Below are positions 1-23,905 of a stretch of 23,905 nt of DNA, in pieces. The notes beneath the pieces were generated by a model. It searched no databases. It was not told where the DNA came from and saw only the letters and a list, made by a program, of their open reading frames with translations. The stretch's first letter is position 1. The number at the start of each line of letters is the position of its first letter. The position numbers were made by a program, and so were the translations under genes. The DNA comes from a virus, in the IMG/VR virus record IMGVR_UViG_3300042868_003755, positions 1-23,905 of that record. The stretch is one strand, 5' to 3'.

Positions 1-324
1 GCGTTGAATACGATCCCTGGCCACAGCTTTGATAGATTGGATATCTGCACGATCCTCAGGGAACTGCGCATCGAAGTCATGCTCTTCTAATTTTAAATCA
101 AGATCATTGGCCATTTGCACTTCGACCACAGTGATTTTTTCTGCAGGAAGTCCTAGTTCTCTAATCAAGTTTTTCAGCTGATACTGTCTAGGAATAGCAG
201 TGTGTGTCATATTGGATTCTGAAATCACAAAATGATCCACATGATCTTTCAATAGATTGATCCTGAATTCCAGCAACTCACGCTCGTTAAAGTAGGGGAA
301 ATAATCAATCAGTTTAGCTGCCAC
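1..324 (-). CDS. GT17-like glycosyltransferase, N-terminal part (runs off window)
   Basis: The first 108 codons of a gene whose 3' end lies outside the window. The N-terminus carries the pattern YFPYFNERELLEFRINLL, followed by a DHVDHFVISESN stretch. These resemble the opening of glycosyltransferase family 17 (beta-1,4-N-acetylglucosaminyltransferase-like) proteins, which occur in phages as well as bacteria. The start is GTG at 324, chosen because AAGGAAGG lies about 6 bases upstream and the preceding gene stops at 327, two bases away. The catalytic region is not in view, so donor and acceptor cannot be inferred. It sits at the end of the small-gene chain and is probably co-transcribed with it. 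Family assignment rests on N-terminal motif recall only. Confidence 0.75.
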   Translation of the reverse strand, partial: MAAKLIDYFPYFNERELLEFRINLLKDHVDHFVISESNMTHTAIPRQYQLKNLIRELGLPAEKITVVEVQMANDLDLKLEEHDFDAQFPEDRADIQSIKAVARDRIQR

Positions 325-326
325 AA

Positions 327-578
327 TTACCTTCCTTGTTGTTTTAAAATCCACATGGTCAGGTCAGGACCACCAATCAACACACATTGGTTTGTGTATT
401 TTAGATAGCCTGTGTCCATACGATACCGTGTCATTAACGGAATTACACGCACTTGTTTGGGCGTGATCTTGGTCACTTTGCCCACCATCAAAGAGTTCTG
501 ATGGGTGAACGCAACTGCATCCCCTTCTACTACTTCACGGCCCAGGAGATCGTTGTGCAGCTCAATTTCAACTTGCAT
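327..578 (-). CDS. conserved small phage protein, probable SH3-like beta barrel
   Basis: An 83-residue protein without a recognised enzyme motif. Its pattern (GREVVEGDAVAF near residue 14, then VGKVTKITPKQVRV) is a series of short beta strands with glycine turns typical of small SH3- or KOW-like barrels seen in phage accessory proteins; that fold call is inference. I chose the ATG at 578 rather than the one at 593 because AGAGG lies about 7 bases upstream of it. The start overlaps the end of the polynucleotide kinase gene by 11 bases, and the stop is two bases before the GT17-like gene, so the three are likely one transcript. Function unknown. Confidence 0.75.
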   Translation of the reverse strand: MQVEIELHNDLLGREVVEGDAVAFTHQNSLMVGKVTKITPKQVRVIPLMTRYRMDTGYLKYTNQCVLIGGPDLTMWILKQQGR

Positions 579-1032
579 TCCACACCTCTGCATATCCTTC
601 TTCTACAGTTGGTTCTTCCCAACCTGCAATCATACTACGCATGACATGATCGGGAATGCTTTTTCCACCACGACTGGCCAATCGCTTGGCTAGTTCATCG
701 GCAGCCGGAGTCTTAAACACCACAGCAATATGTTCATAGTCAGGCAACATACGGAACTTCTTCTTGCGGCTTTTGACTGTGGTCGAGGTCTGATCCCAAA
801 TTATAGTATGACCGTGATCACGTGCAAATACAACTTGTTCTGTCATCAAGTCCACAGCCGTAGGCATATACTCCTTGAACACTTCATTATAAGTTTTACC
901 TTGTGCTCTAGCATAGTCTTCCACAAACGCATCTGTACTAACTATAGTCAGCCCCAGGGCCCAGTCTTGATCTCGAATCCAGGTGCTTTTGCCTGCGCCT
1001 GGCACTCCTACTAATACATAAACTTTTGGCAT
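568..1032 (-). CDS. polynucleotide 5'-kinase (kinase domain only)
   Basis: A 154-residue P-loop kinase resembling the N-terminal half of T4 polynucleotide kinase (PseT). Walker A is GVPGAGKST at residues 9-17, and a conserved Asp at residue 34 sits where T4 Pnk has its catalytic Asp. The RxxSRGGKSIP segment near residues 117-127, followed by VMRSM, matches the T4 arrangement KRGTKAVP...VLRSM. It would phosphorylate 5'-OH ends of RNA or DNA. T4 Pnk is about 300 residues with a C-terminal 3'-phosphatase; that domain is absent here. The start at ATG 1032 overlaps the stop of the preceding 37-residue ORF by one base; longer upstream starts would add 24 unrelated residues before the P-loop. Likely partner: the RNA ligase at 4004-5026. 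Confidence 0.85.
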   Translation of the reverse strand: MPKVYVLVGVPGAGKSTWIRDQDWALGLTIVSTDAFVEDYARAQGKTYNEVFKEYMPTAVDLMTEQVVFARDHGHTIIWDQTSTTVKSRKKKFRMLPDYEHIAVVFKTPAADELAKRLASRGGKSIPDHVMRSMIAGWEEPTVEEGYAEVWNAS

Positions 1033-1145
1033 TATTTCTCTACAATTCGATATTGGCTTTTTGGATAGCGTTCTTGCAGCCATTCGATTAGACCTGGCTC
1101 CCAAGGCAGTTCGACTGATTCATAACGATTGGTAATGTATTTCAT
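1032..1145 (-). CDS. 37-residue hypothetical protein
   Basis: A very short ORF, MKYITNRYESVELPWEPGLI at its start and ending YRIVEK. It is supported mainly by architecture: its ATG overlaps the stop of the preceding gene in an ATGA arrangement, and its TAA overlaps the ATG of the kinase gene by one base, so it fills the gap exactly. The start has no strong Shine-Dalgarno of its own, which suggests re-initiation after the upstream gene. No domain, signal peptide or membrane segment is visible, although PWEPGLIEWLQERYP looks like a short amphipathic helix. Function unknown. Confidence 0.6.
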   Translation of the reverse strand: MKYITNRYESVELPWEPGLIEWLQERYPKSQYRIVEK

Positions 1146-1375
1146 TCTTCAACTCCGAAATGTTTTAGTTTCTCATTTAAGAGATTCCAACTAACGCTAC
1201 TAACTACAAACACATCACGGCAATCTTTAATTGTATTAAGAACAATCAACTCGGCGAACTTTTCTAACTTTTCTGCCAGTTCTGGATCAATATGTCCCCA
1301 GCGCCATTCAGCGCCGTTATTTTTTTTAATGATAAAGTCAGCCTTGTGAGCAAGTTCTTTAATTCGTTCGTTCAT
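1142..1375 (-). CDS. FAELIV/HFGV family small protein, copy A
   Basis: A 77-residue protein and one of three related proteins in this window (others at 1813-2049 and 2631-2822). Shared features are an N-terminal MNxxIKELAxKA helix, a central KFAELIV segment (about residue 44) and a C-terminal KHFGVEE tail. Such proteins recur in many tailed-phage genomes but have no known function. Copy A has lost the usual RECxxV after FAELIV and carries LNTIKDC instead. I chose ATG 1375 over the TTG at 1390 because it matches the start of the paralogs and forms an ATGA overlap with the upstream gene. The small size and all-helical look suggest a regulatory or binding role; that is speculation. Confidence 0.75.
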   Translation of the reverse strand: MNERIKELAHKADFIIKKNNGAEWRWGHIDPELAEKLEKFAELIVLNTIKDCRDVFVVSSVSWNLLNEKLKHFGVEE

Positions 1376-1530
1376 TTTGTCTTCAGGCAACGGTGCCTGT
1401 CCTGTAGGTTCATAGATCGTACAGCCTCTTCACAGAGAGCAACTGTCTCGAATTGTGCTAGGGGACGCCAGTCTCGAGCGGTAGTACCATGACTCATAGC
1501 TACGACTGTCCAGATGAATAGTGTAATCAT
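1372..1530 (-). CDS. 52-residue predicted exported protein
   Basis: A short ORF that begins MITLFIWTVVAMSHGTTA, a hydrophobic run that could be a signal peptide or N-terminal anchor, followed by a soluble segment of about 34 residues with two cysteines (positions 33 and 49) that could form a disulfide in the periplasm. Both ends overlap neighbours: the ATG shares a base with the upstream TAA at 1530, and the TGA overlaps the ATG of the next gene at 1375. Tiny exported two-cysteine proteins are common in phage accessory regions; functions are mostly unknown. Signal peptide is inferred by eye only. A small hairpin (1384-1399) lies within its 3' end. Confidence 0.6.
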   Translation of the reverse strand: MITLFIWTVVAMSHGTTARDWRPLAQFETVALCEEAVRSMNLQDRHRCLKTK

Positions 1531-1694
1531 TACATGTTCTCTAGTTTATTTTCAGCCCACTTGCTTCCACACATACTAAACAGAAACAACCAAGCCATGG
1601 CAGAAATCTTAAAGATTGCGTATACAAAGCCAACGGCTACAATAATTATTACCGGAAAAAATAATACAACCAATGCTATTTGCAGTAAAGTCAT
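1530..1694 (-). CDS. 54-residue membrane protein
   Basis: An ORF encoding a strongly hydrophobic peptide: residues 4-29 (LLQIALVVLFFPVIIIVAVG and on) form one long transmembrane segment, and residues 31-42 are again hydrophobic, ending with a short charged tail KWAENKLENM. It would insert in the host inner membrane. It is linked by ATGA to the preceding gene at 1691-1694 and by a one-base TAATG overlap to the next at 1530. Candidate roles for such phage peptides include superinfection exclusion or a lysis accessory; nothing in the sequence distinguishes these. Confidence 0.6.
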   Translation of the reverse strand: MTLLQIALVVLFFPVIIIVAVGFVYAIFKISAMAWLFLFSMCGSKWAENKLENM

Positions 1695-1816
1695 TGTGTA
1701 CCAATCCTACGCCATACTACTTCAAAGGTGTCTGGCCTAAGCATAACTTCCCAACCTTGAGGAATATGTTCAGGGTAGTAGTGTGTCCGACCGTTGCTGT
1801 GTTTGTATAGTTTCAT
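1691..1816 (-). CDS. 41-residue hypothetical protein
   Basis: A very small basic and aromatic protein that begins MKLYKHSNGRTHYYPEHIP and ends FEVVWRRIGTQ. It has no membrane segment or recognised motif. The ORF exactly bridges the genes on both sides, with ATGA overlaps at 1813-1816 and 1691-1694, which is the main evidence that it is translated. Function unknown. Confidence 0.55.
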   Translation of the reverse strand: MKLYKHSNGRTHYYPEHIPQGWEVMLRPDTFEVVWRRIGTQ

Positions 1817-2049
1817 TTTTCAACCCCAAAATGTTCTTTGATCTTTCTACCAATTGTGCTTCGAGGACGCTTAATATTTTTATGTTCCTCGCAGAGGCAA
1901 CCCTTTACATAATCATCCGCAACACCAACACATTCCCGAACAATCAACTCGGCGAACTTGCTTGATGTAAAACTGGAATAGTCAGTACCCTCTGCACCAA
2001 AGCGGGCACCAGCCTTATGTAAAAATTTATCTACCAGTTGCTGGTTCAT
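1813..2049 (-). CDS. FAELIV/HFGV family small protein, copy B
   Basis: A 78-residue paralog of the products at 1142-1375 and 2631-2822. It keeps the full family signature: N-terminal MNQQLVDKFLHKAGARFG helix, central SKFAELIVRECVGVADDYVK (about residues 30-49) and C-terminal IKEHFGVEK. Between the last two lies a variable, cysteine-bearing linker (GCLCEEHKN). The start ATG overlaps the upstream stop as ATGA. Copy number three within 1.7 kb suggests tandem duplication followed by divergence, with unrelated membrane and coiled-coil genes lying between the copies. Function unknown. Confidence 0.75.
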   Translation of the reverse strand: MNQQLVDKFLHKAGARFGAEGTDYSSFTSSKFAELIVRECVGVADDYVKGCLCEEHKNIKRPRSTIGRKIKEHFGVEK

Positions 2050-2267
2050 TGTTCATGTCCTAGTGTTTGAGGGCTGTGATCCACACGATCAACTCCGTTT
2101 TCACGATAAAAGAATGCGTCTGGATCCGTTATTGTAACACACAAATCACTATGATGCAAGTCATAATCCACAAAGTTGTGGTCAGAATCATACACTCGGA
2201 ACTTGTACACACCAGCGCCGACCTGGATCAACACACCTTCCGTACCATCAGCTGATGTTGGTTTCAT
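2046..2267 (-). CDS. 73-residue hypothetical protein
   Basis: A small acidic protein with no recognised domain. The first two thirds (GVLIQVGAGVYKFRVYDSDH) alternate hydrophobic and polar residues, suggesting a small beta sheet; the tail is rich in Asp and His. It is coupled by ATGA overlaps to both the upstream coiled-coil gene (2264-2267) and the downstream family-B gene (2046-2049). I do not recognise the family and assign no function. Confidence 0.65.
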   Translation of the reverse strand: MKPTSADGTEGVLIQVGAGVYKFRVYDSDHNFVDYDLHHSDLCVTITDPDAFFYRENGVDRVDHSPQTLGHEQ

Positions 2268-2470
2268 TCTTCTCTCCTATACAATGCATCGCCTAGTTCT
2301 TGTTCCAGGCGGTCAATTTTATATTCAAAACGGTCTGTAACTCGTGCCACCTCATCCTCAGAGGATGACAGTTCTTCTTGAAGATATGTGATCTGTCCAC
2401 GCAAACGAACAATCTCTTGTTCAAGTTCAAATATTTTTTCTCGTTGCGGATCTTCATCTTCAATCATCAT
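2264..2470 (-). CDS. 68-residue coiled-coil protein
   Basis: Nearly the whole protein is a charged heptad-repeat helix: KIFELEQEIVRLRGQITYL then a Ser/Glu-rich stretch SSSEDEVARV and a second heptad run EYKIDRLEQEL. It should form a parallel or antiparallel coiled-coil dimer. The N-terminus MMIEDEDP has two consecutive ATGs; the first (2470) overlaps the upstream stop as ATGA. Possible roles are scaffolding or oligomerisation of a neighbour; none can be shown. High confidence that it is helical, low knowledge of function. Confidence 0.7.
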   Translation of the reverse strand: MMIEDEDPQREKIFELEQEIVRLRGQITYLQEELSSSEDEVARVTDRFEYKIDRLEQELGDALYRREE

Positions 2471-2631
2471 TGACCTTCAAAAAGTAAGTACAGCACTCGC
2501 ATAAAGGATGCAGCAATGCAAACAATAACAAAACATTGGAACCACAGCACAGGATTTTGCCAGACGCTGTGTACAGAAAAAATTATCATAATCAAGGCAC
2601 TGAGCCAAACTGATACAGGTACAGGTTTCAT
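2467..2631 (-). CDS. 54-residue membrane protein with two predicted spans
   Basis: An ORF encoding a peptide with two hydrophobic segments: residues 6-20 (VSVWLSALIMIIFSV) and 31-52 (FQCFVIVCIAASFMRVLYLL plus two), separated by a short HSVWQNPVLW loop. This looks like a helical hairpin in the inner membrane. The ATG shares a base with the upstream TAA at 2631 and the TGA overlaps the next ATG at 2467-2470. No homologue comes to mind; a role in the host membrane (exclusion, lysis timing) is possible but unsupported. Confidence 0.6.
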   Translation of the reverse strand: MKPVPVSVWLSALIMIIFSVHSVWQNPVLWFQCFVIVCIAASFMRVLYLLFEGQ

Positions 2632-2822
2632 TATTTGACTCCAAAATGTTTCTTTAATGCCTTGACATATTCATCATGTAGCTCGCCGTCGTCGATCGAC
2701 CAATAAACCTTGGCGCATTCTCTCACAACCAACTCGGCGAATGTTTCTAGTGTTTTGCCGCCCACTGTTGGATAATGACTGCCGCCTGCTTGCAGGGCAA
2801 GTTCTTTGATTTTTTTGTTCAT
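2631..2822 (-). CDS. FAELIV/HFGV family small protein, copy C
   Basis: The shortest (63 residues) of three paralogs. It begins MNKKIKELALQAGG, has ETFAELVVRECAKVY in the centre (about residues 26-40) and ends ALKKHFGVK. Compared with copies A and B it lacks part of the region after the central motif, so this variable zone tolerates length change. The start overlaps the preceding gene by ATGA at 2819-2822, and the stop overlaps the next ATG by one base. The conserved ends and centre argue for a shared binding function; the function itself is unknown. Confidence 0.75.
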   Translation of the reverse strand: MNKKIKELALQAGGSHYPTVGGKTLETFAELVVRECAKVYWSIDDGELHDEYVKALKKHFGVK

Positions 2823-3100
2823 AGTGTTTTACAATAGTTTTTAATAGCGTCGGCAATTACTTTATCTATGTTGTCAAATACTGCTAATGTATTTGGAGAC
2901 AATGCATCGCTATACCCTTTGTTCCAAAGTAGGTCTCCCCATTCACGCCAGAACATGACGGTCTTGTACATCCCTTGTTTTGGCGTATCGCCAAAGGTAT
3001 GCTTGTAGTCTGAAAAACATTGGTCATCATCCCACCCTCTAAATTGCGGGCACTCACACATTGCGGCGTAGCAGTCGTCGTGTAATTCTTGTGCGGTCAT
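2819..3100 (-). CDS. 93-residue hypothetical protein
   Basis: A soluble protein with several cysteines and aromatic residues in its first half (DDCYAAMCECPQFRGWDDDQC) and a helical C-terminal half. The clustered cysteines at about residues 10, 15, 17 and 28 could bind a metal, but the spacing does not match a zinc finger I know. It starts at ATG 3100, sharing one base with the TAA of the preceding gene, and ends in an ATGA overlap. Function unknown. Confidence 0.65.
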   Translation of the reverse strand: MTAQELHDDCYAAMCECPQFRGWDDDQCFSDYKHTFGDTPKQGMYKTVMFWREWGDLLWNKGYSDALSPNTLAVFDNIDKVIADAIKNYCKTL

Positions 3101-3459
3101 TATTTGTATTTGGTTAGATCTTTAAGATTTAAAACTTCTTCTTTCAGCTTTTTGTTCTCGCGCTTGAGATTCACATTCTCGTACTGCGCCCAGCCTTCTT
3201 TTTCATTTGCTTTGCGCAAGGCCAACAACTCGTCAGCTTCGATTGAGCGTAGATCTTTCTCAGGAAAGATCATGAGTTTTCCATTGTCCCAATCAAATCC
3301 TGTCTGCATGTTCTTGATATTAACACAAGGAGTTCCGCCGGCAGACCCTGCAGTTTTTACCACGATACAAACATTAACTCCTTCAGGAGCAGGATAGTTG
3401 TGACGCAATTGACTTTCGTATAGCCAATCAACTTGTTCTTTAAGTTCTTTAAGATTCAT
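3100..3459 (-). CDS. 119-residue protein with C-terminal coiled coil
   Basis: The N-terminal 75 residues look like a small mixed alpha/beta domain (VDWLYESQLRHNYPAPEGVN, then VCIVVKTAG); residues 78-119 are a charged helix (RKANEKEGWAQYENVNLKRE and beyond) with heptad leucines, likely a coiled coil. No known domain is recognised. It heads the overlapping small-gene chain: about 30 bases separate its ATG from the upstream gene, and all later genes down to 568 overlap. The sequence upstream (GAAAGAG) is only a moderate ribosome site. Confidence 0.65.
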   Translation of the reverse strand: MNLKELKEQVDWLYESQLRHNYPAPEGVNVCIVVKTAGSAGGTPCVNIKNMQTGFDWDNGKLMIFPEKDLRSIEADELLALRKANEKEGWAQYENVNLKRENKKLKEEVLNLKDLTKYK

Positions 3460-3490
3460 TTTGTTTTTACTCTTTCGTAATCACAATAAT

Positions 3491-3655
3491 TTATGTTTGC
3501 TTTTGCAGCAGTGCCAAAAACTCGTCCATGCGAGCCAATTGCAAGTGATGCAGGTACATGTACAGTCGAGTCTCCACAGGCCAGGATCCAAATGCACTTA
3601 CCAGCCAGCCAGGTACTGTTTCTTCCAGCTGTGCAACGTATTCCTCAATGCTCAT
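3491..3655 (-). CDS. 54-residue hypothetical protein
   Basis: An ORF (starting MSIEEYVAQLEETVPGWLV, ending ALLQKQT) with a strong ribosome site, AGGAG, placed 7 bases before the ATG and overlapping the stop region of the upstream exported-protein gene. The composition suggests two to three amphipathic helices. The strong Shine-Dalgarno is the best evidence that it is a real gene; no family is recognised. Confidence 0.65.
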   Translation of the reverse strand: MSIEEYVAQLEETVPGWLVSAFGSWPVETRLYMYLHHLQLARMDEFLALLQKQT

Positions 3656-3658
3656 AAT

Positions 3659-4000
3659 TTACTCCTGATGCCAATTGCCTTGCAAACAATGCAAGAATTC
3701 ATGTCCGGCCATACGCATGTCCACCTTCTCGGGCAGGATCATGGTACACCGATTCTGTTCATACCATGTGCATGCCAATGCTCCTTTGGGGAATCCATTG
3801 AACCCAAACTTGCGACTTTGCGCATCACAAGCAGCTTGAATCTCTGAAGCCTTGACATAACTTATCACCAACTGTGTTCGGTTGGTGAGATTCTGTTTCA
3901 TGTCAAACACCCGACTGGGCGAGTTGTCAAAATTCCACTGTGCATGACCTACACCAGAGGCTAGAGTTAATGCAACAGATAGAGCAATATTTTTTAACAT
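3659..4000 (-). CDS. predicted exported HExxH protein, possible zinc peptidase
   Basis: A 113-residue protein with a classical signal peptide: charged start MLKN, hydrophobic core IALSVALTLASGVG, and a likely cleavage site after GHA at residue 20. Near the C-terminus, GHEFLHCLQGNWH contains HEFLH (H100, E101, H104), the zincin-type HExxH motif, followed by H111. Four cysteines (58, 77, 85, 105) could form disulfides after export. HExxH is found in zinc peptidases, but a domain this small with so few residues after the motif would be unusual, so catalysis is inference. It lies three bases after the RNA ligase gene. It may act in the periplasm of the infected cell. Confidence 0.7.
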   Translation of the reverse strand: MLKNIALSVALTLASGVGHAQWNFDNSPSRVFDMKQNLTNRTQLVISYVKASEIQAACDAQSRKFGFNGFPKGALACTWYEQNRCTMILPEKVDMRMAGHEFLHCLQGNWHQE

Positions 4001-4003
4001 AAA

Positions 4004-5026
4004 TTACTTCTCGCCCAGCAGATACTTGTTAGAGATGGCCTTGAAGCTCATGCCACCATGCACTTGCTTGAACACAATACCTTCTCGTTCCGGTCCAGTG
4101 ATGTCACCCATGACAGATTTGCCTTCGGCAAACTGTAGAATTTCTTCAACAGCGCCTGTACCAAGATTCCTGTCAGTGTGCAGCACAGGAACATGCAGCA
4201 GACCCATCTTCTCAACAAGAGCTCGGCGGAATGCAGGAGAGATGTATCCGCCACCGAACACGTCGTACACATCAAACACACGGAACTCGGGCTGGATCAA
4301 CCGGTAGATATTGCCTTGAATGCCAGGGCCAATCAGTTCACCTTGAATGGCAACATCCTTGTCACCAAACAGATTGCGGATCTTGGCTTCGATGTTATCA
4401 CGACGTGCCACTTGCCAGAATGTGTTACCTTCAGTTTCCTTTAGATCCAGATTGCGAGAGCAAACACCGAACTCACCGTCGATCAAGTAAACAGTCATTG
4501 AAGAGCCTTCCAGCTTTTCAGTAACTTCAAACTCAGCGCCTGTTTCGGCAGCAGCCCGGATTTCTCCAACCAGATTCTGCGCACGTTCCTGATCAGTCTT
4601 GGGAATCTCAGAAGGAAAGTTACCACGAGCCATGCCAGCCAACTGAGCATTCATGGGCATTTCCCACTTCACGATGCCCAGCACATCAGACACATCTTCG
4701 CCTTCAACGAAAGAATTCGTTTGTGGAATAACTTGATCCAGATTCAGCAACAGTCCCTGGCTCAGTTGGCCGCGTAGCTTTACAGTACGCAGACGTTCGC
4801 CGCGGATGCCTTCAAACTCGCGAGGCTCCTTGCCCTTGCTTAGGAATGATGCAATCTCAGTGGGAATCCAAGAGTCAATCTCGCAATACACTGCACGATC
4901 GCCTACTCTGAACTCACCCTTCTTTACCACTACCTTCCATCCACCAATGGTAGCGCACTCAATAGCATCTGCACCCTCAATGGGATTCAGTGCATTAATT
5001 TGTCGAATAGTTGCCATCTTACGCAT
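4004..5026 (-). CDS. RNA ligase, DRB0094/Rnl5-like family
   Basis: A 340-residue ATP-dependent ligase. The N-terminal part (ATIRQINALNPIEGADAIE through GQLSQGLLL, about residues 4-95) is the OB-like domain that marks the Deinococcus DRB0094 (DraRnl) family, which seals 3'-OH/5'-phosphate RNA ends in nicked duplexes. The nucleotidyltransferase core follows: motif I EKLEGSS with the adenylated Lys at about residue 171, a motif Ia-like CSRN, motif III-like AIQGELIGPG, motif IV EGIVFKQ and motif V-like FKAISNKYL. All catalytic motifs look intact. I chose ATG 5026 over TTG 5041 because GGAAAG precedes it and the preceding gene stops just upstream at 5028. Likely works with the kinase at 568-1032 in RNA repair. 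Confidence 0.9.
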   Translation of the reverse strand: MRKMATIRQINALNPIEGADAIECATIGGWKVVVKKGEFRVGDRAVYCEIDSWIPTEIASFLSKGKEPREFEGIRGERLRTVKLRGQLSQGLLLNLDQVIPQTNSFVEGEDVSDVLGIVKWEMPMNAQLAGMARGNFPSEIPKTDQERAQNLVGEIRAAAETGAEFEVTEKLEGSSMTVYLIDGEFGVCSRNLDLKETEGNTFWQVARRDNIEAKIRNLFGDKDVAIQGELIGPGIQGNIYRLIQPEFRVFDVYDVFGGGYISPAFRRALVEKMGLLHVPVLHTDRNLGTGAVEEILQFAEGKSVMGDITGPEREGIVFKQVHGGMSFKAISNKYLLGEK

Positions 5027-5027
5027 T

Positions 5028-5234
5028 TTATTTCTTTCCAATCTTTGATACTACGTTAGCCTTGCTCAAGTGCAGTTGGTACAGGAACCTACGGTACACT
5101 CGCAATGAGGCAATGCTCATTGGATCTGTCTCGCCTTCGAGTTCGGCAATCTTTGCTTCTAACTCTTTTTCTTTTGCGCGGTGACGCTCGATGTCTGCAT
5201 TGCGCCCTTTTGTTTTGTTCCAAAAGAATTTCAT
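5028..5234 (-). CDS. 68-residue basic helical protein
   Basis: A small, very basic and charged protein (starts MKFFWNKTKGRNADIERHR). Residues 17-38 form a heptad-like charged helix (AKEKELEAKIAELEGE), and the C-terminal half is also helical with several Arg and Lys. The ATG at 5234 is chosen because AGGAG lies 6 bases before it; an upstream ATG-frame extension would start within the promoter at 5268-5297. This is the first gene after that promoter, and the RNA ligase follows one base after its stop, so the two are likely co-expressed. Function unknown. Confidence 0.75.
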   Translation of the reverse strand: MKFFWNKTKGRNADIERHRAKEKELEAKIAELEGETDPMSIASLRVYRRFLYQLHLSKANVVSKIGKK

Positions 5235-5267
5235 AACGTTCTCCTGTTGTTTTCTGTCTATGTGTGT

Positions 5268-5297
5268 ATTATAACACCGTTTCGGTAAAGTAGTCAA
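5268..5297 (-). promoter_or_regulatory. sigma70-type promoter P1
   Basis: On the minus strand, TTGACT (5292-5297), an 18-base spacer and TATAAT (5268-5273) form a near-consensus sigma70 promoter. The spacer contains ACCG-AAA-CGGT, an inverted half-site pair also present in P2 and P3. Transcription would start near 5261 and reach the ATG at 5234 through a leader of about 27 bases containing the AGGAG site. The promoter overlaps the 3' end of the upstream gene. Confidence 0.8.
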
Positions 5298-5520
5298 CCG
5301 AAATCAACACACCATTCACAGGCACTTGTTTACGCTTCTCTACACTGTAGAACTCCAGACCTGTATAGTGCTTCCAAAAGTCACCGCAGCCAAAGTAGGC
5401 ACGTTCGCTACCACAGATGGCTACTGCAAAGAAAAAGTGGTCGTCCCAGTACTGGCGACTGTTATTGCGGATGCTCTCGTACTTACGCATGACTTCTGGA
5501 TGTGCAGTGTATTTGAACAT
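5269..5520 (-). CDS. 83-residue hypothetical protein
   Basis: A small soluble protein rich in aromatic residues (RQYWDDHFFFAVAICGSERA, then FGCGDFWKHYTG). No known domain is recognised. Two close cysteines, in AICGSERAYFGCG, could bind metal but no full motif is apparent. The ATG at 5520 has AAAGG about 8 bases upstream. Its last codons overlap the P1 promoter, and its stop TAA lies inside the -10 box. It is the last gene of the transcription unit that begins at P2. Function unknown. Confidence 0.7.
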   Translation of the reverse strand: MFKYTAHPEVMRKYESIRNNSRQYWDDHFFFAVAICGSERAYFGCGDFWKHYTGLEFYSVEKRKQVPVNGVLISVDYFTETVL

Positions 5521-5540
5521 TATTCTGCCTTTGTTATTGC

Positions 5541-5909
5541 TTACAGGCCCAACAGTTCGCGTTCTTCCTCAGTCAACTTGGCCAGTGCGGCTGCACGAAC
5601 TGCGGCTTGGGCACGGGCGTGAGCACGATCCATTTCCAACTCCTCCAAGGTGCGCTCCAGTGCTTCTAGTGCCCATTGACTGGTATCAGTGTGCGTCATA
5701 GTCAGTGTGAAGGGAGTGTCACGTGGACGATCACGATCCAGCAGCACGAACCGGCTGTTCCGAACTGTAAGTTCAAAGTTGTTCTTCTGTGTGGCTTCTT
5801 CCAGTGCTGCCATCACGCGGCTTGGGTATGCTGCAAAGTCTTGTGCCTCTTGCAGTGCCCGTGCTTCTTGGCGCTCTGCTTCTTGTTCTGCTTTTGTCTT
5901 ACGTGCCAT
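5541..5909 (-). CDS. 122-residue helical phage protein
   Basis: A charged, alanine-rich protein with a basic N-terminus (MARKTKAEQEAERQEARALQ) that forms a long helix, a short central beta-like segment (FELTVRNSRFVLLDRDRPRD, about residues 45-64) and a C-terminal helical region ending AKLTEEERELLGL. The ATG at 5909 is preferred over TTG 5921; GGGG precedes it and the upstream gene stops at 5912. It is the second gene after promoter P2. No family is recognised. A nucleic-acid or protein-binding role would fit the composition but is not shown. Confidence 0.75.
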   Translation of the reverse strand: MARKTKAEQEAERQEARALQEAQDFAAYPSRVMAALEEATQKNNFELTVRNSRFVLLDRDRPRDTPFTLTMTHTDTSQWALEALERTLEELEMDRAHARAQAAVRAAALAKLTEEERELLGL

Positions 5910-5911
5910 TG

Positions 5912-6145
5912 TTAACCCCAATCTTTTTTGTCACCAAACTGTTCATTGTCGTTGAAGCCTGCGGTGTAGGCTGTGATCTCAGCGGCAGTCATGTTCTCCA
6001 TTTCCACACGAGGTGTGGTGCTTGTGGCACCTTCAAAGTAGTGCGGATTGAATCCACGGCTGTAGTAGCTGTCGGCACTGCCGCGATCATAAGCACCACC
6101 GTGACGTGTATCATATTGTGAAGTGCGGGTGTCTGTTGCAAACAT
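5912..6145 (-). CDS. conserved phage protein (DRGSADSYY...GDKKDWG family)
   Basis: A 77-residue protein with a pattern I recall from many tailed phages and some bacteria: TRHGGAYDRGSADSYYSRGF near the start, PHYFEGATS in the middle and a C-terminal tail FNDNEQFGDKKDWG. The function of the family is unknown. The motif content (YDRGSADSYY, aromatic and polar) looks like a small binding domain and has no enzyme signature. It is the first gene of the P2 unit: AAAGGAC lies 6 bases before the ATG at 6145, with a leader of about 27 bases. Confidence 0.8.
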   Translation of the reverse strand: MFATDTRTSQYDTRHGGAYDRGSADSYYSRGFNPHYFEGATSTTPRVEMENMTAAEITAYTAGFNDNEQFGDKKDWG

Positions 6146-6178
6146 TTTGCGTCCTTTAGTGTTGCTGCGTATGTATGT

Positions 6179-6207
6179 ATTATAACCGATTTGTCAATTC
6201 CGGTCAA
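6179..6207 (-). promoter_or_regulatory. sigma70-type promoter P2
   Basis: Minus-strand TTGACC (6202-6207), a 17-base spacer and a perfect TATAAT (6179-6184). It shares about 27 of 31 bases with P3, including AAATCGGTTATAATA, and has the half-sites ACCG-N12-CGGT across the spacer, with CGGT touching the -10 box. The -35 box overlaps the stop codon of the GIY-YIG gene. It would drive the genes at 5912-6145, 5541-5909 and 5269-5520. Confidence 0.85.
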
Positions 6208-6548
6208 CCGTTTTGCTTCACACGCACATCAGTGTTCAGTGCAGGTGTGTACTGAGCAATCAGCTCGCGTTCCAGTTTGTGTGCAGCATCTTTGCCACGC
6301 ACAATATCCACAATCACAGCATTGATGCTTTCAACACCTGCAATACGAATTGCTTCGTACAGGCGCCAAGATTTGTCCTCAGTGCGCGAGCGATAAATGT
6401 GCTTGTTAACACGGCTACGCAGGCTCATTGGGATTGTGCGCTGTGTTTTTGCAGTGATCCCAATGTAAAACTCAGTACCAATGTGCAGTGCGTACACAAT
6501 GTGAGTGCGATCAACACGCTTTTTACGAGGGGTTTTTGTTGCTTCCAT
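6204..6548 (-). CDS. GIY-YIG family protein, probable endonuclease
   Basis: A 114-residue single-domain protein. VYALHIG...FYIGIT (residues 18-32) matches the two-strand GIY-YIG core, with VYA in place of GIY. Downstream are the conserved Arg (R44 or R46 in LRSRVNKH), a Glu in LERELIAQY (E93/E95) and an Asn (N105), in the order expected of the family. Members cut DNA as homing or free-standing endonucleases or as repair nucleases. There is no extra DNA-binding domain apart from a basic N-terminus (TPRKKRV). Its ATG lies only 6 bases after the -10 box of P3, with no Shine-Dalgarno, so its mRNA is probably leaderless. Confidence 0.8.
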
Positions 6549-6554
6549 ACGTAT

Positions 6555-6583
6555 ATTATAACCGATTTAGCGATTTCGGTCAA
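6555..6583 (-). promoter_or_regulatory. sigma70-type promoter P3
   Basis: Minus-strand TTGACC (6578-6583), 17-base spacer, TATAAT (6555-6560). ACCG-N12-CGGT half-sites lie in the same positions as in P2. The first transcribed base should fall at about 6548-6549, that is, on or next to the ATG of the GIY-YIG gene at 6548, implying a leaderless transcript. Confidence 0.85.
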
Positions 6584-6585
6584 CC

Positions 6586-6609
6586 AAAAAGTTGTGGCTT
6601 TTTTACAAC
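6586..6609 (-). terminator. weak intrinsic terminator-like hairpin
   Basis: On the minus strand GTTGT and ACAAC (6605-6609 and 6591-6595) can pair around a 9-base loop and are followed by TTTTT. An alternative AAAAAG/CTTTTT pairing overlaps it. It lies between the stop at 6635 and promoter P3, where a terminator would be expected, but the stem is short and GC-poor. Confidence 0.3.
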
Positions 6610-6634
6610 AAAATGTGGGGTTTTTGCAACACTT

Positions 6635-6997
6635 TTACTGTGTGTAGTGCTCAAGAAAGCGGTCCAAATCCCCATACAAATTAGCTAAAAATGCTTCCTT
6701 GGACCCGTAGAATTTGATGCTGGGATTCTTTCTATCTGTGTTAAGATAGTATGGATCTTGTAATCGTTGATCCAACTGCACTAATAGTTTGGGACGTATT
6801 TGTTCGGGTTTGATATCAAAATTATAATGCTCGATATTCAATCGTTGCATGGCAATATAACCATGTGGACTAAGTCGCATACCTGCACCTTGCCGACTAT
6901 TACGCCACCATGTTTGCATGGCCCAATCTAATCCAGGCCGCTGAGATTCTGGATACTGCCCGATCAGTGCTTCAGTAATGGCCTGCTTATTTCGCAT
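6635..6997 (-). CDS. conserved T4-like phage protein of unknown function
   Basis: A 120-residue soluble protein. Its pattern (GMRLSPHGYIAMQRLNIEHY around residues 39-58, LLVQLDQRLQDPYYL near 71-85, then IKFYGSKEAFLANLYGDLDR towards the end) resembles small proteins I recall from T4-like phages, where LxxLD...PYY and a SKEA...LYGDLD ending recur. No enzymatic motif is visible. The ATG at 6997 lies 11 bases inside the upstream gene, so the two are translationally linked. The next downstream element is a terminator-like hairpin and promoter P3, making this the last gene of its unit. Confidence 0.75.
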   Translation of the reverse strand: MRNKQAITEALIGQYPESQRPGLDWAMQTWWRNSRQGAGMRLSPHGYIAMQRLNIEHYNFDIKPEQIRPKLLVQLDQRLQDPYYLNTDRKNPSIKFYGSKEAFLANLYGDLDRFLEHYTQ

Positions 6998-7283
6998 TGG
7001 GATATATCTTATCCCCTTGCCGGAGTAATACTACCGAAAACTTATCAGTTCTAAACTGAACGTTTAGTTTCCTGGCCAGATTGATTGCGTGTCCGCTGTT
7101 TGAGAACGAAACCTTTTTATACTTAGGACCTGGATACTGTGTTAATAGATTAGAAGTCTTGAGATTGATTGGTCGGCCATCAAAGAACACCGCCCAGATA
7201 CCTTCGCTGGCCAACACCTGTTCAGTTTTGTAAGTCTGCTTGTTGGTGTTCTCAATTAACACTGATGGTTTGGGTCTGCTCAT
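6987..7283 (-). CDS. conserved small phage protein
   Basis: A 98-residue basic protein (MSRPKPSVLIENTNKQTYKT) with alternating strands (EQVLASEGIWAVFFDGRPIN) and a Lys/Arg-rich second half ending YPNAK. The charge and small size would suit nucleic-acid binding but no motif proves it. The ATG at 7283 has AGGAG 8 bases upstream, but that site is inside the right arm of a perfect hairpin (7289-7325), so translation of this gene and of the overlapping gene at 6635 may be controlled. Function unknown. Confidence 0.75.
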   Translation of the reverse strand: MSRPKPSVLIENTNKQTYKTEQVLASEGIWAVFFDGRPINLKTSNLLTQYPGPKYKKVSFSNSGHAINLARKLNVQFRTDKFSVVLLRQGDKIYPNAK

Positions 7284-7288
7284 CCATT

Positions 7289-7325
7289 ATACTCCTACAT
7301 TTATTTATCCTAAATGTAGGAGTAT
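7289..7325 (-). promoter_or_regulatory. perfect hairpin hiding the ribosome binding site of 6987-7283
   Basis: A 15-bp perfect inverted repeat (7289-7303 with 7311-7325) around a 7-base loop. In the minus-strand RNA the arms are ATACTCCTACATTTA and TAAATGTAGGAGTAT; the right arm contains the AGGAG used by the ATG at 7283 and the left arm is an exact anti-Shine-Dalgarno. It starts one base after the stop of the upstream gene. No U-run follows, so it does not look like a terminator. A TATAAT also overlaps the right arm but lacks a good -35. Confidence 0.7.
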
Positions 7326-7535
7326 TTAGAAGTCTTTGCCGCCCAGTTCCACCGTGATAACGTCTTGTTGTTGAGCAGCTAGCAGGCGATTTTGCAGTTC
7401 TGTCATGGCCAGCAGCAGTTTGGTTATGTCCGCATGCAGGTCTTTTGCATCACGAATTGGCATGATGAAGTCACGTTGTCCACGTGCTTCATGTGCCTTT
7501 ACTGAGTCAACAAACCGATTGATGTGTATGCTCAT
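7326..7535 (-). CDS. conserved small phage protein (DAKDLHADITKLL family)
   Basis: A 69-residue helical protein. The core RDFIMPIRDAKDLHADITKL (residues 21-40), followed by leucine-rich helix LLAMTELQNRLLAAQQQ, is a pattern I recall from T4-like marine phages; function is unknown. It probably forms a small helical bundle or dimer. Its ATG at 7535 shares a base with the stop of the MazG-like gene. The stop is directly followed by the 7289-7325 hairpin. Confidence 0.75.
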   Translation of the reverse strand: MSIHINRFVDSVKAHEARGQRDFIMPIRDAKDLHADITKLLLAMTELQNRLLAAQQQDVITVELGGKDF

Positions 7536-7918
7536 CAGGCAAACTTGTTAAAGGCACCCTTCTTTTTCAAGAAAGGTTTCAAGTTCGGTGGTTCCCAACC
7601 TTGTGGCTTGAGTACCTTGCCATCTTCACGCTTGCGCACTTTGCCGTTGGCTTCAATCTTTGCAAAGTTAGTGGCCATAACTTCTTTCCATGCACCTTCT
7701 GCATCTGCACCCATGCTGTGCAGCGCACCAATGGTCACAACCAAGATGTCAATTAGTGCATCCACGGTTTCAAGTTGATCACCCACAGCCAGTGCGTCTT
7801 TTAGTTCTGTTGTTTCTTCGTTAATCAGTTTGACGTACATGTCAAACTGTGCAGTATTGCCAGTGACGCTTTGGTCACAGGCTTTCATAAATTTTTCTTG
7901 ATCTCTAAATACGTTCAT
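7535..7918 (-). CDS. MazG-like nucleotide pyrophosphohydrolase
   Basis: A 127-residue all-helical protein of the MazG/PRA-PH superfamily, which hydrolyses nucleoside triphosphates or related nucleotides to monophosphate and pyrophosphate. The metal-binding acidic motifs are visible: EETTEL (E35, E38), then E50xxD53 and D57 in LETVDALIDILVVT. The C-terminal KVRKREDGKVLKPQGWEPP segment is typical of the phage version. MazG homologues are frequent in T4-like marine phages, where roles in adjusting dNTP pools or (p)ppGpp have been proposed; the substrate cannot be read here. ATG 7918 is preceded by AAAGAAAA. Confidence 0.85.
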   Translation of the reverse strand: MNVFRDQEKFMKACDQSVTGNTAQFDMYVKLINEETTELKDALAVGDQLETVDALIDILVVTIGALHSMGADAEGAWKEVMATNFAKIEANGKVRKREDGKVLKPQGWEPPNLKPFLKKKGAFNKFA

Positions 7919-7936
7919 TTTAGTTTTTTCTTTAAG

Positions 7937-8395
7937 TTACGGAAGAGGTTTGACATTGGCTTCTTCTTTGGTATAAAATGGACCTTGGTACGGATAACGT
8001 TCCAAAGTAATGAGTTTAGGGCTTTGTACAATGGCCCAAGTACGACGTTGCTTGACCTGATACCATCCTGCTGCAAACCACGAACGTGATTTGCGATTCT
8101 TGGTATACAATGGCAATTTATGTTGCACATCCCAGATGGGATTGTATACTCGAGATCCGGAAGGATATCCTTGTACTTGATAACTGGCCGGCTCCTTGTT
8201 GGGTTTGTTACCCACTGCTGGAAATTCAATATCAACTTGTTTACGGATCATGGCAATGGTCTTGAATGGCATGACCTGATTGTTGATCCGCACTGCAAAG
8301 CCATCTCCTGTGGCTTCAATGTTGCCGACCTTTTTATCATCCTGTGTGAGGATGTAAAACTGATCTTTAACTATGGGTTTAGCTATGATGCTCAT
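7937..8395 (-). CDS. conserved T4-like phage protein of unknown function
   Basis: A 152-residue protein with a recognisable phage pattern: IAKPIVKDQFYILTQDDKKV at the N-terminus, VQGYPSGSRVYNPIWDVQHK in the middle (about residues 73-92), LPLYTKNRKSRSWFAAGWY, and PKLITLERYPYQGPF near the end. I recall similar proteins in many T4-like genomes, without known function. The repeated aromatic and basic residues may indicate nucleic-acid or virion contacts. Its ATG lies 17 bases inside the RNase H gene, so the two are translationally coupled. Confidence 0.75.
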   Translation of the reverse strand: MSIIAKPIVKDQFYILTQDDKKVGNIEATGDGFAVRINNQVMPFKTIAMIRKQVDIEFPAVGNKPNKEPASYQVQGYPSGSRVYNPIWDVQHKLPLYTKNRKSRSWFAAGWYQVKQRRTWAIVQSPKLITLERYPYQGPFYTKEEANVKPLP

Positions 8396-9389
8396 CTAGT
8401 TTTCCTTTGTAGGTTTCATTGAGCCAGCGAGCATATTGCTCTGCTGATTCAGATATCTTGTTGAGTTCGTACTTGCCGCAGAACTTCATAAATCGCACGC
8501 CAACTTGACCAATGTCTTTGTGGCTAACTTGTTCGCGGATGGCACCATCCACTTTGGCTTTGATATCTTCTGGCTGTGCAGAGAGATCGATCAGCACACG
8601 ATTGCGTTCGTAGTCGTCTTTCACACGATGTTCGTCACCATTGTGGTCGGTCCAACGTTGGAGCATGAGATTGTTCCAAGAATATCCTTTAGAATTGCGA
8701 TCTTCGAATGCTTCTTGCAAGCCAATTTTGTTCTTGGTGCCTTTGGTTCGCACACCAGGATACGCCGAGAACACGTTGTCTGAAGTATCGCCGCGCATGC
8801 ACTTTTCAAACAGCAGCCATTCAGGATCAGGAATCACTTTGTCTGTCTTGGTCTTTTTGTCTTGCACACGCTTGCCCTTGGCATCAAAGATACCATTCAC
8901 GGTGTGGAGTTCGTCAGTGATGCCATTGTACTGACTGACATTGGGGGCTAGCAATTGCACGAAATCTGTATCTGATGAAATAATATAGTGCTCATCTTGT
9001 GGATGCAAGGCTATCCAACGAGCAATAACGTCGTCTGCTTCGGCTTCTGGGTGTCGAATAACACTACAGTTAGTACCGTCAGCCAAGTATTTAGTAAGGC
9101 TATCGTAGGTTTCCCAAAACAATTTATCCTCTTCTTGTTCTGTGTCCGATAGTGCAGCACGAGCCACAGCACGATTTTTCTTGTAAGGCGTATAAAAGTC
9201 CTTGCGCCATGATCGACCTTCTAGTGCGAAGATCACATGGTCTGTTTGAAACTGTTTGTGTACTTTGTTCACACTGCTCATCACAATGTGTAAAGCATAT
9301 CCTACTTTTTCCCACGCATCAGCAGCACGGAAAACAGAGTGGCGAGCACGGAAAAATGTGTTAGCAGTGTCAATCAGGAGATATCGCAT
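8379..9389 (-). CDS. T4 RNase H-like 5'-3' exonuclease / flap nuclease
   Basis: A 336-residue FEN1-like nuclease. Acidic metal-site motifs appear in order: D7 in LLIDTANTFFRAR, the EAEADD cluster (E115, E117, D119, D120), D140/D142 in ISSDTDFVQLL, and the helical-clamp motif RGDTSDNV (D201, D204). T4 RNase H removes RNA primers and short flaps on the lagging strand with the phage replication complex; the same role is expected here. Length is close to the T4 protein (305) with a modest insertion containing many Lys around residues 170-185. The ATG at 9389 lies 20 bases within the upstream gene. Confidence 0.9.
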   Translation of the reverse strand: MRYLLIDTANTFFRARHSVFRAADAWEKVGYALHIVMSSVNKVHKQFQTDHVIFALEGRSWRKDFYTPYKKNRAVARAALSDTEQEEDKLFWETYDSLTKYLADGTNCSVIRHPEAEADDVIARWIALHPQDEHYIISSDTDFVQLLAPNVSQYNGITDELHTVNGIFDAKGKRVQDKKTKTDKVIPDPEWLLFEKCMRGDTSDNVFSAYPGVRTKGTKNKIGLQEAFEDRNSKGYSWNNLMLQRWTDHNGDEHRVKDDYERNRVLIDLSAQPEDIKAKVDGAIREQVSHKDIGQVGVRFMKFCGKYELNKISESAEQYARWLNETYKGKLDEHHS

Positions 9390-10101
9390 TGGGATCCAAT
9401 ATATTGTTTTCTATACAGTATTGTAACATAAATTCAGCCCAAAAGCAATGGGCGTCTTTGCCGAAATGCCAGGACTCAGGATTCACCGTGACGAAATCGG
9501 CTTCACGTAGTATATGATCGTAAGTATATTCTGAATATGGTGCAATGTATGCGTTATTCCAATCAACTTGGTGCCAGGCCCCATTACGGATTCGATCAAA
9601 TGAATTGTTGCCGTTAAAGAACACATGCGGGATCTTTGCTGCATCCAGATCCAAGTGCAGTTGCCAGATCTCGTCGTGCCAGAATTGCTGGCACCAAGTC
9701 CAATCTACACCAACTACAAATCGCTTGTACTGATCCGCTAGTTCTTCAGGAACCCAATCTAGTCCCGAGCTGCCCACTTGCAAGTATTCACCATTGTGCA
9801 ACCACTCTTCTCGTTCCCAGGTGCTCCACTGTATGATTGCCACAGCTGATTCCCAAGGATACAAACTTCGCATCCAAGCTCGTGTGGTACGTAGTATTCT
9901 ATAGTTAGATGCAGCAGACTCGGCATCGCATACCAGTTCAACTCCTAGCTTGTTGGCTAGTTGTTGCCCCCAGCTTGCAGCTAGGTTAGCAGGATGTGGG
10001 CTACGTCCTAGTTCCGGATAGCCATCATCTTCGGCAAATGCAGCAGATGATACTGCTTCTGCACCTGCTGTGTGGCTGTCACCGTTGACGTACAGTATCA
10101 C
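9370..10101 (-). CDS. SGNH-like hydrolase-fold phage protein
   Basis: A 243-residue protein starting MILYVNGDSHTAGAE, where G7-D8-S9 matches block I of SGNH/GDSL hydrolases (nucleophile Ser9). The C-terminal WHFGKDAHCFWAEF supplies D216 and H218, which could complete the triad, although the spacing DxH is tighter than the usual DxxH. I recall comparable proteins in T4-like marine phages. Such hydrolases remove acyl groups from glycans or lipids, so a role in host-surface or virion glycan editing is possible. The start is GTG at 10101, overlapping the upstream stop as GTGA. Confidence 0.7.
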   Translation of the reverse strand: MILYVNGDSHTAGAEAVSSAAFAEDDGYPELGRSPHPANLAASWGQQLANKLGVELVCDAESAASNYRILRTTRAWMRSLYPWESAVAIIQWSTWEREEWLHNGEYLQVGSSGLDWVPEELADQYKRFVVGVDWTWCQQFWHDEIWQLHLDLDAAKIPHVFFNGNNSFDRIRNGAWHQVDWNNAYIAPYSEYTYDHILREADFVTVNPESWHFGKDAHCFWAEFMLQYCIENNILDPNAISPD

Positions 10102-10523
10102 GATACTTCAGTGCGCCCGCCACCAATGTCTGTGCTGCGTACCCACATACCACTCTTGGCCATGGCTTCTTCTTGTTCCCAAGTTTCCATTACCACGTGG
10201 CGACATACATTTTGGAACCAACGATCCACAATCTCTGCATCCGTGTCATCCTTCTTGATCATGTATCCTGCTTTGACCAATCGTGCCACAAAAATCTCAT
10301 TCCAGTCTAGTTCAAATGCACCTTGATGCAAGTTGTCTAGATCCACATCCATGCCCACAATGTTTATGTAAGGTGCATTGCTTTCAGTGGCCAGTTGCTT
10401 GGCTGACTTGAGTTTTTCCTTAGGAACCTCAACCTCGGGCATGGCCGGAATCTCTTTAGGCTCGGGTAACTTTTGTTCTACAACGGGTTCGGGTTTCTTT
10501 CGAAACATATCAAAAAATGCCAT
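10098..10523 (-). CDS. conserved T4-like phage protein, proline-rich N-terminus
   Basis: A 141-residue protein. The first 40 residues are a linker rich in Pro, Glu and Lys (FRKKPEPVVEQKLPEPKEIP); the remainder is a small domain with the conserved pattern GAFELDWNEIFVARLVKAGY, then IVDRWFQNVCRHVVMETWEQ, ending VRSTDIGGGRTEV. I recall this domain in several T4-like genomes as an uncharacterised protein. It has no catalytic motif that I can name. ATG 10523 has GAGGA 5 bases upstream. It lies between the DUF2452-like gene and the SGNH-like gene. Confidence 0.75.
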   Translation of the reverse strand: MAFFDMFRKKPEPVVEQKLPEPKEIPAMPEVEVPKEKLKSAKQLATESNAPYINIVGMDVDLDNLHQGAFELDWNEIFVARLVKAGYMIKKDDTDAEIVDRWFQNVCRHVVMETWEQEEAMAKSGMWVRSTDIGGGRTEVS

Positions 10524-10524
10524 A

Positions 10525-10992
10525 TTAATCCTCTTTTACTTCTATCCAAGTATAGTCGCCCAACCACTTGACTTGGGCAATATATTCATAATGCTCGGGG
10601 GCACTACTGTTCCAGTCATTGGGGCCTGATCTAACCAAGATGGTTTTCTTTTTGTCAGTATCAAACACCAACCAATAGGTCTGACCATGATACGTTTGAA
10701 ACTGATACTCGGCAGCATGCACAGCATCTGTTATTTCCAATCGTCGTTTGATATCTTGTGCTTGTGTTTCTAACACCCGAACCAGATCCATGATGCGATT
10801 GTATTCCTGTTGAGAATGCATTCTAGCAACATTGATCATGATGTCTTTTTGTTTTTCAACAGGCACAAGATCAAACTTAGGACCCAGCGTGGACGTGGCA
10901 TACGGTGTTACATTTCTGTTGAGGAAATGCACCAGCGTACCAGTCGAGTCACTGTCAAAACTGCTCACACCATTAGCTGAATTTTTGGTCAT
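10525..10992 (-). CDS. DUF2452-like protein
   Basis: A 155-residue protein recognised by FDLVPVEKQKDIMINVARMH (residues 40-59), the following helix QQEYNRIMDLV, RRLEITDAVHAAEYQF, and a C-terminal beta region ending VKWLGDYTWIEV. These match the DUF2452 family, which is found in T4-like phages and some bacteria and has no established function. The N-terminus is Ser/Thr-rich and probably disordered. Its start (ATG 10992) has only a weak ribosome site; 16 bases separate it from the methyltransferase upstream. Confidence 0.8.
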   Translation of the reverse strand: MTKNSANGVSSFDSDSTGTLVHFLNRNVTPYATSTLGPKFDLVPVEKQKDIMINVARMHSQQEYNRIMDLVRVLETQAQDIKRRLEITDAVHAAEYQFQTYHGQTYWLVFDTDKKKTILVRSGPNDWNSSAPEHYEYIAQVKWLGDYTWIEVKED

Positions 10993-11007
10993 TTAACAAA
11001 TACGTTT

Positions 11008-11661
11008 TCAAGTATAAAACGGATGTGGCCGTTCCCACTTTGGTTGTCCCTTTGTCATCACAATCATACTGTTATAATAATGTACTGACCCCACGTCTTG
11101 AAACAAATTTGACATGATAGGATCTTTGTGCGGCTCGTCCCAATGCATGATATTAACCATATCAACCATATTTTTAGAATATTCCATCATGGTCCAATCT
11201 TTCTTTAGACCATTGCCGCACCAATTAAAATAGGAAGTATGAGTGTCTTCGCAAAGATAAACTCCACCGTCGGCAATTTTTGACCAAACAGACAGCAGTG
11301 TATTTTTTTGTTGCACCATGGTGTGACCACCATCATCTAAAAATATATCAATTTTGTCCACAGTTGATAAAAATTGTTTCCAGAAATTAGGATCTGCTTG
11401 ATCGCCAATGACAATTTGTAGATCTTCGCGCTGATGTGCCAGTACATTTTTATCAATGTCGATACCAATAATTTTAGCAGGATCACCAAAATATTTCCTC
11501 CACATGTTTAAACTGCCACCTCTTTGTACTCCTACCTCAACAAATGTCATTTCTTTTTCTCTAAATTTAGAAAAGAATTGTTCATACACTGGGAAGTAAG
11601 AAGTATACTTGTCCGGAGGCGGATGCAAGTCATTTTGATATATGTCTATTAGTGATTTCAT
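11008..11661 (-). CDS. SAM-dependent O-methyltransferase, macrocin/CmcI-like
   Basis: A 217-residue class I methyltransferase. The SAM-binding loop is FVEVGVQRGGS (residues 40-50), followed by KIIGIDID (the ribose-contacting acidic residue) and DIFLDDGGH near residues 106-113, an arrangement typical of the demethylmacrocin O-methyltransferase and cephalosporin-hydroxylase-like group. Members of that group methylate hydroxyls on sugars of natural products, which fits the sugar genes in this region. Downstream of MetK, only 11 bases away, so the SAM source and user are likely co-expressed. ATG 11661 has AGGAAA upstream. The gene looks more A+T-rich than MetK. Confidence 0.8.
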   Translation of the reverse strand: MKSLIDIYQNDLHPPPDKYTSYFPVYEQFFSKFREKEMTFVEVGVQRGGSLNMWRKYFGDPAKIIGIDIDKNVLAHQREDLQIVIGDQADPNFWKQFLSTVDKIDIFLDDGGHTMVQQKNTLLSVWSKIADGGVYLCEDTHTSYFNWCGNGLKKDWTMMEYSKNMVDMVNIMHWDEPHKDPIMSNLFQDVGSVHYYNSMIVMTKGQPKWERPHPFYT

Positions 11662-11672
11662 GTAATTTCCTG

Positions 11673-12773
11673 TTAAAACAAGTCAACTTTTTCCCACGGC
11701 AAATGGGCTTTACCAAAATGTCCGTAGTTTGTGGTATCACTGTAGATTGGGCGGAACAACTCAAAGCGGTCAATGATGCCCTTGGGTGTTAAGTCCACTA
11801 TGGTCGGAACATGCAAAGTTAGATGCCTTGCCAGGGCTCGATCCTCACATTCCACATAGAAACTCATGGGCTGTGCTAGTCCAATGGCATAACTGATTTG
11901 CACAGTAGCCCAGTTGGCTTTGCCACTGGCCACAATGTTCTTGGCAATGTAACGCATCATGTATGCAGCACTGCGGTCAACTTTGGTAGGGTCTTTCCCC
12001 GAAAAAGCACCACCACCATGTGGGCTGTATCCACCGTATGTATCCACAATAATCTTGCGACCTGTTAGTCCAGTATCACCATCAGGACCACCAATTACAA
12101 AACGTCCTGTTGGGTTGATGTAAAATTCTGTTTTGTCATCTACCAATGTTACTGGCAATGTACCTCTGATCAATAATTCAATTGTGGCGCGAACTGTTTC
12201 AATGCCAACTTCTTCACTGTGCTGTGTGCTACAAACAACTTTGGCAACACGCTTGGGTTTGCCTGCTGAGTCGTATTCAAATGTTACTTGACTTTTTGCA
12301 TCTGGACCGAGCCAAGTAAAAATTCCTTGTTTTCTTGCATCAGTTAAGTGTTGCAAGATTTTGTGACTCCAGTAGATAGCACTGGGCATGAGAGTATCAG
12401 TTTCGTTACAAGCATAGCCAAACATCAAGCCTTGATCACCTGCACCAAACGTATCAGTGCCTAGTGCAATATCTGCGCTTTGCCCATGCAACAGATTGGT
12501 AATCTCCACAGTACGCCAGTCAAAGCCTGATTGTTCGTATCCAATATTTTTAATTGTTTTACGAATTGCCGAATCAACTTCTTCTTCATGCAGGATACCT
12601 TTGTACTCACCTGCTACCACAACACGGTTAGTGGTGACCAGAGTTTCGCATGCACATCGCAATGCAGAATCCTCCTTGGCCATTACCAAGTCCAGCACAG
12701 CATCACTGATAGCATCTGCTACTTTGTCTGGATGCCCTTCAGACACACTTTCACTTGTAAATAGATAACTCAT
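11673..12773 (-). CDS. metK: S-adenosylmethionine synthetase
   Basis: A 366-residue MetK, clearly alignable to the bacterial enzyme from end to end: SESVSEGHPDKVADAISDAV at the N-terminus (ATP and methionine site), GAGDQGLMFGYA (central motif), TGRFVIGGPDGDTGLTGRK, and the P-loop-like GGGAFSGKDPTKVDRSAAY. It converts methionine and ATP to SAM. E. coli MetK is 384 residues; here the C-terminus stops soon after LPWEKVDLF, and internal loops are trimmed. The start ATG 12773 is preferred over TTG 12794 because AAGGAAAAA precedes it and family homology begins there. It probably supports QueE, the radical SAM protein and three methyltransferases in this window. Confidence 0.95.
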   Translation of the reverse strand: MSYLFTSESVSEGHPDKVADAISDAVLDLVMAKEDSALRCACETLVTTNRVVVAGEYKGILHEEEVDSAIRKTIKNIGYEQSGFDWRTVEITNLLHGQSADIALGTDTFGAGDQGLMFGYACNETDTLMPSAIYWSHKILQHLTDARKQGIFTWLGPDAKSQVTFEYDSAGKPKRVAKVVCSTQHSEEVGIETVRATIELLIRGTLPVTLVDDKTEFYINPTGRFVIGGPDGDTGLTGRKIIVDTYGGYSPHGGGAFSGKDPTKVDRSAAYMMRYIAKNIVASGKANWATVQISYAIGLAQPMSFYVECEDRALARHLTLHVPTIVDLTPKGIIDRFELFRPIYSDTTNYGHFGKAHLPWEKVDLF

Positions 12774-13012
12774 TTTTTCCTTTTTAAATTCCAAATCAAA
12801 AACTCAAACTTATCAACCCAATAAATTTCCTCTATTGGCTCTCCGGGACCATGTATCCATCTGATACCATGATAGGCCCGCTTGCCCCACAATGGAGCTC
12901 CGCTGATAAAGCATTTTCTCGGAAGCCAACAAAGTTTCAAATCCCATTGCTGTGCTCTATTCAATCCCCAATTTTCCGATAGCGGCGCTTGTGTTACTTC
13001 GTCCAAGGGCAT
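12770..13012 (-). CDS. 80-residue hypothetical protein
   Basis: A small Trp-rich protein (starts MPLDEVTQAPLSENWGL; then KLCWLPRKCFISG and WVDKFEFLIW near the end). No family is recognised. I chose the ATG at 13012 because GGGGA lies 6 bases upstream and it shares a base with the stop of QueE (TGATG); an in-frame ATG at 13024 is a possible alternative giving 84 residues. Its end overlaps the metK start by four bases. The close position between QueE and MetK may mean a linked role, but nothing in the sequence shows this. Confidence 0.65.
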   Translation of the reverse strand: MPLDEVTQAPLSENWGLNRAQQWDLKLCWLPRKCFISGAPLWGKRAYHGIRWIHGPGEPIEEIYWVDKFEFLIWNLKRKK

Positions 13013-13863
13013 CAAGTTCCCCATTCGTTCTTGAACAACGGAACCTGTAGTCGATCACTGTAGCGCCAGCCTTCGTTCATAGCTAGGATAGCTACATTCT
13101 TATTGTTTAGTGCATACACACTTTCGACCCCGCCGATGGGCATCAAATACACATGCCCTTTAAATCCGGCTGCACGATATTCTGCCACTGCACGTTGAGC
13201 GTCTGCAAAATCTTCTTTGGTAGAAATTACCAGTTTCAAGTATGTATGCCCAACGTCTTCGTATTGACACACAATCTCTGGACGTATAGCATCTGACCAC
13301 TTCTCACCCGAACACGGCAGTTTAGCACTTACACTAAATGTCAATGCTTCGCGACCACGAGTTTTGTTTCCTAATGTCCAGTTCAGCAGATACTTTCTAA
13401 ACTCAGTAGTAAGTTCTTGAGTACCATTGGTTTCAAATGTGATCTCTCGAAGTCCTGCCATCTTAGGATCATCTAACAAACTAGGATAAGCACGTTGCCA
13501 GCCTAACAATGGTTCACCACCTGTGATCACAAGATGTTCATCACGCCATTCTTTAAACGGCAACATTGTCACAATGTCCTCTACGAGTTCAGTATTTTTA
13601 CGTACAGGACTTAGGTCTTTGAATCGTGGATCCCATGACGCATAGCTGTCACACCCTGTGCTTACTAAAGGCAAGTCATTGTATTTGCGGAATTGTACAG
13701 GATCAATAAACTCAGCTTCCGTACTTAATTCACCACGTGGCATACCAAATCCTGCACAGCGGAAATTACAGCCGAAAGTTCTAAGGAACACACTGGGGAC
13801 CCCCATATATCTGCCTTCACCTTGAACACTGTAAAACAGTTCTGCTACTTTAAGTTTACTCAT
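13012..13863 (-). CDS. queE: QueE-like 7-carboxy-7-deazaguanine synthase (radical SAM)
   Basis: A 283-residue radical SAM enzyme that contracts 6-carboxytetrahydropterin to 7-carboxy-7-deazaguanine. Family marks are ELFYSVQGEGRYMGVPSVFL (residues 8-27), RTFGCNFRC, ITGGEPLL (SAM contact GGEP) and FETNGTQ. The cluster cysteines are unusual: C32 and C36 follow the CxxxC spacing but the third, C71 in STGCDSYASWD, comes 34 residues later, so an insertion splits the motif. Downstream DSYASW matches the QueE tail of the motif. Its ATG overlaps the methyltransferase stop by ATGA. FolE and QueD in the same window supply its substrate. Confidence 0.88.
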   Translation of the reverse strand: MSKLKVAELFYSVQGEGRYMGVPSVFLRTFGCNFRCAGFGMPRGELSTEAEFIDPVQFRKYNDLPLVSTGCDSYASWDPRFKDLSPVRKNTELVEDIVTMLPFKEWRDEHLVITGGEPLLGWQRAYPSLLDDPKMAGLREITFETNGTQELTTEFRKYLLNWTLGNKTRGREALTFSVSAKLPCSGEKWSDAIRPEIVCQYEDVGHTYLKLVISTKEDFADAQRAVAEYRAAGFKGHVYLMPIGGVESVYALNNKNVAILAMNEGWRYSDRLQVPLFKNEWGT

Positions 13864-14645
13864 ATTTTTTGTGCTTTAATTAACAAATGCCAACCTAGAT
13901 ATTCTTTAACTGCTGCTCGCATCTCTTCACTCATCACAGCAAACCAAGGCTCTAATTCGTACTCGCCTGCACGGTACTTAGATACATTATACATGAAATT
14001 ATGATCTTGTCTAATTCTCAGGACTCGAAACTTCTCTTCCAGCAGATCATAAATTTCCTCCTTACTGTAGGCCCTGGCATATGGACAACCCGATTGTGCT
14101 TCAAATTGATCCAGCCCTTTTTGGATCATGGCATATTTCCAAGAATTCTTTGCGTATACCAACATGCGGAATTCTCCGTTGGGCACTAGAGCAGCATGAA
14201 TGTTATCTAAACATGCAGTCATATCAGGATAGTGATGCAGTACACCACAACTGTAAACCAAATCAAATTTGCCCAGGCTTGCTACTGCTGCACTGTCTGC
14301 ACCGTCCATCACATGAAACTCGCCGGTTAGTCCAAACAGCTCGAATCGCTGTTGACTCATAGCCACAGATTCTGCTGAAAGATCAATACCCACATAGTCA
14401 GCACCGTGCCGTGCAAATTCCACAGCATCTGATCCAATGCCAGATCCTATTTCTAACACACGCTTGCCTCGCCACAAGTGAAAACTGGCAAAATCACGTA
14501 GGTGTGGTTCTACAAAGAATCTACGTTCGGTGACTTCATTCCAATATTGTTCTGTGCCTGGCTCGCTAAGGCTGTGTTTGACATTACAAGGTTGTGCATT
14601 CCAGTAATGTTTAATTTTGTCTATAAGTTCAGTTGTCAAGTTCAA
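13860..14645 (-). CDS. class I SAM-dependent methyltransferase
   Basis: A 261-residue Rossmann-fold methyltransferase with motif I VLEIGSGIGSD (residues 63-73), acidic motif II GADYVGIDLS (81-90), FHVMDGAD, and the motif IV-like region FDLVYSCGVLHHY, typical of the Methyltransf_11/25 group. The C-terminal 80 residues carry extra helices (YARAYSKEEIYDLLEEKFRV) that may bind the acceptor. The start is TTG at 14645, chosen because GGAG lies about 6 bases upstream; it overlaps the end of the GT-A gene. Acceptor is unknown; the position among sugar genes and directly before QueE suggests a sugar or a modified base. Confidence 0.8.
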   Translation of the reverse strand: MNLTTELIDKIKHYWNAQPCNVKHSLSEPGTEQYWNEVTERRFFVEPHLRDFASFHLWRGKRVLEIGSGIGSDAVEFARHGADYVGIDLSAESVAMSQQRFELFGLTGEFHVMDGADSAAVASLGKFDLVYSCGVLHHYPDMTACLDNIHAALVPNGEFRMLVYAKNSWKYAMIQKGLDQFEAQSGCPYARAYSKEEIYDLLEEKFRVLRIRQDHNFMYNVSKYRAGEYELEPWFAVMSEEMRAAVKEYLGWHLLIKAQKI

Positions 14646-15471
14646 TGCTACTCCATGATTTCATTAGACCTTTGGTGTCTAATTTCAACATCTTGTGCCA
14701 GATGTCAATTTTGTTTTCTATACCCAATTTAAAATGTTCAAGATCGTACCCTAACGGGCTGAGGTAGTTGGCAATTTGTATAGCCTCTTGCATGCGACGA
14801 GTGCGCCAGGTGTGATGGTTGAAATCTCTAGGATGAGTGGGATTGCCTTCTAGCATAGGACGATTCTTGAATACATCGTCGCCGTTCTTACCAGTGAGAT
14901 CAAATCGTTCATGTTCGATCATCACGGGTATGGTGATTACGATGTCCAACATCCAGCCAATCTGACTGGTCCATGCATCATTGATCTGGTGCGGTGATAT
15001 ATTGCCTGTGATCTCTACCCACTTGCGTGGCAGGATAGGAAATATAGCATATGGATGTTCATGATTGGTTTCTGCTCGTAGTAATGCAAAGCGGTCATTG
15101 TGTTCACGGATAACATCATCCCATCCTTGGGTGGTCATCACAGCATCATCGTTCCAGAAGAAAATCCACGAACCTGTGCTGTGATTTGCTAGCTCATTGA
15201 GATATTCATTAAGACGAAGATAGCCCAAGCGTTTGAATTGCATAGCACTATAGGTTACACCTTTTGAATCAAGATATGGTGCAATCACATCCACAAAGTA
15301 TTCTATAGTATCTGTGTCGTCGTTGTCGAATGCTATCAATACTTCAATGCGTTCAGGGTGGGTGGCAGTATCAATTAGTGTGTGCAAGCATTGATCCATT
15401 GGAATTGGTCTAGCACGTACTGGTAATAATACACTAATATCAATATTGGGATTTTGTTCAGGTAAACTCAT
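14629..15471 (-). CDS. GT-A-like glycosyltransferase, paralog 1
   Basis: A 280-residue protein starting with DISVLLPVRARP (residues 10-21), the usual first strand of GT2-type nucleotide-sugar binding, then IEVLIAFDNDDTDT and SWIFFWNDDAVMTTQGWD, where NDD is a candidate metal-binding DxD-type motif. The central part (YAIFPILPRKWVEITGNIS) and LEGNPTHPRDFNHH are shared with the protein at 17390-18217, showing the two are paralogs. The sugar donor is not readable. It overlaps the radical SAM gene by ATGA, so all four genes from 13860 to 18217 are likely one operon. Function as a glycosyltransferase is supported by fold motifs only. Confidence 0.75.
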   Translation of the reverse strand: MSLPEQNPNIDISVLLPVRARPIPMDQCLHTLIDTATHPERIEVLIAFDNDDTDTIEYFVDVIAPYLDSKGVTYSAMQFKRLGYLRLNEYLNELANHSTGSWIFFWNDDAVMTTQGWDDVIREHNDRFALLRAETNHEHPYAIFPILPRKWVEITGNISPHQINDAWTSQIGWMLDIVITIPVMIEHERFDLTGKNGDDVFKNRPMLEGNPTHPRDFNHHTWRTRRMQEAIQIANYLSPLGYDLEHFKLGIENKIDIWHKMLKLDTKGLMKSWSSIELDN

Positions 15472-17393
15472 TGTGTTATACGGGTAATGTTGGTTTTTCC
15501 AAAGTTGCGTTTTCTACCAAAGTACATGTTCTCTAAGAAACGATCCTCACTCATGGCAGGATCTTCAGCTGTGTCAAATTTATAAACAGTGCGATTATCT
15601 AATGCAGCATTGTCTTGAATATAACCAAGGAAGTCATAGTCAAATGTGTGTGTTTGTGGGAACGCAGGTAAATCTCTGTAGTCGATCACATAATTTCGTT
15701 GAAATTTCAACAGTTGATTCTTTACTGGCAAATCAATATTATAGTGTGTGTTCAAGAACTTGTCAAGAGAATCAAAAACATAGTTGATCATTTTATCTTT
15801 GACCATGTACAGTGTGGTTCTGTGCATGAGGTTCCACCCAAACACTTCGATGTTACCAATACGCGGATGATCAATACGTCCCTTGGTCATCCAGTTTTCA
15901 AAGTAACTGCGTGTTTCTGCAAATTGCAGTCGGAACCATGGATCTTTCTGTACCCATGCATACAAGTCTTCGTAGAACTTGCTGTAGTCAATGTTCTGAT
16001 GCTTGGCTAGATATCTGGCTATATATGTGCTTAACCCATTAATATGGAATGTTTGAATAAAACTGCTCCACACTAAGGTATCCAACATAGTATCTCGCGG
16101 TATGGTCTTGGTACTCACAACCACATCAATACTTTCGTTGAGATCCACATCGCCATAGCTACCGCTCATGTAATCATACACAGGAACAGATTCTAGCTTG
16201 TATAGACGTTTTTGCAAGAGATTCATTTCGGCATTTTCCAGCAGTTGACATTGTAGAATGTTGATACCACCATGATTGCCTGCTCGGAAGATTTTCCAAA
16301 ACGCTTCTTTCCAGGACTCTACGGTTTCTCCAGGCAGGCCCAGGATCAGCTCTGTGTACACAGGAATATTGTTTTTGTCGCACAATGCAAAGATTTCGTC
16401 AATTTTGTGTTGATCAAGATTGCGACGTTTGATATTCTCCAATACATCGTTGTCCATGCTCTGCACACTCACTGTAAGACCTTGCCCAAAGTTAGGCGAC
16501 TCATCAATCAGTTTCTTCACAATATCCACAACTTCGTTCTTTTGATTCTTGGCCCAGGTCATGGAAAAACTTTCCAGTTTACCCCATCTCTTTTGCACTT
16601 CAATCAGCTTGTCCACAATCATGTTATCACGTTCCACAAACATACCAAAGTTGGCATCAGTGATAGTGACAAATCCACAATGTTCTCCAATCCAGTCTAA
16701 CTCATCGTACACACGTTGTAGATCAAACTTCTTGACCTTGTTGTATGTAAGACTGCCCCAGTCGCAAAATGTACATTGATACGGGCATCCACGATTGGTT
16801 TCCAGTGTGGCGTTCCAGATCACTTCGGGACTTTCGGCCATCACACGATCAAATATACCTGTGAGATATGGGCTAGGCACTTCGTCTAGATCATTGATGC
16901 GTTTGGGATCTCCTGTATCTACCAGCCCTGCGGCAGTGTTAATCAACAGTCCCGGAATGTGTGTGTAGTCAGTATTGTAATCTTCAAGAATATGTCTAAA
17001 GGTCATTTCACCTTCCATCTTGATCACTAGATCCATAAACGGTTCTTTTTCAAACAGTTTGGGATCTTCAATAGCCGGCTCTGGGCCGCCAAACACTATC
17101 AAACAGTTGGGGTTGAGTGTTTTTACCAGCCGAGCCAACTTGTAATTGTATCTGTGATTCCATACATAAGTTGAAAATGCTACCACATCACTAGTGCTTA
17201 GTTTTAATGCCAGTTCCTCAATAGGCGCCCTACGCCATACCAAGTGGTCTACTTCCCATGCTGCGTTGACTTTTTGTGAAGCGAGTGCATAACTCAGTAT
17301 AACTCCTGCAGAGTACGGCAAGTAGTATGCATTAAACTCTTTAGGACCTTGTTGAAAGTTGGGTTGGACGAAGCTGATTTTCTTTTTTGTCAT
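15468..17393 (-). CDS. B12-binding-domain radical SAM protein
   Basis: A 641-residue protein. Residues 1-150 look like a cobalamin-binding Rossmann domain (ISFVQPNFQQGP, later CLIVFGGPEPAI) but lack the DxHxxG cobalt-ligand motif. The radical SAM cluster motif is C203-PYQ-C207-TF-C210, followed by VTITDANFGM, VQSMD and TELILGLPGET, in normal order. The last 250 residues are helical and not recognised. Such enzymes often methylate unreactive carbons or rearrange ring systems. It lies between two paralogous GT-A genes, each with a 4-base overlap, which suggests a modified sugar or peptide substrate; that is inference. Confidence 0.85.
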   Translation of the reverse strand: MTKKKISFVQPNFQQGPKEFNAYYLPYSAGVILSYALASQKVNAAWEVDHLVWRRAPIEELALKLSTSDVVAFSTYVWNHRYNYKLARLVKTLNPNCLIVFGGPEPAIEDPKLFEKEPFMDLVIKMEGEMTFRHILEDYNTDYTHIPGLLINTAAGLVDTGDPKRINDLDEVPSPYLTGIFDRVMAESPEVIWNATLETNRGCPYQCTFCDWGSLTYNKVKKFDLQRVYDELDWIGEHCGFVTITDANFGMFVERDNMIVDKLIEVQKRWGKLESFSMTWAKNQKNEVVDIVKKLIDESPNFGQGLTVSVQSMDNDVLENIKRRNLDQHKIDEIFALCDKNNIPVYTELILGLPGETVESWKEAFWKIFRAGNHGGINILQCQLLENAEMNLLQKRLYKLESVPVYDYMSGSYGDVDLNESIDVVVSTKTIPRDTMLDTLVWSSFIQTFHINGLSTYIARYLAKHQNIDYSKFYEDLYAWVQKDPWFRLQFAETRSYFENWMTKGRIDHPRIGNIEVFGWNLMHRTTLYMVKDKMINYVFDSLDKFLNTHYNIDLPVKNQLLKFQRNYVIDYRDLPAFPQTHTFDYDFLGYIQDNAALDNRTVYKFDTAEDPAMSEDRFLENMYFGRKRNFGKTNITRITQ

Positions 17394-18217
17394 GCGGTAT
17401 TTACTCGTCTAACCGTGGCATCAACTTGATTATTGGTATCGTTGGCCCGCATCTTGGCCCAGGGATCTTGACGCCCTTCCCACGCTTCAACAAAAAATGT
17501 TAAATCAAGTCCTTGACCCTGCATCCACGTGGCCAATTTAGCAGCATCGTCGGTGCGCAATTTGACCATGTCAGGGTGATTTAAATCGCCAGATTGACTG
17601 GGATCGCCTTCCATGATACGACGTTGTTGATACGTTGCATCGTTGTTGACTCCTGTGATGTCGTAACGATTGTGATCGCAATGCACATCAATACGTTCAA
17701 ATATATCCAGATAGTACGCCAGTTGACTCACATAAGCATCATTTGAACTGTGTTGACTGATGTGTCCTAGAATTTCAAACCATTGTCGTGGCAAGATAGG
17801 AAAGATGCTGTACGGATGATTGTTGTGCGTGTACACACTCAGCAATTTGAATTCACCTGTACGCTCGCGTATACGTGCATCCCATCCTGGTGTTTTCATC
17901 ACAGCATCATCATTCCAGAAGAACAACCAGGATCCTTGGCTGTGTTCAGCTAGCCCATTCACATACTTGTGCAAGTTATTGTATCCCTGAGGTTCGAACA
18001 CCAAAATCTTATGATTGATTTTGTTTTGTTCAATCCAAGGGCATACATTGGCCAGCATGTTCTCCATGCCTACCACATCATCATTGTCCACTCCGAACAG
18101 CACTTCAATTGAGGAGAAATCTTCAGCAAGATTACAAAGACTTTGGATGCTACTCATTAATGCTTCAGCACGGCCCCTAGTAGGCAGCAAAATACTAATA
18201 TCAATTCCGTTATTCAT
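17390..18217 (-). CDS. GT-A-like glycosyltransferase, paralog 2
   Basis: A 275-residue paralog of the 14629-15471 product. DISILLPTRGRAEAL (residues 5-19), then IEVLFGVDNDDVVG and SWLFFWNDDAVMKTPGWDA align with the same positions in paralog 1. YSIFPILPRQWFEILGHIS and RIMEGDPSQSGDLNHP are also shared. The N-terminal TRGR is typical of GT2-type sequences. Divergence between the two copies suggests different donors or acceptors. It is the first of the operon leading to the radical SAM gene; its ATG at 18217 has a poor ribosome site six bases after the stop of the small membrane protein gene, so it may depend on coupling. Confidence 0.75.
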   Translation of the reverse strand: MNNGIDISILLPTRGRAEALMSSIQSLCNLAEDFSSIEVLFGVDNDDVVGMENMLANVCPWIEQNKINHKILVFEPQGYNNLHKYVNGLAEHSQGSWLFFWNDDAVMKTPGWDARIRERTGEFKLLSVYTHNNHPYSIFPILPRQWFEILGHISQHSSNDAYVSQLAYYLDIFERIDVHCDHNRYDITGVNNDATYQQRRIMEGDPSQSGDLNHPDMVKLRTDDAAKLATWMQGQGLDLTFFVEAWEGRQDPWAKMRANDTNNQVDATVRRVNTA

Positions 18218-18223
18218 TTTAAT

Positions 18224-18397
18224 TTACCAATGATGTATGACCCCTGCTGCAATAAAACAGTTGGTCACAATGTAGCATAATACAATGCAAGTTCGAATAC
18301 AGGCAACACGATTTGCTTCTGCATCCGTGTTGCCTGATTTTTCGCCTAGTGCCTTGGCCCAAAGACGCCAGATTTTATTAAAACTCGTGGTCTTCAC
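18224..18397 (-). CDS. 57-residue membrane protein next to queD
   Basis: A small protein with an N-terminal basic helix (SFNKIWRLWAKALGEKSGN) and a C-terminal transmembrane segment (ACIRTCIVLCYIVTNCFIAA) ending GVIHHW. I recall similar small phage membrane proteins with LWAxALGEKxxxxxxEAxxV and a closing GVIRHW. I place the start at GTG 18397, with AAGG 5 bases upstream, inside the end of queD by 20 bases; the longer GTG start at 18436 would add residues that only read across queD. The gene contains the inverted repeat 18300-18336. Function unknown. Confidence 0.65.
   Translation of the reverse strand: MKTTSFNKIWRLWAKALGEKSGNTDAEANRVACIRTCIVLCYIVTNCFIAAGVIHHW
18300..18336. repeat. 11-bp perfect inverted repeat inside a coding region
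   Basis: CAGGCAACACG (18300-18310) and CGTGTTGCCTG (18326-18336) are exact complements around a 15-base loop. On the plus strand the second arm is followed by ATTTTT, giving a terminator-like layout pointing against all annotated genes; on the minus strand no U-run follows. It lies within the small membrane protein gene. Confidence 0.6.
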
Positions 18398-18854
18398 GAT
18401 GACCTTGTCGGCCTGCCATGTTTGAATCGGTCTCACGCACTTCTACTCTAGTACACCACACACGTTTGGCTTCTTCCGCACCGCAGTTGGGCAAGAAGAT
18501 TGTGTTAACGTATTCGTACAAGAAGTCAGCAAGACCTTCACATCCTGTTTTTTCCACTTCTGTGATCTTGGCCAGCTTTAGTCTGCCCAGTTCCAACAGG
18601 TGTTCACGCATGGGATCATCTTGTGCAACCAGCAAAGTGTGATCAAACCAATCTTCTAAAAGGCCTTTGAGTGGTTTTAATCCACCAAAGTCAGTAACCC
18701 AATTACGAGCATCCAAGGTATCTGCTTCAAATTCAAAGTGAAAGCTCATTGCGTAGCCGTGGATGAGATTGCAGTGACTATCAGCTCGCCATTGACGATA
18801 CGCTACAGGCCCAATTTGCTTGTATGTTTTTGTTGAAAAATATTTCTTTGCCAT
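18378..18854 (-). CDS. queD: QueD-like 6-carboxytetrahydropterin synthase
   Basis: A 158-residue member of the 6-pyruvoyltetrahydropterin synthase family, which makes 6-carboxytetrahydropterin from dihydroneopterin triphosphate. Marks: RADSHCNLIHGYAMSFHFEF (residues 23-42) with catalytic Cys28 four residues before His32, WVTDFGGLKPLKG, FDHTLL (D71, H72) and VEVRETDSN (E141). The usual zinc motif HGH reads HGY here, and the loop between the first zinc His and Cys28 is missing. It has its own promoter (18872-18900) and a strong AGGAG site 7 bases before ATG 18854. E. coli QueD is about 120 residues, so this one is extended at both ends. Confidence 0.87.
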   Translation of the reverse strand: MAKKYFSTKTYKQIGPVAYRQWRADSHCNLIHGYAMSFHFEFEADTLDARNWVTDFGGLKPLKGLLEDWFDHTLLVAQDDPMREHLLELGRLKLAKITEVEKTGCEGLADFLYEYVNTIFLPNCGAEEAKRVWCTRVEVRETDSNMAGRQGHREDHEF

Positions 18855-18871
18855 GATTTTCTCCTATGTTG

Positions 18872-18900
18872 ATTATAGCATAGGCAGCAGAATTTGTATA
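18872..18900 (-). promoter_or_regulatory. sigma70-type promoter, extended -10, for queD
   Basis: Minus-strand TATACA (18895-18900, 4 of 6 to the -35 consensus), 17-base spacer, and TGC-TATAAT with the -10 box at 18872-18877, an extended -10. Transcription should start near 18865, giving a leader of about 11-12 bases with the AGGAG of queD at its 5' end. It lacks the ACCG/CGGT half-sites of P1-P3. The region 18901-18932 upstream shows no clear terminator. Confidence 0.7.
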
Positions 18901-18932
18901 GCGGGTTGATGCTCGGAGGCCGCTGTGAATAT

Positions 18933-19337
18933 TTATTCCGGTAATTGATAGCCAGTGGCTTTATAGTCAGCTTGCCCAAATACAACTCCTCGCACACCAC
19001 CTGTAGGATTGGCAGTGTCGCCCATTCGACGTGGGATAAAATGCACATGCGGATACATCACTGTTTGACCAGCAGTAGGCCCCATATTGATACCAATGTT
19101 GAATGCCTCACAGTGGCCTTGTTCTACCATGCGACGTCCGTACAACATGGCTGACTCCATACAGTCAACGATCACTGCATCGGTATTGTAGTTGGGCACA
19201 AACAACAAGTGGCCCGAGGTCACAGGATAGCGATCTCGAAACACAGTGATATGAAAATCACTTAGTTCTTGTACCAGTTGATCCCACGGTGCTACACCGG
19301 CAGCAGTTGCTTCATCTAGTGTTTCGTAATCAATCAT
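18933..19337 (-). CDS. HIT-family protein
   Basis: A 134-residue histidine-triad protein. Signature: FRDRYPVTSGHLLFVPNYN (residues 33-51), EAFNIGINMGPTAGQTVMYP, then HVHFIPRR. The usual HxHxH triad appears as YPHVH, so the first His is Tyr but the catalytic middle His is kept. HIT proteins hydrolyse or transfer nucleotidyl groups, for example from dinucleotides or adenylylated nucleotides. The ATG overlaps the folE stop as ATGA, so the two are co-translated. Possible roles in clearing a nucleotide by-product or in sugar nucleotide handling; substrate unknown. Confidence 0.82.
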   Translation of the reverse strand: MIDYETLDEATAAGVAPWDQLVQELSDFHITVFRDRYPVTSGHLLFVPNYNTDAVIVDCMESAMLYGRRMVEQGHCEAFNIGINMGPTAGQTVMYPHVHFIPRRMGDTANPTGGVRGVVFGQADYKATGYQLPE

Positions 19338-20125
19338 CGTGGTGCAAATTCCTGTTGTAGTTTGATATTGTCAAAGAACTCTTTCTTTGTACTTTGATCA
19401 GTCTGGAATGCACCTTTGAGCACAGTGGTCTGTGTGAGACTTGAATGTGCCATAATGCCGCGATTTTCACAGCAACCATGCACTGCTTGAATGTATACTG
19501 CCACATCCTTGGCGTCAGTTGCTTTCATGATTTCTCGTGCAATGTCGTTGCACAGTTCTTCCTGTAATGTACCGCGACGGGCACACCACTGAGCAATGCG
19601 AGTGTACTTAGAAAGCCCAATAAGTTTGTTGGCGGCGATAATCCCAATGTAAGCGACCCCAGATACAGGCTGATGATGGTGACTACACATACTACGAAGC
19701 TCACTTCTAACCACCAGCATGCCTTCGTAACGGTCGTCTGAATCATTTGGAAATGCTGTTGCGTCCGGTGCCGGTTCATATCTACCTTCCATGATTTCAT
19801 TATAGTACATCTTGGCCAGTCGATGTGCTGTGCCTCGTGAGTTAGGATCATTCTCTCGATCAATCAGCAAAGTGTCTAACACTTGTTCAAATGCCACAGT
19901 TGCTTCGTTGATTAACTGTTCTTTATCGCTGTCAGCTAGGTAGTCACTGATATTGTCACCGGCCCAGAATCTTTTGCCATCTGTTCGCATACGGTCGCGA
20001 ATTGCTGTGCTTAGATATTTGCCTTGTGCTGCATCTTCTTTCTTGACATATAGTGTTTGTCCTTCAAGTGGAACAAATTTGTCTGATTGTGGATGGATGA
20101 TTGGATCTGGTTTAAATTCTGGCAT
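19334..20125 (-). CDS. folE: GTP cyclohydrolase I
   Basis: A 263-residue FolE, which opens GTP to 7,8-dihydroneopterin triphosphate, the first step to QueD. Zinc ligands are visible as C147 and H150 in SMCSHHHQP and C218 in AVHGCCENRG. IGLSKYTRIAQWCARRGTLQ (residues 169-188) and EELCNDIAREI are the usual active-site segments. E. coli FolE has 222 residues; the extra length is mostly an N-terminal extension of about 50 residues (KFVPLEGQTLYVKKEDAAQG) without a known domain. ATG 20125 has AAGGAA 6 bases upstream. Overlaps the HIT gene at its stop. Confidence 0.93.
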   Translation of the reverse strand: MPEFKPDPIIHPQSDKFVPLEGQTLYVKKEDAAQGKYLSTAIRDRMRTDGKRFWAGDNISDYLADSDKEQLINEATVAFEQVLDTLLIDRENDPNSRGTAHRLAKMYYNEIMEGRYEPAPDATAFPNDSDDRYEGMLVVRSELRSMCSHHHQPVSGVAYIGIIAANKLIGLSKYTRIAQWCARRGTLQEELCNDIAREIMKATDAKDVAVYIQAVHGCCENRGIMAHSSLTQTTVLKGAFQTDQSTKKEFFDNIKLQQEFAPR

Positions 20126-20126
20126 G

Positions 20127-20723
20127 TTATTCCTTAATGGTTATGTTTCGCAAATCTGGATACTGCACAAACTTAGGTTGTTCAGGAGCAGCTTGATACT
20201 GCGCCAATAACTCTAGTCCACGTTCAGCATCTTCAATTGCAGGCCTATAGTGATATCCCAACTGAAACGTTTTCTGTGTGTTCCAGGGTAAGATATTTAG
20301 GTCGCGACCATCATATCGTTGTTTTATCATCACTTCGTAGGCTTGCTTGTTATCTAATAGTATAGCACCACCGTGACCTATTTGTAAAGGCTTTGTATGT
20401 CCAAAACTCAAGCACTGCATTTGTCCGGTACGATACATGCCAGATTCCAACCGTCGAGCACTGTCCCAAACTCTAGTGTATATGAAATTGTACTCGCCGG
20501 CCCAGGTCTGTTCCGGCTCATCTAGATACACATAGTCAATGCCTAACTTATGCATGGTCATAGGCACACTCAAGTAAGTGTAAGGAGTCATCTTGAGACC
20601 CTTCACTAGTTCATATCTCAAACACATCTCTATGGCATGTGTACAGCAATCGGTCATGATTGCAGCAGGAGCGCCAGTGAACTTGGCTAATGCCCGTTCA
20701 AATTCAAGGATTTTTTCGAACAT
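20127..20723 (-). CDS. short DegT/DnrJ-type PLP aminotransferase homologue
   Basis: A 198-residue protein with pieces of the DegT/DnrJ/EryC1 sugar aminotransferase family: FTGAPAAIMTDCCTHAIEMC (cofactor-phosphate region, residues 15-34), PYTYLSVPMT, VWDSARRL (Asp87 position), and SFGHTKPLQIGHGGAILL with K111 in the Schiff-base position. Full-length members have about 370 residues; the C-terminal domain is missing, and parts of the core are shortened. It may be a compact enzyme, a partner of another subunit, or non-catalytic. The ATG overlaps the end of the epimerase gene by 20 bases and has a weak ribosome site. Stop is two bases before folE. Confidence 0.72.
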   Translation of the reverse strand: MFEKILEFERALAKFTGAPAAIMTDCCTHAIEMCLRYELVKGLKMTPYTYLSVPMTMHKLGIDYVYLDEPEQTWAGEYNFIYTRVWDSARRLESGMYRTGQMQCLSFGHTKPLQIGHGGAILLDNKQAYEVMIKQRYDGRDLNILPWNTQKTFQLGYHYRPAIEDAERGLELLAQYQAAPEQPKFVQYPDLRNITIKE

Positions 20724-21657
20724 ACCAAGCCCATGCGTGTTGAATCATATCTTCTAGTGCCCATTGACGCCAATTTGGCATCAACATACCAAACTTTGCT
20801 GCACTGGCAGTGAGCACAGCAGGATCACCTGCACGTCGAGGCTCTAGCAATACTGGCACCTTGCCTGCAATTGCAGCAGCGCATGCCAAGATTTCTTTTA
20901 CGCTGGTACCATTGTTTGTGCCTAGATTGTAAATGCCAGAGGGCACAGCAGCATCTAATGCACATACATGAGCATGTGCAATGTCTTCCACATGTACATA
21001 ATCACGTATACAAGTCCTGTCGGGTGTTTCGTAGTCATCACCATACAATGAAAACTGTTTGTTGTCACGAGTGGCTTCTAGGATTCTAGCAATCACATGA
21101 GTAGCACCTGGTTCTTGTCCATGTCGACCTAGACGATCTGCACCGCAAGCATTGAAGTAACGGAATGCTACATAGTCAAGATTGTACGCATGATGATAGC
21201 TGGCCAGCACTTGTTCAATCATGCGTTTGCTTTCACCGTAAGGACTCATAGGATCACATGGGTCAACTTCCGAACATGGATTCAGTATTGGCTCGCCATA
21301 TACAGATGCACTTGAACTAAAAATAAATTTAGTCTTGGGCAAGGCATTGACCACAAGTTCCAACAAGTGGATGGTCTTGATCACATTGTTGTGGTAGTAG
21401 TCGCCTGGATGTTTAACGCTGGGTCCTACCAAACTGGTACCAGCACAATGGATGATGGCGTCAGGTTGTAGCTGTATCAACTTTGTTTTGGCTTGATCAC
21501 TATCAAAGTCTGCTAGAACAAATTGATTAAAAACATCTTTCAATCGTGGCGGGCAAGGCCTACGGTCGATACCAATTACCCTATGCCCGGCATCAGACAA
21601 AGCCAATGCCACTTGCCCGCCAATGTATCCTGAGGCTCCAGTTACTACCACATCCAT
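20704..21657 (-). CDS. galE: UDP-glucose 4-epimerase-like SDR enzyme
   Basis: A 317-residue extended SDR. NAD-binding GASGYIGG (residues 7-14), DRR at 31-33, FIFSSSASVYG with Ser116 candidate, the catalytic Y140xxxK144 in SPYGESK, and FRYFNACGAD all match the GalE subgroup, which interconverts UDP-glucose and UDP-galactose (or the N-acetyl forms). RTCIRDYVHVEDIAHAH is the usual later motif. Length is slightly less than E. coli GalE (338). The ATG follows directly on the glycosyltransferase stop (TAAATG) with AAGGAAAA upstream. It probably supplies a sugar donor to one of the local glycosyltransferases; the exact substrate is not determined. Confidence 0.88.
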   Translation of the reverse strand: MDVVVTGASGYIGGQVALALSDAGHRVIGIDRRPCPPRLKDVFNQFVLADFDSDQAKTKLIQLQPDAIIHCAGTSLVGPSVKHPGDYYHNNVIKTIHLLELVVNALPKTKFIFSSSASVYGEPILNPCSEVDPCDPMSPYGESKRMIEQVLASYHHAYNLDYVAFRYFNACGADRLGRHGQEPGATHVIARILEATRDNKQFSLYGDDYETPDRTCIRDYVHVEDIAHAHVCALDAAVPSGIYNLGTNNGTSVKEILACAAAIAGKVPVLLEPRRAGDPAVLTASAAKFGMLMPNWRQWALEDMIQHAWAWYVRKNP

Positions 21658-22833
21658 TTAGAATTTTCCTTCTCGTGTGTGTTTTCTATAATCTACACCC
21701 ATACGCAGCATATCTTCACCATTGCCTTGCATGATGTCAAGCACACGATCAATTGTACCATCATTGCGATCGCTAATTTGTCCCATGCGTGGATGTTGCC
21801 AGGTCAGCAGTATTTCCAATTTGTTTAGGGCATCTTCTATTGACCAAGGAACATAAAGTCTGGAATGGTCATTACTAAAAGTCTCAGGGAAAGACCTATA
21901 AGCAGGGTATAGAACATTACACCCTAACGCATCTGCTTCCGAGACTGTGTTGGAAACCCAATCTTGAAGTGCGCAATTGAACACAACACGACTATCATTA
22001 ACAATGTTGTAGTAATCATTCTTTTCTAGATCTTCGTAGATCACCAGTTTACCTGCTGCTTGTAAGTCACGGGTGCGTTGCATGTAACTTTCGCTGTTGG
22101 ATTTTAACTTGCCGCCACTGCATACTGCAAACTCCACACTCAAGTTAGGATGGCGTTTGTGCCATGCTTCAATCAGATCCATGTAAAAGTCGGGTTGCTT
22201 CTCTTGATCCCATCGAGCTGAAAACACCACACGAGATTTACGCTCTGCCCACGGCTTGATGCTTGCAACACGTGACTGTACTTCGCTCTTGCCAAATGCC
22301 AATCCAGAAATATTGTAGATCGGAGCCTTCCAACCTGCAATCTTCATGTGCATTACCATTTCTTCATTAGTGGCCAACACACCGTCAACGAATGAGTCGA
22401 CCATGCGTTCATAGTGACCCATAAAGTCACCCATTCCCCATACATGAACAAAGTCATCTGGATCAATAGACTGAGCAAGACAACGAACAAAGATCCTTGG
22501 GCGCGATGCTTCTGGGATTTGTTTAAGGATGTACGGCAAAGATTCAATTCCCGGTTGAAACATATCTTCAAAGTAGATAACATCTTCATTGGTACATTCT
22601 CCTGCTTTCATCATCCGTACTAGATTCATCAGCTGGCTCATACCAAAGTATGTGCGCCCGTGTGCATCTAATACTTGACCGGTTACGATTGCTTGATCAT
22701 TGCTGAGTGTTTCTCCAGGCACAATAACATAGTCAATGCGCCGATTCTTAAAGACCGCTTCATTCCAGTCTTGTAACTGTAAAGTATAACGTGCTTTGTA
22801 CGGCTCTAAGCCCATGTAATATAGTTTTCTCAT
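21658..22833 (-). CDS. GT4-like (GT-B fold) glycosyltransferase
   Basis: A 391-residue protein with a GT-B two-domain outline. The C-terminal half holds RVVFSARWDQEKQPDFYMDL (residues about 202-221) as at the start of GT4 C-terminal domains, EFAVCSGGKL, and DWVSNTVSEADALGCNVLYP with the E-rich nucleotide-sugar region SEADALG. The N-terminal half (RIDYVIVPGE, IYFEDMFQPGIESL) is less conserved, as expected for an acceptor domain. Donor unknown. Its ATG overlaps the methyltransferase stop by four bases and the epimerase follows immediately, so it is likely a unit with both. Confidence 0.75.
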   Translation of the reverse strand: MRKLYYMGLEPYKARYTLQLQDWNEAVFKNRRIDYVIVPGETLSNDQAIVTGQVLDAHGRTYFGMSQLMNLVRMMKAGECTNEDVIYFEDMFQPGIESLPYILKQIPEASRPRIFVRCLAQSIDPDDFVHVWGMGDFMGHYERMVDSFVDGVLATNEEMVMHMKIAGWKAPIYNISGLAFGKSEVQSRVASIKPWAERKSRVVFSARWDQEKQPDFYMDLIEAWHKRHPNLSVEFAVCSGGKLKSNSESYMQRTRDLQAAGKLVIYEDLEKNDYYNIVNDSRVVFNCALQDWVSNTVSEADALGCNVLYPAYRSFPETFSNDHSRLYVPWSIEDALNKLEILLTWQHPRMGQISDRNDGTIDRVLDIMQGNGEDMLRMGVDYRKHTREGKF

Positions 22834-23567
22834 AGATTATACTTTCTAAGTTGCTCAATGAAGATTGATGTATTATCGTTAAAAAAGTTTGGAACATGCC
22901 CCTTTAATACAGTGAATCCTTCATATTGATAATTAAAAAATGTCATGATATCTGTTGCATCTTTTGATAAAAAATTGTCCAGGAAATCGTCAGCTGAGTG
23001 AGACACATGATGAAAAAACATCTCTCTGTCAGCTGATAAAAATGGTACAAAATCATGCTGTCCCAACAACAATTCCTTGATCACTTTGTCTACATCCGGA
23101 TTATGTTCAGTTACATCATCCATAATTAAAATACTATTTTTATGAAGCAACGGTAAGATTTTTAATACATCGTTTTTAACATATTCATAGGTATGATCAC
23201 CATCAATATGAATCAAGTCAAACGATTGAGTAAGTTCAAGATTTTTACTGTCGGTTTCAATAAATGTGATAGACTTATATTTTGGATCATCTTTAAAAAT
23301 AAAATCAAAATATTTTTCTTTAGATGAGAAATTTATATCAACGCACACATATTTGGTATCAACATCTGTACTTTCGAAAAGTATTCCAAATGTCAATCCT
23401 TCTAGAAATCCTATCTCTAATACTGATTTTGGTTTAAAATACTCACATATTTTCCAATAGGTGTAAATCCCAATGCAGTCTCTCGGAAGCCAATATCTAC
23501 CGTGATTATACTGTGTCCACCCGAATCTGTTAATATGTTTTAAAGTTTCAGATTGATGTAATTTCAT
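22830..23567 (-). CDS. class I SAM methyltransferase (Methyltransf_24-like)
   Basis: A 245-residue methyltransferase with SVLEIGFLEGLTF (motif I, residues 48-60), YVCVDINF (acidic motif II), FDLIHIDGDHTYEYVKNDV (the IDGDHxYxxV signature of the group) and LIMDDV. Such proteins methylate small molecules or sugars. The gene is visibly A+T-rich, with many AAA, TTT and ATA codons, unlike the neighbouring GT4 and epimerase genes, which suggests separate acquisition. Its ATG overlaps the preceding gene by ATGA, and it overlaps the GT4 gene by four bases. Acceptor unknown. Confidence 0.8.
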   Translation of the reverse strand: MKLHQSETLKHINRFGWTQYNHGRYWLPRDCIGIYTYWKICEYFKPKSVLEIGFLEGLTFGILFESTDVDTKYVCVDINFSSKEKYFDFIFKDDPKYKSITFIETDSKNLELTQSFDLIHIDGDHTYEYVKNDVLKILPLLHKNSILIMDDVTEHNPDVDKVIKELLLGQHDFVPFLSADREMFFHHVSHSADDFLDNFLSKDATDIMTFFNYQYEGFTVLKGHVPNFFNDNTSIFIEQLRKYNL

Positions 23568-23788
23568 GTGCGGTAACCGGCCAAGCGACGAGTATCTTCA
23601 TCCCACATGTTCTTGGCAGGTTTGCCCTGTGTGTGTTTGTTGAATTGTTGGAATGCATAACTGCGGAAGTTATACAAGTCCGACTCGTTGAACTTGTATC
23701 CGTAGTCCACACAGAACTCGCGATACTGGTCCAGATCCTCCCAGGTTTGTTCAGTACGGGGATTGTGTTTGATGATGACTTTAGCCAT
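23564..23788 (-). CDS. conserved small phage protein
   Basis: A 74-residue protein (starts MAKVIIKHNPRTEQTWEDLD) with FCVDYGYKFNESDLYNFRSY in the middle and a C-terminal NMWDEDTRRLAGYRT. I recall similar proteins in T4-like phages, with no known function. The composition (aromatic and charged residues, two or three helices) suits a small DNA- or protein-binding domain. ATG 23788 has GAGGAAA 6-7 bases upstream, and its stop overlaps the methyltransferase ATG by four bases. Medium confidence on conservation, none on function. Confidence 0.75.
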   Translation of the reverse strand: MAKVIIKHNPRTEQTWEDLDQYREFCVDYGYKFNESDLYNFRSYAFQQFNKHTQGKPAKNMWDEDTRRLAGYRT

Positions 23789-23799
23789 GTTGTTTCCTC

Positions 23800-23905
23800 T
23801 TAGATTTTGATAGATTGATAAGGTTGCAGGACATTGTACACGATCGCAGCACCATTTTCATCGTCTTCACTCACGTTGATGACAATGCTGCGATCTGGGT
23901 AGCGA
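23800..23905 (-). CDS. C-terminal end of an unidentified protein (runs off window)
   Basis: An open frame enters from the right edge and ends at TAA 23800-23802, encoding 34 residues (RYPDRSIVINVSEDDENGAA, then IVYNVLQPYQSIKI). The phase, the 11-base gap to the next ATG and its Shine-Dalgarno overlapping the stop all fit a real gene in the same transcript. Too little is present to identify the product. Confidence 0.6.
   Translation of the reverse strand, partial: RYPDRSIVINVSEDDENGAAIVYNVLQPYQSIKI

Follow-up and report, generated by a model that had tools for sequence, protein, structure and literature searches.

The window analysed here, which spans all 23,905 bases of one IMG/VR virus record and is probably a fragment, contains three promoters on its minus strand, termed P1, P2 and P3. 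P3 (6555–6585) is built from GG, TTGACC (6583–6578), a 17-nt spacer and TATAAT (6560–6555); P2 (6179–6209) from GG, TTGACC (6207–6202), a 17-nt spacer and TATAAT (6184–6179); and P1 (5268–5299) from GG, TTGACT (5297–5292), an 18-nt spacer and TATAAT (5273–5268). Scored with a position weight matrix (PWM) of the promoter family described below, P3 and P2 reach 41.7 and 44.6, respectively. The initial annotation had proposed three look-alike sigma70 promoters at these positions and its description was accurate: all three are near-consensus promoters on the minus strand, P1 reads TTGACT-N18-TATAAT, and P2 and P3 are identical at 27 of 31 positions from GGTTGACC through TATAAT. The ACCG and CGGT 4-mers to which it drew attention are also present, as ACCG-N12-CGGT in P2 and P3 and as ACCG-N3-CGGT in P1, and both are missing, as it had noted, from the queD promoter (TATACA-17-TATAAT, 18900–18872).

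P1 and P2 are predicted to be leadered promoters. The predicted P2 leader (6146–6172, minus strand) spans 27 nt from +1 at 6172, contains the Shine-Dalgarno (SD) sequence AAAGGA (6157–6152) and precedes a minus-strand gene for a 77-residue protein of no assigned function (5912–6145), homologues of which occur at 26 related loci. The predicted P1 leader (5235–5261, minus strand) is likewise 27 nt long, from +1 at 5261, carries AGGAG (5245–5241) and precedes a 68-residue minus-strand frame (MKFFWNK..., 5028–5234), also with no assigned function. A stretch matching this gene was found downstream of site 56743 in the related contig G002, where the P1 orthologue has the same leader layout and a 17-nt instead of an 18-nt spacer. 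The P3 gene (6204–6548, minus strand) encodes a 114-residue GIY-YIG-like protein that matches phrog_5123, a homing endonuclease family with GIY-YIG motif (E 4.6e-6); Pfam GIY-YIG matches for this protein were below cut-off only. P2 and P1 each incorporate the stop codon of the frame upstream of them, the TGA falling within the −35 element of P2 (6204–6207) and the TAA within the −10 element of P1 (5268–5273).

The three promoters are far above chance expectation. TTGAC-N17/18-TATAAT occurs four times in the window against 0.047 expected from 300 first-order Markov shuffles, the GG-preceded form occurs three times against none in 300 such shuffles, and the only three occurrences of GGTTGAC in the window are those at P1, P2 and P3. 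The fourth site, a perfect TTGACA-17-TATAAT at 15766–15738 on the minus strand, lies within a radical-SAM/B12-binding coding sequence (15468–17393); it may follow from protein conservation, since contig G026 has a similar site (24578) where its sequence matches the window. The minus-strand cluster at 11673–20125 includes genes for SAM synthetase (11673–12794), a PTPS/QueD-like protein (18378–18854) and GTP cyclohydrolase I (19334–20125), together with a QueE-like frame recognised by eye (13012–13863, minus strand) that has no Pfam match; the cluster perhaps serves 7-deazaguanine synthesis and DNA modification. A short (198 aa) minus-strand DegT/DnrJ-type aminotransferase (20127–20723), which covers part of its family profile only, adjoins a GalE-like epimerase (20704–21657).

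A scan of viral contigs with GGTTGAC-N14-CGGTTATAAT returned at least 119 stretches, and several contigs among the matches listed had two to four copies each. When 26 of the contigs were searched again without the GG and CGGT constraints, TTGAC-N17-19-TATAAT was found in all 26, nearly always on one strand (e.g. 35:1, 23:0, 44:2), and a reversed-pattern control gave counts near zero. Thirteen related phage contigs (1.41 Mb) were taken whole and counted together with the window. This set contains 181 usable TTGAC-17-TATAAT sites with the 17-nt spacer on the gene strand versus two on the other; the family PWM, which permits imperfect hexamers, gives 200 versus 3 at scores of at least 16. The consensus over the 181 sites features GG at −38/−37 (72 and 74%), TTGAC followed by C (60%), an A/T-rich segment from −28 to −25, A/T-T at −18/−17, TATAAT followed by A (81%), and an initiator Y(−1)A(+1)T(+2) (T 54% plus C 35%, A 78%, T 81%). 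At the extended −10 (TGn), G(−14) is found in 67% and T(−15) in 54% of the family, with GG in P2 and P3 and TG in P1. The initiator A is located seven bases past the last T of the −10, which is the usual position of a transcription start. An UP element was looked for, and a mild A/T excess is seen immediately upstream of the GG. Leadered genes have an A-rich leader with AGGAG (median 24 nt, interquartile 22–25), a class into which the predicted P2 leader fits. By these features P1, P2 and P3 belong to a dispersed family of putative strong promoters, of which no description was found in the open-licence papers searched. A bacterial host as the source of the pattern was rejected; the 21 matches in bacterial genomes were all Bacillota-type, with spacers and downstream sequence unlike the family.

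Several related contigs encode a Gp23-type capsid protein, which in G007 shares 66% identity with its counterpart in Sinorhizobium phage Phosso, and the T4-superfamily DNA polymerase of G002 is 49% identical to the Phosso enzyme. These matches identify the related contigs as T4-superfamily jumbo-phage relatives. Neither marker was found in the 23,905-base window, whose nearest link among whole contigs is G002 (94% identity in the P3 protein). By RNA ligase the nearest isolate is Limnohabitans phage DC31 (55%), which was rejected as a carrier of the promoter family; the family is absent from it. Strand-biased TTGAC-17-TATAAT with other spacers is present in the isolates Munch, PA5oct, XbC2 and Serratia BF. 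In Salmonella phage Munch (MK268344.1, 8590–13708) the spacers of these strand-biased sites repeat AGTACT/GAGAGTACTT, so this isolated jumbo phage has another spacer motif, specific to its own lineage. As for the bacterial host, Bacteroidia ribosomes do not recognise the SD sequence according to one report (PMC9976891), and a Bacteroidota host would on that basis seem unlikely, because SD leaders are present here.

The initial annotation had read ACCG and CGGT as half-sites at a position where a repressor or phage regulator could block polymerase; in operator terms, a phage or host repressor would bind across the spacer. Both 4-mers do occur at all three window promoters, but their spacing varies between N12 and N3. 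P3 orthologues were fetched by protein similarity and not by promoter, because a collection pattern containing CGGT biases matches towards CGGT. The promoter is present in all 50 unique upstream regions obtained; ACCG is found in 10, CGGT in 7 and the pair in a single one, and CGGC, TTGC and ATGC are more frequent than CGGT. In G002 the orthologues of P1 and P3 read ACCA...CGAT and ACCG...CGGC and a P2-type promoter reads ACCA...CGGG; the pair was looked for in P1 and P2 orthologues and was absent. Across the 181 family sites, ACCA (71) outnumbers ACCG (21) at the first position and TTGC (35) outnumbers CGGT (30) at the second. The ACCG/CGGT pair is present at 8 of the 181 sites, a co-occurrence slightly above expectation by a test that ignores shared ancestry (Fisher p 0.01). 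One of eight variable mirrored pairs (5/20) showed raised mutual information over the 181 sites, but the other seven were at or below background. Since orthologues lack the pair and mirrored positions do not covary, a repressor operator was rejected; it is largely refuted by the orthologues, and we judge it highly improbable. The conserved elements, namely the −35, G(−14), the −10 and the start site, are those expected for polymerase recognition and not for a repressor dyad. CGGT is best read as one lineage form of the −16 to −13 segment (extended −10 region), in which only G(−14) is held, and the two 4-mers appear to be incidental lineage variants flanking the −35 and −10.

The spacer could also be read by a phage protein. 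Within single genomes it holds 4.5 to 11.5 bits of information, and relatives such as Munch have spacer sequences of their own, as might be expected if a MotA-like phage activator or RNA-polymerase-binding protein recognised the spacer (ARAAATGCC) and the sites were not simply host promoters. However, the −35 is intact here, whereas the MotA box replaces it at T4 middle promoters (PMC2988021). T4 early promoters have a consensus that extends beyond the sigma70 elements, and this additional consensus needs no phage factor (PMC2988021); moreover, leaderless promoters of two other gene families (UvdE and phrog_420, below) are near-consensus in their hexamers with unrelated spacers. Dependence on such a factor is therefore improbable, and part of the spacer conservation may stem from common descent of duplicated cassettes and not from recognition. 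The promoters resemble T4 early promoters (PMC2988021), with which they share near-consensus −35 and −10 elements, 16–18 nt spacing, many gene-strand copies and extra conserved positions; an extended −10 is partly kept, in the proportions given above for G(−14) and T(−15). Relatives in the set encode the Gp23-type capsid and T4-superfamily DNA polymerase. The family differs from T4 early promoters in its own consensus (GG-TTGACC, ARAAATGCC spacer), in a leaderless class and in an UP element that is weakly indicated.

The ATG of the P3 gene (6546–6548, minus strand) coincides with the predicted +1 (6548), at a distance of exactly 6 nt from TATAAT, and is thus a candidate leaderless start. The frame is closed by a stop 21 nt upstream, the interval contains no start codon, and the P3 start has no SD sequence. 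The 50 upstream regions of P3 orthologues (76–95% amino-acid identity), which are unique but not independent events, have the ATG 6 nt from the −10 in 48 cases and 5 nt in two, with an SD in none; the ATG is constant in all 50 while spacer and codons vary. The same pattern is seen in a wider set of orthologues whose identity falls as low as about 50%; the one exception, in contig G023, is leadered. The initial annotation was correct in describing three look-alike sigma70 promoters, was not supported in its reading of the half-sites, and overlooked the candidate leaderless start at P3. With +1 predicted from the position of the −10, the P3 mRNA would be leaderless; alternatively, transcription reading through from upstream could supply an RNA on which the gene is translated with no SD.

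The leaderless arrangement extends to other members of the family. An ATG exactly 6 nt after TATAAT is found at 37 of the 181 sites, whereas neighbouring offsets have 1.75 on average. A reading frame of at least 40 residues follows 29 of these 37 ATGs but only 3 of the 21 found at the neighbouring offsets (Fisher p 4e-6). Long frames at the 6-nt position are opened by ATG in 29 cases, by TTG in three and by GTG in none. At 5–7 nt there are 34 leaderless cases among the 181 sites, 27 of them without an SD-led alternative, which suggests that about one in five family promoters is leaderless in these freshwater phages; most remaining sites have a leader of ∼24 nt with AGGAG. In the isolates the ATG at 6 nt is seen at 3 of 65 sites, versus 37 of 181 in the contigs and window (Fisher p 0.003). 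Leaderless starts occur in 18 of 88 gene families, five families being leaderless in three or more phages and six having both kinds. They include a UvdE-type endonuclease (PF03851; phrog_8420 match from residue 7), a gamma-glutamyl cyclotransferase (phrog_2520 match from residue 1) and phrog_420. The full-length families phrog_8420, phrog_2520 and phrog_420 begin at these ATGs, which are thus likely natural protein starts.

As an independent replication, UvdE and phrog_420 orthologues were fetched by protein. A −10 at 5–7 nt without an SD was found in 25 of 69 and 35 of 64 unique upstream regions, respectively, and the distance was 6 nt in 46 of these 60. The remaining orthologues are SD-led or overlap the preceding gene, so that leaderless starts appear optional: in other phages, members of these gene families have an SD or are translationally coupled. 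Many leaderless UvdE and phrog_420 promoters combine near-consensus hexamers with unrelated spacers, indicating that the leaderless layout is independent of the spacer motif. Possible dual starts, in which an ATG at the predicted +1 is followed 24 nt later by a second in-frame start with AAAAAGGAG between, were observed at G001 98916, G016 195, G019 38109 and G023 11839.

The ATG at +1 of P3 might instead be a by-product of the conserved initiator AT (+1/+2), translation starting elsewhere or from a longer RNA. This AT is kept at leadered promoters too, so that an ATG requires just one more base, and 8 of the 37 ATGs at 6 nt open short frames only. Yet the other 29 open long frames, known domains begin right after the ATG, P3 has neither an in-frame upstream start nor an SD, and its orthologues hold the ATG in 50 of 50 upstream regions against a varying background. 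An accidental ATG is accordingly an unlikely explanation.

Ahead of P3 lies a weak terminator-like hairpin (GTTGTAAAAAAGCCACAACTTTTT, 6586–6610, minus strand), and many P3 orthologues have richer hairpins at the corresponding position; no strong upstream hairpin was found at P1 and P2. Stems of at least 6 bp directly upstream are present at 31 of 115 GG-promoters, versus 5 in shuffled sequence; a control interval gave 19. The promoter that follows the GIY-YIG gene drives different next genes in the window and in G002: in G002 it stands immediately ahead of a gene whose counterpart in the window comes second after P2. The promoter blocks appear to have been moved between genes. Mobile promoter/stem-loop cassettes of T4-type phages were reportedly described by Arbiol et al. 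in 2010 (cited in PMC4177764). The blocks seen here resemble such cassettes in their promoters and apparent movement, and to some extent in their upstream hairpins; they differ from them in that hairpins of at least 6 bp accompany only 31 of the 115 GG-promoters.

Taken together, P1, P2 and P3 probably represent a family of host-sigma70 promoters with leadered and leaderless outputs, in which the P3 mRNA is leaderless and the half-sites are incidental. Small regulatory blocks would carry family promoters, each placed ahead of one gene or a short operon. Host RNA polymerase, presumably early in infection, would read GG-TTGACC and TATAAT together with the semi-conserved spacer between them, in which G at −14 provides an extended −10. 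Transcription would begin seven bases past the −10, where an A is conserved. P1 and P2 would thereby yield a ∼27-nt leader with an SD site, and P3 an RNA that begins on the A of the ATG, giving a leaderless mRNA for the GIY-YIG-like protein on which the ribosome would bind the 5′-terminal AUG directly. In leaderless initiation the 70S ribosome is described as binding directly to a start codon that lies at the 5′ end or close to it (PMC9031893). Like the ORF-adjacent −10 elements of Deinococcus-Thermus (PMC12340547) and the lambda cI mRNA (PMC9031893), P3 has a −10 a few bases before the ATG, no predicted leader and no SD. Unlike those leaderless genes, the promoters described here are dispersed in phages and have a nearly perfect −35, and the same promoter family, even the same gene families, are also SD-led.

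A broader proposal, which we offer tentatively and regard as rather doubtful, is that freshwater T4-superfamily phages, a large and uncultured group, use one promoter family to run two parallel translation channels, one SD-led for most genes and one leaderless (∼1/5), set gene by gene by a few bases after +1, possibly exploiting or surviving a change in host ribosomes. Genes for bS21 were observed in 10 of 23 related contigs (G003, G005, G006, G008, G009, G011, G012, G014, G018 and G019), and five of the sequences look proteobacterial by eye (EFYEKPTxERKRKK...LPKKLF/Y); a link between these genes and unusual translation initiation is possible.

To our knowledge, most leaderless mRNAs reported from phages are isolated examples, lambda cI among them, and no description of a leaderless class in such phages was found in the open-licence papers searched. 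The sequences compared here suggest that, in an abundant group of phages, leaderless starts form a systematic class. One and the same gene can be leaderless in one phage while a second phage has it with an SD leader, and such genes would provide a natural series on when leaderless initiation is favoured. TATAAT-N6-ATG may serve as a transferable rule for start-codon correction in such genomes, and the family consensus would be usable for finding promoters in them.

Follow-up and report, generated by a model that had tools for sequence, protein, structure and literature searches.

The 23,905-base IMG/VR virus record analysed here (the window) encodes a predicted cobalamin-dependent radical SAM C-methylase of the TokK/CysS class (RSAM), which stands between two paralogous glycosyltransferases (GT1 and GT2). 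TokK is a methylase of carbapenem biosynthesis, and methylases of its class have been studied in rare antibiotic pathways. The explanation favoured here, which was considered reasonably probable, is that the genes serve a large aquatic phage as a module for decorating glycans, in which the two glycosyltransferases would build a glycan and RSAM would C-methylate one of its sugars. The phage probably makes sugars with unusual extra methyl groups.

Gene order and coupling in the window

Every long gene treated here is encoded on the minus strand (Table 1). The order of transcription is MT245, a GT-B-like protein, a GalE-like epimerase, a short DegT-like protein, FolE, a HIT protein and QueD, continuing with a small ORF, GT1, RSAM, GT2, MT261, QueE, another small ORF and MetK; GT1, RSAM and GT2 are thus transcribed in that order, the reverse of their order in plus-strand coordinates. 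The preliminary description, made from the sequence alone, had joined these three genes by 4-base overlaps. Both junctions (GT1/RSAM and RSAM/GT2) were exact overlaps of the ATGA type (GCATGACA and CAATGAGT), and the run proved longer than described, GT2 overlapping MT261 and MT261 in turn overlapping QueE by 4 bases. When the window was compared with five relatives, dN/dS values for GT1, RSAM and GT2 were 0.03-0.07, with synonymous sites near saturation for the more distant pairs, indicating purifying selection. As gene order was also conserved in relatives, a chance reading of the three genes was ruled out.

Table 1. Positions, strand and basis of assignment of features in the window
Feature	Position	Strand	Basis
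MetK (SAM synthetase)	11673..12794	-	Sequence reading
QueE-like 7-carboxy-7-deazaguanine synthase, downstream slot border	13012..13863	-	NCBIfam QueE models below cut-off
MT261, class I SAM-dependent methyltransferase	13860..14645	-	Pfam Methyltransf_12/23/25/11; phrog_22502 E 1e-54
GT2, paralogous GT-A glycosyltransferase, 280 aa	14629..15471	-	ORF, identity to GT1, Pfam
GT2 FWNDDAV motif	15139..15159	-	Sequence
RSAM, predicted cobalamin-dependent radical SAM methylase, TokK/CysS/KedN5 class, 641 aa	15468..17393	-	Pfam, NCBIfam, phmmer, model
RSAM C-terminal domain, about residues 433-641	15471..16097	-	Boundary approximate, taken from CysS
RSAM W212, equivalent of TokK W215, SAM-cobalamin bridge	16758..16760	-	2 residues past last cluster Cys
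RSAM CX3CX2C [4Fe-4S] motif, C203/C207/C210	16764..16787	-	Invariant in 34 relatives
RSAM W78, equivalent of TokK W76 and CysS W75, lower cobalamin face	17160..17162	-	Alignment
GT1, GT-A fold GT2-family glycosyltransferase, 275 aa	17390..18217	-	ORF, AlphaFold2, Foldseek, invariant residues
GT1 FWNDDAV motif, DxD-like metal/nucleotide site	17900..17920	-	Sequence, alignment A2
Small ORF in QueD-GT1 gap, GTG start	18224..18400 (approximate)	-	Open frame
QueD, upstream slot border	18378..18854	-	Pfam PTPS E 8e-15
GalE-like UDP-sugar 4-epimerase	20704..21657	-	Pfam Epimerase E 2e-55; PDB UDP-glucose 4-epimerase E 8e-63

Some of the gene names rest on a reading of the sequence, the weakest being GT-B, MT245 and MetK; family searches gave no convincing match for the GT-B-like protein or for MT245. 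MetK, which adjoins QueE in five relatives also (L007, L018, L039, L042 and L066), is a possible source of SAM for both radical and ordinary methylation. QueE of the window was 47% identical to QueE of Synechococcus phage BUCT-ZZ01, had an odd spacing past its second cysteine (CNFRCAGFGMP...STGCDSYASW) and scored below the cut-off of every QueE model; no other gene of the run varies as much, its identity among relatives being 53-98%. The ORF in the gap between QueD and GT1 ends in ...FIAAGVIHHW and holds an 11-bp inverted repeat (CAGGCAACACG/CGTGTTGCCTG), and an ORF of similar length occupies the same position in L005 and L006. The DegT-like aminotransferase (20127-20723, minus strand) is only 198 aa long and matches the Pfam domain in two stretches, but it is conserved among relatives and is possibly a shortened or repurposed enzyme. 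Within RSAM, upstream of GT2, a perfect TTGACA-17-TATAAT was present (15766-15738, minus strand), although the total of sigma-70-like sites in the region around it was not above chance.

Enzyme class of RSAM and the flanking transferases

The central gene had been described as a radical SAM protein of the B12-binding type, which was borne out by Pfam domains (B12-binding at residues 37-135 and Radical_SAM at 199-364, both above cut-off) and by phmmer matches to TokK (E 6.6e-86) and CysS (E 9.5e-48). The AlphaFold2 model of RSAM (pLDDT 88, pTM 0.85) was matched by Foldseek to TokK along its whole length, with a TM-score of 0.85 over 674 columns, and to CysS with a TM-score of 0.71; the cluster-binding loop of the model (residues 204-218) was of low confidence and the prediction contained no cofactors. 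As the match was whole-length, the last 200 or so residues, which are helical and for the most part well predicted, were assigned to a C-terminal substrate domain of the TokK/CysS type. The three cysteines C203, C207 and C210 and the tryptophans W78 and W212 were invariant across 34 viral and cellular relatives. In TokK, W76 lies under the cobalamin and W215 between SAM and cobalamin (PMC9692996), while W75 of CysS lies at the lower cobalamin face (PMC12846815). The KedN5 family NF033712 matched RSAM with an E value of 2e-74 over positions 14-368 only, at 250.8 bits against a curated cut-off of 700, and RSAM is a relative of the KedN5 subfamily and not a member of it. No PHROGs family matched RSAM. 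Sequence and predicted model alike relate RSAM over its full length to the TokK/CysS-class cobalamin-dependent radical SAM C-methylases, and the activity predicted for it is C-methylation of this class; the preliminary description had found no pathway that it could name, and the enzyme chemistry, at least, can be named more exactly.

The two transferases had been presented as GT-A paralogs sharing the motifs FWNDDAV and FPILPRxW. They were 42% identical over approximately 260 residues (E 8e-69), FWNDDAV and FPILPR[QK]W were present in both, and, rather than falling into unrelated families, both are GT-A enzymes of the GT2 family, the fold being taken from the predicted GT1 model and the assignment of GT2 from its sequence. 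The Pfam model Glycos_transf_2 was passed by GT2 (24.3 bits, cut-off 23.3), whereas GT1 remained under the cut-off at 18.2 bits. The AlphaFold2 model of GT1 (pLDDT 92.5, pTM 0.91) was matched by Foldseek to TarP, SpsA and TarS at E values from 5e-10 to 2e-08, with RmlT also among the best matches, which include transferases of teichoic acid and of the spore coat; TM-scores to these were only about 0.5, and the fold matches therefore do not reveal the donor or the acceptor. Structure prediction, proposed earlier for the transferases and for the last 250 residues of the radical SAM protein, accordingly returned a GT-A fold for GT1 and a TokK-type C-terminal domain within those residues of RSAM. 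Searches of the PDB by sequence and by profile gave no match for GT1 or GT2. Residues D44, D47, D103 and D160 were invariant among 44 homologs and are kept in both transferases. In the alignment of these homologs (A2), W101 and D103 of the FWNDDAV region were invariant, and F100, N102 and D104 were conserved in at least 90%. GT2 retains all of the invariant columns and, because the invariant residues are present in both proteins, GT1 and GT2 both look catalytically competent.

Distribution, mobility and loss of RSAM

The comparative set comprised 71 viral loci with RSAM and 80 with GT1; a wider viral scan yielded 555 confirmed RSAM relatives (confirmed by matches to two motifs), and genome contigs yielded 415. 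The region between QueD and QueE (the slot) contained RSAM in 35 distinct sequences. RSAM-GT2-MT261 was present in 31 of these and the full order GT1-RSAM-GT2-MT261 in 21, L037 being counted as having GT1, so that the arrangement for which a homology search in other phages had been proposed is linked in close relatives. Roughly one in three slots with RSAM had no GT1. The order was GT-GT-RSAM-MT261 in L045 and L087, while L051 and L055 carried RSAM-GT followed by other sugar genes, and some further QueD-QueE slots contained glycosyltransferases but no RSAM. The cargo of the slot varied freely and included C-methyltransferase, UGD, epimerase and E1 enzymes: in L051 a sugar C-methyltransferase (Methyltransf_13/14), UGD and an epimerase follow RSAM-GT, and in L055, as in the Marinimicrobia contig L144, RSAM is paired with TPP-dependent E1 subunits. 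Viral or mis-binned contigs may account for some of the closest 'genome' matches (L144-L146).

RSAM was also found away from the slot. The jumbo-phage copies L025, L027 and L057 nested within the slot clade in a tree built by a quick method, and their neighbours were unrelated to slot genes and mostly on the opposite strand; the L025 and L057 copies were 79-84% identical, with every neighbour different. RSAM is thus a mobile gene that passes from one phage lineage to another independently of its neighbours. In L087, RSAM was 57% identical to that of the window and did not group with the remaining slot copies in the tree, while the other genes of that slot were ordinary relatives. As this copy again lies beside two glycosyltransferases and MT261, the result suggests that RSAM was recruited twice to the slot, to the same partners, although the exact place of L087 in the tree is unsure because of long branches. 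Loss was also seen. In L077 (10825-10997), only the first 63 bases of RSAM and some 98 bases near its end were left between an intact GT1 and an intact GT2. An assembly effect could produce such a remnant, but the additional substitutions in what is left speak for genuine decay. With both glycosyltransferases kept after this decay, RSAM looks like a dispensable tailoring step.

The preliminary description had suggested a duplicated transferase with an enzyme acquired or kept between the copies. Acquisition fits the independent mobility of RSAM, but duplication in place is no more than a possibility. GT1 and GT2 formed two separate clades in the transferase tree, with GT1 closer to a clade of marine phage glycosyltransferases, yet a single clade of the two was not rejected (p-AU 0.31); the GT-GT-RSAM order and the slots without GT1 described above bear on the same question.

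The same mobility could mean that RSAM, as a mobile gene of selfish or generic nature, has a function unrelated to the glycosyltransferases and came to lie between them by chance. Such a gene would account for the solitary movement of the L025 and L057 copies into different neighbourhoods and for its loss from L077 while both transferases stayed. This explanation was nevertheless considered unlikely, given at least two apparent arrivals beside glycosyltransferase and MT261 genes, the exact 4-base overlaps, the conserved order and the strong purifying selection. Furthermore, isolated copies too usually adjoin other sugar genes. A UDP-glucose dehydrogenase lay within 6 kb of RSAM in 13 of 72 distinct viral loci, epimerases and SGNH-type proteins were also found next to RSAM outside the slot, and several more distant cellular relatives were situated among DegT, epimerase, glycosyltransferase and flippase-like genes. 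Some copies (L065, L260, L265 and L279) had no sugar-gene seed nearby, which counts against a sugar substrate. Some neighbours of RSAM in jumbo phages appear glycosyltransferase-like as a sequence impression only, and these matched no PHROGs family.

Several other arrangements were observed around RSAM. In L068 (2938-6851) and L070, RSAM is sandwiched by two proteins of 332 and 326 aa, a second type of sandwich, the first protein of which has a DESYD motif that is also found in neighbours of jumbo-phage RSAM; the L068/L070 phage carries IscU/IscA-like proteins. In jumbo phages, three more radical SAM proteins, SPASM-like by reading, lie beside UGD and RSAM (L025, 13095-16669, minus strand). 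Metagenome-assembled genomes of gut Clostridia (L156, L163 and many others) carry two to four tandem TokK-class copies beside sugar-activation-like genes.

Substrate of the methylase and comparison with known systems

In the glycan-decoration reading, GT1 and GT2 would transfer sugars from nucleotide donors onto an acceptor. In the reaction of RSAM, one SAM would methylate cob(I)alamin; a second would give rise to a 5'-deoxyadenosyl radical that abstracts hydrogen from an sp3 carbon. The carbon radical left behind would take the methyl group from methylcobalamin. As the substrate of RSAM we infer a sugar of the glycan, methylated either as a nucleotide sugar or after transfer, with MT261 contributing a further, ordinary methylation; the host would have to supply the B12. 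The glycan would belong either to the host envelope, where it may change the receptor or block competing phages, or to the virion. The preliminary description had offered sugar, base or peptide as the target. A sugar was judged likeliest, because the neighbours of RSAM are sugar genes in the slot, in jumbo phages, in several cellular relatives and in L051, and because the nearest relatives of the GT and MT261 proteins in isolate phages lie in or beside the sugar cassettes of HTVC008M and Bellamy; a shared neighbourhood does not prove a shared substrate. A peptide was unsupported and a DNA base disfavoured in relatives. A nucleoside substrate keeps a small probability, since the window is a region of replication and nucleotide metabolism with queuosine-precursor genes.

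Some T4-like phages glycosylate their DNA. In a DNA hypermodification scheme, the glycosyltransferases would glycosylate a modified phage DNA base and RSAM would methylate the base or the sugar, possibly with a link to 7-deazaguanine, as FolE, QueD and QueE flank the module, QueE with a 4-base overlap, and 7-deazaguanines occur in phage DNA (PMC6884629). However, searches of 12 relatives with phrog_887 and phrog_7068, which did find the positive control of phage 9g, gave no DpdA, although contigs may be incomplete, other DpdA groups might escape these models and the window itself is a fragment. RSAM of jumbo phages, furthermore, lies beside sugar genes without FolE or QueD, and DNA hypermodification was considered distinctly unlikely. 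Hydroxymethyl-base glycosylation was rejected as a candidate, the thymidylate-synthase/hydroxymethylase family being absent from 10 of 11 relatives, some of them longer than 190 kb.

Glycosylated queuosines exist in nature, and the borders of the slot, QueD and QueE, also raise the possibility that a queuosine precursor is produced by the phage, with the glycosyltransferases and RSAM modifying queuosine in tRNA. This would agree with the presence of Vut_1, a YhhQ-type queuosine-precursor transporter, between QueD and GT1 or RSAM in L028 (1044-1667) and also in L029, L036 and L053, the assignment in L029 and others being by sequence similarity. Queuosine tailoring was considered very unlikely, however, as the variable sugar cargo of the slot has no known queuosine role, relatives of the GT and RSAM proteins are widespread without FolE and QueD, and no TGT was found in relatives with PF01702, although the host could supply TGT. 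PF01702 missed the DpdA of phage 9g used as a control and was therefore not used as a test for DpdA. QueC gave weak matches only, in 4 relatives, which leaves synthesis of preQ0 no more than a possibility. As the relatives lack DpdA and nearly all of them lack the thymidylate-synthase family, in records that are possibly incomplete, the Que genes are less likely to feed the module than to serve some other purpose as suppliers of a queuosine or 7-deazaguanine precursor.

RSAM is of a type whose members, with all catalytic residues, are spread over hundreds of uncultured phage contigs, in sugar operons where these were examined. It is tentatively proposed, as a serious possibility, that the B12-dependent radical SAM methylases of many uncultured phages form a mobile family that makes C-methyl-branched sugars on host or virion glycans. 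If so, viruses would be using a way of tailoring sugars that has not yet been described for them. A sugar substrate would extend radical C-methylation to phage glycan tailoring and make new B12 methylases available, and glycan modification by the phages, and with it infection, would depend on host B12/cobalamin. Slots with RSAM, with decayed RSAM and with other cargo offer ready comparisons.

Among known enzymes, RSAM resembles TokK/ThnK and CysS/KedN5 over its full length in having a cobalamin domain, a radical SAM core and a C-terminal domain, and it shares with TokK and CysS the CX3CX2C motif, the tryptophan of the lower face and the tryptophan bridging SAM and cobalamin. It differs in sequence, being 28-29% identical to TokK and 21% to CysS by structural alignment, and the gate residue Trp271 of CysS aligns, by reading, with Ser277. 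TokK and CysS belong to bacterial antibiotic clusters and act on pantetheine-linked, non-sugar substrates, which speaks against the sugar reading, whereas RSAM lies in a phage sugar operon. TarP, TarS and SpsA resemble GT1 in their GT-A fold and DxD-type metal site, at an identity of only 10-14%.

No close relative was found in isolate phages; in an isolate-centred collection, only two unannotated phage records matched RSAM, distantly (24% identity). Literature searches within an open-access library found no report of a phage cobalamin radical SAM enzyme or of sugar C-methylation by such enzymes. Among phages, a relative of MT261 (44%) was present in the T4-like cyanophage Bellamy, where it belongs to a one-strand sugar run with a nucleotidyltransferase, epimerases, glycosyltransferases, a NodU-like carbamoyltransferase, a NadE-like protein and UGD, and pelagiphage HTVC008M has a distant GT-A relative (25-27%) in a similar run with UGD and glycosyltransferases. 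Neither phage has an annotated RSAM, NodU-like carbamoyltransferase and NadE-like genes being present instead, and the stretches examined were without FolE, QueD and QueE. Pelagimyophages have variable host-recognition cassettes with glycosyltransferases, for which a role in changing the O-chain of the host was proposed; radical SAM gene cassettes distinguish two of the genomes, and freshwater members are reported to be without LPS and radical SAM genes (PMC7029224). The passages on these cassettes do not name the type of radical SAM protein or describe a GT-RSAM-GT unit. The module of the window is most aptly regarded as a variant of these phage sugar cassettes to which a cobalamin-dependent radical methylase has been added.
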